Shown: in pieces, positions 1 to 64,000 of the stretch
Layout: the number at the start of each line of letters is the position of its first letter
Numbering within the stretch: the stretch's first letter is position 1
Source: Stutzerimonas balearica DSM 6083
GTDB lineage: Bacteria; Pseudomonadota; Gammaproteobacteria; Pseudomonadales; Pseudomonadaceae
DNA: 64,000 nt
Reading direction: 5' to 3'
NCBI RefSeq assembly: GCF_000818015.1
Contig: NZ_CP007511.1
Coordinates: forward strand, 1,908,001 to 1,972,000
Translations under genes and position numbers: made by a program
Notes under the pieces: model-generated
Told to the model about the DNA's origin: nothing
Seen by the model: only the letters and a program-made list of their open reading frames with translations
Databases searched by the model: none

Positions 1-1751
1 GGCGTCACTTGCGGGTGTGCCAGGTGGCTCCAATACGCCACGCGCCAGGTCTTGATGTGCCAGTTGGGTACGACGTAATGCCCCCAGAGCAATACACGGT
101 CGAGGGCTCGGGTATGGGTAATCAGCTCCTGGCGCGTGTCGGCGGCGATCAGTTGCTCGACCAGCGTGTCGATCGCCGGGTCTTTCAGACCGATGAAGTT
201 GCGGCTGCCGGGGTTGTCGGCGCTGACCGAATGCCAGTACTCGCGCTGCTCGTTGCCCGGCGAGTTGGATTGGCCGAAGCCGCTGACGATCATGTCGAAG
301 TCGCGCGAGCGCAGGCGGTTGACGTACTGCGAGACGTCTACCCGGCGAATTTCCAGCTCGATGCCGAGGTCGGCCAGGTTGCGTTTGTAGGGCAGCAGGA
401 CCCGCTCGAATTCGGACTGCACCAGGAGGAACTCGAGTTTCACTGGCTTGCCCTGGGCATCGACCATGCGGTCGTTCTCGACACGCCAGCCGGCCTCGGT
501 GAGCAACTGATAGGCGCGTCGCTGCTGCTCGCGGATGATGCCGTTGCCGTCGGTGACCGGCAGCTCGAACGGCTTCTCGAAGACTTCGTCGGGAATCTGG
601 CCGCGCAGCGGTTCGAGCACCGCGAGCTCATCCTTGCCGGGCAGACCGGAGGAGGCGAGCTCCGAGTTGTCGAAATAGCTGTGGGTACGGAAGTAGGCGC
701 CGTTGAACAGCTGCCGGTTGGTCCATTCGAAGTCGAACAGCAATGCCAGCGCTTCGCGGACCCGCCGGTCCTGCAGCAGCGGACGGCGGATGTTGAAGAT
801 GAAGCCCTGCATGCCGGTGGGGTTGTAGTTCGGAATTTCTTCCTTGATCAGGCGACCTTCGTGCACGGCGGGAATGTCGTAGGCGGTTGCCCAGTTCTTT
901 GCGCTGGTTTCCAGCCAGTAGTCGAACTGTCCGGCCTTGAATGCCTGGAGCGCGACGGTGTTGTCGCGGTAGTAGTCGAATACCAGCCGGTCGAAGTTGT
1001 AGAAGCCACGGTTCACGGCGAGGTCGCGACCCCAGTAGTCCTCCACGCGCGCATAGCTGATCGAGCGGCCTGGCTGGACTCGCTCGACGCGATAGGGGCC
1101 GCTGCCGAGTGGCGGCTCCAGGCTGCCGGAAGTGAAGTTGCGCTCGGCCCACCAGTGCTTGGGCAGCACCGGCAGCTGGCCGAGGATCATTGGCAGCTCG
1201 CGGTTGCCGGCATGTTTGAAGTCGAAGCGAACCTGGCGCTTGCCTTCGACCACGACCTTGTCGACGTCCGCATAGTAGGCCCGGTATTGCGGTGCGCCCT
1301 GGCTGATCAGGGTCTCGAAGGTAAAGGCGACGTCCTCGGCGGTGACCGGCTGGCCATCGTGAAAGCGTGCCTCAGGGCGCAGATAGAAACGCACCCAGTC
1401 GTTTTTCGGGCCACGCTCGATCTTCTCGGCGACCAGCCCATAGACCGTGAAGGGTTCGTCGAGGCTGTTGGTGGTCAGCGTGTCATAGATCAGGCCGATG
1501 TCTTCGGCCGATACGCCCTTGTTGATGAAGGGGTTGAGCGAGTCGAAGCTGCCGAAACCGGCCTGCCGCAGGACGCCGCCCTTGGGGGCGTCAGGGTTGG
1601 CGTATTCGAAGTGCTCGAAGTTCGCCGGGTACTTGGGCGGTTCGTCGTACAGCGTGAGGGCGTGACGGGGCGCGGCGCCTGCCAGCGTGCAGGCGCAGAG
1701 CAGGCCGAGCAAGGCGAACTGCTGGGCGAGTCGTTGCATGGGACGGTTCAT
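1..1751 (-). CDS. Extracellular solute-binding protein (YejA-type peptide ABC transporter), 3' end outside window
   Basis: Periplasmic binding protein of the SBP_bac_5 (oligopeptide/microcin C, YejA-like) family; it would deliver peptides to a YejBEF-type permease. The reading frame is open from the ATG at 1749-1751 to the window edge, so the C-terminus is missing. The N-terminus has a cleavable signal peptide (hydrophobic LAQQFALLGLLCACTLAGA), followed by family landmarks: PDAPKGG near residue 50, SFDSLNPF, ARFHDGQPVTAEDVAFT, and LGSGPYRV. Its ATG overlaps the stop of the upstream paralog in an ATGA arrangement, so the two are translationally coupled. The permease genes would lie to the left, outside the window. 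Family assignment is firm; the substrate is not visible. Confidence 0.9.
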   Translation of the reverse strand, partial: MNRPMQRLAQQFALLGLLCACTLAGAAPRHALTLYDEPPKYPANFEHFEYANPDAPKGGVLRQAGFGSFDSLNPFINKGVSAEDIGLIYDTLTTNSLDEPFTVYGLVAEKIERGPKNDWVRFYLRPEARFHDGQPVTAEDVAFTFETLISQGAPQYRAYYADVDKVVVEGKRQVRFDFKHAGNRELPMILGQLPVLPKHWWAERNFTSGSLEPPLGSGPYRVERVQPGRSISYARVEDYWGRDLAVNRGFYNFDRLVFDYYRDNTVALQAFKAGQFDYWLETSAKNWATAYDIPAVHEGRLIKEEIPNYNPTGMQGFIFNIRRPLLQDRRVREALALLFDFEWTNRQLFNGAYFRTHSYFDNSELASSGLPGKDELAVLEPLRGQIPDEVFEKPFELPVTDGNGIIREQQRRAYQLLTEAGWRVENDRMVDAQGKPVKLEFLLVQSEFERVLLPYKRNLADLGIELEIRRVDVSQYVNRLRSRDFDMIVSGFGQSNSPGNEQREYWHSVSADNPGSRNFIGLKDPAIDTLVEQLIAADTRQELITHTRALDRVLLWGHYVVPNWHIKTWRVAYWSHLAHPQVT

Positions 1752-3595
1752 TGAGCCTTCTCCAGGCCTTTCAGCCACCAGGCGCGCAGCCCCAGGGTGT
1801 AGGGCGGCGTGGTCTTGTAGGCGAAGCGGTTACGGTACGCCAGCCGATGATGGCCGATGTACCAGTTGGGAATGGTGTAATGGTTCCACAGCAGGATCCG
1901 ATCGATCGCGCGCGTCACGGCGATCTGCTCGTCCCGGCTCTTGACGGCCAGCAGCTGGCTCAGCAGATCGTCGATCACTGGATTGGCGACGCCGGCGTAG
2001 TTGCGGCCGCCTTTGACGTCCACCTGGCTGGAATGGAAATACAGCCACTGCTCCTGACCCGGGCTCAGGCTCTGCGCCAGCGTGGTGAGAATCATGTCGT
2101 AGTCATATTGATCCAGGCGCTGCTTGTACTGCGATGCGTCGACCGTGCGCAGGTTCGCCTCGATGCCAACCCTCGCGAGGTTCTGGGCGTAAGGTTGCAG
2201 AATTCGCTCAAGGCGCGGGTTGACCAGCAGTATCTCGAAGCGCAGTGCCTCGCCGCGCTTGTTGCGCAACCCCGATTCGGTGAGCTTCCAGCCCGCATCG
2301 CGAAGCAGTTCGAGTGCCTGGCGCAGCGTCTTGCGCGGAATACCGTGGCCGGCGGTGCGGGGAAATTCGATTGGCTCGCTGAACAGTTCGGCAGGTAGTC
2401 GATCCCGGTAGGCCGACAGGGCCAGCCACTCACCGCCCTCGGGCAGCCCGGTGGCGGCGAACTCGCTGTTGGGGTAGTAGCTTTCGCTACGCCGGTAGGC
2501 ACCGTAGAACAGGGCCCGGTTGGTCCATTCGAAGTCGAACAGCAGCCCGAGGGCCTGGCGGACGCGGCGATCGTTGAAGATCGCGCGGCGGCTGTTCATG
2601 AACAGCGCCTGGGTCTGAGTCGGGATCTGGTGCGGGATTTCGGCGCGGATCGCATCGCCGCGCGTGACCGCGGGGAATTCGTAAGCCGTCGCCCAGTTCT
2701 TCGCCTGGTGTTCGATATAGAAGTCGAACTCGCCGACCTTGAAGGCTTCGAAAGCGACGATGTCGTCGCGATAGAACTCCACTTCAACGCGATCGAAGTT
2801 GTACTTGCCACGGTTGACCGGCAGGTCCTTGCCCCACCAGTTCTTCACCCGCTCGAATACCAGGCGACGGCCGGGTACCACCTGGGCGATGCGATAGGGG
2901 CCGCTGCCCAGTGGCGGCTCGAACGTGGTGGCGCGGAAATCCTTGCCCTTCCAGTAGTGCTGCGGCAGCACCGGGAGTTCGCCGAGGCGGCTGATCAGCA
3001 GGGGATCGGGGCGCTCGAAGACGAAGCGGATACGGTGACGGTTGAGAATGTCGACCCGTTTGACGCCCTTGAGGTTGGTACGGAACTGCGGATGGCCTTC
3101 CTTGCGTAGCACGCGATAGGAAAACGCGACGTCATAGGCGGTGATTGCCTTGCCGTCGTGAAAGCGTGCCTCGTCCCGCAAGTTGAAGACCACCCAGCTG
3201 AAGTTATCGCTGTACTCCACGGACTCGGCGATCAGGCCGTAGCTGGAGGTGGGTTCGTCACCGGAGGGGTCGTAGATGCCACTGCCGACCATCAGCGGCT
3301 CGTTCATCTCGCTGATGCCGTAGGCGAAGAAACCGGGGGTGGCGCTCGGACTGGTGCCCTTGAAGGTGTAAGGGTTGAGCGTGTCGAAGGTGCCGGAGGC
3401 CATCAGGCGTACCCGACCGCCCTTCGGCGCGCGCGGATTGACCCAGTCGAAGTGCGTGAAGCTCGAGGGATACTTGAGATTGCCGAACTGCGCATAGCCA
3501 TGGCTCTGCGTGATGGTCGCCCAGACCGGCGGGCTGACCAGCAGGCAGCTGATTATCGCTAAAAGAAATCGCATCAGATGGAGGACCCGATCCAT
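1748..3595 (-). CDS. Extracellular solute-binding protein (YejA-type), tandem paralog
   Basis: A 615-residue periplasmic binding protein of the same SBP_bac_5/YejA family as the downstream gene. It has a signal peptide (MRFLLAIISCLLVSPPVWA), then NPRAPKGG, GTFDTLNPYTFKG, ARFHDGKAITAYDVAFSY, LGSGPYRI and a C-terminal WYIGHHRLAYRNRFAY segment. The start at 3595 is the outermost ATG; an ATG seven codons in, just before the hydrophobic stretch, is an equally good alternative because neither has a clear ribosome-binding site. Two tandem, diverged binding proteins serving one permease is an arrangement also found in P. aeruginosa (PA1810/PA1811). Confidence 0.9.
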   Translation of the reverse strand: MDRVLHLMRFLLAIISCLLVSPPVWATITQSHGYAQFGNLKYPSSFTHFDWVNPRAPKGGRVRLMASGTFDTLNPYTFKGTSPSATPGFFAYGISEMNEPLMVGSGIYDPSGDEPTSSYGLIAESVEYSDNFSWVVFNLRDEARFHDGKAITAYDVAFSYRVLRKEGHPQFRTNLKGVKRVDILNRHRIRFVFERPDPLLISRLGELPVLPQHYWKGKDFRATTFEPPLGSGPYRIAQVVPGRRLVFERVKNWWGKDLPVNRGKYNFDRVEVEFYRDDIVAFEAFKVGEFDFYIEHQAKNWATAYEFPAVTRGDAIRAEIPHQIPTQTQALFMNSRRAIFNDRRVRQALGLLFDFEWTNRALFYGAYRRSESYYPNSEFAATGLPEGGEWLALSAYRDRLPAELFSEPIEFPRTAGHGIPRKTLRQALELLRDAGWKLTESGLRNKRGEALRFEILLVNPRLERILQPYAQNLARVGIEANLRTVDASQYKQRLDQYDYDMILTTLAQSLSPGQEQWLYFHSSQVDVKGGRNYAGVANPVIDDLLSQLLAVKSRDEQIAVTRAIDRILLWNHYTIPNWYIGHHRLAYRNRFAYKTTPPYTLGLRAWWLKGLEKAQ

Positions 3596-3716
3596 GGTGC
3601 TTTCAGGCTTTTCGGGTCGGTACAGTAACAGCTTGTCCGTGCTGGAAAAAGCGCGGGCTCCTCGGGCAAACTGCGGGTGATTTCATTGCGCCGCCATCGC
3701 GGCAAGGTGGCATTTC

Positions 3717-5162
3717 TTGCCCGTACATACCCAGGGTCTGCAATCGTGGATCGAGCGCCTCAACCAGTCTGAGTTGCCGGCGCTTGCCTCGGTCGTGACG
3801 GACCTCCAGCGCCTGACCCAGGCCGAGCACGCGTCGGTGCAGCAGCTCGCCGACGTGCTGTTGCGCGATGCGGCGCTGACTTCCAAGGTGCTGCGAGTGG
3901 CCAATAGCAGCTACTACAACCCCTCGCAGGAAGTGATCAAGACGATCTCCCGGGCGATCGTGCTGATCGGCTTCGACAACGTCCGTCTGATCAGCCTGTC
4001 GGTCAGCCTGGTCGACGGGCTGCTCGATCGCGCGCCGCGGCACCAGCTGCTGGAGCTGCTGGCGCGCTCCTTCCATGCGGCCGTGCAGGCACGCAATCTG
4101 TCCGGTTACCTGATGTCGCGAAGCGAGGAAGAGGTTTTCATCGCGGCCTTGTTGTGCCATGTCGGAGAGCTTGCATTCTGGGGCTGTGGGGGCACGCAGG
4201 CCGATGAATTGGCCGAGGCCCTGGCGGTACCGGGTGTACTGGCGGACGAGGCTGTGCAACAGGTGCTTGGCACCAGCTTCCGTCAACTCACGCTGGGGCT
4301 GGTCAAAAGCTGGAGCCTCGGTGAACTGACGGCGCTGGCCCAGGGGGCGACAACGGTCCAGGACAGCCGCGCGCGGTCGGTGACGCTGGGTGTCAGGATC
4401 AGCGAGGCGGCGCTCGACGGCTGGGAGAGTCCGCGGATGGCCGCCTTGGCCGCCGAGTATGCCGATCTGGCCGGCATCAGCGAAGCAGACGCGCTGCAGC
4501 AGATCCTGGCCAGTGCCGACGAGGCCGTGCAGGTAGCCTCGACGTTCGGTGCGAGCAAATTGTGCCGGTTGATCCCCAACACGGATCCGGAACAGATTCG
4601 TTTGCAACAGATGCAGCGACAGGCGGCGCTGCTGCAGCCCGATCTGCTGGTGCTGCAACAGGCGATGCAGGACCTGGGACAGATGGCCTGTGCAGGCAGC
4701 GATGTCACGCTGATCCTCGATGCGTTGCTAAAGGGGCTGCACCGGGGAGCGGGCCTGGAGCGCGTGATGGTGGTCGTGCTCGCCGACAAGCAGACGCGCT
4801 TTCGCGCACGGTGCGCCGTGGGGGAGGGTACGCAGAGCTGGCTCGAATCCTTCAGCCTGCCAGCCGAACAGCCGGAGTTGCCGCATATCTTCAGTTACGT
4901 GCTGCGCCACCGTCAGCCGCTGTGGATGGGCGTACCGGCCAGTTACAACCTGGCCGAGCTGGTCACCCAGCCGATTCGCCAACTGCTCGGCAACGGAATG
5001 TTCTTCGTTGCGCCGCTACTGGCGGGCACCCGGGAAATCGGCGTTATCTACGCCGACAGTCGGCTGTCCGGGCGGGCACTCAAGCACGAGCAGTTCGTCG
5101 CGTTTCAGCGTTTCGCCCAGCTGGCCGGGCGCTGCCTGGGGGCTTTGGCCGGTCGGGGCTGA
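3717..5162 (+). CDS. HDOD-domain signalling protein with a C-terminal GAF-like region
   Basis: About 481 residues. The first ~250 residues form an HDOD domain: ALTSKVLRVANSSYYN, then TISRAIVLIGFDNVRLI, then an HVGELAFW helix. HDOD proteins are non-catalytic relatives of HD-GYP phosphodiesterases used in signalling. The C-terminal ~190 residues (DVTLILDALLKGLHRGAGLERVMV onward) read as a GAF-like sensor domain. The start is TTG at 3717, chosen because AAGGTGG lies about seven bases upstream and the conserved domain begins soon after; no ATG lies between it and the domain. It is divergent from the YejA-type gene and convergent with mltD. Its ligand and partner are unknown. Confidence 0.8.
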   Translation: MPVHTQGLQSWIERLNQSELPALASVVTDLQRLTQAEHASVQQLADVLLRDAALTSKVLRVANSSYYNPSQEVIKTISRAIVLIGFDNVRLISLSVSLVDGLLDRAPRHQLLELLARSFHAAVQARNLSGYLMSRSEEEVFIAALLCHVGELAFWGCGGTQADELAEALAVPGVLADEAVQQVLGTSFRQLTLGLVKSWSLGELTALAQGATTVQDSRARSVTLGVRISEAALDGWESPRMAALAAEYADLAGISEADALQQILASADEAVQVASTFGASKLCRLIPNTDPEQIRLQQMQRQAALLQPDLLVLQQAMQDLGQMACAGSDVTLILDALLKGLHRGAGLERVMVVVLADKQTRFRARCAVGEGTQSWLESFSLPAEQPELPHIFSYVLRHRQPLWMGVPASYNLAELVTQPIRQLLGNGMFFVAPLLAGTREIGVIYADSRLSGRALKHEQFVAFQRFAQLAGRCLGALAGRG

Positions 5163-5172
5163 CCGGCGCTTC

Positions 5173-6711
5173 TCAGGGAAGATAGAGCGTCAGCAACTGA
5201 CCGGGGCGCAGAATGCCTGTGCCGTGCGGGTTCCAGTTCTTCAGGCTGGCGATCTTGACGTTGAAGCGTCTGGCGATCTCGTACAGCGAATCGCCGCTGC
5301 GCACCTTGTAGTAGGTCGGCTTGCTCTTGGTGCCAGCCGCGGTTTTCTCCAGGAATAACGCCTGGCCCACCTTCAGCTGGCTGCCCGCCAGACCGTTCCA
5401 TGCCTGCAGGTCGCGCACCGATACGCCCTGGCTCTTGGCGATATCCCAGAGGTTGTCGCCAGGCTTGACGCGGTAGCTGCGCGGCGTCGTCGCGCCGGAG
5501 CGGGCGGCCACGGCGTCCAGCAGGCGCGGCGTCGACCCGCTGGCACTGGGGATGGTCAGCGTCTGGCCGATACGAAGCGTGTTGCTGCGCAGACGGTTGA
5601 CTTCCTTGAGCGTACGCACGCTGACCTGATGCCGGCCGGCCACTCCACTCAGGGTATCGCCCGGGCGAACCCGGTACTGCTGCCAGTCCACCAGATCCTG
5701 CGGCTTCATGCGCGCCAGGTTTGCCGCCAGCGTTTCCGCCTTGCTCAGCGGAACCAGCAGCTGCGGCGGGCCGTCGAGGGTGATCCGGCGCGTGAAGGCC
5801 GGGTTGAGCTGGATCAGCTCGTCCTCGTCGATGTCGGCCAGCTTGGCGACGCGGGCCAGGTCCATGCGCTGCTTGAGCGGGACGACTTCGAAATAGGGCT
5901 CGTTGGCGATCGGACTCAGGCTGAGGCCGTAGGACTCGGGCGTCTTGATCAGCTGTGAAAGGGCGAGCAGCTTGGGTACGTAGTCACGCGTTTCGCTGGG
6001 TAGCGGCAGGTTCCAGTAGTCGGTCGGCAGGCCCAGCCGCTGATTACGCTCGATTGCCCGGCTGACCGTGCCTTCCCCGGCGTTGTAGGCGGCGAGGGCG
6101 AGCAGCCAGTCGCCGTTGAACAGGCCGTGCAGGTAATTGAGGTAGCGCAGGGCGGCGTTGGTCGAGGCGGTGATGTCGCGGCGCCCGTCGTACCAGTTGG
6201 TCTGCCGCAGATTGAAATGGCGTCCCGTCGAAGGGATGAACTGCCACAAGCCAACGGCATGCGCGGGCGAATAGGCGAACGGATCGTACGAGCTTTCGAT
6301 GACGGGCAGCAGGGCCAGCTCGAGCGGCATATTCTGCTCTTCGAGGCGTTCGACGATGTAATGAATGAACGGGCTGCCACGTTCGGTGGCGACTTCGACA
6401 TTGGCCGGGCGGCTGGCGAACAGCAGGCGCTGCTGTTCGATGCGGGGATTACCGTCGATGTAGTCCTGCAGCTGGTAACCGTCGCGGATGCGCTCCCAGA
6501 TGTCTTCATGGACTACGGGGCGGACGGTATCGCTCAACCAGATGGGATCGGCACGCTGGGTAACCTGACGACCGAGGCTCATGTCGTCCTCGGCGTCGTG
6601 CCGGGCATTGCTCTGACAACCTGCCAGGGCGATGCACAGGGCCAGTGCAATGGCCCGGCCGGTAGTCACCAAGGCGTCTGGTTCGCAGCGTTTCCTGGGT
6701 TGTGGCGGCAT
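5173..6711 (-). CDS. mltD: Membrane-bound lytic murein transglycosylase D (lipoprotein, LysM repeats)
   Basis: Cleaves peptidoglycan glycan strands from the inner face of the outer membrane. The N-terminus has a lipoprotein signal with the lipobox LAGC followed by QSN. The SLT/goose-lysozyme-like domain includes the catalytic-glutamate region PVIESSYDPFAYSPAHAVGLWQF and LALAAYNAGEGTVSRAI. Three LysM repeats follow, at roughly residues 340-385, 410-455 and 465-510 (YRVRPGDTLSGVAGRHQVS, YRVKPGDNLWDIAKSQGVS, YKVRSGDSLYEIARRFNVK). The ATG at 6711 is chosen because GGAAGG lies eight bases upstream; a GTG at 6732 is the alternative. gloB lies 99 bases upstream on the same strand. Confidence 0.93.
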   Translation of the reverse strand: MPPQPRKRCEPDALVTTGRAIALALCIALAGCQSNARHDAEDDMSLGRQVTQRADPIWLSDTVRPVVHEDIWERIRDGYQLQDYIDGNPRIEQQRLLFASRPANVEVATERGSPFIHYIVERLEEQNMPLELALLPVIESSYDPFAYSPAHAVGLWQFIPSTGRHFNLRQTNWYDGRRDITASTNAALRYLNYLHGLFNGDWLLALAAYNAGEGTVSRAIERNQRLGLPTDYWNLPLPSETRDYVPKLLALSQLIKTPESYGLSLSPIANEPYFEVVPLKQRMDLARVAKLADIDEDELIQLNPAFTRRITLDGPPQLLVPLSKAETLAANLARMKPQDLVDWQQYRVRPGDTLSGVAGRHQVSVRTLKEVNRLRSNTLRIGQTLTIPSASGSTPRLLDAVAARSGATTPRSYRVKPGDNLWDIAKSQGVSVRDLQAWNGLAGSQLKVGQALFLEKTAAGTKSKPTYYKVRSGDSLYEIARRFNVKIASLKNWNPHGTGILRPGQLLTLYLP

Positions 6712-6810
6712 GGGCGTGGCCTTCCGGGGCACAAAATTCGGGCGATTCTAGAAATGCCCTCCCGGGGGGTCAAGTTTGCCGGGTCGATTTCGGGATGTCG
6801 TCGACGCTGC

Positions 6811-7590
6811 TCAGAAGCGATCTTTCCAGCTTCGCAGGGCCGCGAATACCGCGACTTCCTCCTTCAGTTCGTGGCCCGCCTGTACGCTTGCCGAGCGGGC
6901 TACGGCGGTGTCCGCAGTGCGCAGGAAGGGGTTGGTCTGCTGCTCCAGTGCGAGGGTTGAAGGCAGGCTGCAGCGACCAGCCTCTCTCAGTTGGGAAACA
7001 TCCTGAAACCGCTTTTCGATCGCCGGGTTGTCCGGCTCCACCGCACGGGCGAAGCGCAGATTACTGAGCGTGTACTCGTGCGTGCAGAACACCTGCGTGT
7101 GTTGCGGGAGCGCAGCGAGTCGCGTCAGTGACTGGAACATCTGCTCTGGCGTACCTTCGAACAGGCGGCCGCAACCTGCGGCGAACAGGGTATCGCCACT
7201 GAACAGTACGGGTTGGTTGGCGTCTGCGTCGTAGTAGGCGATGTGTCCCAGCGTGTGACCGGGCACGGCGATGATCTGCAGACTGCGACCCAGCACTGCG
7301 ACCTGATCGCCATCATCGAGCGCCATGTCTCGCCCGGGAATCTGCTCGTGAGCCGGGCCGAGCACTCGAGCACTGGTGCGTTCCTTGAGCGCCAGCACGC
7401 CACCGACATGGTCGTGATGGTGATGGGTGATCAGGATGTCGCTGAGTTGCCAGTCCGGATGCTGCTCCAGCCAGCGCAGCACGGGCTCGGCATCGCCGGG
7501 ATCGACCACGGCGCAGCGGCGCGAGGCGCTATCCTGCAGGAGCCAGATATAGTTGTCGGAGAAGGCGGGTAGGGCTTCGATGATGGGCAT
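6811..7590 (-). CDS. gloB: Hydroxyacylglutathione hydrolase (glyoxalase II)
   Basis: Cytosolic metallo-beta-lactamase-fold enzyme that hydrolyses S-lactoylglutathione to D-lactate and glutathione, the second step of methylglyoxal detoxification. The protein (259 residues) opens [16 protein letters not shown] and has the dinuclear metal motif [11 protein letters not shown] near residue 53, [27 protein letters not shown], and [12 protein letters not shown]. The start is set by homology to the family N-terminus; an upstream in-frame extension is not needed. It is divergent from the methyltransferase gene, with about 116 bases between the two starts. Confidence 0.95.
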
Positions 7591-7706
7591 CTCGGGGTGC
7601 TCGCCAGACAGTGGACAAAGGCGCATGCTAGCAGCCCGGGGCGAAAGTTGAAGCCGCCCCGCATCTTGCGCAAGCTGTCCGCGTGAACCTGATACGGAGC
7701 CTTGCC

Positions 7707-8462
7707 ATGACCGATCATTGCTGCACCAAAGCGCCCGATCAGGCGATGCGGATTGCCGAGTCCGCCAGGCTGTGGTTCGAAACGCCGCCGGGGCAGCAGT
7801 TGTTGCGCCAGGAGCAGCAGGCTCTGGAAGAGGCGCTGCAGCGCTGCTTTGGCAGTTATCTGGTGCATTGCGGCCCATTCGCCGGAGTGCCCTTGCAGGC
7901 GCAGAAGATCAAGCGCTGCGTTCGCCTCGGCGCACCAATGGACGGGGTCGAGATCCACTGCGACGAGCAGGCCTGGCCGATCGGTGAGCATGCCGCCGAT
8001 GTGGTGGTCTTGCAGCACGCGCTGGATTTCTGCACCTCGCCACATGGCCTGCTGCGCGAAGCGGCGCGCAGCGTCAGGCCGGGTGGTCATCTGCTCATCC
8101 TCGGCGTGAATCCGTGGAGCCTATGGGGCGCCCGTCATCTGACCGCCCGTGACGGCTTTCGCCAGGCGCGCTGCATTCGCGCTTCGCGGGTCGGGGACTG
8201 GCTCAATCTGCTGGGGTTCGCGCTGGAGAATCGTCGCTTCGGATGCTATTGTCCGCCGCTTTCCTCGAGCGACTGGCAGGCGCGACTGGCTCGTCTCGAT
8301 CGGCTTGGTAATCGCTTGCAGGCCCCGGCCGGCGGCTTCTACTTGCTGATGGCACGCAAGCTGATGATCGGGCTGCGGCCGCTGCGTCAGCAACGCCGAG
8401 AGCGCATGGGCAAGCTGTTGCCGATGCCGGTCGCCAAGGTCAGCCGTCGCAACGCCGAGTAG
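7707..8462 (+). CDS. Class I SAM-dependent methyltransferase
   Basis: A 251-residue protein with a Methyltransf_11-like core: [24 protein letters not shown] followed by [18 protein letters not shown]. The usual glycine-rich SAM loop near the N-terminus is degenerate ([12 protein letters not shown]). The ATG at 7707 is preceded by GGAG seven bases upstream. The gene is the counterpart of P. aeruginosa PA1814, which sits in the same gloB-methyltransferase-rnhA-dnaQ neighbourhood. The substrate is unknown. Confidence 0.8.
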
Positions 8463-8507
8463 TCTTGTCGAGCGCACGCCTCGAACCCTTTGGACATACA
8501 GCATTTC

Positions 8508-8963
8508 ATGAGTGACGACCTGGTCGAGATTTACACAGACGGTGCCTGCAAGGGTAATCCCGGCCCCGGTGGCTGGGGCGCCTTGCTGATTTACAAGGGC
8601 GTCAAGCGCGAGCTGTGGGGTGGCGAGGCGCAGACCACCAACAACCGCATGGAGCTGATGGCGGCGATCCGCGCGCTTGCCGAGCTCAAGCGACCCTGCA
8701 AGGTCCATCTTTGCACCGATTCGCAGTATGTGATGCAGGGAATCAACGACTGGCTGCCCAACTGGAAGAAGCGCGGCTGGAAAACAGCCAGCAAACAACC
8801 GGTCAAGAATGCCGATCTGTGGCAACTGCTGGATGAGCAGGTGAATCGCCATGAAGTGACCTGGCAGTGGGTCAGGGGGCACACAGGCCATCCGGGCAAC
8901 GAGCAGGCCGATCTGCTGGCTAACCGTGGTGTGGTTCAGGCCAAACGACAACCCATTGTGTAA
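8508..8963 (+). CDS. rnhA: Ribonuclease HI
   Basis: Degrades the RNA strand of RNA-DNA hybrids. The 151-residue protein carries all four acidic metal ligands of the family: D11 in [17 protein letters not shown]49 in NNRMEL, D71 in CTDSQYV, and the late Asp in NEQADLLAN. The ATG at 8508 gives an N-terminus of normal length; a TTG six codons upstream would only add a short tail. dnaQ starts 12 bases after the stop, so the two are probably co-transcribed, as in many gammaproteobacteria. Confidence 0.96.
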
Positions 8964-8975
8964 CGAGCGAGACCG

Positions 8976-9701
8976 ATGCGCAGCGTAGTTCTGGATACCG
9001 AAACGACAGGCATGCCGGTGACCGATGGTCACCGTGTGATTGAAATCGGCTGCGTCGAGGTGATCGGCCGGCGTCTTACCGGGCGGCATTTCCATGTCTA
9101 TCTGCAGCCTGATCGAGAGGTCGATGAGGGCGCAGTGGCGGTTCACGGGATCACCAACGAGTTTCTCGCTGACAAGCCGCGCTTCCGTGATGTCGCCGAC
9201 GAGTTCTTCGAATTCATCCGCGACGCGCAGCTGGTGATTCACAACGCGGCGTTCGATATCGGCTTCATCAACAACGAGTTCGCCTTGCTCGGGCAGCGTG
9301 ACCGCGCCGAGATCACCGACCACTGCACGGTGCTCGATACCCTGTTGATGGCGCGTGAGCGGCACCCGGGCCAGCGCAACAGCCTCGACGCGCTGTGCAA
9401 GCGCTATGGGGTCGATAACTCCGGCCGCGATCTGCACGGCGCCTTGTTGGACGCCGAGATTCTTGCCGACGTCTGGCTGACCATGACTGGCGGGCAGACC
9501 AACCTGTCCCTGGCTGGGGATGGTGCGGACAATGCCGGCGGTCGTCCCCAGCCCAGCCCGATCCGTCGTCTGCCGGCTGATCGTCAGCGCACGACCGTGC
9601 TGGCAGCCAGCGAGCAGGAACTCGCCGCCCACATGGCACGCCTTGCGGCAATCGAAAAGGCCGCTGGTGCGCCTGCCCTGTGGAGCCAGCTCGAGAGCTG
9701 A
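8976..9701 (+). CDS. dnaQ: DNA polymerase III epsilon subunit (3'-5' proofreading exonuclease)
   Basis: A 241-residue DEDDh exonuclease. Exo I is VVLDTETTGM (residues 4-13), Exo II is IHNAAFDIGFINNEF near residue 90, and Exo III contains HGALLDAEILADVW near residue 155. The C-terminal ~55 residues, after a linker, are the expected region for binding the polymerase alpha subunit. Downstream of rnhA with a 12-base gap. Confidence 0.95.
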   Translation: MRSVVLDTETTGMPVTDGHRVIEIGCVEVIGRRLTGRHFHVYLQPDREVDEGAVAVHGITNEFLADKPRFRDVADEFFEFIRDAQLVIHNAAFDIGFINNEFALLGQRDRAEITDHCTVLDTLLMARERHPGQRNSLDALCKRYGVDNSGRDLHGALLDAEILADVWLTMTGGQTNLSLAGDGADNAGGRPQPSPIRRLPADRQRTTVLAASEQELAAHMARLAAIEKAAGAPALWSQLES

Positions 9702-10090
9702 CCACTCCCGCCCTTCGAACAGGCGGCTGTCGCATGGCATTGTGCTATCTTTGCCCGCCGTACGGCCTGGCACGTGCTGCGATGCGTAACCATTGACCAA
9801 GTCACCGCCCGGTTCGGCACAAATGCCGCTCGTCTTGTTTGGCGTGCGCTTCGTGCCGTCTGTCGGCTGAGCTATCGTTGTTGAGCGAATTTCCTACAGG
9901 CGCAATTGTGTAGGAGATCGCCCATGCCTGACGGCTCGCAGTGGTTATTGCGCCGCGCAATTCCCGGACGGGCGGCGTGTGCTTGCGTCGCCAGGGCGCA
10001 GGTGGCGGCCGATGTTTTTTGCTAAAGTTCGCGGCCTACGAAAAAGCCAGTAGCCAGCCAGCTTTGGTTCTGATTGACGAGGTGTTCTGC
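9702..10090. other. Intergenic region between dnaQ and gacA
   Basis: About 390 bases with no convincing conserved gene. It holds a short inverted repeat at 9892-9915 (TCCTACA, ten-base loop, TGTAGGA). A 33-codon frame starts at ATG 9924, preceded by AGGAG, and stops at 10025; it could be a leader peptide but its product has no recognisable feature. The gacA promoter must lie here; I cannot assign -35 and -10 boxes with confidence. Confidence 0.5.
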
Positions 10091-10735
10091 TTGATTAGAG
10101 TGCTGGTGGTCGACGACCACGATCTGGTGCGTACTGGTATTACCCGTATGTTGTCCGATATCGATGGCCTCTATGTGGTCGGTCAAGCGGACTCCGGCGA
10201 GGAGGCCATTCGCCGGGCGCGCGAGCTCAAACCGGACGTGGTCCTGATGGACCTGAAAATGCCTGGCATCGGCGGTTTGGAAGCCACTCGCAAGCTACTG
10301 CGTAGCAATCCGGACCTGAAGGTCATCGCGGTCACCATCTGTGAAGAGGATCCTTTCCCCACCCGTCTGCTGCAGGCGGGTGCCGCTGGATATCTGACCA
10401 AGGGCGCAGCGCTTGACGAGATGGTCAGGGCCATTCGCATGGTGTTCGCCGGCCAGCGCTACATCAGCCCGCAGATCGCTCAGCAGCTGGCGCTCAAGTC
10501 GTTCCAACCGCAGACCAGCGCCTCGCCGTTCGACCTGCTCTCCGAGCGTGAGATCCAGATCGCGCTTATGATCGCCAACTGCCAGAAGGTCCAGGCCATT
10601 TCCGACAAGCTCTGTCTTTCTCCCAAAACCGTGAACACCTATCGCTACCGCATCTTCGAGAAACTGGCGATCAGTAGTGATGTGGAGCTGGCGCTGCTGG
10701 CCGTCCGCCACGGCATGGTCGACACCGTCAACTGA
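10091..10735 (+). CDS. gacA: Response regulator GacA (LuxR/FixJ-type)
   Basis: A 214-residue two-component regulator. The receiver domain (1-~120) has the acidic pocket VLVVDDHD (D8, D9), the phospho-acceptor D54 in [10 protein letters not shown], and the conserved lysine in GYLTKGA. The C-terminal LuxR-type helix-turn-helix is [15 protein letters not shown]...[19 protein letters not shown]. It closely matches GacA, which activates small RNAs RsmY/Z on signal from GacS. The start is TTG at 10091, fixed by the conserved N-terminus, with GAGGTG just upstream. Its TGA overlaps the uvrC ATG by one base (TGATG). Confidence 0.95.
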
Positions 10736-12558
10736 TGTCCGAGCGGTTCGATGCTTCAGCCTTCCTGGCCGCCTGCAGCGGGCGACCGGGCGTTTATCGA
10801 ATGCTGGATGCCGACGGCAAGCTGCTCTATGTCGGCAAGGCAAAGAATCTCAAGAAGCGACTGGCGAGCTATTTCCGCAAGACCGGCCAGGCGCCCAAGA
10901 CGGCTGCGCTGGTTGCGAAGATCGCCCAGGTCGAGACGACCATCACTGGCAATGAAACCGAGGCGCTGCTGCTCGAGCAGACGCTCATCAAGCAGTGGCG
11001 GCCGCCGTACAACATCCTGCTGCGTGACGACAAATCCTATCCCTATGTATTTCTTTCTGCAGGTAAATACCCGCGCTTGAGCATTCATCGCGGCGCGAAG
11101 AAGGAGCCGGGCCGCTATTTCGGGCCCTATCCCAGTGCCGGCGCGATTCGCGAGAGCCTTGGGCTGTTGCAGAAGGCATTCCTGGTGCGCCAGTGCGAAG
11201 ACAGCTATTTCCGCAATCGCACGCGGCCCTGCCTGCAGTACCAGATCAAGCGTTGCAAGGCACCCTGTGTGAATCTCGTCGCGGCGGAAGAATATGCCGA
11301 GGACGTCAGGCACTCGGTGATGTTTCTCGAGGGGCGCAGCAATGCGCTGGCCGAGGAGCTTTCGCGCAACATGGAGCAGGCGGCGCTGGCGCTGGATTTT
11401 GAGCGCGCTGCGCAGATTCGCGACCAGATCGGCATTTTGCGCCGTGTCCAGGATCAGCAGAACATCGAGGGCGGCACCGGCAATGTCGACATCGTTGCGG
11501 CCAGTGTCAGCCCCGGCGGGGCTTGCGTACACCTGATCAGCGTGCGGGGCGGGCGAGTGCTCGGAAGCAAGAATTTCTTTCCGCAGGTGGCGATCGAGGA
11601 GAGCGTCGGTGACGTGTTGCTGGCATTCCTCGAACAATATTATCTGGGCTCCGCCGAACGCGATCTGCCAGGCGAGCTGATCGTCAACGCCGCCCATGAG
11701 GATTATCCGACGTTCATTGCGGCCATCGCCGAGCTACGTGGCGCCGAGCTGAGCATCGTGCAGCGCGTCAGAGGAACGCGAGCGCGCTGGCAGCAGATGG
11801 CGCTGACCAATGCCGAGCAGGCACTGACTGCCCGGCTGGCCAACCGTCAGCATCTTTCGGCACGCTTCGAGGCGCTGGCCGATGCACTCGGGCTGGACGA
11901 GCCTCCACAGCGCCTGGAGTGCTTCGACATCAGCCATTCCAGTGGCGAGGCCACGGTGGCCTCCTGCGTGGTATTCGGCCCGGAGGGGCCGCTCAAATCC
12001 GACTACCGGCGCTTCAACATCGAAGGCGTCACGGCGGGCGATGACTATGCGGCGATGCATCAGGCGTTGTCGCGGCGCTTTCGCAAGGTGGCCGAGGGAG
12101 AGGGCAAGCGGCCGGATATCCTGCTGGTGGATGGCGGCAAGGGCCAGCTCAATATGGCGCGCGAGGTATTGGCCGAGCTTTCTCTGTCCGACCTGATCCT
12201 GCTCGGCGTGGCCAAGGGCGTCACTCGCAAGCCTGGCTTCGAGACGCTTTACTTGAACGATGTGGCTCACGAATTCACCCTGCCGGGCGACTCACCGGCA
12301 CTGCACCTGATCCAGCAGATCCGTGACGAGGCGCATCGCTTCGCGATCACCGGGCACCGGGCTCGGCGAGGCAAGGCGCGGCGGACCTCCAGCCTCGAAG
12401 ACGTGCCGGGGATCGGTCCGATGCGGCGGCGAGAACTGCTCAAGCATTTTGGCGGTCTGCAGGAATTGTGCAGAGCCAGTGTCGACGAGATTTCCAAGGC
12501 GCCGAGCATCAGCAAAAAGCTCGCCGAGTCGATTTATGCTGCGTTGCACAGTGAGTAG
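10735..12558 (+). CDS. uvrC: Excinuclease ABC subunit C
   Basis: A 607-residue nucleotide-excision-repair endonuclease. The N-terminal GIY-YIG domain reads [29 protein letters not shown] motif lies near residues 200-235 ([17 protein letters not shown]). The RNase-H-like C-terminal nuclease includes [22 protein letters not shown] and [12 protein letters not shown]. The tail has helix-hairpin-helix motifs ([19 protein letters not shown]). Translation is coupled to gacA by the TGATG overlap, the standard gacA-uvrC arrangement. Confidence 0.97.
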
Positions 12559-12591
12559 AATCAACGTCTTTTCCGCAGCTCAGTGGTACCG

Positions 12592-13149
12592 ATGAATATT
12601 CCAAACCTGCTCACCGTACTGCGTGTACTGCTGATTCCCTTCTTCATACTGCTGTTCTATCTGCCGTTTCACTGGAGTTATCTGGCGGCAAGCGCGGTAT
12701 TTACCGTGGCTGCGCTGACCGACTGGCTCGACGGTTATCTGGCGCGCCGGCTGCAGCAGAGTACGCCGTTCGGCGCCTTTCTCGATCCGGTGGCCGACAA
12801 ACTCATGGTGGCTGTGGCGCTGGTGTTGCTCGTGGGCGAGCATGCGAACCTGTGGCTGACTCTGCCTGCGGCGATCATCATCGGGCGGGAGATCGTCGTA
12901 TCGGCGTTGCGTGAGTGGATGGCCGAACTCGGCGCCCGGGCGCAGGTTGCGGTTTCCAGCCTTGGAAAATGGAAGACGGCAGCGCAGATGGTGGCGCTCG
13001 TCATCCTGCTGGCCAACCCGCCAGCCCTTACCGTCTGGGTCGGCCTGGGCTACGCGCTGTTGATCGTCGCCGCGGCGTTGACGCTCTGGTCGATGGTCAA
13101 CTACCTGGTAGCGGCCTGGCCGCATCTGAGCCCCTCCGAGAATAAATAA
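12592..13149 (+). CDS. pgsA: CDP-diacylglycerol-glycerol-3-phosphate 3-phosphatidyltransferase
   Basis: Integral membrane enzyme (185 residues) that commits CDP-diacylglycerol to phosphatidylglycerol synthesis. The CDP-alcohol phosphotransferase signature D-G-x2-A-R-x8-G-x3-D-x3-D is visible as [27 protein letters not shown], split here around residues 47-73. Several hydrophobic helices follow, ending at SENK. The ATG at 12592 matches the family N-terminus [16 protein letters not shown]. It follows uvrC by 33 bases and precedes the tRNA operon. Confidence 0.95.
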
Positions 13150-13168
13150 ACTTTCTTTAATCAAGGGC

Positions 13169-13196
13169 TTGACGAGGCTTTGCGGAGCGCTAAAAT
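13169..13196 (+). promoter_or_regulatory. Sigma-70 promoter for the tRNA-Gly/tRNA-Cys unit
   Basis: TTGACG at 13169-13174 and TAAAAT at 13191-13196 with a 16-base spacer, ending 21 bases before the mature tRNA-Gly. This is close to the consensus and well placed for the stable-RNA transcript. Confidence 0.75.
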
Positions 13197-13217
13197 GGCG
13201 CCCGTCAACACGACAAC

Positions 13218-13293
<76 letters not shown>

Positions 13294-13336
13294 GTTTAAG
13301 GCGCGCCGCAGTTCAGATGCGGCGCGTGCGTTTTGA

Positions 13337-13410
13337 GGCCGGTTGGCAGAGTGGTTATGCAGCGGATTGCAAATCCGTGTACGCCGGTTCGATTCCGACA
13401 TCGGCCTCCA
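13337..13410 (+). tRNA. tRNA-Cys (GCA)
   Basis: A 74-base cloverleaf with encoded CCA. The acceptor GGCCGGT pairs with ATCGGCC with minor wobble, the anticodon loop is ATTGCAAAT with anticodon GCA, and the T-loop is TTCGATT. It lies 43 bases after tRNA-Gly with no intervening promoter, so the two are probably one transcript. Confidence 0.96.
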
Positions 13411-13419
13411 TATCAAGAG

Positions 13420-13450
13420 CCCCGCAGATGATGAATCTGCGGGGTTTTTT
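13420..13450 (+). terminator. Rho-independent terminator of the tRNA-Gly/Cys transcript
   Basis: A perfect 9-base-pair stem, CCCCGCAGA at 13420-13428 and TCTGCGGGG at 13436-13444, with a seven-base loop followed by a run of six T. It begins ten bases after tRNA-Cys. Confidence 0.93.
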
Positions 13451-13470
13451 GTTTCTGGCGCTAAAGTGCC

Positions 13471-13665
13471 TCAGCGCAGGCGGCGCACGCCAACTACCAG
13501 CCAGAACAATAGGCCGAGCAGCGGAAACAGGGCGATGCCCAGTGCCCACATGGCTTTCGAGCCGACACTGCGTTCGCTCTTGAATACGCTGATGATGGCC
13601 AGAAGATCGAGGACGATCACCAGCACAGCACCGGCGATGGCCAGGTAAGTCGTCGTGTCGGACAT
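13471..13665 (-). CDS. Small membrane protein with phospholipase D nuclease N-terminal (PLDc_N-like) domain
   Basis: A 64-residue protein with two predicted transmembrane helices: one near residues 5-27 (TYLAIAGAVLVIVLDLLAII) and one near 38-58 (AMWALGIALFPLLGLLFWLV), ending in basic VRRLR. The pattern of a conserved tryptophan, proline and WLVVG after the second helix fits the PLDc_N family of short membrane proteins. It faces the tRNA terminator convergently. Role unknown. Confidence 0.7.
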   Translation of the reverse strand: MSDTTTYLAIAGAVLVIVLDLLAIISVFKSERSVGSKAMWALGIALFPLLGLLFWLVVGVRRLR

Positions 13666-14152
13666 GCGCAGCTGCTCCTCTCAGGCTTTCTGCCTCAGGC
13701 CGTACATACATGCCTCGGGTTCCTTGGGCCGGCGCTGTTTGGCCGGTGAACGGCGCCGATTGGGCGAGCGGGTGGTGATCGCGCAGTCGCTCGAGTTCGC
13801 CAGATGCTGGCTGTCACGGGCGGCTACCGGCTCCGGCTCGATGCAGCTTTTTCGGGCCCTGCCGGGGCGCAGGCTCACCGGGGATGATCCTCGGGCTCGG
13901 GACCGCTACCAATCCAGATCCTGGCCTGGCCGGAGTGGCTGACGTCCGCCTGGCTCTGGCGTAACCCTGGACGACCGGGGCGGCGCTGGCGATTCTGCTG
14001 ATGCGGACGCCTTCATTCGCAGCGGCTTTGTTGTGCGAGAGCCGCGTGACGTTCGTCGCCAGGCTCTAGCCGGCCGATAAGCGGGCATTTGCCGGGGCGT
14101 GGCGCTGGCATAATGCCAGTCCCCGCGAGTGCATCGCACAGGATGAATAGCC
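13666..14152. other. 487-base stretch without a supported gene
   Basis: Several frames are open here (for example 13681-13878 on the minus strand), but none shows a ribosome-binding site together with a recognisable product, and the predicted peptides are arginine-rich low-information sequence typical of non-coding frames in GC-rich DNA. I see no RNA gene or repeat. Confidence 0.5.
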
Positions 14153-14359
14153 ATGACCGTTGAGCGTTACTCCATCATTCTCGAGGCGCGTGACCAGACG
14201 CTGCTGTCGCGCGCCACGCGAGAAGAGGTCGAGCAGTTCTGGGACGAGCACGATGCGCTCTACTTCGGGTTGCGGATGGAAGCCGAAGCACACGGGCATT
14301 GGCTGGTCTACGTGACCGAAGAGATCCCCGAGGACGAACGGCTTCCCTGCGAAGCCTGA
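14153..14359 (+). CDS. Conserved-looking small acidic protein, function unknown
   Basis: A 68-residue acidic soluble protein (MTVERYSIILEARDQTLL..., ending PEDERLPCEA) with no transmembrane segment and no family I recognise. The central part, EEVEQFWDEHDALYFGLRME, looks like a compact alpha/beta protein. It starts at an ATG preceded by AGGATGAATAGCC. Its codon use fits the neighbouring genes, which supports it as a real gene. Confidence 0.6.
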   Translation: MTVERYSIILEARDQTLLSRATREEVEQFWDEHDALYFGLRMEAEAHGHWLVYVTEEIPEDERLPCEA

Positions 14360-14511
14360 TTGCGGCGGGCGGATATCTGCGCTCATCGGCTATGGGCGGC
14401 GTGCCCGGCGATCGGTAAGCTGTGCGATTTCTCGTCCATTCGGTCAAGAGTCGTTCTGACTTAGGCAACATTGCCTGGCTTGCCGGATATCGATGGCAGG
14501 TAGGCAAAACA

Positions 14512-15702
14512 ATGCGATTGAAGTGGTCTGCGGTTCCCTGGGTGTGTTTCGCCATGTGCGTCGGCGTCATGGGGACCGCACTGATTTCGCCCTTGTACCC
14601 GCTCTATCAGACGCTGTGGTCGCTGCGCACCAGTGAGGTGTCGCTGCTCTATATCGTCTACATGCTCGGCGCGCTGGTAGGCCTGCTGTTCATGGGGCGC
14701 CTGGCCGATTCCCAGGGTTTTCGCCCGGTCATGCTTTTCGGGCTGGCGCTGGGCTGGGGCGGCACGCTGCTGTCGATGCTGTCATGGGATCTTGGCGCAC
14801 TTGGCGCCGCTCGCTTCGCTGTGGGCCTGTCGTCGAGCCTCATCGTCACCAGTGCCTCGGTAGGGTTGATGCAGGTCTTGCGCACGCGCAGCCCTCAGTA
14901 CGTCTCCACGCTGACCAGCTTTCTCCTCGCCTTTGGCTTCGGGCTCGGGCCGATCAGCGGCGGCCTGACGGCACAATGGCTGCCGCAGCCGCTTGTCACG
15001 ACCTACATTCCGACCCTGCTGCTCGGGGTGTTGGCTATTTACGGTCTGCTCAAAGTGCATGCGAATGAGCCTGGTGCTGCCGCAGCGTTTCGTTGGCAGG
15101 CACTGGCGCCGAGGCTGACCTGGCCGGAACGTCGCGATACCTTTGCCTTTGTCCTGACCTGTTGCTGCCCGTTCTTCGCGTTTGGTGTGTTTGGCTTGTA
15201 CGCCTCGATGTCGCCGCTGTTCATCGACAAGATGCTGCCCTGGCATGGCCCTGCTGTCAGCGGTTGCTCGATCGGAGTGATCCTGATGATGTCGGCTGCG
15301 GTCCAGCTGCTCAGCGCCCGCCTGAGCCTGCATTGGTGCGGCTCGCTCGGCTTGCTCGCCGTGGTACTGAGCAACGCCTTGCTGGTATTCAATTTCCAGG
15401 CGATGTCGGTGGCGCTGTTCGCCGTTGGGGTGCTCGCTGCCGCCGTTGGCCACGGCCTGTGCCTGCTGGCCGGCATCAGCATGGTCAACCGTATCGCCAG
15501 CCCGGCGCAGCGCGCCGGATTGATCTCCACCTATCTGGTCAGCGGCTATGTCGGCAGTATCGCGCCACTGCTAGGCGCGGGCTGGCTGGCTGATCATTTT
15601 GGCCTGCAAGCCGCGATTACCGCACTGGGCCTGGGCGTGGTCGCCACTGCCTTGCCGGCAGGCGTGGCCTTTTTGCGCCATCCGCGCATGCGCAACGACT
15701 GA
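14512..15702 (+). CDS. MFS transporter
   Basis: About 396 residues with roughly twelve hydrophobic helices. The cytoplasmic loop 2-3 motif of the major facilitator superfamily is present as GLLFMGRLADSQGFRPVM near residues 65-82, and LGFGLGPISGGL-like sequence matches the antiporter region (FLLAFGFGLGPISGGLTAQW). The ATG at 14512 is preceded by AGGTAGG at suitable spacing; a longer frame to 14422 lacks a membrane start. Probably a drug or metabolite exporter; substrate unknown. It lies in the accessory interval between tRNA-Cys and tRNA-Leu. Confidence 0.85.
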   Translation: MRLKWSAVPWVCFAMCVGVMGTALISPLYPLYQTLWSLRTSEVSLLYIVYMLGALVGLLFMGRLADSQGFRPVMLFGLALGWGGTLLSMLSWDLGALGAARFAVGLSSSLIVTSASVGLMQVLRTRSPQYVSTLTSFLLAFGFGLGPISGGLTAQWLPQPLVTTYIPTLLLGVLAIYGLLKVHANEPGAAAAFRWQALAPRLTWPERRDTFAFVLTCCCPFFAFGVFGLYASMSPLFIDKMLPWHGPAVSGCSIGVILMMSAAVQLLSARLSLHWCGSLGLLAVVLSNALLVFNFQAMSVALFAVGVLAAAVGHGLCLLAGISMVNRIASPAQRAGLISTYLVSGYVGSIAPLLGAGWLADHFGLQAAITALGLGVVATALPAGVAFLRHPRMRND

Positions 15703-15748
15703 ATCCATAGAGGCCGTGCGCCAGCGCGGGCAGCTTGCCGGCCTGTAG

Positions 15749-16441
15749 TCAAATGGCGCTGATCGCACTCACGCTGCAAATGCGTCCATTCCATACCATT
15801 TCGTAGTGGGCAGCCTGAATGATGGCTGTCACCGGTCGCGGCGTCATTAGCGCCCAGCAAGCGTGCCCCGGATGGCGCACCGAGTGATAAAACAGGCCCG
15901 GGCAACCCTCCTGCCTGGCCCGCCGGCCGAGCAGCCGAGCGTCGGTATAGTCGTCCGGGTCATAGATCGGGTCGCTGACGGGCAGGGCGGTGGCATCGAG
16001 CATGCCGGCTTCACTGAACTGGCAGGACAGCCCGCGAAAGACGAAGCGCTCGTAGCTCAGCCCATCGACTGCTGACCAATAACGATCCTGGTGGTAGCGC
16101 ACTTCGGCGATGGCCGTCTCCATGGTATCGGCCAGGTAGAGCACGCCATAGGTGCCGTCACTGAACCGCGAACCCGCCGGGTTGACGTGCGTAAAGGGCG
16201 CCGTCGCATAGGAACAGCCAGGAATACCGAAGGGAATCTCCTGGCGCGGAATGAGCTCGAGCTGGCCGATCTCGTTACGCAGCCGAGGGTTGGTCAGCGC
16301 CTGCAGTTGAAAGAGCGTTTCGAACTCATCCGCGTCGGCAACGTCATCGAAAAGCGAGATCGGAGGAAACTTCGAGTTGGCCAGCCGATAGGCTTGCCGC
16401 TGCGCAGGGCCTTTGCGCCGCAGCTGGTGCGGCGCTACCAC
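15749..16441 (-). CDS. RES-domain toxin of a type II toxin-antitoxin module
   Basis: A 230-residue protein with the RES fold signature: HVNPAGSRFSDGTYGVLYLA, then ETAIAEVRYHQDRYW, then GRRARQEGCPGLFYHSVRHP near the C-terminus. Characterised RES toxins degrade NAD+ and halt growth; that activity is inferred here. It starts at a GTG (16439-16441) that overlaps the last codons of the antitoxin gene by seven bases, so toxin synthesis is coupled to the antitoxin. No truncation or frameshift is visible, so the toxin should be active. Confidence 0.88.
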   Translation of the reverse strand: MVAPHQLRRKGPAQRQAYRLANSKFPPISLFDDVADADEFETLFQLQALTNPRLRNEIGQLELIPRQEIPFGIPGCSYATAPFTHVNPAGSRFSDGTYGVLYLADTMETAIAEVRYHQDRYWSAVDGLSYERFVFRGLSCQFSEAGMLDATALPVSDPIYDPDDYTDARLLGRRARQEGCPGLFYHSVRHPGHACWALMTPRPVTAIIQAAHYEMVWNGRICSVSAISAI

Positions 16442-16839
16442 TGGGCACCGCGCAGGCTGTCGATACGTCTGAATGCCTCATACAGGGAGATCATGTCACC
16501 CTGGGCCATGACCTCGAGTGGAGAGCGCCCATTGAAGAACTCGTTGTGGTTCGGCAGCCGGGGAAAGCCGTAGACGTTGTCCGGATTGTCGAAGATCAGT
16601 CGCAACGCCGCGTGGATGTTGAGGATGAAGCTGATGCGCTGCAGCTGATCCGGATCGAGACTGACCGACCAGCCTCGATTGTCCGCCCGGGCCCTTGCAT
16701 AGGTGCTGCGGGAAATGCGCAGGATGCTGCAGGCCTGTTCGGTGGAGGCCTGCCATTTCTCGAGTACGTTCAGCGCGGCCCGAAGACCGGCCGCGCACTG
16801 GTCTTTGGAAAAGTTCGCTGGTTGTAAAATCGCTGACAT
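16435..16839 (-). CDS. Xre/MbcA/ParS-type antitoxin
   Basis: A 134-residue DNA-binding antitoxin paired with the RES toxin. The N-terminal half has a helix-turn-helix (QACSILRISRSTYARARAD). The C-terminal half is the MbcA/ParS toxin-binding domain, with ISFILNIHAALRLIFDNPDN and the characteristic FNGRSPLEVMAQG. The start at ATG 16839 is favoured over ATG 16860: the predicted promoter would make 16860 almost leaderless, while 16839 has AGGA about seven bases upstream. The antitoxin is expected to repress its own promoter through the adjacent inverted repeat. Confidence 0.88.
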   Translation of the reverse strand: MSAILQPANFSKDQCAAGLRAALNVLEKWQASTEQACSILRISRSTYARARADNRGWSVSLDPDQLQRISFILNIHAALRLIFDNPDNVYGFPRLPNHNEFFNGRSPLEVMAQGDMISLYEAFRRIDSLRGAQW

Positions 16840-16853
16840 GTGCCGTTCCTGTG

Positions 16854-16896
16854 TGTCCATGGATACAAATATAGCAGTTGTTGTATCTGAGGACAA
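16854..16896 (-). promoter_or_regulatory. Promoter and operator of the RES-Xre module
   Basis: On the minus strand, TTGTCC (16891-16896) and TATATT (16868-16873) form a sigma-70 promoter with a 17-base spacer. Two 14-base arms in inverted orientation, 16854-16867 and 16882-16895, match at 11 of 14 positions (TGTCC-n4-ATACA / TGTAT-n4-GGACA). One arm covers the -35 box and the other the start region. This is the layout expected for antitoxin autorepression. Confidence 0.75.
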
Positions 16897-16988
16897 AAAA
16901 GGAAGGGCTCGATCGTTTGCCGAAAAAGCGCCCCGAAGCCGGCGCTGCCGACTGCCAAGCGAAAGCCATACCCGTTCTGCCTTGCCGG

Positions 16989-17017
16989 TTGCGCCTGCGA
17001 GGGAGGCTGGTTATAGT
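16989..17017 (+). promoter_or_regulatory. Sigma-70 promoter for tRNA-Leu
   Basis: TTGCGC at 16989-16994 and TATAGT at 17012-17017 with a 17-base spacer, ending 21 bases before the mature tRNA. It gives tRNA-Leu its own promoter, independent of the Gly/Cys unit. Confidence 0.65.
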
Positions 17018-17038
17018 CCTGCGCCCACCACGCATCCC

Positions 17039-17125
17039 GCCCGGATGGCGAAATTGGTATACGCAAGGGACTTAAAATCCCTCGTCCGAAAGGATATGCG
17101 GGTTCGACCCCCGCTCCGGGCACCA
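17039..17125 (+). tRNA. tRNA-Leu (TAA)
   Basis: An 87-base class II tRNA with encoded CCA. The acceptor GCCCGGA pairs with TCCGGGC, the anticodon loop is ACTTAAAAT with anticodon TAA, the long variable arm is CGTCCGAAAGGATATG, and the T-loop is TTCGACC. Confidence 0.97.
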
Positions 17126-17243
17126 ATACTCCTGCAACATCCCGCACGCTTCGCCTGAGTGCCTTGTGCTCGGCGCGTCGAGCGTCGTTTTGACCTATGC
17201 GCCAGCCTTCCTCTGTTCGCGGTTGCTGTCGCAGCGTTCGTAC

Positions 17244-19493
17244 TCAATCGATCAGCCACCACGACGGCAGCAGGCGCAGGCTTCTCGCTTGGGCGAAGCG
17301 GTCGTCGATCAGGTGGATCACGCCGCTATCTTCGGGCGTGCGGATTACTCGGCCGGCCGCCTGGATCACCTTCTGCATGCCCGGGAAGAAGTAGGCGTAG
17401 TCATAGCCGGCGCCGAAGCGTTTTTGCATGCGCGCCCTGATCTGCTCGTTGACCGGGTTCACCTGCGGCAGGCCGAGGGTGGCGATGAACGCGCCGATCA
17501 GGCGAGTGCCGGGCAGGTCGATGCCTTCGGCGAAAGCGCCGCCGAGCACGGCGAAGCCGATGCCGCGGCCGTCTTCGGTGAAGCGCTCGAGAAAGGCACT
17601 GCGGGCCGCCTCATCCATGTGCCGGGTCTGCAGCCAGCAGGGAATGTCGGCGTGTAGTTGGCAGAACAGATCGGCGACCTGCTGCAAGTAATCGAAGCTG
17701 CTGAAAAACGCCAGATAATTACCCGGTCGTTGCCGGTACTGCCGTGCCATGCGCTCGACGATAGGGTCGAGCGAGGCCTGGCGGTCGGCAAAGCGCGTGG
17801 ACACATCGCGTGCAAGATGCACGGTCAGTTGCTCGCCGCGGAACGGTGGCTCGACGTCGAGCCAGGCGTGCACGGCGGGGATACCGAGCGTGTCCTGGTA
17901 GAAGTGCCTTGGTGTCAGGGTTGCCGAGAACAGCACGGTCGAGCATGCCTGAGCTATGCGCGGTTCGAGGAAGGGGGCGGGAACGACATTGCGCAGGCAC
18001 AGGCGCGACGCCCGCCGCTGGCCCTTGACGAGCAGTGTGCAGTCGATGAGCGAGTGATCGCCGAAGAGTTCGGCGATGCGGCAGAAGCGCATCGCCGAGA
18101 AACAGGCCTCGCGCAGTTCAATGCCCAGTGCATCGGGTTTTTCGCCGAGCAGTTCGGTGGCCTCTCCAACCAACTGCTGCAGCGCAGCCAGCAGCTTGGC
18201 GGGCAACGCCGGCAGTACGGCGTAATCGTGCAGTTGCTCGCGGTGGACCTCGTTCCAGCAGCGTCCGACCCTGCGCAGCGCTTTCGCCAGCAGCGCCGGG
18301 GCCTGCCCGGCCAGCCCGCTGAACATGCGCTGGTCGAGCTCGGCACTGTACATGCCGCGAGCGCGTTCGAGCAGGTTGTGGGCTTCGTCCACCAACACGC
18401 CGACGCGCCATTCGTTGGCCTGCATCAGGCCGTGGAGCAGGGCGCTGAGGTCGAAGTAATAGTTGTAGTCACCGACGATCACGTCGGCCCAGCGGGCCAT
18501 CTCCTGGCTGAGGTAGTAGGGGCAGACCTGGTGCGCCAGGGCAATCTCGCGCAGTGTCGCCTGGCACAGCGAGCCGCGGCGAACCGCCGCCAGCCGCGCC
18601 GCCGGGAGCCGGTCGTAGAAGCCGCTGGCCAACGGGCAGGACTCGCCGTGGCAGGCTTTGTCCGGGTGTTCGCAGCTTTTCTCCCGGGCGATCAGCTCCA
18701 GCACGCGCAGGGTCGGTACCTGAGCGCTTTCCAGACGAGCGAGTGCGTCCAGCGCCAGTGCGCGGCCAGAGGTTTTCGCCGCCAGGAAGTACAGCTTGTC
18801 CAGCGCTTGCCCGGGCATTGCCTTGAGCAGCGGAAACAGCGTGCCGAGCGTCTTGCCGATGCCGGTCGGAGCCTGCGCCAGCAAAGGCGTGGCGGTACAG
18901 GCAGACTTGTATACGGCTTCGGCGAGTTGCCGTTGGCCCTGGCGAAAGCTGGGGTAGGGGAAGCCAAGGGCAGCCAGCAGCCGATCGCGTGTTTGCCGAT
19001 GTTCCAGCTCCTGCTCGGCCCAGGCGAGAAAACGCTTGCATTGAGTTTCGAAGAATTCACGCAGCGCATCGGCGTCGTGATACTCGCTGATAGTGGTCTC
19101 CTTCTGGGTGAGTATGTCGAAGTAGACGAGCGCCAGCTCGACGCCCGGTAGCTGGCGAGCCTGGCACAGCAGCCAGCCGTAGACCCTGGCCTGCGCCCAG
19201 TGCAGCTGACGATGATTGGCCGGTTGCCGCGCCAGATCGCCGCGGTAGGTCTTTATCTCTTCGAGGCGATTGCGCTCGGGGTCATAGCCGTCCGCGCGGC
19301 CACGCACCGTCAGGCTCCGGTAGCTGCCCTGCAAGGCGACTTCGCGCTCATAGCCGGCTGCGCGCCGGGACGTCACGCGCTGATGCCCGGCAATCCCCTC
19401 CTGCGCCGTTGGCGAAGGCGTGAAGCGAAGGTCGAGGTCGCCCTCCTTGGCGCTGAACTCGCACAGCGCACGCACCGCGACGCGGTAGGCCAC
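17244..19493 (-). CDS. Rad3/DinG-family iron-sulfur DNA helicase with N-terminal PD-(D/E)XK nuclease-like domain
   Basis: About 749 residues. The first ~130 residues carry RecB/Cas4-type nuclease residues: GRADGYD (D68), EEIKTY (E79, K81) and QARVYGW (Q101, Y105). The helicase core follows: Walker A APTGIGKT near 207-216, four cysteines at about 274, 281, 286 and 324 that fit a 4Fe-4S cluster, the DEAH box at 369-372, and motif VI near the C-terminus (QAAGRVIRTPEDSG). The GTG start at 19493 lies two bases after the stop of the upstream nuclease gene; the frame extends further up but only as overlap. Likely acts with the FAN1-type nuclease in DNA repair. Confidence 0.85.
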   Translation of the reverse strand: MAYRVAVRALCEFSAKEGDLDLRFTPSPTAQEGIAGHQRVTSRRAAGYEREVALQGSYRSLTVRGRADGYDPERNRLEEIKTYRGDLARQPANHRQLHWAQARVYGWLLCQARQLPGVELALVYFDILTQKETTISEYHDADALREFFETQCKRFLAWAEQELEHRQTRDRLLAALGFPYPSFRQGQRQLAEAVYKSACTATPLLAQAPTGIGKTLGTLFPLLKAMPGQALDKLYFLAAKTSGRALALDALARLESAQVPTLRVLELIAREKSCEHPDKACHGESCPLASGFYDRLPAARLAAVRRGSLCQATLREIALAHQVCPYYLSQEMARWADVIVGDYNYYFDLSALLHGLMQANEWRVGVLVDEAHNLLERARGMYSAELDQRMFSGLAGQAPALLAKALRRVGRCWNEVHREQLHDYAVLPALPAKLLAALQQLVGEATELLGEKPDALGIELREACFSAMRFCRIAELFGDHSLIDCTLLVKGQRRASRLCLRNVVPAPFLEPRIAQACSTVLFSATLTPRHFYQDTLGIPAVHAWLDVEPPFRGEQLTVHLARDVSTRFADRQASLDPIVERMARQYRQRPGNYLAFFSSFDYLQQVADLFCQLHADIPCWLQTRHMDEAARSAFLERFTEDGRGIGFAVLGGAFAEGIDLPGTRLIGAFIATLGLPQVNPVNEQIRARMQKRFGAGYDYAYFFPGMQKVIQAAGRVIRTPEDSGVIHLIDDRFAQARSLRLLPSWWLID

Positions 19494-19495
19494 GT

Positions 19496-21127
19496 TCAGT
19501 CCGCCCGCGCCACGTGGCAGACGCTGATCGGCAGCTCGTGCCGCAGGGCGTATTCGATCCAGCGCTGCTGGTTGTCTTGCAGCCGGTCCCCGGGCCCCTT
19601 GACCTCGATCATGCGATAGCGTCGCTCGGCCGGCCAGAACTGCACCAGGTCCGGAAGCCCGGAGCGGTTGCTCCGCACATCGGTGAGCATGCGCTGGAAG
19701 ATCAGCTTGAGATGGTGCGGCGCGATGCATGTCAGCGCCTGCCCCAGCAGCTGTTCGCCGACTACGCCCCACGCCACGAAAGCGCTGTGGATGCCGGACT
19801 TCTCGCGATAGGTTCGCCAGATCCAGCTTCGATAGGCATCAGTGTCCAGACGCGCCAGGCATTGCCGGAAAAGCGCGGCTCGGCGCTGATAGAAGTCCGG
19901 CCGGTCCAGGTCCGCTGGCGCCCAGTGGAAGGGGTGGAAAAAGGCACCAGGTAGGGGGGCGAACAGGGCGTCCCAGCAGAGCAGACCGAACAGTGAGCCG
20001 AGCAGGGCGTTCTCCACGTAATGCACGGGCGCCTTAGGCTGGCTCAAGTGGTCGCGCACCGCTTGCTCGACGCGGATGCCGTCCAGGGCCAGCCTGAGAT
20101 CCAGCCGCTCGACGGTCGCACGTCGTTGGCGCGGCGCTGAAGCTCGACCCAGGCAGCGCTGCAGTCGGGGTACGATGCGCTGCAGGTGCTGCGCCTCCTG
20201 TTCGCTCTCCGGCGCGGCGGCCGCGCGCTCGGCAAGTTCGAGTGCCGCCTCGGGCTGATCGCAACGCTCGAGTACGCGGATGGCGCGTTCGCGCGCGCCC
20301 GCATAGGGGTTTTCGGTGTGAACACGCAAGGCTTCGGCCAACTCGCCCTGGCGCTCCAGTTGCTGGCCGACGCGCAGCAGCAGTTTGCCGCGCCGTGCTT
20401 CGAGCCAGGGATTGGTGAACGCCTCCCGCGGAATCGCTTCCAGCACGTCCGCCACTGGCTCGCCGCGCTCGAATGCCTCGCGACAGCGATGCAGATGCAG
20501 ATAGGCATCGATGTCCTCGCGGCGGTGAAAGGCGCGAAAAGCCGGGGAAAAATCCACCTGCTCGTAGCGATAGATGCCCAGGTCGGCGAGCACGAATTCA
20601 GACCAGTCCTGGCGTAGATTGCCAAAGAACATCAGTCGCAGGCGCTCGCACCAGTCGCCGATGCATAGCTGGAAGACGCGATCGCCAAGTGCCGGACACC
20701 AGTCGCCCAAGGCGCGCTCGCCTGTCAGCCTTTCGCCCAGATGGTCGAACAGCTCGCTCTTGCGCATCCCGCTCATGCCGGTCAGGGCGAAGGCGCGCAA
20801 GAGCTCTGTTTTGTTCAGCAAGGCGAACAGCTGTGCGCCGCTCAACAAGGGTGCGGTGTCGAGCCAGCCGAGCGCGGCCAGCGGATCGGCTGCGGCGTGT
20901 GGGCAGCCGATCTCGGCGTAGTCGAGCTTGCTGGCGCGAAACAGCTCGCCCTTGCGCATGACCATTCGCACCAGCAGGGCACGTGAAGCTTTCGGCAGGT
21001 CGGCAAAGGCCGCGACAAAGGCGCGCTCGGCCTCGTCCAGCAGGTCACCGTGGCGCTGGAACACCCAGTCGAGCACCTGCTGGAAGTTGTCGAGGTAATA
21101 GAACGGATTCGGTAGGGATGCGCGCAT
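19496..21127 (-). CDS. FAN1-type VRR-NUC structure-specific nuclease
   Basis: About 543 residues, close to the length of P. aeruginosa FAN1. It begins LPNPFYYLDNFQQVLDWV, has an SAP-like DNA-binding segment (TELLRAFALTGMSGMRKSELFDHL), helical TPR-like repeats, and a C-terminal VRR-NUC domain with the catalytic pattern SGLPDLVQFW...MIEVKGPGDRLQDNQQRW, that is D, E-x-K and Q. FAN1 enzymes cut 5' flaps and process interstrand cross-links. ATG 21127 is chosen as the first ATG before the conserved region. It is immediately followed by the helicase gene (two-base gap), so the pair is an operon. Confidence 0.88.
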   Translation of the reverse strand: MRASLPNPFYYLDNFQQVLDWVFQRHGDLLDEAERAFVAAFADLPKASRALLVRMVMRKGELFRASKLDYAEIGCPHAAADPLAALGWLDTAPLLSGAQLFALLNKTELLRAFALTGMSGMRKSELFDHLGERLTGERALGDWCPALGDRVFQLCIGDWCERLRLMFFGNLRQDWSEFVLADLGIYRYEQVDFSPAFRAFHRREDIDAYLHLHRCREAFERGEPVADVLEAIPREAFTNPWLEARRGKLLLRVGQQLERQGELAEALRVHTENPYAGARERAIRVLERCDQPEAALELAERAAAAPESEQEAQHLQRIVPRLQRCLGRASAPRQRRATVERLDLRLALDGIRVEQAVRDHLSQPKAPVHYVENALLGSLFGLLCWDALFAPLPGAFFHPFHWAPADLDRPDFYQRRAALFRQCLARLDTDAYRSWIWRTYREKSGIHSAFVAWGVVGEQLLGQALTCIAPHHLKLIFQRMLTDVRSNRSGLPDLVQFWPAERRYRMIEVKGPGDRLQDNQQRWIEYALRHELPISVCHVARAD

Positions 21128-21263
21128 GACACCGGGGACGCCAGGCCCCAACGACGACTGAATGGGGCTGGCTATTTATACAGGTCTCTGGCGCTTTGGC
21201 AATGCCCGGTCGATCAGCGGAGCAGTCGCTACCCCGATGCGTGAGCACCGGAGTAGCCGGGCC

Positions 21264-22652
21264 TCATACGGTCCGCGAGAAACGGCCTCGCTGTTCGCCA
21301 CCGAGGTAGGCGTCGAAGGCCATCGCCACGTTACGCATCATCAGCTGGCCCTGCGGCATGAGCTCCAGTGCCTGGTCGGTGATGCGCACCAGGCCGTCGG
21401 CGACATGCTCGTCGAGCTTGGCCAGCGAGTCGGCGAAGTACTCGGTGAAGTGGATACCGTGCCTCGCCTCGATCGCCGCGAAGTCGATCCGTCCATGGCA
21501 CATCAGCGCAACGATCACGTCGCGACGGATGCGGTCATCCTCGCTCAGCTGATAGCCGCGATGCACCGGCAGCAGGCCCTCGTTCAGGCGCGCGTAGTAC
21601 TGCGATAGCTCCTTGACGTTCTGGCTGTAGCTGTCGCCGACCTTGCCGATCGAAGAGATGCCCAGGCCGATGAGGTCGCAGTCGGCATGGGTCGAGTAGC
21701 CCTGGAAGTTGCGTTGCAGCGTGCCGTTGGCACGCGCCAGGGCCAGCTCGTCATCCGGCAGCGAGAAGTGGTCCATGCCGATATAGACGTACCCGGCGGC
21801 GGTCAGTCGGCGAATGGTCAGCTCGAGCAGCTCGAGCTTGCGCTCGGGCGGCGGCATGTCCTCGGGGCGGATGAGCTTCTGCGCGCGCACCAGCTCAGGC
21901 AGGTGTGCGTAGCTGTAGGCGGCAATGCGGTCCGGGCGCAGCGCGATGATCTTGTCCAGGGTCGTATCGAAGCTCTCCACCGTCTGCAGTGGCAAGCCGT
22001 AGATCAGGTCGACGCTGACCGACTTGAACTTGGCCGCGCGGGCGGCCTCGACCAGTTCGCGGGTCTGTTCCTCGCTCTGGATGCGGTTGACCGCCGCTTG
22101 CACTCGGGCGTCGAAATCCTGCACACCGAAGCTCAGACGGTTGAAGCCGAGTGCGCGCAATTCCTGGATCTGCTGCGGGCTGATGGTGCGCGGGTCGACC
22201 TCGAGGGAAAACTCGTGATCGTCGCTGTCGTCCATGTTGAACGCCTGGTGCAGCGTGGCCATCAGGTCGGCCAGCTGCTCGCTGCTCAGATAGGTCGGCG
22301 TGCCGCCGCCGAGGTGCAACTGGGTCAGTTTGCGCGAGCGGTCGAACAGGGCCGCCTGCATGGCAATCTCGCGCTTGAGGTAGTCGAGGTACTCGGCGGC
22401 CCGCTCGGTCTTGTGGGTGATGATCTTGTTGCAGGCGCAGTAGTAGCACAGGCTCTTGCAGAACGGGATGTGGATGTACACCGACAGCGGCTTGGGCGGC
22501 GTAGCCTCGTTGCTGGCGCGTGCGGCGTTGCGGTAATCATCGGCGGCGAAAGCCTGGTGAAACTGCGGGGCGGTCGGGTAGGACGTGTAGCGCGGGCCGG
22601 GGCGGTCGTACTTTTCAACCAGCGCGCGGTTGAACGTGGGTGTCTGGTCCAT
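21264..22652 (-). CDS. hemN: Oxygen-independent coproporphyrinogen III oxidase
   Basis: A 462-residue radical-SAM enzyme that decarboxylates coproporphyrinogen III to protoporphyrinogen IX without oxygen. The iron-sulfur motif is CKSLCYYCACNK near residue 64-75, preceded by YIHIPF. Further landmarks are LHLGGGTPTYLS, SLEVDPRT, RLSFGVQDF and YGLPLQT. Full length relative to E. coli HemN. A weak Anr/Fnr-like site lies about 106 bases upstream. Confidence 0.96.
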   Translation of the reverse strand: MDQTPTFNRALVEKYDRPGPRYTSYPTAPQFHQAFAADDYRNAARASNEATPPKPLSVYIHIPFCKSLCYYCACNKIITHKTERAAEYLDYLKREIAMQAALFDRSRKLTQLHLGGGTPTYLSSEQLADLMATLHQAFNMDDSDDHEFSLEVDPRTISPQQIQELRALGFNRLSFGVQDFDARVQAAVNRIQSEEQTRELVEAARAAKFKSVSVDLIYGLPLQTVESFDTTLDKIIALRPDRIAAYSYAHLPELVRAQKLIRPEDMPPPERKLELLELTIRRLTAAGYVYIGMDHFSLPDDELALARANGTLQRNFQGYSTHADCDLIGLGISSIGKVGDSYSQNVKELSQYYARLNEGLLPVHRGYQLSEDDRIRRDVIVALMCHGRIDFAAIEARHGIHFTEYFADSLAKLDEHVADGLVRITDQALELMPQGQLMMRNVAMAFDAYLGGEQRGRFSRTV

Positions 22653-22757
22653 GGAAGCGGTTCACCTTCGAATGCTCTTCTTAAAGGCGGCGCGGTGCAC
22701 GTAAGGCCGGCCGTTCGTCTAGGCGCGAATTATCACCGATCCGGCCGCATCGACCGA

Positions 22758-22771
22758 CTGTTTCAGATCAA
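22758..22771 (-). promoter_or_regulatory. Possible Anr/Fnr site upstream of hemN
   Basis: CTGTT-TCAG-ATCAA matches 8 of the 10 defined positions of the TTGAT-n4-ATCAA Anr/Fnr consensus. hemN is oxygen-regulated by Anr in P. aeruginosa, so a site here is expected; the match is imperfect and no -10 box was confirmed. Confidence 0.45.
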
Positions 22772-22825
22772 GAAGACCTGAGTTGGCGACCACCTGCAGT
22801 CCGGGTGGCCGCCAATCGCCTGGGC

Positions 22826-24451
22826 TCAGAGGCGGAACTGGCCGACCAGGCGCTTGAGCTCGGCGGCCAGCTGCACCAGTTCTTCGCTGATCTGCGAAGT
22901 CTGCGTGGCGTCGGCCGAGGTAGTGTCGGCGATCCGGCTGATGGTGGTGATGTTGCGGTTGATCTCTTCGGCGACCGCGCTCTGCTGCTCGGCGGCGGTG
23001 GCGATCTGCGTGTTCATCTCGTTGATCGTGCCCACCTCGTCGGCAATCGCGCCAAGGCTTTGCGCGGCGCGAGCCACGCAGTCCGAGCCGGAGCGCGCGC
23101 GCGATTGCGCGGCGACCATCGCCTGTACGGCATTGCCGACGCCCTGCTGCAGCTGCTCGATCATGTGCTGAATTTCTTCGGTCGACTTCTGCGTGCGCGA
23201 GGCCAGCGTGCGCACCTCGTCGGCGACCACGGCAAAGCCACGCCCCTGCTCGCCGGCGCGGGCCGCTTCGATGGCCGCGTTGAGGGCGAGCAGGTTGGTT
23301 TGTTCGGCGATGCCCTTGATCACGCCGACCACGGTGTCGATGCTGGCGCTGTCGGCTTCGAGCTGACGCACCACTTCGGCCGCCTTCTCGATGTCCTGGA
23401 TCAACGTGTCGATGCCATCGAGCGCCTCGCTCGCAACACGCACGCCGGCCTTGGATTCGTTGTCCGCGCCGGTCGATGCCGTGGCGGTCTGGCTGGCGTT
23501 GCGGGCGACTTCCTGCACCGTGGCGCTCATCTCGTTCATCGCCGAGGCGACCATGTCGGTCTCGCTGCGCTGTTCCATCACCGCGCCGAGGGTTTTCTCG
23601 GCCACGTTGGAAACCCGTCCCGAGACGTCGGTGAGCTGCTGGGTGACCGCCGCAACGGCCTCCAGGCTGCCGCGGAATTTGCCGATCATGCGATTGAAGG
23701 CCGTTGCCATGGCGCCGATTTCGTCGTGCGCGCCGACCGTCACGCTGCGGCTGAGGTCCTCGTCGCGGGTCATGGCTTCCATGGTGTGGCGCATGTCGGT
23801 GATGCGGCTGATGATCACCCGGCGCACGGTGTAGATCATCACCGCGACGCCGGCGAGCAGCAGGACCAGCTGTACGGCACCGAGCAGCTGCAGGTTGCGG
23901 TTGACCTGCTGGTCGAGTGCGTCGAGGTCGTAGGCGATGCGTACGGCGCCCATGACGCTGTCTTCCGGAACCTGATGGCAGCCCAGGCAGTTGGTGCCGC
24001 GATAGTCGCTGTGCGCAAGGATCGGGTTGATGACCGTCAGCACGCGGCGCCCGTCGTCCTGCTTGGTGACCTTGACGATGGCCTCGCCGGTCAAGGCTGC
24101 ACGATCCAGCGCATCGACCGGCGCCTGGTGATCGAAGCCGGGGCCAAAGGTCTTGATCACCGGCTCGCCGCGGATGATGCGGGCGTCGATCACGCCTGGG
24201 CGCGCCAGTGCCTTCTTACGCAGAACTTCGCGCTGGGCCATGGTGCCGGTCAGCATCATGGTGTTGATGCTGTCGAAATAGGAGTCTGCCGCGTCCTTGG
24301 TCTGTTGCTCGACGACCTGCAGCACGAGTTTCTTTTCGGCGTCGGCAGCAACGAACAGGGAGGCCGACATGATCAATACCAGCACCGCCAGCAGCGCCAG
24401 GTTGATCTTGGTTTGAACGGACATTTGCCGGGAAGCGGAGGTACTGGTCAT
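22826..24451 (-). CDS. Methyl-accepting chemotaxis protein with a c-type heme motif in the periplasmic sensor domain
   Basis: A 541-residue chemoreceptor: a transmembrane helix near 15-35, a periplasmic domain to about 190, a second helix ([19 protein letters not shown]), HAMP ([24 protein letters not shown]), and the cytoplasmic signalling coiled coil with the invariant hairpin tip ([20 protein letters not shown]). The sensor domain ends in CLGCH at about residues 155-159, a CxxCH heme c attachment site, followed by [16 protein letters not shown]. Heme-c chemoreceptors sense redox state or gases in other bacteria; the ligand here is inferred. The ATG at 24451 has AAGGA just upstream. Confidence 0.9.
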
Positions 24452-24970
24452 GGTTTTCCTTGGGTCCACTGCTGCGGGCGTGTGATCCGGCCGCTCGACC
24501 TGTTCTTGTAATTCGACGATTCGGCGCGCAGGCGACAGAGCTTGCCTTGTTCGCCCAAGCTATCGGCGCAAAGTCCCTGATCTTTAGGAGGTTTTACGCC
24601 CATCCAAAGTTGGATGGTGGCGATATGATATTGAAGCACGCTCGCCAGGTAAGGGCGGCTTCGACCAATGGCCGACGCAAACGCGCTTGCCTTGATCCAG
24701 GTCAGCCGAGGCGGCGGTTTTCCGGCAAGGAGCAGTATTTTTTCGTAAGCGCGAGCGGCAGCATTTACAGCCGCCTGGACGGGACGTAGCTTTGCCGGCG
24801 CATCGGCGGGCATCGCCCTGGTGAGCCGGTCGGCTTGCGCCTGCGGGAGGGGCGCGAACCGGCGGGTGATTCGGTGGTCGTAGCCTCAGCGTCGGTTGCC
24901 TACGCGGGCTTCCGAAGTTGCTGCTTTTGCGGGCAGTGCACCAACTGGAACCTTTCTATCAAGGACTCTC
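24452..24970. other. Divergent intergenic region between the chemoreceptor gene and galU
   Basis: About 519 bases holding both promoters. A perfect inverted repeat occupies 24600-24617 (CCATCCAA-AG-TTGGATGG). The sequence AAAGTCCCTGATCTTTAGGAGG sits before it but I cannot assign it to a known riboswitch. An open minus-strand frame at 24448-24813 runs into the chemoreceptor start and has no recognisable product. Confidence 0.45.
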
Positions 24971-25807
24971 ATGATCAAGAAATGCCTTTTCCCCGCAGCC
25001 GGTTACGGCACGCGTTTCCTTCCCGCGACCAAAGCAATGCCCAAGGAAATGCTGCCGGTGGTCAACAAGCCGCTGATCCAGTACGGCGTCGAAGAAGCCC
25101 TGGCCGCCGGCCTCAAGGAGATCGCGATGGTCACCGGACGCGGCAAGCGCTCGCTCGAGGACCACTTCGACATCAGCTATGAGCTGGAACATCAGATCCG
25201 CAACACCGACAAGGAAAAGTACCTGGTCGGCATCCGCAAGCTGATCGATGAGTGCACCTTCTCCTACACCCGCCAGATCGAGATGAAGGGCCTGGGCCAC
25301 GCGATTCTCAGCGGGCGCCCGCTGATCGGTGACCAGCCGTTCGCCGTGGTACTGGCCGACGACCTGTGCATCAACCTCGGTGGCGACCCGGTGCTGGCGC
25401 AGATGGTCAAGCTGTACAACCAGTTCCGCTGCTCGATCGTGGCGATTCAGGAAGTCCCGCCGGAGGAAACCAGCAAGTATGGTGTGATCGCCGGCGAGAT
25501 GATTCGCGACGATATTTTCCGCGTCAGCCACATGGTCGAAAAACCCAAGCCGGAAGACGCGCCGTCGAACTTGGCGATCATCGGCCGCTACATCCTGACG
25601 CCCGATATCTTCGACCTGATCGAGCAGACCGAGCCGGGCAAGGGCGGCGAGATCCAGATCACCGACGCGCTGATGAAACAGGCCCAGGACGGCTGCGTGC
25701 TGGCCTACAAGTTCAAGGGGCAGCGTTTCGACTGCGGTAGCGCCGAGGGCTACATCGAAGCGACCAACTTCTGCTACGAGAACTTCTACCAGACCGGCAA
25801 GTTCTGA
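24971..25807 (+). CDS. galU: UTP-glucose-1-phosphate uridylyltransferase
   Basis: A 278-residue nucleotidyltransferase making UDP-glucose for envelope polysaccharides and trehalose/glycan metabolism. The N-terminal nucleotide-binding signature is [24 protein letters not shown] (split here: residues 7-30). Other landmarks are [29 protein letters not shown], and the active-site region [13 protein letters not shown] near the C-terminus. ATG 24971 matches the family start [11 protein letters not shown]. It is followed by a strong terminator. Confidence 0.96.
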
Positions 25808-25835
25808 TCGCCTTGGCGATTTCTTGATCGATAAA

Positions 25836-25860
25836 GGGCTGCCGGCAGGCGGCCCTTTTT
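25836..25860 (+). terminator. Rho-independent terminator of galU
   Basis: An 8-base-pair stem, GGGCTGCC (25836-25843) and GGCGGCCC (25848-25855) with one G-U pair, loop GGCA, then five T. It abuts the stop of the convergent VOC gene; AAA on its left side may let it work in both directions. Confidence 0.85.
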
Positions 25861-26288
25861 CATTTTCCGACCGCTGCAAGCGCCTCGGCACCCGGCCCCA
25901 GCGGCTGGCCGTAGCTGAACTCGATGTAGTGGCCGGCCGGATCGCGCACGCCGCAGTAGTAGCCAACCGGGTAGGGCTCGTCGCGCGGTTCCCAGATCAG
26001 ACAGCCGGCTTCGCGGGCCAGGTCGGCGATCGCATCCACTTCCGCCCGGCTGGCCAGGGCAAAGCCGAAATGGCTGTAATCGTCCGCCGCCAACTGGCGG
26101 TCGGTGCCGCCGGGCATGATGACAAAAATGAACTCGCGTTCGCGGCCGGGTTCGGCCATCCAGACGATGCGCGAGCCCTTGCCCGCGCGCTCGTGGAATA
26201 CCTGCATCCCGCAGAAGCGCTGGTAGAAGGCGATGCAGGCGTCCAGGTCAGCGACGTGCAGGGCCAGATGGGTGAGGGTGGGGCGCAT
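25860..26288 (-). CDS. VOC-family (glyoxalase I/dioxygenase fold) protein
   Basis: A 142-residue vicinal-oxygen-chelate protein with two beta-alpha-beta-beta-beta modules. The first is [22 protein letters not shown] (residues 4-25) and the second ends in [14 protein letters not shown]. Metal-ligand candidates are the His in LALHV and the Glu in IEFSY. GGAGG lies eight bases before ATG 26288. It is divergent from gor by 54 bases. A glyoxalase-I role is possible but it could equally be a resistance or dioxygenase relative; the exact substrate is not readable. Confidence 0.82.
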
Positions 26289-26342
26289 GCGAGGGACCTC
26301 CATGGAGGGTATGCTTTCGGTTCTCAAAGGAGACAACGACTC

Positions 26343-27701
26343 ATGGCTTACGACTTCGATCTTTTTGTCATCGGTGCGGGCTCCGGTGGCGTGCGTGCGG
26401 CGCGCTTCGCAGCGGGCTACGGTGCCAGGGTGGCGGTGGCCGAAAGCCGCTATCTGGGCGGCACCTGCGTCAATGTCGGTTGCGTACCGAAGAAACTGCT
26501 GGTGTTCGGGGCTCACTATGCCGAAGACATCGGCCAGGCGCAGGGCTATGGCTGGACCATCGACGGCGCCACCTTCGACTGGTCGAGCCTGATCGCCAAC
26601 AAGGACCAGGAGATCCAGCGCCTCAACGGCATCTACCGTAACCTGCTGGTCGACGGTGGCGTGAGCCTGTTCGAAGCACATGCGCGCCTGGTCGATGCCC
26701 ATACCGTCGAGGTCGCCGGCCAGCGCTACAGCGCCGAGCACATCCTGGTGGCCACCGGTGGCTGGCCTTTCGTCCCCGAGATTCCCGGCCACGAGCATGC
26801 AATCACCTCCAATGAGGCGTTCTACCTGGAGCGACTGCCGCGCCGCGTGCTGGTCGTCGGCGGAGGCTACATCGCGGTCGAATTCGCCTCGATCTTCCAT
26901 GGCTGCGGCGCCGACACCAAGCTGCTCTATCGCGGCGAGCTGTTCCTGCGCGGTTTCGATGGTTCGCTACGCGATCACATCAAGGACGAGCTGATCAAGA
27001 AGGGAATGGACCTGCAGTTCAAGTCGGACATCGCCCGCATCGACAAGCTGGCCGATGGCAGCCTGCTGGCGACCTTGGAGGACGGTCGCACGCTGGAGGC
27101 CGACTGCATTTTCTATGCGACCGGCCGGCGGCCGATGCTCGACGGACTCGGGCTGGCCGAGCTGGGTATCGAACTCGACGAGCGTGGCTTCATCGCCGTC
27201 GACGAGGAATATCGGACGTCGGTGCCATCGGTGCTGGCCATCGGTGACGTCATCGGCCGGGTGCAACTGACACCGGTCGCCCTGGCCGAAGGCATGGCCG
27301 TCGCACGGCGGCTGTTCAAGCCGGAGGAATACCGCAAGGTCGATTACGCGTTGATTCCGACCGCGGTATTCAGCTTGCCGAACATGGCGACCGTTGGCCT
27401 GACCGAAGAGCAGGCGCGTGAGCGTGGCTACAAGGTCACTGTCTACGAGAGCCGTTTCCGCCCGATGAAACTGACCATGACGCAAAGCCTGGAGCGCAGC
27501 CTGATGAAGCTCGTGGTCGACGCCCAGACCGATCGTGTGCTCGGCTGCCATATGGTCGGGCCGGATGCCGGCGAGATCATGCAGGGGCTGGCTGTAGCGC
27601 TGAAGGCCGGAGCGACCAAGCGGGTGTTCGACGAAACGCTCGGGATCCACCCGACGGCGGCGGAGGAGTTCGTCACCATGCGCACGCCCGCGGCGATCTG
27701 A
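26343..27701 (+). CDS. gor: Glutathione-disulfide reductase
   Basis: A 452-residue FAD/NADPH disulfide oxidoreductase that regenerates reduced glutathione. The FAD fold is [13 protein letters not shown] (residues 9-21), the redox-active disulfide is [13 protein letters not shown], the NADPH fold is [12 protein letters not shown], a second FAD segment is SVLAIGDV, and the C-terminal catalytic motif is [20 protein letters not shown] precedes the ATG. It provides the reduced glutathione used by the glyoxalase system upstream. Confidence 0.95.
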
Positions 27702-27717
27702 GGCGAGCAGGTGCGAG

Positions 27718-27742
27718 GCGGGCCGCTGCCGGGGCGGCCCGC
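27718..27742. terminator. GC-rich hairpin between convergent gor and copper chaperone genes
   Basis: A perfect 9-base-pair stem, GCGGGCCGC (27718-27726) and GCGGCCCGC (27734-27742), with a seven-base loop. No long T run follows on either strand, so it may be a weak or bidirectional terminator; it sits exactly between the two convergent stops. Confidence 0.6.
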
Positions 27743-27751
27743 TCGCTTCCT

Positions 27752-28243
27752 TCAGTGATGGCTGTGAGCGCTGCCGGCCGGCGCGTTTTCCTGAATCGGC
27801 ACCTCGACGGTCTGCTCCCCGGCATGCTCGAATTTCAGCGTGACCGGGAACCGCTCGCCGGCCACCAGCGGCTGTTTCAGGCCGAACAGCATGACGTGAT
27901 AGCCGCCCGGCGCGAACGCGACGCTGCCGCCGGCGGGAACCTTGACCTCATCGACCTTCACCATGCGCATCACATCGCCTTCGTGCTTGTGCATATGCAA
28001 CTCGGCACGCTCGGCGCGCGGCGTCTGGGCACCGACCAGGCGATCATCGGCCTGCCCCTGGTTCTGCAACTGGAAGTACACCGCGCCGGTCGGAGCGCTG
28101 GGCGGCATCGCGCGCGACCAGGGCTGAGCGATGGTTATCGAACCCTGCATGGGATGACCGGCATGCGCGTGGGATTCATCGGCAGCCGAGGCGGTCAGGC
28201 AAACCGCGCTCAGCGCGCCGGCGGTCAGAAGGCGAAGCAGCAT
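27752..28243 (-). CDS. Periplasmic copper chaperone PCu(A)C
   Basis: A 163-residue exported protein with signal peptide MLLRLLTAGALSAVCLTASA. The copper-binding H(M)x10Mx21HxM pattern is visible: AELHMHKHEGDVMRM, then GGYHVMLFGL. His-rich ends (SHAHAGH near the N-terminus and SAHSHH at the C-terminus) may add copper ligands. PCu(A)C proteins deliver Cu(I) to cytochrome oxidase CuA/CuB sites. Confidence 0.92.
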   Translation of the reverse strand: MLLRLLTAGALSAVCLTASAADESHAHAGHPMQGSITIAQPWSRAMPPSAPTGAVYFQLQNQGQADDRLVGAQTPRAERAELHMHKHEGDVMRMVKVDEVKVPAGGSVAFAPGGYHVMLFGLKQPLVAGERFPVTLKFEHAGEQTVEVPIQENAPAGSAHSHH

Positions 28244-28342
28244 GAGAACACTCCCGGAAAGATCGAAGCGCGAACCATAGCATGCGTTCAGCGCACTGGC
28301 GTTGACCTGCCGCAGCTGGCCTCCAGCCCTCGAATGAGCTGT

Positions 28343-28510
28343 TCAGCCCGGCTGTGTCTCCTCGTCCGGATCGCTGACGCTCTGGTTGCCGTACGGTGTT
28401 CCGGGCTTGTAGTCATCCAGCTCGTCGGCACAGGGCACTTGCGGAATGTCGCCCGGTTTGTCGTGCAGCACCGGGTCAGGTTGCGGTACATCGGGCTTGG
28501 GGTGAGTCAT
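28343..28510 (-). CDS. Small proline/aspartate-rich protein, function unknown
   Basis: A 55-residue soluble protein starting MTHPKPDVPQPDPVLHDKPG and ending DPDEETQPG. It is rich in Pro and Asp and probably disordered. The ATG at 28510 has AAGGAG nine to ten bases upstream, which is the main support for a real gene. No transmembrane segment or family is recognised. Confidence 0.6.
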   Translation of the reverse strand: MTHPKPDVPQPDPVLHDKPGDIPQVPCADELDDYKPGTPYGNQSVSDPDEETQPG

Positions 28511-28761
28511 GCCGAAGGTCTCCTTCAAACTGGGCGAACTCCCGCAGTCTAGACGCTGCCCGGGGCAGCCGCCGGGTGTCGCCTGAAGCGCTCGCGCGCT
28601 CTGCGTCGCGCTGAACTTTCGCCACCTGACCGGCTCGGAATAAAGAGCCCGGACGATTGCCGGTCGGCCGGGCGCTCCATCGATCACGGATCCGCTTGCC
28701 AGCAGGAGGCGAGCGGGTCGGTGTGTCGTTCCGTCACGCCCAGCGCTTCAGGAGCCGTTCG

Positions 28762-30774
<2,013 letters not shown>

Positions 30775-30893
30775 ATTCTAGGATAAGAGCAAAAACGTAG
30801 ATTATTCAGTTAGATATGAAACCAACGTAAGACCGTTTATAGCCACTGAAATCGCGGTGGGAACGGCAGTGACGGCGAAAAAGGAACCGGAAC

Positions 30894-34212
<3,319 letters not shown>

Positions 34213-34220
<8 letters not shown>

Positions 34221-36429
34221 TCGTCCGGCCGTGACCATGCCCGGAGAAAACCTGCTGCCCAGCGATGCCGAGGTCGACGCGCTGGTCCGCGCCGAGCATG
34301 GCGATCCGTTCTCCATCCTGGGCCCGCACCCCGACGGCGATGGGCTGGTGATTCGTGCCTACCTGCCAAACGCACTCGGTGTCGAGGTGCTCGACCGTTC
34401 GGGGGGCACTGCACTGGGCGGCATGGAGCAGGGGCAGGTGCCGGGATTGTTCTTCATCCGTTTGGCCAACCCGCAACCCTACCTGTTGCGCATCCGCTGG
34501 GCCGGTGGTGAGCAGGTCACCGAGGACCCGTACAGCTTCGGGCCGCAGCTCGGCGAAATGGACATCTATCTGTTTGCCGAGGGTAATCATCGCCATCTGG
34601 GGCGGGCGTTCGGCGCCCAGCTGATGACGGTCGACGGTGTCGAGGGCGTTCGCTTCGCGGTCTGGGCGCCGAATGCGCGGCGCGTCTCGGTGGTGGGCGA
34701 TTTCAATGGTTGGGACGGGCGCCGCCATCCGATGCGGCTGCGCATTCCCGCGGGGGTCTGGGAGATCTTCATCCCCAGGCTCAGGCCTGGCGACCGCTAC
34801 AAATACGAGATTCTCGGCCCCGGCGGCGTGCTCCCGCTGAAGGCCGATCCGGTGGCACTGGCCACCGAGCTGCCACCGGGTACTGCCTCGGTGGTCGCTT
34901 CGCCATTGGACTACGAGTGGCGAGACGACAGTTGGCTGCAGCAGCGCATGGTGCGCCAGAAGGTTGACCAGCCGATGAGCATCTACGAGGTGCACGCCGG
35001 CTCCTGGCGGCGCGAGGGCGGCGATGACGGGCGGCTCTACAACTGGCACGAGCTGGCCGAGCGGCTGATCCCTTACGTGGTCGAGATGGGCTTCACCCAT
35101 ATCGAGCTGATGCCGATCATGGAGCACCCGTTCGGCGGTTCCTGGGGCTACCAGCCGCTCTCGCAGTTCGCGCCGAGCGCCCGTTACGGCTCGGCGCACG
35201 ATTTCGCCGCGTTCGTCGATGCCTGCCACAACGCCGGCATCGGCGTGATCCTCGACTGGGTACCGGCGCATTTCCCCACCGACGCTCATGGCCTGGGCGA
35301 TTTCGACGGTACCTCGCTGTACGAGTACGACCACCCATTCGAAGGCTTCCACCAGGACTGGGACACCTACATCTACAACCTTGGGCGCACCGAGGTGCAC
35401 GGCTTCATGCTGGCCTCGGCGTTGCACTGGCTGCGCGAGTTCCACGTCGACGGCCTGCGTGTGGATGCGGTCGCCTCAATGCTCTACCGCGACTATTCAC
35501 GCAAGGAAGGCGAGTGGATCCCCAACCGCCACGGCGGACGGGAGAACCTCGAGGCCATCGAGTTCCTGCGTCACCTCAACGACGTCGTTGCCCTCGAGGC
35601 GCCCGGCGCGATGGTGATTGCCGAGGAGTCCACCGCGTTCCCGGGGGTCAGCAAACCGACCAGCGAAGGCGGCCTCGGCTTTTCCTACAAGTGGAACATG
35701 GGCTGGATGCACGACTCGCTGAAGTACATCCAGGAAGACCCGGTCCACCGGCAGTACCACCACGACAAGATGACCTTCGGGATGGTCTACGCCTACTCGG
35801 AACACTTCGTGCTGCCGATCTCCCATGACGAGGTGGTGCACGGCAAAGGGTCGCTGATCGACAAGATGCCGGGCGACCGTTGGCAGATGTTCGCCAACCT
35901 GCGCGCCTATCTCGCGTTCATGTGGACGCATCCGGGCAAGAAACTGCTGTTCATGGGCTGCGAATTCGGCCAGTGGCGCGAGTGGAGCCATGACCGCGAG
36001 CTCGACTGGTTCCTGCTGGACGAACCGGACCACCGCGGCGCCCAGCAGATGCTGCGCGACCTCAACCGCCTGTACGGGCAGGAGCCGGCGCTGTACCAAC
36101 TGGATGCCGACCCGCGCGGTTTCGAATGGCTGATCGGCGATGATCGGGCCAACAGCGTGTTCGCCTGGTTGCGGCGCAGCGCGGCTGGCGACCCCTTGCT
36201 GGTGGTGTGCAATTTCACCCCGGTGGTGCGGGAAAACTACCGGATCGGCGTGCCCCTGGAAGGGCGCTGGCAGGAGATTTTCAACAGCGATGCCGCCTGT
36301 TACGGCGGGTCGAATGTTGGGAATGGTGGCAGCCTGGGCGTCGAGGCGACGCCCAGCCACGGCCAGGCGGTTTCGCTGAACCTGACACTGCCACCGCTTG
36401 GGGTGCTGATCTTCCGGCCAGAGGGCTAG
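34213..36429 (+). CDS. glgB: 1,4-alpha-glucan branching enzyme
   Basis: A 738-residue GH13 branching enzyme. Two N-terminal CBM48-like modules (first around [12 protein letters not shown], second around [23 protein letters not shown]) precede the catalytic barrel. The nucleophile is in [15 protein letters not shown], the acid in [14 protein letters not shown] and the third acid in [14 protein letters not shown]. Translation is coupled to treS by an eight-base overlap. Its stop (CTAG) is shared with the convergent gene on the other strand. Confidence 0.97.
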
Positions 36430-37286
36430 CTGGCCGGTGCGCCCCCGGGCAGCAACGAACGGGCGATCCACGGGCCGCGGTGCAGCAGCGCGTTATGCAG
36501 CTGCACCAGGTCAGCTCCGGCGACCCGACGAGCCTGCACATGGGCGGCCGTCTGAATGCCGCCGACGGAAAGCAGCGCCACCTGCGGCCCGCAGCTGGCC
36601 TTCAAGGCCGCGACCTGCGCACAGGCCTCGTACTGCGCGCTTGGTTGCTGCCAACGGCGATAGCGCGCGGCGGTCGCCGGTGGGCCGGGGTCATGCGCCG
36701 CGAGCAGGCCGTCGTAGCCTAAGGTCCGCAGTCGCTCGGTCAGCTCGAGCGGCACCTCGCCCGGCACACAACGCAGCTTGACCAGCAGCGGGACGTGTCG
36801 CCCGCTCTGCTCGCGCAGTCGATCGACCTGCTGACGCAGCAGCATGAGTACCTCGTGCAGCCGCGCTGGCTCAGCAAGCAGCGCGGCGCTAAGTGGACTC
36901 AGCAGGTTGAGCATCAGGTAGTCCGCCGCCTGCCAGGCGCGGGTGATTCCCTTGCGCAATGTCTCGGCGTCCGCCGCTACCGGCAACCCCAGATTGACAC
37001 CCAGTACGGCATCGCCCGGCTGCGTGCGCCAGCGCGGCAACCTGGCGATGTCGAAGGTGCCGAGTTCGCTGAAACCGAACCCCAGCCGGGCAGCGCCACG
37101 TCCCAGCTTGCCGTGCCTGTCGAAGCCGGCGGCGATGCCCAGCGGCGAAGGAAAGCTCAGCCCCATGACGCGAATGGCCTGGTGCCGCTGCGGCTGCGGC
37201 AGCGGGGCCACTCGCGCCGCCAGGCAGGTCGCCCCATACAGTGTGCGGTGGGCCAGGCGCCGGAAGTCGATCGAGAGGTCAGGCAT
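36426..37286 (-). CDS. Diverged dihydroorotate-dehydrogenase-like (PyrD-like) flavoprotein
   Basis: About 286 residues, shorter than PyrD (~340). Recognisable PyrD elements are [14 protein letters not shown] near 47-60, [11 protein letters not shown] near 68-78, and the FMN-phosphate region [11 protein letters not shown]...[16 protein letters not shown]. The helix-strand that binds orotate is altered: the INRMGFNN segment is absent, and ISSPNTPGLR is replaced by [12 protein letters not shown], which keeps the base-position Ser but loses the downstream Asn. The TNTT strand is AAHDPG. It therefore probably binds FMN but not orotate. It overlaps the upstream aminotransferase gene by eight bases and ends the second pqq operon. 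Confidence 0.72.
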
Positions 37287-38379
37287 TGCGCTTCTCGAAC
37301 GCACGCATGAACGAGACCAACCGGGCGACGCCCTCCACTGGCATGGCGTTGTAGAGGCTGGCCCGCACGCCTCCCAGGGCGCTGTGACCTTGCAGGTTAT
37401 GCAGGCCGCTGCGTTCGGCCTGCTGCAGGAATGGCGCCAGGAGCGAGTCGTCGGTCAGTTCGAAGCAGACATTCACGGTTGAGCGATCCTCGTGGCGGAT
37501 GGCGCAGCGGTAGAGCCCGCTGGCGTCGATGCAGTCATACAGCTGCCGGCTGCGCTCACGGCAGCGTTGCGCCATCGCCGTCACGCCGCCACGCCCGGCG
37601 ATCCAGTGCAGCATGCGATTGGTGCAATAGAGCGCAAGCGTCGGCGGAGTGTTGAAGCGGCTGTGCTGTTCGGCGAGCACCTGGTAGCTGAAGGCGCTGG
37701 GCAGCCCCGCGCGCGGGGCATGGAGCAGGTCGCGCCGGACGATCAGCAGGCACAGCCCGGGCACTCCCAGGTTTTTCTGGGTGCTGGCGTAGATCATGCC
37801 AAAGCGCTCGACCGGGATCGGTCGGGTGAGCAGGTCCGAGGTCATGTCGGCTACCAGCGGCACCGCCAGTTCGGGAAAAGCCTGCATCTGCAGGCCGCTG
37901 CCGGTTTCGTTGCTGGTCACGTGGCAGTAGCCCGCATCGGCTGGCACCTGCCAATCCCGGCTCGGCGGCATGGCGGTGTAGCCGGTGGCCTCGCCGCTCG
38001 CGGCCAGCCTCGCCGGCGCGTGGCGGCAGGCTTCGATGAAGGCCTTGCGCGACCAGTGGCCGGTCACCAGGTAGGCCGCCGATTGCCCGGCGGCCAGGAG
38101 ATTCAGCGGCAGCAGGCCGAACTGGGCGGAGGCGCCGCCCTGGGCGAACAGCACCTCATAGTCGGGCGGTATCGCCAGCAGCGTGCGCAGCAGCCCCTCG
38201 GTCTCGTCCATCAATTGGCGAAAGCCGGCGCCGGTGAAGGGCTGCTCGAGCAGCGGCACACCGCAGGCGGGCGCTTGGGTGAGCCAATCGGCCAGTTGCA
38301 GGCGTACCTCGGTCGGCAACATCGCCGGCCCGGCGGCGAAGTTGTAGCGCTCGGCGCGCTCAGAACAGATGCAGGCCAT
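37279..38379 (-). CDS. SerC-like PLP-dependent aminotransferase
   Basis: A 366-residue class V aminotransferase of the phosphoserine aminotransferase family: RYNFAAGPAMLP at residues ~9-20, LFAQGGASAQFGLLPLNLL, CHVTSNETGSGLQM, and the PLP lysine in YASTQKNLGVPGLC. It is a paralog placed in an operon with PqqA/D/E homologs rather than the usual serC context. The ATG 38379 overlaps the upstream membrane-protein gene by 20 bases, and its stop overlaps the flavoprotein start. It may act on phosphoserine, but a role in amino-acid or peptide tailoring is also possible. Confidence 0.82.
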   Translation of the reverse strand: MACICSERAERYNFAAGPAMLPTEVRLQLADWLTQAPACGVPLLEQPFTGAGFRQLMDETEGLLRTLLAIPPDYEVLFAQGGASAQFGLLPLNLLAAGQSAAYLVTGHWSRKAFIEACRHAPARLAASGEATGYTAMPPSRDWQVPADAGYCHVTSNETGSGLQMQAFPELAVPLVADMTSDLLTRPIPVERFGMIYASTQKNLGVPGLCLLIVRRDLLHAPRAGLPSAFSYQVLAEQHSRFNTPPTLALYCTNRMLHWIAGRGGVTAMAQRCRERSRQLYDCIDASGLYRCAIRHEDRSTVNVCFELTDDSLLAPFLQQAERSGLHNLQGHSALGGVRASLYNAMPVEGVARLVSFMRAFEKRNA

Positions 38380-38863
38380 GACTGCCGGCCGCCATCGAAA
38401 GCAACAAGGGAAAGGACAGGATGGTGTTGCTGCGCGAGGAGAGAAAGGTGATCCGCGAGCAACGAACCCGCTCTTCGAGCGTCGCCGGGACAAAGCCAAG
38501 CAGCTTTTTCTGATGCGGCCAGAGCACCAGCCAGAGGTTGAGCAGCATCAGCGTACCGATCCAGGCGCCGAGGCCGATCACCGCCAGCGGCCCTTCGAGC
38601 AGCAGCGCATCGGGTAGCCAGCCGCGCTGCCAGAGCATGAACATGCCCGAGGCCCAGACGACCAGCGAGGCGTAGCGGAATATGCCGTGTTCACGTTTCA
38701 TCCGCGCTTCCAGGTCGCGGTTCAGCGTGGCGACGTCGATTCCGTTCTGCAACGGAACGAAGCGCGGGTTCTGTATGAAGTTGGCGTAGTTGTGGCCGAC
38801 CCAGACGAGCGCAAAGAGCAGGTGCGCGTACCGGGCCAGTACGTCGAGCAGTGGCAGTTGCAT
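38360..38863 (-). CDS. Small four-helix membrane protein resembling the PuuD (urate hydroxylase) membrane domain
   Basis: A 167-residue protein with about four transmembrane helices. Conserved histidines lie in RYAHLLFALVWVGHNYANFIQNP near the N-terminus, in KREHGIFRYASLVVW, and in SMAAGSHGLHLF at the C-terminus. The pattern and the FIQNPRF/REHGIFRY segments resemble the membrane domain of PuuD/Urate_ox_N proteins, which may bind heme through such histidines; it is far shorter and lacks a cytochrome c domain. Identity is tentative. It lies between the small peptide gene and the SerC-like gene. Confidence 0.62.
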   Translation of the reverse strand: MQLPLLDVLARYAHLLFALVWVGHNYANFIQNPRFVPLQNGIDVATLNRDLEARMKREHGIFRYASLVVWASGMFMLWQRGWLPDALLLEGPLAVIGLGAWIGTLMLLNLWLVLWPHQKKLLGFVPATLEERVRCSRITFLSSRSNTILSFPLLLSMAAGSHGLHLF

Positions 38864-38949
38864 CGGGCGCCTCCAGGGCGTTGGTCTGACGAGGTCGGGC
38901 CGTCGGCGCATTCGATGCGCCTGGCCTGCGGGCGGTGTGGTTCGTGCAT

Positions 38950-38979
38950 GGGGCCCGCCGGGTGCCGGCGTGCGGCCCC
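38950..38979. repeat. GC-rich hairpin inside the second pqq operon
   Basis: Two stacked stems, GGGGCC/GGCCCC and CGCCGG/CCGGCG, with a three-base loop and a three-base bulge, in the 129-base gap between the 30-residue peptide gene and the PuuD-like gene. No T run follows, so it could be an mRNA-processing or partial attenuation element rather than a terminator. Confidence 0.55.
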
Positions 38980-38992
38980 TTGGGTCAGGCCG

Positions 38993-39085
38993 CTAGATCA
39001 CCCAGCTCAACAACAGGTAGCAGCCGAGCGTCAGCGCAAGACCGGCGCTGACGGTTCCGCCGAACGAGTCATGGGGCAGTTTCAA
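38993..39085 (-). CDS. Candidate 30-residue single-pass membrane peptide
   Basis: A short frame starting at TTG (39083-39085) inside the last codons of pqqE, with AGGGGG about seven bases upstream, and stopping at TAG (38993-38995). The peptide begins MKLPHDSFGG, followed by one hydrophobic span of about 20 residues (TVSAGLALTLGCYLLLSWVI). The basic start and clean transmembrane helix support a real product, for example a small subunit or stabiliser for the adjacent four-helix membrane protein. The start is not certain. Confidence 0.5.
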   Translation of the reverse strand: MKLPHDSFGGTVSAGLALTLGCYLLLSWVI

Positions 39086-40214
39086 GCTCTACCCCCTGGC
39101 TGGCGTGTCTGGCGATCAACTGGCCCGGCGCGCGCGTGGCATCCTCGGCGAGTTGTACGGCCTGCTGGATCACCTGATGCCTGGGTGACTTGCTGCACGC
39201 CGGATCGGTGTTGGCGCCATTGCCGGTCAGCAGCAGGGCCTGGCAGCGGCAGCCGCCGAAGTCCTTTTCCTTTTCGTCACAGCTACGGCAGGGCTCTGGC
39301 ATCCAGGCATCGCCGCGGTAGAGATTGAAGACGGGGGAGTCATGCCAGATCTGCTCGAGGCGCTGCTGGCGTACGTTGGGAAACTGGAGATCCTTGAAGT
39401 TGCTGGCCTGGGAGCAGGGCAGCACGTTGCCGTTCGGCGCGATGGTGACGTGGATCGCACCCCAGCCGTTCATGCAGGCCTTGGGCCGGCCCTCGTAATA
39501 GTCAGGGATGACGAAGAAGATGGTTAGCCGGTCGCCATAGCATTGCCGTGCTCGCTGCACCTCGGCTTCGGCGCCCTGCAGCTGCTCGCGCGTGGGCATC
39601 AGTTCGTCACGGTTGAGCAGGGCCCAGTTGTAGTACTGCACGTTGGCCAGCTCGACGTACTCGATTCCCGGCTCGACGGCCAGCTCGATGATGTGCGGGA
39701 TCTGGCCAATGTTCTGCCGGGTGATCGGCACGTTGAGCACCATGGGAAAGTCCAGCGACTTGATCAGTCGGGCCATGCGCAGCTTGCGCTCCCAGGCGTC
39801 GACCCCGGCCAGTTGGCGCGCCACGTTGCGGTCGGTGGACTGGAAACCGAGCTGGACGTGCCGCAGCCCGGCGGCTTTCAGGGCGTGCAGCCTGGCTTCG
39901 GTCAGGCCGATGCCGGAGGTGATCAGGTTTGTGTAGTAGCCCATGCGATCGGCTTCGGCGACGAGGGTTTCCAGATCCTTGCGCAGGGTCGGTTCGCCAC
40001 CGGAGAAACCGATCTGCATGGCGCCCATGGCGCGCGCCTGGGCCATCACGTCGATCCACTCCGCCGTGCTCAGTTCGTCCTGGCGATAGTCCGCGAAGTT
40101 GCGTGGGTTGCTGCAGAACACGCACTGCAGCGGGCATTGGTAGGTCAGCTCCAGCAGCACCCAGACCGGGTTGCCGCTGCCGTCAAGCCTTAGCTCTGAT
40201 CCAGCCTTTGCCAT
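39069..40214 (-). CDS. pqqE: PqqE-family radical SAM peptide cross-linking enzyme (second copy)
   Basis: A 381-residue radical-SAM/SPASM protein. C27, C31 and C34 in YQCPLQCVFCSNP bind the catalytic cluster; GFSGGEPTLRKD is the SAM-binding GGE region. The SPASM cysteines follow the PqqE pattern: [42 protein letters not shown] and ACSK. PqqE joins Glu and Tyr side chains of PqqA by a C-C bond. It is clearly diverged from the second, rightward pqqE in this window. It overlaps the upstream pqqD by 32 bases. Confidence 0.88.
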   Translation of the reverse strand: MAKAGSELRLDGSGNPVWVLLELTYQCPLQCVFCSNPRNFADYRQDELSTAEWIDVMAQARAMGAMQIGFSGGEPTLRKDLETLVAEADRMGYYTNLITSGIGLTEARLHALKAAGLRHVQLGFQSTDRNVARQLAGVDAWERKLRMARLIKSLDFPMVLNVPITRQNIGQIPHIIELAVEPGIEYVELANVQYYNWALLNRDELMPTREQLQGAEAEVQRARQCYGDRLTIFFVIPDYYEGRPKACMNGWGAIHVTIAPNGNVLPCSQASNFKDLQFPNVRQQRLEQIWHDSPVFNLYRGDAWMPEPCRSCDEKEKDFGGCRCQALLLTGNGANTDPACSKSPRHQVIQQAVQLAEDATRAPGQLIARHASQGVELETAP

Positions 40215-40476
40215 GGGATACCTCCAGGAAGTTCAGGACGCCGGCCCTTACGGCCGCCGGGTCGGATGCGCTGTAACTGTGCGCGAGCGATTCGATCAGC
40301 TCAGCCACCGTGGTCTTGCCGTCGCAGCGCTTGAGTATTTCGCCGCCGCTGGCGTTGAGCTTCACGATGCCCTCGGGGTAGAGCAGCACATGGGCCTGCT
40401 GCGATTCCTCCCAGCGAAACAGGAAAGGCGAGCGAATCTCGTAACGGGTGGTTGGCGATGGGGTTGTTGTTGTCAT
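40183..40476 (-). CDS. pqqD: PqqD-family peptide chaperone (second copy)
   Basis: A 97-residue winged-helix protein that binds the precursor peptide and presents it to PqqE. The family core is visible: [36 protein letters not shown], split near residues 31-66, then a C-terminal FLEVSHGKGWI. A Thr/Pro-rich 10-residue N-terminal extension precedes RYEIRSPFLFRWEE. AGGAAC lies ahead of ATG 40476. Confidence 0.88.
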   Translation of the reverse strand: MTTTTPSPTTRYEIRSPFLFRWEESQQAHVLLYPEGIVKLNASGGEILKRCDGKTTVAELIESLAHSYSASDPAAVRAGVLNFLEVSHGKGWIRAKA

Positions 40477-40535
40477 GGCCAGTTCCTCGTCTGACCGGCG
40501 CGGCGATGGCGTGGCGCCGCCGCGCCGGCATGGGC

Positions 40536-40610
40536 TCAGCGAACGTAGACGTACGCGGTGACTTCGAAGCCCAGACGCAGGTCGCAGAACTCTGGATCGA
40601 TCCACTGCAT
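40536..40610 (-). CDS. pqqA: PqqA-family precursor peptide (second copy)
   Basis: A 24-residue precursor starting MQWIDPEFC and ending DLRLGFEVTAYVYVR. The Glu (16) and Tyr (20) that PqqE links are present in the E-V-T-A-Y spacing. It differs from the standard precursor in this window ([16 protein letters not shown]) at the N-terminal half and at the residues after the cross-link Tyr, where a second Tyr (22) appears. GAGGAG precedes the ATG. It heads the leftward cluster. Confidence 0.85.
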   Translation of the reverse strand: MQWIDPEFCDLRLGFEVTAYVYVR

Positions 40611-41013
40611 GGCGGTTCTCCTCTAGCGGTTTCAGGGGTGTGTCGCGGTGTCGCGTTTCGAAACTAAGCCGGGAGTCTGCTCACCCTAATAGGACTTTTG
40701 GGTCGATTCCTTCGGCTGTTGGTCCTGGTTTTTCGCGGGCTCGGATTTATTTGCCGAGCGCGCTGCCAGGCTTGTCTGCGGTCAATGACAGGGCGGGTTT
40801 GGCGCCTAGCATGAGCGGTTTTTTTTCGCGTTTTCGCCGCGCTCGGAGGCCGCCGCGCCGCTGCGGCGAACCTTGGCATCTACTACCAAATGAGGAACCC
40901 ATCGCTGCCATGGGGGCATACCTGGGCCTTCATGGCACTGCCTAAGATCGGTCCATGCCCTGTGCCCGCTGGCGCAGGCTCTACAAGCAGAAAGAAAGAG
41001 AGAGGCCGCATCC
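40611..41013. promoter_or_regulatory. Divergent control region between the second pqqA and exaC
   Basis: About 403 bases with no gene. On the exaC side, ACTACCAAATG at 40882-40892 resembles ACTACCAATG upstream of the rightward pqqA. On the pqqA side there are the palindrome GTTTCGAAAC (40655-40664) and CCTAATAGGAC at 40685. A T-rich tract lies at 40814-40825. Both operons probably respond to alcohol-oxidation signals, but no boxes can be assigned with confidence. Confidence 0.55.
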
Positions 41014-42534
41014 ATGATCTACGCACAACCCGGTACGCCAGGCGCCGTCATTTCCTTCAAGCCGCGCTACGGCAACTACATCGGTGGTGAGTTTGTCCCG
41101 CCGGTCAAGGGTGAGTACTTCGTCAACACCTCGCCGGTAAACGGTGAAGTCATCGCCGAGTTTCCGCGTTCCGGTGCCGAAGACATCGAAAAGGCGCTGG
41201 ATGCCGCCCACGCTGCTGCCGACGCCTGGGGACGCACCTCGGTTCAGGATCGCGCCAACATCCTGCTGAAGATTGCCGATCGCATCGAAGCCAACCTGGA
41301 AAAGCTCGCTGTCGCCGAAACCTGGGACAACGGCAAGGCCGTGCGCGAAACCCTGAACGCCGACGTGCCGCTGGCTGCCGACCACTTCCGCTACTTCGCC
41401 GGCTGCATCCGTGCGCAGGAAGGCTCGGCCGCCGAGATCAACGAGCACACCGCTGCCTACCATTTCCACGAGCCGCTGGGCGTGGTCGGCCAGATCATTC
41501 CGTGGAACTTCCCGCTGCTGATGGCCGCGTGGAAGCTGGCTCCGGCCCTGGCTGCCGGCAACTGCATCGTGCTCAAGCCGGCCGAGCAGACTCCGCTGTC
41601 GATCATGGTCCTGATCGAGGCCATCGGTGATCTGCTGCCGGCGGGCGTGCTGAACATCGTCCAGGGCTTCGGTCGTGAAGCCGGCCAGGCACTGGCGACC
41701 AGCACCCGCATCGCCAAGATCGCCTTCACCGGTTCGACCCCGGTGGGCTCGCACATCATGCGGTGCGCGGCCGAGAACATCATTCCGAGCACCGTGGAAC
41801 TGGGTGGCAAGAGCCCGAATATCTTCTTCGACGACATCATGAATGCCGAGCCGGCCTTCATCGAGAAAGCCGCCGAAGGCCTGGTGCTGGCCTTCTTCAA
41901 CCAGGGCGAAGTGTGCACCTGCCCGTCGCGCGCGCTGATCCAGGAATCGATCTACGAGCCCTTCATGGAAGTGGTGATGAAGAAGATCAAGGCGATCAAG
42001 CGCGGCAACCCGCTGGATACCGACACCATGGTCGGCGCCCAGGCGTCCGAGCAGCAGTTCGACAAGATTCTCTCCTACATGGAAATCGCCCAGCAGGAAG
42101 GCGCGCAGATCCTCACCGGCGGCGCGGCCGAGAAGCTCGAAGGCGGCCTGGCCAGCGGTTATTACATCCAGCCGACCCTGATCAAGGGCGACAACAAGAT
42201 GCGTGTGTTCCAGGAAGAGATCTTTGGCCCGGTGGTCGGCATCACGACCTTCAAGGACGAAGCCGAGGCCCTGGCCATCGCCAACGATACCGAGTTCGGC
42301 CTGGGTGCCGGCGTCTGGACCCGCGATATCAACCGTGCCTACCGCATGGGTCGTGGCATCAAGGCCGGCCGCGTCTGGACCAACTGCTACCACCTGTACC
42401 CGGCGCATGCCGCGTTCGGTGGCTACAAGAAGTCCGGCGTTGGCCGCGAAACCCACAAGATGATGCTCGACCACTATCAGCAGACCAAGAACCTGCTGGT
42501 CAGCTACGACATCAACCCGCTGGGTTTCTTCTGA
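41014..42534 (+). CDS. exaC: NAD+-dependent aldehyde dehydrogenase (acetaldehyde/ethanol oxidation)
   Basis: A 506-residue class 3-like aldehyde dehydrogenase. Landmarks are the NAD-fold region [23 protein letters not shown] [12 protein letters not shown], the general-base Glu in [14 protein letters not shown], and the catalytic Cys in [15 protein letters not shown]. Neighbouring pqq, ercA and ercS genes make it the ExaC-type enzyme that oxidises acetaldehyde from quinoprotein ethanol oxidation; the quinoprotein alcohol dehydrogenase itself is not in the window. A strong terminator lies downstream. Confidence 0.9.
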
Positions 42535-42639
42535 TCTGATCGGCCCGGCGCGTTCGCTCCAGCGCGCCGGTTATTTGCAAGCACCCAAGGTGCACGGCTG
42601 CCGTCGGCCTCCCTCCCATGCACCCGGCAGCTTTATTGC

Positions 42640-42670
42640 AACGCGGCTTCGGCCGCGTTCTTTTTTTTTT
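42640..42670 (+). terminator. Rho-independent terminator of exaC
   Basis: A perfect 8-base-pair stem, AACGCGGC/GCCGCGTT, with tetraloop TTCG, followed by C and ten T. This ends the exaC transcript and isolates it from the ene-reductase gene. Confidence 0.93.
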
Positions 42671-42754
42671 CAGCAGGTCCCCGGCCATCGCCCACGGCGA
42701 ACTCGGCCCGCTTGGCGGTCTCTGAAAGGCATATCCCCCCAGCAGGAATCCGAT

Positions 42755-43873
42755 ATGCCACGTCTTGCAGACCCATTCGCACTCAAGCACCTGACGCTGC
42801 GCAATCGCGCCGTGCTCGCGCCGATGACCCGTGTCAGCGCCGAACCCGACGGGCAGGCCAACGAGCTGATGCGCGACTATTACCAGTCCTTTGCCGAAGG
42901 CGGCTTTGCCATGCTGATCAGCGAAGGCACCTACACTGACACCGAGTACAGCCAGGGCTACTTCAACCAGCCAGGGCTGGCCACCGCCGCGCAGCGTGAT
43001 AGCTGGAAGCCGGTGGTCGAGGCGGTGCACGAAGCGGGCGCGCTGTTCATCGCGCAGCTCATGCACGGCGGTGCGCAAACCCAGGGCAACATCCACCATG
43101 CGCGCCACGTCGGGCCCTCGGCCGTGCAGCCCGCGGGCCAGCAGTTGGCTTTTTACGGTGGTGAAGGGCCTTACTCCACGCCTGCCGAAATGAGCGAGGA
43201 GGAGATCCAGCAGGCCATAGAAGGCTTTGCCCAGGCTGCACTGCATGCACGCGACGCCGGTTTCGATGGGGTCGAGCTGCACGCGGCCAACGGCTACCTG
43301 CTACATGAGTTTCTCAGCGTCGAGTTCAATCAGCGTAACGACCGCTGGGGCGGTGACTTCAAGGCCCGGCTGGCGCTGCCGCTTGCCGTCCTGCGACGCG
43401 TGCGCGAGGTGGTCGGCGAGCGTTTCGTGGTCGGCATGCGGTTATCGCAGGGCATGGTGACCGACGGCCGATTGAAGTGGGACGGCGGCATCGAGGAGGC
43501 GAAGATCCGCTTCGCGACGCTCGCCGATGCGGGGCTGGACTATCTGCACGTCACCGAGTACGACGCCGCCCAGCCAGCGTTCGGCGAAGGCCCGAGCCTG
43601 GCAGCCATTGCCAGCCGCTGCGTGCCGATACCGGTGATCGGCAACGGCGGCATCACCACCGGCGAGCAGGCCGATGCCTTGCTCGAGCGTGATGATGTGG
43701 CGCTCGTGGCCATCGGCAAGGCAGCGCTTGCGAACCATGACTGGCCCAGGCGCATCGAGGCCGGTGCCGGGCTGGCGAGCTTCGAGCAGGCGATGCTCCA
43801 GCCCATGGCGACGTTGACCAACGAGCTGGCCTGGCGCAATGCGAACGACCGTCCGGCCACGCTGCGTGCGTGA
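42755..43873 (+). CDS. Old-yellow-enzyme family NADH:flavin oxidoreductase (ene-reductase)
   Basis: A 372-residue FMN TIM-barrel protein. Landmarks are NRAVLAPMTR, QLMHGGAQ, FAQAALHARDAGFDGVELHAANGYLLHEFLS (split near 165-195), NDRWGGDF and VIGNGGITTGEQADALLE. It is a substrate-general C=C reductase family; the position between exaC and pqqA hints at a role in alcohol/aldehyde metabolism, but no partner is proven. Confidence 0.88.
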   Translation: MPRLADPFALKHLTLRNRAVLAPMTRVSAEPDGQANELMRDYYQSFAEGGFAMLISEGTYTDTEYSQGYFNQPGLATAAQRDSWKPVVEAVHEAGALFIAQLMHGGAQTQGNIHHARHVGPSAVQPAGQQLAFYGGEGPYSTPAEMSEEEIQQAIEGFAQAALHARDAGFDGVELHAANGYLLHEFLSVEFNQRNDRWGGDFKARLALPLAVLRRVREVVGERFVVGMRLSQGMVTDGRLKWDGGIEEAKIRFATLADAGLDYLHVTEYDAAQPAFGEGPSLAAIASRCVPIPVIGNGGITTGEQADALLERDDVALVAIGKAALANHDWPRRIEAGAGLASFEQAMLQPMATLTNELAWRNANDRPATLRA

Positions 43874-44025
43874 GCCGATAGCTGTTCCGCCAGCGACAGG
43901 CGCTGTGACTTCAGCACTACCAATGCAGGCTGTTGTCTCCTTCCAAAGTACCATTCTGCTCATGCGGAACAGGGTGCTTAATGAGGTTGTCGGAATCGTC
44001 CGGCACAGAAAAAGAGGACCGACCC

Positions 44026-44097
44026 ATGTGGACCAAACCCGCTTTCACTGACCTGCGTATTGGTTTCGAAGTGACCATGTATTTCGCCAATCGTTGA
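44026..44097 (+). CDS. pqqA: PQQ precursor peptide PqqA (canonical copy)
   Basis: A 23-residue peptide, [13 protein letters not shown] followed by [10 protein letters not shown], with the cross-link pair Glu15 and Tyr19. It matches the standard Pseudomonas/Klebsiella PqqA length and pattern. AGAGGACC lies just before ATG 44026. A hairpin separates it from pqqB, which should let pqqA be made in excess over the enzymes. Confidence 0.95.
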
Positions 44098-44105
44098 TTG
44101 GCTGC

Positions 44106-44134
44106 GCCCCGGTCAGCCGGGGCTTTGCTTTTTT
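44106..44134 (+). terminator. Attenuating terminator between pqqA and pqqB
   Basis: A 7-base-pair stem, GCCCCGG (44106-44112) and CCGGGGC (44117-44123), loop TCAG, followed by TTTG-C-TTTTTT. Because pqqB has a good ribosome-binding site 17 bases later, this is better read as a partial terminator than the end of the operon. Confidence 0.8.
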
Positions 44135-44150
44135 GGAGGGGAGCTGGCCT

Positions 44151-45062
44151 ATGTTCGTACGGATTCTCGGATCTGCCGCTGGAGGCGGCTTCCCTCAGTG
44201 GAACTGCAACTGCGCCAACTGCTCCGGGGTGCGCAACGGCACGCTTCGCGCCCAGCCGCGCACCCAGTCGTCCATCGCCATCAGTGACGACGGGCAAAAC
44301 TGGATTCTCTGCAACGCCTCGCCGGACATTCGTGCCCAGCTCGAGTCGTTTCCCGCGCTGCAACCGGCGCGTCGCCCACGCGATACGGCAATCGGCGCGA
44401 TCATCCTGCTCGACAGCCAGATCGACCACACCACCGGCCTGCTGACCCTGCGCGAAGGGTGCCCGCACGAGGTGTGGTGTACCGAGATGGTCCATCAGGA
44501 CCTGACCACCGGTTTCCCCCTGTTCAACATGCTTTCGCACTGGAATGGCGGGCTGCGCTGGAACCCCATCGGCCTGGAAGGGCAGTTCTCCATCGATTGC
44601 TGCCCGAATCTGCTGATCTCGCCGATTCCACTACGCAGCTCAGCGCCGCCCTATTCACCGCACCGCAACGATCCGCATCCGGGTGACAACATCGGGCTGC
44701 TGATCGAGGATCGCCGCAGCGGCGGGCGTCTGTTCTATGCGCCGGGGCTCGGCCAGGTGAGCGAGGCGCTGTGCGAGACCATGCGCGGCGCCGATTGCCT
44801 GCTGGTCGACGGTACGCTCTGGCGTGACGACGAGATGCAGGTGCGCGAGGTAGGCGACAAACTCGGCAGTGAGATGGGCCACCTGCCGCAGAGCGGCCCG
44901 GGCGGCATGATCGAGGTGCTCGACGGCGTGCCGGGCAAGCGCAAGATCCTCATTCACATCAACAACACCAACCCGATCCTCGACGAGGAGTCGGCCGAGC
45001 GCAGGATCCTCGACGAGCACGGCATCGAAGTCGCCTTCGATGGCATGGACATCGAGCTGTAG
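44151..45062 (+). CDS. pqqB: PQQ biosynthesis protein PqqB (metallo-hydrolase fold hydroxylase)
   Basis: A 303-residue metallo-beta-lactamase-fold protein. It opens [20 protein letters not shown] with the conserved zinc-site cysteines (CNCANC). The histidine motif is modified, as in PqqB ([13 protein letters not shown]), and the C-terminal [16 protein letters not shown] matches the family. It hydroxylates the tyrosine-derived ring of the cross-linked intermediate in current models. A GGAGGGGAG ribosome-binding site precedes the ATG. Confidence 0.95.
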
Positions 45063-45092
45063 CACCAGACGAACCAGAAAAGGACTGCTTTC

Positions 45093-45845
45093 ATGACGCT
45101 GCCGGCCATGAGCCCCACCGAATTCGAGCAGGCGCTGCGCGCCAAGGGCGACTTCTACCACATCCACCATCCGTACCATCGTGCGATGTACGAGGGGCGC
45201 GCCACGCGCGAGCAGATCCAGGGCTGGGTGGCCAACCGTTTCTACTACCAGGTGTGCATTCCGGTGAAGGATGCGGCGATCATGGCCAACTGCCCGGATC
45301 GCGCGACCCGGCGCGAGTGGATCCAGCGAATCATCGATCACGACGGTCGTCCCGGCGAGGAGGGTGGGATTGAGGCCTGGCTGCGTCTGGCCGAGTCCGT
45401 GGGGCTCGATCGCGAGCAGGTGCTGTCCGAAGAGCTGGTGCTGCCTGGCGTCCGTTTCGCAGTCGATGCCTATGTGAATTTCGCCCGTCGCGCCAGCTGG
45501 CAGGAGGCGGCCAGCAGCTCGCTCACCGAGCTGTTCGCGCCGACGATCCATCAGTCGCGGCTGGATGCCTGGCCACAGCATTACCCCTGGATCGACCCGG
45601 CCGGCTACGACTATTTCCGCAAGCGGCTCAAGGAAGCGCGGCGTGATGTCGAGCACGGCCTGCGTATCACGCTCGAGCACTATCGCACCCGCGAGGCGCA
45701 GGAGCGCATGCTCGAGATCCTGCAGTTCAAGCTCGACGTGCTCTGGAGCATGCTCGATGCCATGAGCATGGCCTATGAGCTGGACCGCCCGCCGTACCAC
45801 ACCGTGACCCGCGAGCGGGTCTGGCATCGTGGCATCGCCTTGTGA
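45093..45845 (+). CDS. pqqC: Pyrroloquinoline-quinone synthase PqqC
   Basis: A 250-residue cofactor-free oxidase that performs the last eight-electron oxidation to PQQ. The family helices are present: [38 protein letters not shown], and [17 protein letters not shown]. Conserved His and Tyr/Arg active-site residues fall in these blocks. It lies 30 bases after pqqB. Confidence 0.96.
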
Positions 45846-45912
45846 TGCCGAGGCCTGGACGTAGTGGAATGCAGATGCTGTTGTGTGTCATGCATCCCCG
45901 GAGAACGAATCG

Positions 45913-46191
45913 ATGAGCGACGACATCCTGCTGAAGGTTCCGGCATTGCGCCGCGGCTATCGCTTTCAGTTCGAGCCGGCCCAGGACTGTCATGTGCTGC
46001 TGTACCCCGAGGGCATGATCAAGCTCAACGAGAGCGCCTCGGCAGTGCTCGAACTGGTCGACGGGGCGCGTACCGCAGGCGCCATCGTCGCCGAATTGCA
46101 GGCCCGGTTCCCCGAAGCCGAAGGGATCGAGGAAGACATTCTGGGCTTTCTGGAGGTTGCGCTTGAACGTTTCTGGATCGAGTTTCGCTAA
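45913..46191 (+). CDS. pqqD: PQQ peptide chaperone PqqD
   Basis: A 92-residue protein, [17 protein letters not shown], then [25 protein letters not shown] and a C-terminal [13 protein letters not shown]. It binds PqqA and hands it to PqqE. ATG 45913 is used; an in-frame upstream extension would add only ten residues. It overlaps pqqE by about 29 bases, the same style of overlap seen in the leftward copy. Confidence 0.93.
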
Positions 46192-47317
46192 GCCTGACGT
46201 GAGCGTCGGCCCGCCGATGTGGCTGCTGGCCGAGCTGACCTACCGCTGCCCACTGCAGTGCCCCTACTGTTCCAACCCGCTGGATTTCGCCGCGCATCAG
46301 CAAGAGCTCAGCACCGAGCAGTGGATCGAGGTGTTCCGCCAGGCGCGCGAGCTGGGCGCGGCCCAGCTGGGGTTTTCCGGAGGCGAGCCGCTGGTTCGGC
46401 AGGATCTGGTCGAGCTCATCGCTGCAGCCCGCGAACTCGGTTACTACACCAACCTCATCACCTCCGGCATCGGGCTGACCGAGGAGAAGATCGCCAGCTT
46501 CGCCGAGGCGGGGCTGGACCATATCCAGATCAGCTTCCAGGCCGCGGACGAGGAGGTGAACAATCTGCTCGCCGGTTCGAAGAAAGCCTTCGCCCAGAAG
46601 CTGGAGATGGCTCGTGCGGTCAAGCGCCACGGCTATCCGATGGTGCTCAATTTCGTCACCCATCGGCACAACATCGACAACATCGACAACATCATCCGCC
46701 TGTGCCTGGAGCTGGAAGCCGACTTCGTCGAGCTCGCCACCTGCCAGTTCTACGGCTGGGCGGAACTGAACCGCGCCGGGTTGTTGCCGAGCAAGGCCCA
46801 GCTGGTGCGCGCCGAGCAGATCACCAACGAGTGGCGTGAGCGCCTGGCGGCCGAAAAGCATCCATGCAAGCTGATCTTCGTCACGCCGGACTATTACGAG
46901 GAACGTCCTAAGGCCTGCATGAACGGGTGGGGTAACCTCTTCCTCGACATTACCCCCGACGGTACTGCGCTGCCGTGCCACAGCGCGCGTCAGCTGCCGG
47001 TGCAGTTTCCCAACGTGCGCGAACACAGCATCGAGCACATCTGGTACCACTCCTTTGGCTTCAACCGTTACCGGGGCGATGACTGGATGCCCGAGCCCTG
47101 TCGCAGCTGCGATGAGAAGGCCCGCGACTTCGGCGGCTGCCGCTGTCAGGCGTTCATGCTCACCGGCGACGCCGCCAATGCCGACCCGGTTTGCAGCAAG
47201 TCGGGCCAGCATGAGCTGATTCTCGCCGCGCGCCGCCAGGCCGAGGAGGCGCCCGAGCCGCTCGAGGGGCTGACCTGGCGCAATCCGCAGGCTTCGCAGC
47301 TGATCTGCAAGGGCTGA
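46163..47317 (+). CDS. pqqE: PqqA peptide cyclase PqqE
   Basis: About 384 residues. The radical-SAM cluster cysteines are C29, C33 and C36 in [13 protein letters not shown]; the SAM motif is [16 protein letters not shown] cysteines are in [41 protein letters not shown] and VCSK. The start is uncertain: TTG 46163 has TGGAGG six bases upstream, while TTG 46157 and GTG 46199 are alternatives. Full length for the family. Confidence 0.93.
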
Positions 47318-47323
47318 GGGCCG

Positions 47324-49198
47324 GTGCCGGCTGCGACGTTGCCCTACGGTGACTGGCCAAGCGCCTGGACGGCGCAACGTGCAGCCGAAGCCAGCCGCGA
47401 CTTTGCCGAACTGTGCGCAGGGCACGGCGGGCTCTACTGGATCGACTACTGCCCGAGCGACTCGCGCTGCACGCTCTGGCATTGGCGCAGCGATACAGCC
47501 GCGCGCTGTGTGACGCCGCGCGGTTTCTCCGTTCGCAGCCGGGTCTACGAGTATGGCGGCGGTGCCTTCTGCCTGCTGCCGCACCAGCTGGCCTTCGTCA
47601 ACGAGGCCGATCAGCAGATCTGGTTACAGCCGGTGGACGACGCGGCTGCTACCCCATGGCCACTGACCTCCGCCGCCGAGCGGCGCTACGGCGATCTGCA
47701 ATACGACCCGCTGGCGGAAGCGGTTCTTGCGATAGAGGAGAGCCACGAAGCTGGCGTCGTGCGGCACCGCTTGGTCAGCATCGCAGTCGCTGGCGGGGCG
47801 CGACAGGTGGTTGCCGAAGACACGGACTTCTATTCGGCACCGACCCTCAGCCCGGATGGCCAGCGCCTGGCTTGGGTCGAATGGGATCGTCCGCATCAAC
47901 CCTGGAGCCGGAGCCGGTTGCAGCTTGCGCAACGCAGCGACGGTCGATGGTGCGCTCCGCGTTGCCTGGCTGGCTCTAATTGCGTCGAGTCGGTTCAGCA
48001 ACCGCGCTTCTCGGCTGACGGCGTACTCCATTGGCTGAGCGATCACTCCGGCTGGTGGCAGCCATGGTGCGAAACGGAGCGCGGGGCCCGCCAGCTGATC
48101 GAAGTGCCATATGACCACGCGCCAGCGCCCTGGCAACTGGCGACCTGCAGCTACCTGCCGCTGGGCCATGGCAAGCTGCTGCTCACCCGGCAGGTCGAAG
48201 GGTTCGGCCTGTTGCTCGAAGCGGATGGCGCCGGCACCCAGCGCCGCTTGGCCGAAGGCTTCAGCCGCTGTCGACAGCTGGCTGCCGACGCCGAACGCTT
48301 CTACTGCATTGCCGGCTCGCCGACGCGCCTGCCCGCCGTTCTGGCCATCGAACGACGCGATGGATCCGTGCGGGTCCTGGCCGGAGGCGCGTCGCCGCTG
48401 GCCGACGAAGACGTTTCCCGGCCGGAGCCGTTGGCGTTCGCCACAGCCAACGGCGAGACGGCCCACGCCTTTTTCTTCGCGCCCCGCAATCCTCGCTGCG
48501 CGGCGCCGAGCGGCACGCGACCGCCGCTGGTGATCTTTGTGCATGGCGGGCCTACCTCCGCCTGTTATCCGGTATTCGATCCACGCATCCAGTTCTGGAC
48601 CCAACGCGGCTTTGCCGCCGCCGACCTGAATTACCGTGGCAGCACCGGCTTCGGACGTGCCTACCGCCAGCGCTTGCACCTGTCTTGGGGCATAACCGAT
48701 GTCGAAGATGCGCTGGCGCTGGTCGAGGCACTGAGCACCCAGCAGCGGGTCGATCCGCAGCGGGTGTTCGTCCGCGGTTCCAGCGCCGGCGGTTACACCG
48801 CGCTGTCGGCGCTGGCGGCATCGCACCGGTTTCGTGGCGGCGCCAGCCTTTACGGGGTGAGCGACCCGCGGGTGCTGCGCCGGGTGACACATAAGTTCGA
48901 GGGCGATTACCTGGACTGGCTGATCGGCGATCCCGAACAGTTGCCCGAGCGCTATCGCGCGCGCTCGCCGTTGCATCGGGCCGGAGATATCCGCAGTCCG
49001 GTGATCTTCTTCCAGGGTGGGCTGGACGCGGTGGTGCTGCCCGAGCAGACCGAGCGCATGGTCGCCGCACTCCAGGCGCAGGGCGTCGAGGTCGAGTACC
49101 GGCGCTATCCCGACGAGCGGCACGGATTCCGTGACGCGGCCAACCTGGCCGATGCGCTGGAGCGGGAGTGGCGCTTCTACCTTCGTCTGCTGGCTTGA
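47324..49198 (+). CDS. pqqH: S9-family (prolyl oligopeptidase-type) peptidase of the pqq operon
   Basis: A 624-residue two-domain serine peptidase. The N-terminal ~370 residues form a beta-propeller; the C-terminal alpha/beta-hydrolase domain has the nucleophile in FVRGSSAGGYTAL, the Asp in GGLDAVVLPEQ and the His in YPDERHGFRD. It starts at GTG 47324, six bases after pqqE. It corresponds by position to P. aeruginosa PA1990 (PqqH). It may trim PqqA-derived peptides, but that is inference. Confidence 0.82.
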   Translation: MPAATLPYGDWPSAWTAQRAAEASRDFAELCAGHGGLYWIDYCPSDSRCTLWHWRSDTAARCVTPRGFSVRSRVYEYGGGAFCLLPHQLAFVNEADQQIWLQPVDDAAATPWPLTSAAERRYGDLQYDPLAEAVLAIEESHEAGVVRHRLVSIAVAGGARQVVAEDTDFYSAPTLSPDGQRLAWVEWDRPHQPWSRSRLQLAQRSDGRWCAPRCLAGSNCVESVQQPRFSADGVLHWLSDHSGWWQPWCETERGARQLIEVPYDHAPAPWQLATCSYLPLGHGKLLLTRQVEGFGLLLEADGAGTQRRLAEGFSRCRQLAADAERFYCIAGSPTRLPAVLAIERRDGSVRVLAGGASPLADEDVSRPEPLAFATANGETAHAFFFAPRNPRCAAPSGTRPPLVIFVHGGPTSACYPVFDPRIQFWTQRGFAAADLNYRGSTGFGRAYRQRLHLSWGITDVEDALALVEALSTQQRVDPQRVFVRGSSAGGYTALSALAASHRFRGGASLYGVSDPRVLRRVTHKFEGDYLDWLIGDPEQLPERYRARSPLHRAGDIRSPVIFFQGGLDAVVLPEQTERMVAALQAQGVEVEYRRYPDERHGFRDAANLADALEREWRFYLRLLA

Positions 49199-49218
49199 CC
49201 GCTCGCCGTTCGGAGCAT

Positions 49219-49238
49219 TGCATTAACCCCTCAATGCA
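49219..49238. repeat. Inverted repeat upstream of ercA
   Basis: TGCATT and AATGCA separated by eight bases. The CAATGCAG part also occurs upstream of the rightward pqqA (43921-43928). It could be an operator for a regulator of the alcohol-oxidation genes; no protein is assigned. Confidence 0.5.
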
Positions 49239-49282
49239 GTAGGCTTTGCGTTGTTGTTACAAAAAATAAAAAGGCCGTAGTG

Positions 49283-50446
49283 ATGAGCCCGAATATCAGC
49301 CTGCAGCGCAAGTTCGTCTCCCCGGAAATCGTATTTGGCGCAGGATGTCGCCACAGTGTCGGTACCTGTGCAGCCAACTTCGGTGCTCGCAAGGTACTGC
49401 TGGTGACCGATCCGGGCGTTCAGGCCGCGGGCTGGGTCGATGACGTGCAGGCTGCGCTGGAACGTTCTGGCATCGAGCATTGCCTGTTCGCCCAGGTGTC
49501 GCCCAACCCGCGTTGCGAAGAGGTGATGCTGGGGGCCGAGCTCTATCGCAGCGAGGGCTGCAACGCGATCGTCGCGGTCGGCGGCGGCAGCCCGATGGAT
49601 TGCGCCAAGGGCATCGGCATCGTCGCCGCACATGGTCGCCACATCAGCGAGTTCGAGGGCGTCGACATGCTGCGCGTGCCGAGCCCGCCGATCATCCTGA
49701 TCCCCACGACGGCCGGTACCTCGGCTGATGTTTCGCAATTCGTCATCATCTCCAATCAACAGGAGCAGATGAAGTTTTCCATCGTCAGCAAGGCCGCGGT
49801 GCCGGATGTGTCGCTGATCGACCCGGAAACCACCCTGAGCATGTCGCCTTTCCTGTCGGCCTGTACCGGTATCGATGCACTCGTGCATGCGATCGAGGCG
49901 TTCGTCTCGACCGGCCATGGCCCGCTGACAGACCCGCATGCACTCGAGGCCATGCGCCTGATCGGCGGCAACCTGATCCGGATGATTGCCAACCCTGGCG
50001 ATATCCAGCTGCGCGAGCAGGTCATGCTCGGCAGCATGCAAGCCGGCCTGGCGTTCTCCAATGCCATCCTCGGTGCCGTTCATGCCATGTCGCACAGCCT
50101 CGGCGGCTACCTGGACCTGCCTCACGGGCTATGCAATGCGGTGCTGGTCGAGCATGTGGTCGCCTTCAACTACGATGCCGCGCCGGAGCGTTTCAAGATC
50201 GTCGCCGAAACGCTGGGCATCGATACCCGCGGCCTGACCCAGCGGCAGGTTCGCGAGCGGCTGGTCAGCCATCTGATCGATTTCAAGCGCGCCGTGGGCT
50301 TCACCGAGAGCCTTTCGCTGCATGGCGTGAACCTGAGCGACATTCCGTTCCTTTCGCAACACGCGATGCGCGACCCGTGCATCCTCACCAATCCCCGCTC
50401 GTCGACGCAGCGCGACGTCGAGGTCGTTTATGCCGAAGCCCTCTGA
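49283..50446 (+). CDS. ercA: Iron-containing alcohol dehydrogenase (ErcA-type)
   Basis: A 387-residue group III alcohol dehydrogenase. The NAD region is VAVGGGSPMDCAKGIGI; GTSADVSQF follows, and metal ligands are in DALVHAIEAF, HAMSHSLGG and LPHGLCNA. ErcA is required for regulated ethanol growth in P. aeruginosa (PA1991), acting as part of a signalling cascade rather than bulk oxidation. Its end overlaps the ercS start by 17 bases. Confidence 0.9.
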   Translation: MSPNISLQRKFVSPEIVFGAGCRHSVGTCAANFGARKVLLVTDPGVQAAGWVDDVQAALERSGIEHCLFAQVSPNPRCEEVMLGAELYRSEGCNAIVAVGGGSPMDCAKGIGIVAAHGRHISEFEGVDMLRVPSPPIILIPTTAGTSADVSQFVIISNQQEQMKFSIVSKAAVPDVSLIDPETTLSMSPFLSACTGIDALVHAIEAFVSTGHGPLTDPHALEAMRLIGGNLIRMIANPGDIQLREQVMLGSMQAGLAFSNAILGAVHAMSHSLGGYLDLPHGLCNAVLVEHVVAFNYDAAPERFKIVAETLGIDTRGLTQRQVRERLVSHLIDFKRAVGFTESLSLHGVNLSDIPFLSQHAMRDPCILTNPRSSTQRDVEVVYAEAL

Positions 50447-52112
50447 CGGCCAGCACGACGCTCTGGCGCAGTTGCTGGGGTTCGGCAGTCATTCGGCACG
50501 CAAGAGTCACTATCCGGAACTGCTGGCGCGCCTCGAGGAGCTCGAGGCCGAGCGCAATCGCTACAAGTGGCTGTTCGAGCATGCGGTCCATGGCATCTTC
50601 CAGGCCAACCTGCAGGAGGGTATTCGTGCGGCGAACCCGGCGCTGGCGCGAATGCTCGGCTACGACACGCCGGAGCAGGCCCTCTGGGGGCTGACGGATC
50701 TGGCGCATCACCTGTTTCTGGGGGGCGAGGCCGAGCTGCGCACGATTCGCCAGACCCTGAGCAGCGAGCGGGCCCTGCTGGGGTACGAAACGCGGCTGCG
50801 CCGTCGCGACGGCAGTGCGATCGACGTGATCATGAACCTGCTGGTCAAGCCCGACGAGGACGGACTGGTAGAGGGCTTTGTCGCCGACATCACCGAACGC
50901 AAGCTGGCGCAGTTGCGCCTGATACAGCTCAACGAGCAACTCGAGCAGCGTGTCGCCGAGCGAACCTGTGAGCTGCGCGAGGCGCGGGATGTGGCCGAGG
51001 CGGCCAATCGCAGCAAGGACAAGTACCTCGCCGCGGCGAGCCACGACCTGTTGCAACCACTGAACGCGGCGCGCCTGCTGATCTCCACGCTGCGCGAGCG
51101 GGCGCTGCCGGTGCCGGAGCAGACGCTGGTCGAGCGCGCCCATCAGGCGCTGGAAGGCGCCGAAGACCTGCTCACCGACCTGCTGGACATTTCCAAGCTG
51201 GACCAGTGCGCGATCAAACCGGACATCGACGCCTACCGGCTGGACGAAATCCTCCTGCCGCTGGCTTCGGAATTCCAGTCCGTGGCCGAGGCCGAGCAGC
51301 TGCAGCTGCGCTGCTTCGTGCCGACTTATGCGGTCTACAGCGACTTTCGCCTGCTGAGCCGAATCCTGCGCAACTTCCTGTCCAACGCCTGTCGCTATAC
51401 CGATCAGGGTACGGTGCTGCTCGGCGCCCGGCGCCGTGGCGACTGTGTACGTATCGAGGTCTGGGACACCGGGCGCGGCATCGCCACCGACCAGATCGGC
51501 GCCATTTTCCAGGAATTCAACCAGCTGGGCGTGCAGCGGGCCGCCGAACGCAAAGGGGTGGGGCTTGGCCTGGCGATCGTCGATCGGATCGCCAACATGC
51601 TCGACTATTCGCTGCAGGTGCGTTCGCAACCCGGGCGCGGATCGGTATTCAGCATCGACGTGCCGCTCGCGCCGCTGCCGGCCCGAGAGCAGCGCACCTC
51701 GGCGGCTGCGACGACGTTTGGCGATCCGCTGCCGGGTTGCCGGTTGCTCGTGCTCGACAACGAGTCCAGCATTCTGCTGAGCATGGCCGCGCTGCTCGGG
51801 CAGTGGGGCTGCTGCGTGCTCACCGCGGCCAACCTGGACGAGGCGGTCGAGGCGCTTGGCGATGAGCCGCCTGCCGTCATCCTCGCCGACTATCACCTCG
51901 ATCACGAGGTCACCGGCTGGGAAGTCGCGCAGGCGCTGCGCGAGCGTTTCGCCCGCGATATCCCCGTCGTGATGATCACCGCCGACCGCAGCGACGAGTG
52001 CCGCCAGGCCTTGCAGGGCTTCGGCGTTCCGGTGCTGAACAAGCCGGTCAAGGCCGGCAAGATGCGCTCGGTGTTGTCGCACCTGCTGGGTGAGGGTAAG
52101 GCAGGCGGCTGA
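50430..52112 (+). CDS. ercS: Soluble hybrid sensor kinase with PAS and receiver domains (ErcS-type)
   Basis: A 560-residue protein without transmembrane segments. A PAS domain covers ~40-160 (YKWLFEHAVHGIFQANLQEG, ending VADITERK). A coiled-coil linker leads to HisKA, with the phosphoacceptor His in AASHDLLQPLNAARLL. The HATPase has NACRYTDQG, WDTGRGI and GVGLGLAIVD. A C-terminal receiver (residues ~440-555) has the Asp in VILADYHLDHEVTG and a Lys in VLNKPVK. Matches P. aeruginosa ErcS (PA1992), which regulates ethanol oxidation. Confidence 0.88.
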   Translation: MPKPSDGQHDALAQLLGFGSHSARKSHYPELLARLEELEAERNRYKWLFEHAVHGIFQANLQEGIRAANPALARMLGYDTPEQALWGLTDLAHHLFLGGEAELRTIRQTLSSERALLGYETRLRRRDGSAIDVIMNLLVKPDEDGLVEGFVADITERKLAQLRLIQLNEQLEQRVAERTCELREARDVAEAANRSKDKYLAAASHDLLQPLNAARLLISTLRERALPVPEQTLVERAHQALEGAEDLLTDLLDISKLDQCAIKPDIDAYRLDEILLPLASEFQSVAEAEQLQLRCFVPTYAVYSDFRLLSRILRNFLSNACRYTDQGTVLLGARRRGDCVRIEVWDTGRGIATDQIGAIFQEFNQLGVQRAAERKGVGLGLAIVDRIANMLDYSLQVRSQPGRGSVFSIDVPLAPLPAREQRTSAAATTFGDPLPGCRLLVLDNESSILLSMAALLGQWGCCVLTAANLDEAVEALGDEPPAVILADYHLDHEVTGWEVAQALRERFARDIPVVMITADRSDECRQALQGFGVPVLNKPVKAGKMRSVLSHLLGEGKAGG

Positions 52113-52202
52113 CCCGCCAGGCTTCGGGCTGGCGGTCGTCTGCCCCTACCGTTTTGGCGTGGGCGCTTCTACCCTGAGCCTAACCGTTCAGCTGGAGTCC
52201 CC

Positions 52203-54452
52203 ATGTACAAAGAACTGAATTTCCCCGTGCTGATCGTCCATCGGGACGTCAAGGCCGATACGGTCGCCGGCGAGCGCATCCGTGGCATCGCCGCAGAGCT
52301 CGAGCAGGACGGCTTCAACATCCTGCCCACGGCGAGTTCGGCGGAAGGGCGCATCGTCGCCTCTACACACCATGGCCTGGCGTGCATCCTCGTCGCGGCG
52401 GAGGGCGCCGGAGAAAATCAGCGGTTGTTGCAAGACGTGGTCGAACTCATTCGCGTGGCCAGGCGCCGGGCACCGCAACTGCCGATCTTCGCCCTGGGCG
52501 AGCAGGTGACCATCGAGAACGCACCGGCCGAAGCCATGGCCGACCTCAACGAGCTGCGCGGACTGCTCTATCTGTACGAGGACACCGTGCCGTTCCTGGC
52601 ACGCCAGGTGGCGCGCGCGGCACGCAACTACCTGAACGACCTGCTGCCGCCGTTCTTCCGTGCGCTGGTCCAGCACACCAGCGAATCGAACTACTCCTGG
52701 CACACGCCCGGTCACGGGGGTGGCGTGGCTTTCCGCAAGAGCCCGGTGGGGCAGGCCTTCCACCAGTTCTTCGGCGAGAACACCTTGCGCTCGGACCTTT
52801 CGGTCTCGGCGCCGGAACTCGGTTCGCTGCTCGATCACACCGGCCCGCTGGCCGCGGCAGAGGCGAGGGCGGCGCGCAACTTCGGCGCCGATCACACCTT
52901 CTTCGTGATCAATGGCACCTCAACGGCGAACAAGATCGTCTGGCATTCGATGGTGACCCGCGGCGACCTGGTGCTGGTCGATCGCAACTGTCACAAGTCG
53001 ATCCTGCACTCGATCATCATGACCGGAGCCATCCCGCTCTATCTGACGCCGGCACGCAATGAGCTCGGCATCATCGGGCCGATTCCGCTGGAGGAGTTCA
53101 GCCAGGCTTCGATTCGCGCCAAGATCGAGGCCAACCCGCTGACGCGCGGGCGTGAGCCCAAGGTTCGGCTGGCTGTCGTGACCAACTCCACCTACGACGG
53201 GCTCTGCTACAACGCCAACCTGATCAAGAAAGCGCTGGGTGACAGCGTCGAAGGCCTGCATTTCGACGAGGCCTGGTTCGCCTATGCGGCCTTCCACGAG
53301 TTCTATGACGGTCGCTACGGCATGGATACCCGCGAGCAGGGCCCGCTGATCTTCACCACCCATTCCACGCACAAGCTGCTCGCCGCCTTCAGCCAGGCGT
53401 CGATGATCCATGTGCTCGATAGCACCACCCGCCAGCTCGACCGGGATCGTTTCAACGAAGCGTTCATGATGCATATCTCGACCTCGCCGCAGTACGGCAT
53501 TCTGGCGTCGCTGGACGTCGCCTCGGCGATGATGGAGGGGCCCGCCGGGCGCTCGCTGATCCAGGAGACCTTCGATGAGGCACTGAGCTTTCGCCGCGCG
53601 CTGGCGAACCTCGGTCAGCACATCGCACCGGGCGACTGGTGGTTCACGATCTGGCAATCGCCGCGCGCCGATGGTGCCGAGCAGCTGCACAGCCGGGACT
53701 GGCTGCTGGAGCCCGAAGCCGACTGGCACGGCTTCGGCGATGTCGCCGAGGACTATGTCCTGCTCGATCCCATCAAGGTCACGCTGGTCACGCCCGGGTT
53801 GACCGCCGCCGGGGCGTTGAGCGAGCGCGGCATTCCCGCAGCAGTCGTCAGCCGCTTCCTCTGGGAACGGGGGCTGGTCGTAGAAAAGACCGGGCTCTAT
53901 TCGATCCTGGTGCTGTTTTCGATGGGCATCACCAAGGGTAAATGGAGCACGCTGCTGACCGAGCTGCTCGAGTTCAAGCGTCATTACGACGCCAACCTGC
54001 CGCTGTGCGAAGCACTGCCGTCGATTGCCAGCCAGGGGCGAGAGGCCTACGCCGGGATGGGGTTGCGCGACCTGTGCGATGCCTTGCACGCCTGCTATCG
54101 GGACAACGCTACGGCGCGGGCCATGCGGCGCATGTACACGACCCTGCCGGAGATCGCCATGACGCCGTCGGAGGCCTACGAGAAGCTGGTGCGCGGGGAG
54201 GTGGAGGCGGTCCCAATCGAGGCACTGGAGGGCCGCATCGCTGCCGTCATGCTGGTGCCGTATCCGCCGGGAATTCCGCTGATCATGCCGGGCGAGCGTT
54301 TCAGTGCGCAGACGCGTTCGATCATGGACTACCTTCGCTTCGCCCGCGAATTCGCCAGGCGCTTTCCGGGCTTCGACGCGGACGTGCACGGCCTGCAACA
54401 CGACGGCGCCGCCGATGGGCTCGGCTACACGGTAGATTGCATCTGTCAGTGA
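52203..54452 (+). CDS. ldcA: Orn/Lys/Arg decarboxylase, LdcA-type
   Basis: A 749-residue fold-type-I PLP decarboxylase. The N-terminal wing domain is present (LIVHRDVKADT), and the PLP-lysine lies in FTTHSTHKLLAAFSQ. Other landmarks are SWHTPGHGGG, NGTSTANK and HFDEAWFAYA. The closest counterpart by position is P. aeruginosa ldcA (PA1818), a lysine decarboxylase making cadaverine; arginine decarboxylase activity cannot be excluded from sequence alone. Confidence 0.88.
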   Translation: MYKELNFPVLIVHRDVKADTVAGERIRGIAAELEQDGFNILPTASSAEGRIVASTHHGLACILVAAEGAGENQRLLQDVVELIRVARRRAPQLPIFALGEQVTIENAPAEAMADLNELRGLLYLYEDTVPFLARQVARAARNYLNDLLPPFFRALVQHTSESNYSWHTPGHGGGVAFRKSPVGQAFHQFFGENTLRSDLSVSAPELGSLLDHTGPLAAAEARAARNFGADHTFFVINGTSTANKIVWHSMVTRGDLVLVDRNCHKSILHSIIMTGAIPLYLTPARNELGIIGPIPLEEFSQASIRAKIEANPLTRGREPKVRLAVVTNSTYDGLCYNANLIKKALGDSVEGLHFDEAWFAYAAFHEFYDGRYGMDTREQGPLIFTTHSTHKLLAAFSQASMIHVLDSTTRQLDRDRFNEAFMMHISTSPQYGILASLDVASAMMEGPAGRSLIQETFDEALSFRRALANLGQHIAPGDWWFTIWQSPRADGAEQLHSRDWLLEPEADWHGFGDVAEDYVLLDPIKVTLVTPGLTAAGALSERGIPAAVVSRFLWERGLVVEKTGLYSILVLFSMGITKGKWSTLLTELLEFKRHYDANLPLCEALPSIASQGREAYAGMGLRDLCDALHACYRDNATARAMRRMYTTLPEIAMTPSEAYEKLVRGEVEAVPIEALEGRIAAVMLVPYPPGIPLIMPGERFSAQTRSIMDYLRFAREFARRFPGFDADVHGLQHDGAADGLGYTVDCICQ

Positions 54453-54645
54453 CGGCGCTTTTCTCTTCGAGCTCAGCGGTTTACGAGCGGTTTGGCGAGC
54501 AGCGCCGGTGTTGCGTGCCGTGTTTCACAACGTCCGCATCCACATTCACCCCCGCAGGCGGTGCTTGTTATAGTTGCGCGGCTTTAACGAGCCGTCGGCG
54601 GGCATTGTGCCGACGCTTCCTGCGCCGGCTGTCGAGGATGATAGC

Positions 54646-55458
54646 GTGAACGAATACAAAGCCTTTCGTGTCGAGTTGGCCGACAAAGTCGCTCAGGTCG
54701 TGATCGACCGCCCCGAGAAGATCAACGCGATGAGCGCTGACTTCTGGGCCGAAATCGTCGATGTCTTTCGCTGGGTCGACGACACCGACGAGGTGCGGGT
54801 GGTCGTCCTCAGCGGGGCCGGGCCGCATTTCTCGTCCGGCATCGATCTGCAGCTGCTCGCCCAGGTCGGCGCCCAGCTCGGCAAGGACGTCGGCCGCAAT
54901 GCCGAGCAGCTGCGGCGCAAGATCCTGTCGTTACAAGCTTCTTTCAATGCCGTGGACCACTGCCGCAAGCCGGTCATCGCCGCTATCCAGGGCTATTGCC
55001 TGGGCGGCGCCATCGACCTGATTTCTGCTTGTGACATGCGCTACTGCAGCGCCGACGCCCGCTTCTCGATCAAGGAGATCGACATGGGCATGGCTGCCGA
55101 CGTCGGCACCCTGCAGCGTCTGCCGCGCATCATCGGCGACGGCATGATGCGTGAGCTGGCCTACACCGGCCGCACGCTCGATGGTGCCGAGGCCCAGGCG
55201 ATCGGCCTGGTCAATCGGGTCTATGAAAACCCGGAAGCGCTGATGGAAGGCGTGAACGAACTGGCCCGGCAGATTGCCGAGAAGTCGCCCCTGGCCATCC
55301 GCGGCACCAAGGAAATGATTCGCTACATGCGGGACCATCGCGTCGACGACGGCCTCGAATACATCGCCACCTGGAATGCCGCCATGCTACAGGCCGCCGA
55401 TCTGCGTGTCGCGGTGGCGGCACACATGGCGCGACAGAAACCGGATTTTGCCGATTGA
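54646..55458 (+). CDS. Enoyl-CoA hydratase/isomerase (crotonase) family protein
   Basis: A 270-residue crotonase. Oxyanion-hole segments are LSGAGPHFSSGIDL and GYCLGGAIDLISACDMRY; the ECH1-like catalytic acid lies in FSIKEIDMGMAADVGTLQRLP, which is the delta3,5-delta2,4-dienoyl-CoA isomerase pattern. GTG 54646 has GAGG upstream and fits the family N-terminus NEYKAFRVELAD. Counterpart of PA1821. Confidence 0.9.
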   Translation: MNEYKAFRVELADKVAQVVIDRPEKINAMSADFWAEIVDVFRWVDDTDEVRVVVLSGAGPHFSSGIDLQLLAQVGAQLGKDVGRNAEQLRRKILSLQASFNAVDHCRKPVIAAIQGYCLGGAIDLISACDMRYCSADARFSIKEIDMGMAADVGTLQRLPRIIGDGMMRELAYTGRTLDGAEAQAIGLVNRVYENPEALMEGVNELARQIAEKSPLAIRGTKEMIRYMRDHRVDDGLEYIATWNAAMLQAADLRVAVAAHMARQKPDFAD

Positions 55459-55495
55459 TGCGCCTTTACAACGTTGCGCGGGAGGCGCACTAGGC

Positions 55496-57160
55496 ATGGT
55501 TACTGGAGCCACTTCCCTGGGCCTGGTTCGCGACGAGCTGTTCGCCACCATGGAGGAGGCCGAGCAGAGCCTCGAGCACTTCATCATCGACCGCAACAAC
55601 GGCGGATTGCTGCAGCAGGCGGTCGAGAACCTCAAGCAGGTGCGCGGCACGCTCAACCTCATCGAGCTGACAGGCGCAGAACTGCTCGCCCAGGAGGTGC
55701 TGCAGCTGGCGACCGACATTCCTGTCGGCGCCGGCGAAGAGCGCGACGCGCAGCTCGCTGCGCTGAGCAACGGCCTGTACGTGCTGCGACGCTACCTCGA
55801 AAGCGTCGATGCCAGCCGCCAGGAGATTCCTGAGCTGTTGCTGCCGGCGATCAATGCGCTACGTCAGGCCGGCACGCAGTCGCTATTGCCGGAGAGCTTC
55901 TTCTTCAGCGTTCGCCTCGATCATGCTCGTCCCGACAGCTGGCAGCCCGGGGCCAGGCAGCTCGGTGCGGCCGAGCTGCGCCGCCTGCGCCAGATGTACC
56001 AGGTGGGCTTGCTCGGCTTTCTCCGCGAGGACAACAGCGCGGCCAGCCTGAGGTTGATGGGACGGGCGCTGGCGCGGCTCGACCAGGCATTGGGCGGCCG
56101 CCTGTGCTGGATCGCCGGTGCTGCTATCGAATCGCAGCTCGACGGACAGCTGCTACCCAGGCGCTCGCGCAAGCAGCTCTTCGCACGTCTCGATCGGGAG
56201 ATCAAACAGTCGATCGTCAGCCCCGGCTACGAGGCTCCGCGCAGCCTATTGAAAGAGTTGCTCTACCTCGTCGCGCTGGCCGACAGCAGTGGCCCCTTGG
56301 CCATGCAGGTCCGCGAGGTCTTCTCACTCTCGCCATTGCCGTTCACCGATCATCTGCTGGAAGACGAGTCGCAGCGGCTGGCTGGCCCGGGCCAAGCGGT
56401 CATGCGCTCGTTGTCCACCGCGATTCGCGAGGAGCTGGCCAGCCTGAAGGACCTGCTCGACCTCATCGAACGAGGCACTGCGCCGGCGGATGCCTACGGG
56501 AACCTGCACAACCTGCTGGGCAAGCTCGCCAAGACGCTTGGCATGGTCGGCCTGTCCTCGGCGGCGAACACCCTGCACGCACAGGTCTCGATCGTCTCGA
56601 GCTGGAGCGCCGAGCAGAGCCCGGATGCGGCTGCCCTGCTACGCCTGGCCGATGCGGTGCTCTACGTGGAAAGCATGGTGGCCAGCCTCGAACGGGGCGA
56701 GCGTCGCGAGCGCCCTCAGGCCGTGGCGCCAGGCGCCGAAGCGGACGCTTTTGCCAGCCATCAGTTGACCGAGGCCTGCATCGTGGTGATCGACGAAGCG
56801 AGCGCCGGGCTGGCACTGGCCAAGCGGGCCATCACCGCTTATCTGGAATCCAATGGCGACAAGTTGCATCTGGCCAATGTTCCCTTCAGTCTTCAAGCGG
56901 TTCGTGGTGGATTGCGCTTTCTTGAACAGGAGCGTGCCGCCGACCTGATCGGTGCCTGTGCCGACTTCATTCAGAAACAGATGCTCGAGTCCACCCAGAT
57001 GCCGCCGGAGCAGATGCTCGAAACCCTCGCCGATGCGCTGACCAGCCTGGAATATTACCTGGAGGGCGGCGCAGTGCTGCGCCGCGACGCTTCGCGCGCG
57101 CATGTGCTCGATCTGGCCAGCGAAAGCGTTCGCGCGCTCGGCATGCCGGTGGCGGCCTGA
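55496..57160 (+). CDS. fimL: Type IV pilus/cAMP signalling protein FimL
   Basis: A 554-residue soluble, mostly helical protein. The first ~130 residues resemble the N-terminal Hpt-like repeats of ChpA ([26 protein letters not shown]) but lack the phosphoacceptor His. The length and the nudC neighbour match P. aeruginosa FimL (PA1822), which supports twitching motility and Vfr/cAMP signalling. ATG 55496 has GGAGG about ten bases upstream. Its TGA overlaps the nudC ATG by one base. Confidence 0.85.
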
Positions 57161-57996
57161 TGAGCCTGCGCTGGCAGGCCGCCTTGCTGGATCCGCTGGC
57201 GCCCGCCGGCTCGGCACTTGTGCACTGCCGGCAGCAGTTCCTGGTGGATGCCAATGGCCTGCTGTTTCCTCGTGACTGGCTGCGTCGACTCGACTTGCCG
57301 CTGCTGAGCGAGCAGGGAATCGGTTATTTCGAAGGCGAGCCGGTCTACCTGTTCGAACTGGATGTTCCGGCCGAGGTACCCGGGGCACAGTGGCAGTCGC
57401 TGCGGCAACTGATGATGCTCCATGGCGAGGATCGGGATCTGTTTCGCATGCTGGGGTTCGCCGCGCAGATCGGCACCTGGGCCAGCCAGCATCGATTCTG
57501 CGGCAGTTGTGGATCACGCATGGAGCAGCGCCCTGGCGAGCGAGCGATGCATTGCCCGGCGTGCGAGGTGCAGCATTATCCGCGCCTGTCCCCGAGCATG
57601 ATCGTGTTGGTCACCCGCGAGGACGAGGTGCTGCTGGCCCGCTCACCAAGGTTTGCACCGGGTGTGTACAGCACGCTTGCCGGTTATGTCGAGCCGGGCG
57701 AGTCGGTCGAGGAATGCGTGGTCCGTGAGGTGCGCGAGGAGGTCGGCGTCGAGATCCATACGCCTCGCTACATGGCCAGCCAGGGTTGGCCCTTTCCTCA
57801 TTCACTGATGCTGGGTTTCCATGCCGAGTACGCGGGCGGCGTGATCGTTCCTCAGCCCGAGGAGATCGAAGATGCGCGTTGGTTTTCCATTCACGATCTC
57901 CCGCCGTTACCAGCCACGCAATCGATCGCACGCTATCTGATCGAGCTCTACCTCTCGCGCCGCTTAGGCCGCCCCGAGCCAGTGCTGCCAGGCTAG
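57160..57996 (+). CDS. nudC: NADH pyrophosphatase / NAD-capped RNA decapping enzyme NudC
   Basis: A 278-residue Nudix hydrolase. The zinc ribbon is [11 protein letters not shown]...[13 protein letters not shown], followed by the Nudix box [25 protein letters not shown], split near residues 178-202, and the NudC-type [14 protein letters not shown]. It removes NAD caps from RNA and hydrolyses NADH. Coupled to fimL by TGATG. Confidence 0.95.
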
Positions 57997-58749
57997 GCGC
58001 AGGCTCAGCGCCAGTACTACGACGATGAAGACGGGGCGGATGAACCTGGCGCCGCCCCCGATTGCCGTGCGCGCGCCGAGATAGGCTCCGGCCATCAGCG
58101 CCAGCCCCATACCGATGCCCAGCATCCAGGCGACTTGCCCGGTTACGATGAACACCGCCAGGGCCATGCCGTTACTGACGAAGTTCATGCTGCGCGCCAC
58201 GCCACTCGCCCGCAGCAGATCCAGCGGATACATCAGCAGGCTGCTGATCGTCCAGAAGGCCCCGGTTCCAGGTCCCGCCACGCCGTCATAGAAGCCAAGC
58301 CCGAGCCCCTGTGGCCACTGCCGGCGCTTGCCTATCCGGGCGGCCTGTTCGGGTGTGGCGTCTGGCAGTTTGCCGAACAGCAGGTAGAGCGCACAGGCGA
58401 AAACCACCAACGGCAGCATCTGGTTGAGCCAGTCGGCGGGCATGAGGTGGGCGGTGATCGCTCCGGACGCTGCGCCGATAGCGGTACCAAGCAATGCCCG
58501 GCGCCAGACAAACGGGTCGAACAGCTTGCGGCGAAAGAAGGTGTAGCTTGCCGTCGCTGAGCCAAAAGTGGCGCAGAGCTTGTTGGTACCCAGTACGAGG
58601 TGCGGCGGCAGGCCTGCCGTCAACAACGCTGGCAGGGTCAACAGCCCGCCGCCGCCGGCGATGGCATCGATGAAGCCAGCGGCAAAGGCAACCAGACAAA
58701 GCAACGACAGGGCGAGGGGATCAAGCGGCAGTTCGAGAAAAGTGAGCAT
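57964..58749 (-). CDS. TauE/SafE-family sulfite/anion permease
   Basis: A 261-residue membrane protein with about eight hydrophobic helices and two family repeats: [22 protein letters not shown] and [22 protein letters not shown]. The conserved GTNKL segment follows the first repeat. These carriers export sulfoacetate, sulfite or other small anions; the substrate is unknown. It is convergent with nudC and overlaps its end by 33 bases. Confidence 0.88.
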
Positions 58750-58969
58750 CAGAGCACGCAGCTGGCAGTCAGGTGGACGAGCATAATCAGCTCTGGTCGG
58801 CGGGGTAAGAGGCAAGTGTCTTCGGTCGCACGTTTGCTCAGGTCCGGCGCATGGTAGTCGCGTGGCATTACGGAACAGGCAGTTGCCACAGGCGTGAACA
58901 GCTTCCCAGGCCGGCTATGGCCGTGAGCTGGCGCGCTGCGGATAATCGCGCGCTGCAAAGGAGAGTGTC

Positions 58970-59626
58970 ATGCAATATCTCGGGCTGGCTGTCGTCGTCG
59001 GTTCTCTCGCGCTGCTCATCGTTCTCGTCGCGTTGCGGCTATTGTTTGGCGGTCACTGGTTGTTGGGCTGGCTGCGCGGCAATCTGGGCTTGCTGTTTCT
59101 CGCTGCTGCCGGGCTTGTCGGGCTGCTCGCCTATGAAGTGAGCCAGTATCACGCGATACCGGCTGACCGAACGCTGGCCGAGGTTTCGTTCGCGCAGCAG
59201 AAGGGGCGCCGCTACGAAGCCAGGATCAGCCACGCTGGCCGGCAATACAGTGTTCTGCTCGAGGGCGATCTCTGGCAGCTCGAGCTTCGGCAGCTGCGCT
59301 GGGAAGGGCTTGGTGATTTCATAGGGCTCGAGCCTGGCTATCGGTTGGAGAGCCTTTCGGGTCGCTATCTGGCCGTCGAGCAGCAGGCTGGCTCGCGCTT
59401 TGCCGAGGCGTTGCTGGTCGAGCAGCCGCTGGATCTACCGCTGACACAGTGGCTGGACCGCGTTCAGATCGATATGCCGTTCGTGGCGCTGCAACACGCG
59501 AAGACCAGCCTGATGCCGATCGCCGATGGCGCTGGCTTTGCCGTGGAACTGGCGCCCACCGGGCTGTTGGTGAGGCCTCTGAACGAGGCTGCAAGCAAGG
59601 CCGTGAGCGATTGGCGGGTGGAGTGA
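58970..59626 (+). CDS. Membrane-anchored protein of unknown function
   Basis: A 218-residue protein with two N-terminal transmembrane helices (QYLGLAVVVGSLALLIVLVAL and GNLGLLFLAAAGLVGLLAYEV), then a soluble domain of about 160 residues, mostly beta (KGRRYEARISHAGRQYSVLL, GDLWQLELRQLRWEG). No catalytic motif is seen. The ATG has a good AGGAGAG upstream. The context resembles a conserved Pseudomonas locus near PA1825-PA1827; function unknown. Confidence 0.75.
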   Translation: MQYLGLAVVVGSLALLIVLVALRLLFGGHWLLGWLRGNLGLLFLAAAGLVGLLAYEVSQYHAIPADRTLAEVSFAQQKGRRYEARISHAGRQYSVLLEGDLWQLELRQLRWEGLGDFIGLEPGYRLESLSGRYLAVEQQAGSRFAEALLVEQPLDLPLTQWLDRVQIDMPFVALQHAKTSLMPIADGAGFAVELAPTGLLVRPLNEAASKAVSDWRVE

Positions 59627-59686
59627 AGAGCGTATCGGACGTGCGAGGAGGGAGCGGACGGGGCCGGGCAGGCACCGCCCGCTGGA

Positions 59687-59712
59687 GGCTGGCGTCAGGC
59701 GGAGCGCCAGCC
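59687..59712. terminator. Hairpin between convergent genes (possible bidirectional terminator)
   Basis: An 8-base-pair perfect stem, GGCTGGCG (59687-59694) and CGCCAGCC (59705-59712), with a ten-base loop. No T run, so termination strength is uncertain. It sits between the membrane-protein stop and the SDR stop. Confidence 0.45.
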
Positions 59713-59721
59713 AATCACCGC

Positions 59722-60489
59722 TTAGGCCAGATAACCGCCGTCGACGTTTAACGATACGCCGGTGGTGTAGCTGGAGGCGTCGCTTGCCAGATAGAGCACC
59801 GCGCCGGCCATTTCCGACGGCTCCGCGACACGGCGCAGGGGGATCTGTTTGAGTGCCATTTCCCGGATCGCGTCGTTCTTCACCAGCGCCGAGGCGAACT
59901 TGGTGTCGGTCAGGCCAGGCAGCAGTGCGTTGCAGCGGATACCGAACTGCGCGCACTCCTTGGCGAATGCCTTGGTCATGTTGATGACCGCGCCCTTGGT
60001 GATCGAGTAGATGCCCTGGAAGTCACCAGGTGACACGCCATTGATCGACGCGACATTGATGATGCTGCCACCGCCGTGCTCGCGCATCAGCTTGCCAGCC
60101 TCGATCGACATGTAGAAATAACCGCGAATGTTCACGTCAACGGTCTTCTGGAACGCAGAAAGGTCGGTGTCGAGAATGTGGCAGAACTGCGGGTTGGTCG
60201 CGGCGTTGTTCACCAGGATGTCCAGGCGGCCGAACCGCTCGCGGATCTGCGCGAAGACGGCACTGATCTGCTCCATCTCGCCGATATGGCAGGCGATCGC
60301 ACTGGCCTTGCCGCCGGCCTCGACGATGGCATCGGCAACGGCCTGGCAGCCATCGATCTTGCGGCTGGAAACGATGACGTGTGCGCCTTGCTGGGCGAGC
60401 AGCTTGGCGATGGCTTCGCCGATACCGCGGCTCGCGCCGGAAACGAAGGCGATCTTGCCGTCGAGATCGAACAGGGTGGTCTTGGACAT
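59722..60489 (-). CDS. Short-chain dehydrogenase/reductase
   Basis: A 255-residue classical SDR. The cofactor motif is SGASRGIGEAI (residues 17-27), NNAAT follows, the catalytic Tyr-Lys is YSITKGA with Ser in NVASINGVS, and the C-terminal PEEIA-like region is EPSEMAGAVLYLASDASSYTTG. Likely acts on an acyl or hydroxy substrate with the neighbouring phosphotransferase-fold and crotonase genes, as in Pseudomonas PA1828-PA1829. Confidence 0.9.
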   Translation of the reverse strand: MSKTTLFDLDGKIAFVSGASRGIGEAIAKLLAQQGAHVIVSSRKIDGCQAVADAIVEAGGKASAIACHIGEMEQISAVFAQIRERFGRLDILVNNAATNPQFCHILDTDLSAFQKTVDVNIRGYFYMSIEAGKLMREHGGGSIINVASINGVSPGDFQGIYSITKGAVINMTKAFAKECAQFGIRCNALLPGLTDTKFASALVKNDAIREMALKQIPLRRVAEPSEMAGAVLYLASDASSYTTGVSLNVDGGYLA

Positions 60490-60545
60490 GGGTGATTCCT
60501 CTTGTTATGCCGCAGCAGCGGGCCTGGCCGAACGCTGCGTGTCGT

Positions 60546-61613
60546 TTAGAGCCTGGATTGAGAGATGACTTCCTGCGCCTTCAGTTCGAGCAGCTGGTTC
60601 ATATGGATGAACTGCCCGAAGCGCTTGTCTTTTGTCTGGCCGTGGTAGTAGCGGTAATAGATCTGCTGGACGATGCCGGCGAGGCGGAACAGACCGTAGG
60701 TGTAATAGAAGTCGATGCAGGGAATTTCGATGCCCGCCCGTGCGGCGTAGTAATCGACGAAGCCCTGACGGCTGTGCATGCCGGGCCGGTGACTTGGCTG
60801 GCGACGCATCAGCTGCATCGGTTGCGGGTCATCGGCCTGGATCCAGTAGGCCAGAGTGTTTCCGAGATCCATCAGCGGGTCGCCGATGGTCGTCATTTCC
60901 CAATCGAGCACGCCGATGATCTGCATCGGGTCCGCGGGGTCGAGGATGACGTTATCGAAGCGGTAGTCGTTGTGCACGATGCCCGGCTTCGGATGGTCGG
61001 CGGGCATCTTGTCTGCCAGCCAGTCCTTTACCGCCGTCCAGGCAGGCGCGTCCGGCGTGAGGGCGCGCTCATAGCGATCGGTCCAGCCGCTGATCTGGCG
61101 CTGGACATAGCCTTCGGGCTTGCCCAGGTCCGCCAGGCCACAGGCCTGGTAGTCGACGTTATGCAGCTCGACGAACTTGTCGATAAAGCTCTCGCAGAGT
61201 GCGCGCGTCTGGCGCTCGTCGAGATCGAGCTCTGGCGGAAAGTCCGAGCGCAGGATGATGCCCTTGACGCGCTCCATCACATAGAACTCTGCGCCGATGA
61301 CCGATTCGTCAGTGCAGTGCACGTAGGCTTTCGGGCAATACGGAAAGCCCTGGTTGAGCTGGTTGAGGATGCGATACTCGCGGCCCATGTCGTGAGCGGA
61401 TTTGGCTTTCTGGCCGAACGGCGGGCGGCGCAGCACCAGCTCGCGATTGTCGTACTGCAGCAGGTAGGTGAGGTTCGACGCCCCGCCGGGGAACTGACTG
61501 ATGCGCGGGGTACCTTCCAGGCCCTCCATATGGGCCTTGAGGTAGCGGTCGATGACGTCGGCTGGGAGTTCTTCACCTTCCCGAATGGGCGTGGTCTGGT
61601 CTGCAAGCGCCAT
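60546..61613 (-). CDS. APH-fold phosphotransferase family protein (ACAD10/11-like kinase)
   Basis: A 355-residue protein with an aminoglycoside-phosphotransferase fold: phosphate loop QFPGGASNLTYLL, the catalytic loop IVHNDYRFDNVILDP, and the metal-binding VLDWEMTTIGDPLMDLG. These proteins phosphorylate hydroxyacyl-CoA substrates in related systems; the true substrate here is not shown. AAGGGA precedes ATG 61613. It lies just upstream of the SDR on the same strand. Confidence 0.85.
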   Translation of the reverse strand: MALADQTTPIREGEELPADVIDRYLKAHMEGLEGTPRISQFPGGASNLTYLLQYDNRELVLRRPPFGQKAKSAHDMGREYRILNQLNQGFPYCPKAYVHCTDESVIGAEFYVMERVKGIILRSDFPPELDLDERQTRALCESFIDKFVELHNVDYQACGLADLGKPEGYVQRQISGWTDRYERALTPDAPAWTAVKDWLADKMPADHPKPGIVHNDYRFDNVILDPADPMQIIGVLDWEMTTIGDPLMDLGNTLAYWIQADDPQPMQLMRRQPSHRPGMHSRQGFVDYYAARAGIEIPCIDFYYTYGLFRLAGIVQQIYYRYYHGQTKDKRFGQFIHMNQLLELKAQEVISQSRL

Positions 61614-61926
61614 GCTTATCCCTTCTGCTTATGATCGGTGCGCTGGATGATTCAGTAATCTAATGCGCGAAGCTCAGGCCACCAAGCCTGGCAACTGTTT
61701 ATTGGCATCGGTGTTGGCGATTGATCAAGCCGCCTGATTCGCGGGCGCATCCTGTTGCGCTAAAACGGCCGGAAAGGCGCCTGCCGGCCGACGGAAAGAC
61801 AGGCGACCGAAAGGATGCAGAGGAGGGAAAGCGAGAATCGAATCGCTCGATGTCGCGCCTCATTGCGAGACGCGACCTGTCCCTGAGCGAGCCCGCCGCC
61901 TGGACGCAACGGGCAGGCGGAACTGC
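61614..61926. other. Intergenic region between the DUF934 gene and the APH-fold gene
   Basis: 313 bases. No gene, RNA or repeat that I can support; it must contain the promoter of the APH-fold/SDR unit and the end of the upstream transcript. Confidence 0.5.
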
Positions 61927-62427
61927 TCAGGCCTGGCGGCGGCGGAACAACGGCATGGGCTCGTCGGCGGCAGCCTGATAGGCGACCGAGAAGTCCTTCA
62001 AGCCCTGAAGGGCGTCGTAGGGGTCACGGTCGGCGCGAATGGCGAAGGCGTCGAAACCGCAGCGGCGCAGGTAGAACAGCTGATCGCGCAGTACATCGCC
62101 GATCGCGCGGATCTCGCCCTTGAAACCGTAGCGCTCGCGCAGCAGGCGAGCGCTGGAGTAATGACGCCCGTCGGTGAAGCTGGGGAAGTTCAGTGCGATG
62201 ACCTGAAAGTGCTGCAGGTCTTCGGCAATCTCTTCCACCGGCTCGTCCGAATCCAGCCAGACGCCCAGCCCGCCGTCACGCGCCTTGAGCGCGTGTGCAT
62301 GGTCCAGCCAGAGGCTCAGCGGAACGATGACATCGTCACAGTTGGACAGGTCGTCAAGCGTCTGTTCCTTGGGCAGCAGATGCCAGGTTTCGTCGACGAC
62401 CTGGTCGCCCTTAATGATTCGCTGCAT
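61927..62427 (-). CDS. DUF934 protein coupled to the sulfite/nitrite reductase gene
   Basis: A 166-residue soluble protein, MQRIIKGDQVVDETWHLL..., with a conserved FPSFTDGRHYSSARLLRERYGF block and GDVLRDQLFYLRRCGFDAF, both typical of DUF934. Its start lies inside the end of the reductase gene (17-base overlap) with AAGGAG before ATG 62427, so it is co-translated. The pairing with CysI is widely conserved and points to an accessory role in assimilatory sulfur or nitrogen reduction. Confidence 0.88.
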   Translation of the reverse strand: MQRIIKGDQVVDETWHLLPKEQTLDDLSNCDDVIVPLSLWLDHAHALKARDGGLGVWLDSDEPVEEIAEDLQHFQVIALNFPSFTDGRHYSSARLLRERYGFKGEIRAIGDVLRDQLFYLRRCGFDAFAIRADRDPYDALQGLKDFSVAYQAAADEPMPLFRRRQA

Positions 62428-64000
62428 AGACGCGCTCCTTGAAAGGCTCGATACCGATGCGACGGAAGGTGTCGATAAACTGCTCATCTTCGGTGCGCTG
62501 CTCCACGTAGACGTTGATGATTTTTTCGATCACGTCCGGCATGGCGTCCTGGGCAAAGGACGGACCGAGAATCTGCCCCAGGCTGGCGTCGCGCCCGGAA
62601 CTGCCGCCGAGCGAAACCTGGTAGAACTCCGCGCCCTTCTTGTCGACGCCGAGAATGCCGATGTGGCCGACGTGGTGATGGCCACAGGCATTCATGCAAC
62701 CGGAGATGTTCAGGTCCAGGTTGCCGATGTCGAACAGATAGTCCAGGTCGTCGAAACGACGCTGAATCGCCTCGGCGATTGGAATCGACTTGGCATTGGC
62801 CAGCGAACAGAAGTCGCCGCCCGGGCAGCAGATGATGTCGGTCAGCAGGCCGATGTTCGGCGTCGCCAGGCCTAGTTCGCGCAGTTCCTGCCACAACTCG
62901 AACAGCTTCGCCTGTTCGACGTCGGCGAGAATCATGTTCTGCTCGTGGGAGTTGCGCACCTCGCCGAAGCTGTAGCGATCGGCCAGGTCGGCGATGGCTT
63001 CGAGCTGCTTGTCGGTCACATCGCCGGGGGCGACGCCCGTCTTCTTCAGCGACAGGGTGACGGCGGCATAGCCGGGCTTCTTGTGCGCAACCACGTTGCG
63101 TGTGCGCCAGCGGGCGAAGCCGGGATGCTCGGCATCCAGGCGCGCCAGTTCCGCGTCCTGGTCGGCCAGGTCGCGGTAGGCCGGGTCGACGAAGAAGCGG
63201 CTGACGCGCTGGACTTCCTCATCGGTAAGGGTTGCCGGCCCATCCTTCAGATGTGCCCACTCGGCTTCCACGCGCTCGGCGAAGACCTCCGGCGTCAGCG
63301 CCTTGACCAGAATCTTGATGCGCGCCTTGAACTTGTTGTCGCGGCGGCCGTAGCGGTTGTAGACCCGCAGGATCGCATCGAGATAGGTCAGCAGGTGCTG
63401 CCAGGGCAGGAATTCGTTGATGAAACTGCCGACGATCGGGGTACGGCCCAAGCCGCCGCCAACCGAGACGCGGAAGCCCAGCTCGCCGGCGGCATTTTTC
63501 ACCGCTTCCAGGCCGATGTCATGCACTTCGATGGCGGCGCGATCGCTGACCGCCCCGTTGACCGCAATCTTGAACTTGCGTGGCAGGAAGGCGAACTCGG
63601 GGTGGAAGGTCGACCATTGGCGAATGATTTCGCACCAGGGGCGCGGGTCGATCAGCTCGTCACGGGCGACGCCGGCGAACTGGTCGGTGGTGGTGTTGCG
63701 GATGCAGTTGCCGCTGGTCTGGATGGCGTGCATCTGCACGGTGGCCAGTTCTGCGAGAATCTCCGGGACTTCCTCGAGCTCCGGCCAGTTGAACTGGACG
63801 TTGGTCCGCGTACTGATGTGCGCATAGCCCTTGTCGTAGTGACGTGCGATGTAGGCCAGTTTGCGCAACTGGGTGGACGACAGCAGACCGTAGGGAACAG
63901 CGATGCGCAGCATGGGTGCGTAACGCTGGATATAGAGGCCGTTCTGCAGGCGCAGGGGGCGAAATTCCTCACCACCCAACTCGCCGCTCAGGTAGCGGCG
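62411..64000 (-). CDS. cysI: Ferredoxin-dependent nitrite/sulfite reductase hemoprotein (CysI-type), 5' end outside window
   Basis: Siroheme/4Fe-4S assimilatory reductase; about 529 residues are visible and the N-terminus lies beyond the window edge. Landmarks are HISTRTNVQFNWPELEEV, TSGNCIRNTTTDQFAGV, and the cluster cysteines CCPGGDFCSLANAKS followed by ISGCMNACGHHHVGHIG. The paired DUF934 gene supports the CysI assignment over a NirA role, but sulfite and nitrite reductases cannot be told apart with certainty here. Confidence 0.9.
   Translation of the reverse strand, partial: RRYLSGELGGEEFRPLRLQNGLYIQRYAPMLRIAVPYGLLSSTQLRKLAYIARHYDKGYAHISTRTNVQFNWPELEEVPEILAELATVQMHAIQTSGNCIRNTTTDQFAGVARDELIDPRPWCEIIRQWSTFHPEFAFLPRKFKIAVNGAVSDRAAIEVHDIGLEAVKNAAGELGFRVSVGGGLGRTPIVGSFINEFLPWQHLLTYLDAILRVYNRYGRRDNKFKARIKILVKALTPEVFAERVEAEWAHLKDGPATLTDEEVQRVSRFFVDPAYRDLADQDAELARLDAEHPGFARWRTRNVVAHKKPGYAAVTLSLKKTGVAPGDVTDKQLEAIADLADRYSFGEVRNSHEQNMILADVEQAKLFELWQELRELGLATPNIGLLTDIICCPGGDFCSLANAKSIPIAEAIQRRFDDLDYLFDIGNLDLNISGCMNACGHHHVGHIGILGVDKKGAEFYQVSLGGSSGRDASLGQILGPSFAQDAMPDVIEKIINVYVEQRTEDEQFIDTFRRIGIEPFKERVYAANH

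Follow-up and report, generated by a model that had tools for sequence, protein, structure and literature searches.

Seven genes read leftward in series at positions 36426-40610, on the minus strand, of a 64-kb stretch of Stutzerimonas balearica DSM 6083 DNA (the window), next to a complete canonical pqqABCDE cluster. The coordinates and the overlaps of 32, 17, 20 and 8 bases between frames are exactly those given in a preliminary description of this DNA. As that description also noted, neither pqqB nor pqqC lies within the block, which is therefore not a canonical PQQ cluster as defined by the inclusion of these two genes. The pqqB and pqqC genes of the canonical cluster are found ∼3.5-5 kb away (open reading frames 44094-45062 and 45093-45845), and the whole S. 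balearica genome contains two PqqA matches.

Genes and putative control elements of the block, with the canonical PQQ cluster for comparison
Feature	Position	Strand	Description	Support
pqqA2	40536..40610	-	24-aa precursor peptide, ends GFEVTAYVYVR, Glu-x3-Tyr kept	PF08042 39.2 bits, TIGR02107 32.6 bits
pqqD2	40183..40476	-	Peptide chaperone	TIGR03859 84 bits, PF05402 62.5 bits
pqqE2	39069..40214	-	Radical SAM/SPASM PqqA cyclase, block clade	TIGR02109 503 bits
30-aa membrane peptide MKLPHDS...	38993..39085	-	TTG start, 17-base overlap with pqqE2; conserved seventh gene	
PuuD-like four-helix membrane protein	38360..38863	-	167 aa, Urate_ox_N related	PF06181 35.2 bits
SerC-like PLP enzyme	37279..38379	-	Without phosphate-binding residues	80-sequence alignment
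PyrD-like FMN protein	36426..37286	-	Without orotate-binding loop	Pfam DHO_dh match, class 2 DHODH fold model
Canonical pqqA-pqqB-pqqC-pqqD-pqqE	44026..47317	+	O2-dependent set, for comparison	
FNR/ANR-like box TTGAC-N4-GACAA	40772..40785	-	175 bases before pqqA2	
Conserved promoter-region element AAAGTCNTATTAG	40686..40698	-	Kept in Stutzerimonas/Pseudomonas loci	

The products of pqqA2, pqqD2 and pqqE2 had been judged intact, and all three indeed score above NCBIfam equivalog cut-offs. PqqA2 exceeds the TIGR02107 cut-off of 20 and carries the Glu-x3-Tyr motif of a PqqA precursor; at other loci this motif was a search term for PqqA and hence gives no separate test. PqqD2 exceeds the TIGR03859 cut-off of 46 but misses the narrower PqqD model NF002535 (86.3 versus a cut-off of 101). 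PqqE2, well above the TIGR02109 cut-off of 381 bits, has the radical SAM CxxxCxxC and SPASM cysteines of a PqqE cyclase, and 10 of its 11 cysteines are invariant in all 65 block PqqE sequences, as the claim of retained cysteines would have it. It shares 54% identity with PqqE1 across 350 alignment columns. In a quick tree the 65 block PqqE proteins form one clade, separated from 30 others by a branch with an SH-aLRT value of 97. The tail GFEVTAYVYVR is present in 57 of 68 block PqqA peptides (67 loci plus the window), whereas all 17 canonical PqqA peptides, each from Stutzerimonas or Pseudomonas, end in another 11-residue tail. Because the three block proteins are intact and conserved, they should, judging from family membership, form the usual Glu-Tyr cross-link. 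An earlier parallel with mycofactocin maturation fails by family score (99.9 bits with the MftC model TIGR03962, cut-off 265).

These three proteins are common to the block and the canonical pqqABCDE set; in place of PqqB and PqqC, the block has three other proteins and a peptide. The first of them had been called a histidine-rich four-helix protein, and a structure model with a mean pLDDT of 87 shows a four-helix bundle in which His14, His24, His59 and His162 are invariant in 26 of 26 aligned rows. Its conserved histidines are the one feature that suggests a redox role. The likeness to PuuD, a cytochrome c urate oxidase, is limited to one stretch related to Urate_ox_N (residues 88-160; PF06181 cut-off 26.9), which is the sole domain match in the 167 residues. 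Identity as PuuD urate oxidase was rejected, as no C-terminal cytochrome c domain was found. One motif scan placed a peptide akin to the 30-residue membrane peptide in the interval from pqqE to puuD at 59 of 79 loci, and the count rises to 72 of 79 once a looser scan is added.

The SerC-like protein shares fold or family and the PLP lysine with SerC. Its Schiff-base lysine, identified earlier as catalytic, and its carboxylate-binding arginine are each present in 80 of 80 sequences (window included), as expected of a SerC-fold PLP enzyme. It passes PRK05355 (407.8 versus 253) and is 43% identical to the other SerC of the same genome. However, residues that we take to bind phosphate in SerC, a His-Arg pair and a second Arg, have been lost: the His is Phe and its partner Arg is gone in 80 of 80 sequences, and the second Arg is retained in only 2 (lost in 78 of 80). 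With a TIGR01364 score of 373.8 against a cut-off of 443.6, phosphoserine aminotransferase was rejected as its identity. Since both PQQ nitrogens derive from the amines of Glu and Tyr, a transaminase has no obvious role in PQQ synthesis. Moreover, no SerC-like gene was found within 20 kb of the Bradyrhizobium nanningense block, and therefore this enzyme may be dispensable or replaced.

Likewise, the PyrD-like protein shares fold or family and FMN-site residues with class 2 dihydroorotate dehydrogenase PyrD (fold model pLDDT 89; Pfam DHO_dh 50.1, cut-off 27), but falls below all 12 listed NCBIfam cut-offs (best 98.9 versus 457 bits). The reported loss of orotate-binding residues is borne out: the FNSxG loop is absent and the PNT and NTT motifs are changed in 9 of 9 rows. 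A missed equivalog cut-off and changes at the Asn residues that presumably bind orotate led us to reject dihydroorotate dehydrogenase as its identity.

Searches seeded by the PuuD-like protein gave 152 loci, the best 80 of which come from alpha-, beta- and gammaproteobacteria and include many close relatives. In these 80, PqqE is found at 79 loci, the SerC-like protein at 79, the PyrD-like protein at 75 (some of the five exceptions are at contig ends), PqqD at 69 and PqqA at 67. A check of linkage had been proposed, with scattering of the accessory genes as the outcome that would count against a dedicated set. Across the three classes these genes adjoin pqqADE, and in the closest 80 of the 152 loci they are not scattered. 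Synteny across 80 loci excludes a chance arrangement. Genes of ubiT/U/V or narG/X/K types adjoin the block in 16 of these best 80 loci.

The preliminary description knew of no published account, but the gene set is in print. Li et al. 2025 (PMC12423496, section 2.9) report a pqqAED-puuD-serC-pyrD cluster in Hyphomicrobium denitrificans (Hden_0548-0553), the same genes as in the S. balearica block, and name as carriers Stutzerimonas stutzeri, Halomonas sulfidovorans, Methylophaga nitratireducenticrescens, Azoarcus sp. DN11 and other Hyphomicrobium. They call PqqB a probable hydroxylase, speculate that such clusters complete PQQ without O2, and find that the Hyphomicrobium cluster's PQQ genes go down together with denitrification and ubiXDTUV genes in regulator mutants (PMC12423496). 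The membrane peptide goes unmentioned in section 2.9, and none of five FNR/CRP-type terms occurs in their main text. The residue changes, the PqqE clade, the boxes, the co-occurrence counts and the single-copy argument were obtained in the present analysis.

The FNR/ANR-like box upstream of pqqA2 differs by one mismatch from a looser consensus, TTGAY-N4-RTCAA, and by three from the strict TTGAT-N4-ATCAA, and in an alignment it coincides with the exact boxes found in Pseudomonas relatives. The looser box occurs exactly before 24 of 68 block pqqA genes versus 19 of 678 other open reading frames at the same loci, and the strict form before 18 of 68. Two or more mismatches to the looser consensus are seen before 31 of 68, and the strict FNR consensus is absent from the window and the 19 Stutzerimonas upstream regions compared. 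None of 17 canonical pqqA genes has the looser box within two mismatches, and none of 10 Dechloromonas-type loci has a box with fewer than two mismatches before pqqE. In a contrast drawn post hoc, with the data already seen, boxes with at most one mismatch were found in 15 of 19 genomes with at least two PqqE proteins versus 1 of 7 with one (p 0.005; like all tests here, uncorrected for phylogeny).

Carriers of the block track denitrification and anaerobic ubiquinone genes. Among 198 Pseudomonadaceae genomes (counts uncorrected for phylogeny), UbiV is present in all 21 carriers versus 73 of 177 non-carriers, narG in 17 of 21 (missing in four) versus 52 of 177, and PqqC in 21 of 21 versus 129 of 177. 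All 21 carriers, including the four without narG, have nosZ, compared with 8 of 14 non-carriers of the same genus. The anaerobic-respiration comparison left out two plasmid carriers. UbiV is present in 43 of 48 other carriers, from loci L034-L084, and missing in five.

Canonical genes also accompany the block. PqqC scores above its cut-off in 27 of 30 carriers and PqqB in 42 of 48, the five without a PqqB match all being drafts or MAGs; thus, no well-assembled genome examined depends on the block alone. In 7 of 30 genomes checked there is one PqqE (that of the block), one PqqA and one PqqC, a single-copy pattern which implies that the block feeds PQQ itself there and that the peptide it cross-links should go into PQQ.

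PQQ synthesis is generally regarded as O2-dependent: PqqC requires O2, and PqqB probably does too. From the sequence comparisons above, we consider that the block is probably an anaerobically controlled, O2-independent branch forming a second half of PQQ biosynthesis. The PuuD-like protein with the 30-residue peptide, the SerC-like enzyme and the PyrD-like flavoprotein would replace the O2-using PqqB and PqqC, jointly carrying out hydroxylation, ring closure and oxidation with oxygen taken from water and electrons passed on to the quinone pool. Where two PqqE sets exist, the block would be the anaerobic one; in single-set genomes its pqqADE genes would feed pqqBC under air and puuD-serC-pyrD when air is lacking. 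More tentatively, the second half may be complete and oxygenase-free, such that a heme-type PuuD-like protein with the peptide as subunit oxygenates the cross-linked Tyr from water, the former SerC prepares or closes the ring at the Glu end, and the former PyrD dehydrogenates into the quinone pool. We give this fuller scheme less weight because the B. nanningense block (L075) lacks the SerC-like gene.

UbiT, UbiU and UbiV stand in for oxygenases of ubiquinone synthesis, and the block would likewise be an anaerobic substitute for O2-using steps. Most organisms with the block also have these proteins, and some encode both at one locus; no homology is claimed, and the block has no U32 peptidase-type protein. 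Denitrifying methylotrophs and alcohol oxidisers depend on PQQ enzymes, and an O2-independent branch, if real, would explain their supply without air in nitrate-breathing bacteria, enlarge the scope of quinoprotein metabolism in anoxia and uncover new chemistry for the transaminase and dihydroorotate dehydrogenase folds. Passages of a 2024 study of N2O-respiring methanotrophs expect PQQ-dependent methanol dehydrogenase to work anoxically only if PQQ is carried over or supplied, and turn to other dehydrogenases (PMC11102522). Anoxic supply of PQQ to methanol dehydrogenase would become directly testable.

A product other than PQQ, whether another cofactor derived from Glu-Tyr or a PQQ derivative, tailored by the three accessory enzymes for anaerobic respiration, seems unlikely. 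The absence of pqqB and pqqC from the block, the remodelled SerC-like and PyrD-like sites and the distinct conserved tail of PqqA2 would all suit such a product. The view of a dedicated block taken in the preliminary description is supported, with altered substrate sites in the SerC-like and PyrD-like enzymes and linkage across three classes. Its step from the missing genes to another product is not supported, given that carriers nearly always have pqqC and pqqB. Furthermore, the single-copy genomes have one PqqC and no PqqA or PqqE other than those of the block, homologs of PQQ-dependent alcohol dehydrogenases flank the block in 17 of the best 80 loci, and no other candidate cofactor-dependent enzyme was seen among recurring neighbours within 10 kb. 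An O2-independent second half fits this pattern better than a new cofactor does.

Less probable again is that the block replaces the late pathway only in part, such as the ring oxidation by PqqC when O2 is low, with PqqB still needed. In its favour, nearly all carriers retain PqqB and PqqC, and some Dechloromonas-type loci have pqqBC and the accessory genes in one cluster. However, bypass of PqqC alone would be insufficient for anoxic synthesis because PqqB, too, probably depends on O2, and the Pseudomonadaceae carriers possess N2O reductase and, in most cases, nitrate reductase. Finally, it is very improbable that, as the preliminary description offered as its alternative, the block just gives the canonical enzymes more cross-linked PqqA while puuD-serC-pyrD serve an unrelated function: PqqE2 is a full PqqE, and cross-supply is plausible, yet three classes keep the accessory genes next to pqqADE, their frames overlap in the window, and anaerobic-type control would supply O2-requiring enzymes just when O2 is absent.

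A second upstream element, AAAGTCNTATTAG, is absent from the Denitrificimonas locus (L052). It has its sole match within the window upstream of pqqA2, where shuffled sequences lead to an expectation of 0.47 matches at two or fewer mismatches. Besides the window, it is present with at most one mismatch in 28 of 28 Stutzerimonas and Pseudomonas loci with a readable pqqA upstream region, at positions -82 to -91 relative to pqqA.

The most economical reading of the block, the leftward set of seven genes listed below, is that PQQ synthesis starts along one common path and can be completed in either of two ways. With O2 it would be completed by the products of pqqBC, and without O2 by those of puuD, the peptide gene, serC and pyrD. 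The sequences themselves show which genes are present, how they are conserved, the altered residues, the upstream box and the genes that co-occur; independence from O2, PQQ as the product and the order of the steps are what we infer. The seven genes, coordinates and overlaps of the preliminary description are all exact when compared with the open reading frames of the window. The host genome (4.38 Mb, a single contig, of which the window is 1908001-1972000) has two PqqA matches, one PqqC and two SerC-type proteins with a mutual identity of 43%, and also carries narG, UbiV and nosZ.

Positions in the window of the block, the canonical genes and the upstream elements
Feature	Coordinates	Strand	Content
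Block	36426..40610	-	pqqA2-pqqD2-pqqE2-30-aa peptide-PuuD-like-SerC-like-PyrD-like
Canonical set	44026..47317	+	pqqABCDE
FNR/ANR-type box	40772..40785	-	
Second conserved element	40686-40698		AAAGTCNTATTAG

The preliminary description knew of no published account of this set, but one is given by Li et al. 2025 (PMC12423496). Passages of that article describe pqqAED-puuD-serC-pyrD clusters for Hyphomicrobium, Halomonas, Stutzerimonas, Methylophaga and Azoarcus, note the ability of carriers to denitrify, and speculate that the cluster encodes the final O2-free steps of PQQ synthesis. The evidence presented there is that transcripts of the PQQ genes Hden_0551-0553 fall when regulators are mutated, along with those of denitrification and ubiXDTUV genes, and the article cites a lack of anaerobic PQQ production by Klebsiella and P. 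aeruginosa, which have canonical genes only. Neither the cluster nor the central idea is therefore new, and the tests of that idea described here are independent of the published work.

A search with 26 PuuD-like queries, in which each species was represented by one genome, yielded 152 relatives; the best 80 loci were fetched, and this sample is therefore without more distant relatives. The accessory genes proved to be linked to pqqADE across genomes, with PqqE and SerC-like genes in 79 of these best 80 loci each, PyrD-like in 75, PqqD in 69 and PqqA in 67, where the misses partly reflect contig ends and diverged proteins. A SerC-like gene is truly absent within 20 kb in Bradyrhizobium nanningense, where the order is pqqD-pqqE-pqqA-puuD-pyrD. 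The prevailing order among the 80 loci is pqqA-D-E-puuD-serC-pyrD, and several Dechloromonas-type loci have pqqE-puuD-serC-pyrD followed by pqqB-pqqC-pqqA-pqqD. The 30-aa peptide is a seventh gene in the gap between pqqE and puuD at 59/79 loci by one motif scan, or 72/79 when a looser scan is added, and puuD and serC adjoin pyrD in all 15 loci from a Pseudomonadaceae PyrD search. The set also occurs on two of 72,556 plasmids: one from Methylovirgula sp. HY1, where a Crp/Fnr regulator is encoded immediately upstream, and one from Acidibrevibacterium fodinaquatile, which is typed mobilizable.

Block PqqE forms a separate lineage. In a quick tree of 95 rows, built without bootstrap after 12 Stutzerimonas-type loci and loci L130-L159 were dropped as near copies or fragments, one branch (SH-aLRT 97) splits 65 block PqqE proteins, defined by a PuuD-like gene at most 2.6 kb after, from 30 others. 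The iron-sulfur cysteines of block PqqE are invariant. All 80 SerC-like proteins examined retain the catalytic Lys and carboxylate Arg and have lost the phosphate-binding His-Arg pair, with the second Arg lost in 78. Likewise, the nine PyrD-like rows compared keep the FMN-site GG and Lys, but none has the FNSxG or GGLSG loop or the PNT or NTT motif that characterize true DHODH; the fold remains class 2 DHODH. Judged by these residues, both accessory enzymes appear to have switched substrate. The PuuD-like protein forms a bundle of four helices and has His at four invariant positions, and its structural neighbors in the PDB were uninformative.

PqqC exceeds its cut-off in 27 of 30 carriers, and PqqE gives only one match in nine of the 30. 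In seven of the nine (Motiliproteus, two Dechloromonas, three Sedimenticola and Terasakiella), PqqA and PqqC each occur once as well, so that the block peptide and cyclase must supply the canonical end enzymes there if any PQQ is formed. The cross-linked intermediate should therefore be common to both routes. Two candidates for the protease that frees the Glu-Tyr unit are an M48/HtpX-like metalloprotease (below NCBIfam cut-offs) directly after pyrD at 7/80 loci (L044, L050, L053, L062, L066, L073 and L074) and on the A. fodinaquatile plasmid, and a creatininase-family protein (MftE-like, below cut-off) at 5/80. Six PqqA matches occur in each of two carrier genomes, Novimethylophilus and a MAG (locus L072), the latter with a stop codon in one copy.

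Possible anaerobic control of the block is suggested by an FNR/ANR-type box. This box, TTGAY-N4-RTCAA, lies upstream of block pqqA exactly in 24/68 cases versus 19/678 other ORFs of the same loci, and with at most one mismatch in 37/68 versus 75/678, one ORF having been left out for sharing the block's own site. The strict form, TTGAT-N4-ATCAA, has 18 exact occurrences versus 0.08 expected from base shuffles. Many box loci are closely related, and these counts therefore overstate independence; despite this kinship, exact boxes are found in alpha-, beta- and gammaproteobacteria. None of 17 canonical pqqA upstreams, all from Stutzerimonas or Pseudomonas, has a box within two mismatches, nor does a box precede pqqE in any of 10 Dechloromonas-type loci. 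Box position is fixed in Pseudomonadaceae, and Stutzerimonas boxes, including the window copy, occupy the same columns of the alignment in degenerate form. In a contrast picked after seeing the data and limited to genomes with a readable pqqA upstream, a box with at most one mismatch is present in 15/19 genomes with at least two PqqE versus 1/7 with one (p 0.005). The scarcity of boxes in genomes with one PqqE is consistent with a common intermediate, since the only set of a genome has to work outside anoxia too. In Stutzerimonas and Pseudomonas loci the box is followed, ∼87 bases downstream, by the second conserved element.

Among 198 Pseudomonadaceae genomes, 21 are carriers (PyrD-like E below 1e-22), counting one with a PyrD-like fragment only (G183) and one with the gene in two pieces (G172). 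UbiV is present in 21/21 carriers versus 73/177 non-carriers, narG in 17/21 versus 52/177 and PqqC in 21/21 versus 129/177 (Fisher tests ignoring phylogeny); nosZ is present in 21/21 carriers, including all four without narG, versus 8/14 same-genus non-carriers. The seemingly split or reduced PyrD-like genes of G172 and G183, both of the window's genus, may offer a natural loss test. Of the 51 carriers that come from loci L034-L084, 48 were searched and 43 of these have UbiV; one carrier, Denitrificimonas, is shared with the family sample.

Flanking genes include UbiV (9 loci), UbiU (8) and UbiT (5), all over NCBIfam cut-offs, NarG (8) and NarX (8), putatively assigned by reading the sequences, and NarK (6), whose seed falls below its own cut-off (191 vs 312). 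The 16/80 loci flanked by any of these all lie within L034-L084, and none is among 29 Stutzerimonas/Pseudomonas loci. PQQ-dependent alcohol dehydrogenase homologs (one representative over the TIGR03075 cut-off, 777 vs 480) flank 17/80 loci, and in several Pseudomonas one directly follows pyrD on the opposite strand. An uncharacterized protein of ∼329 aa, with no NCBIfam match, adjoins the block at six betaproteobacterial-type loci (L051, L055, L064, L068, L078 and L081).
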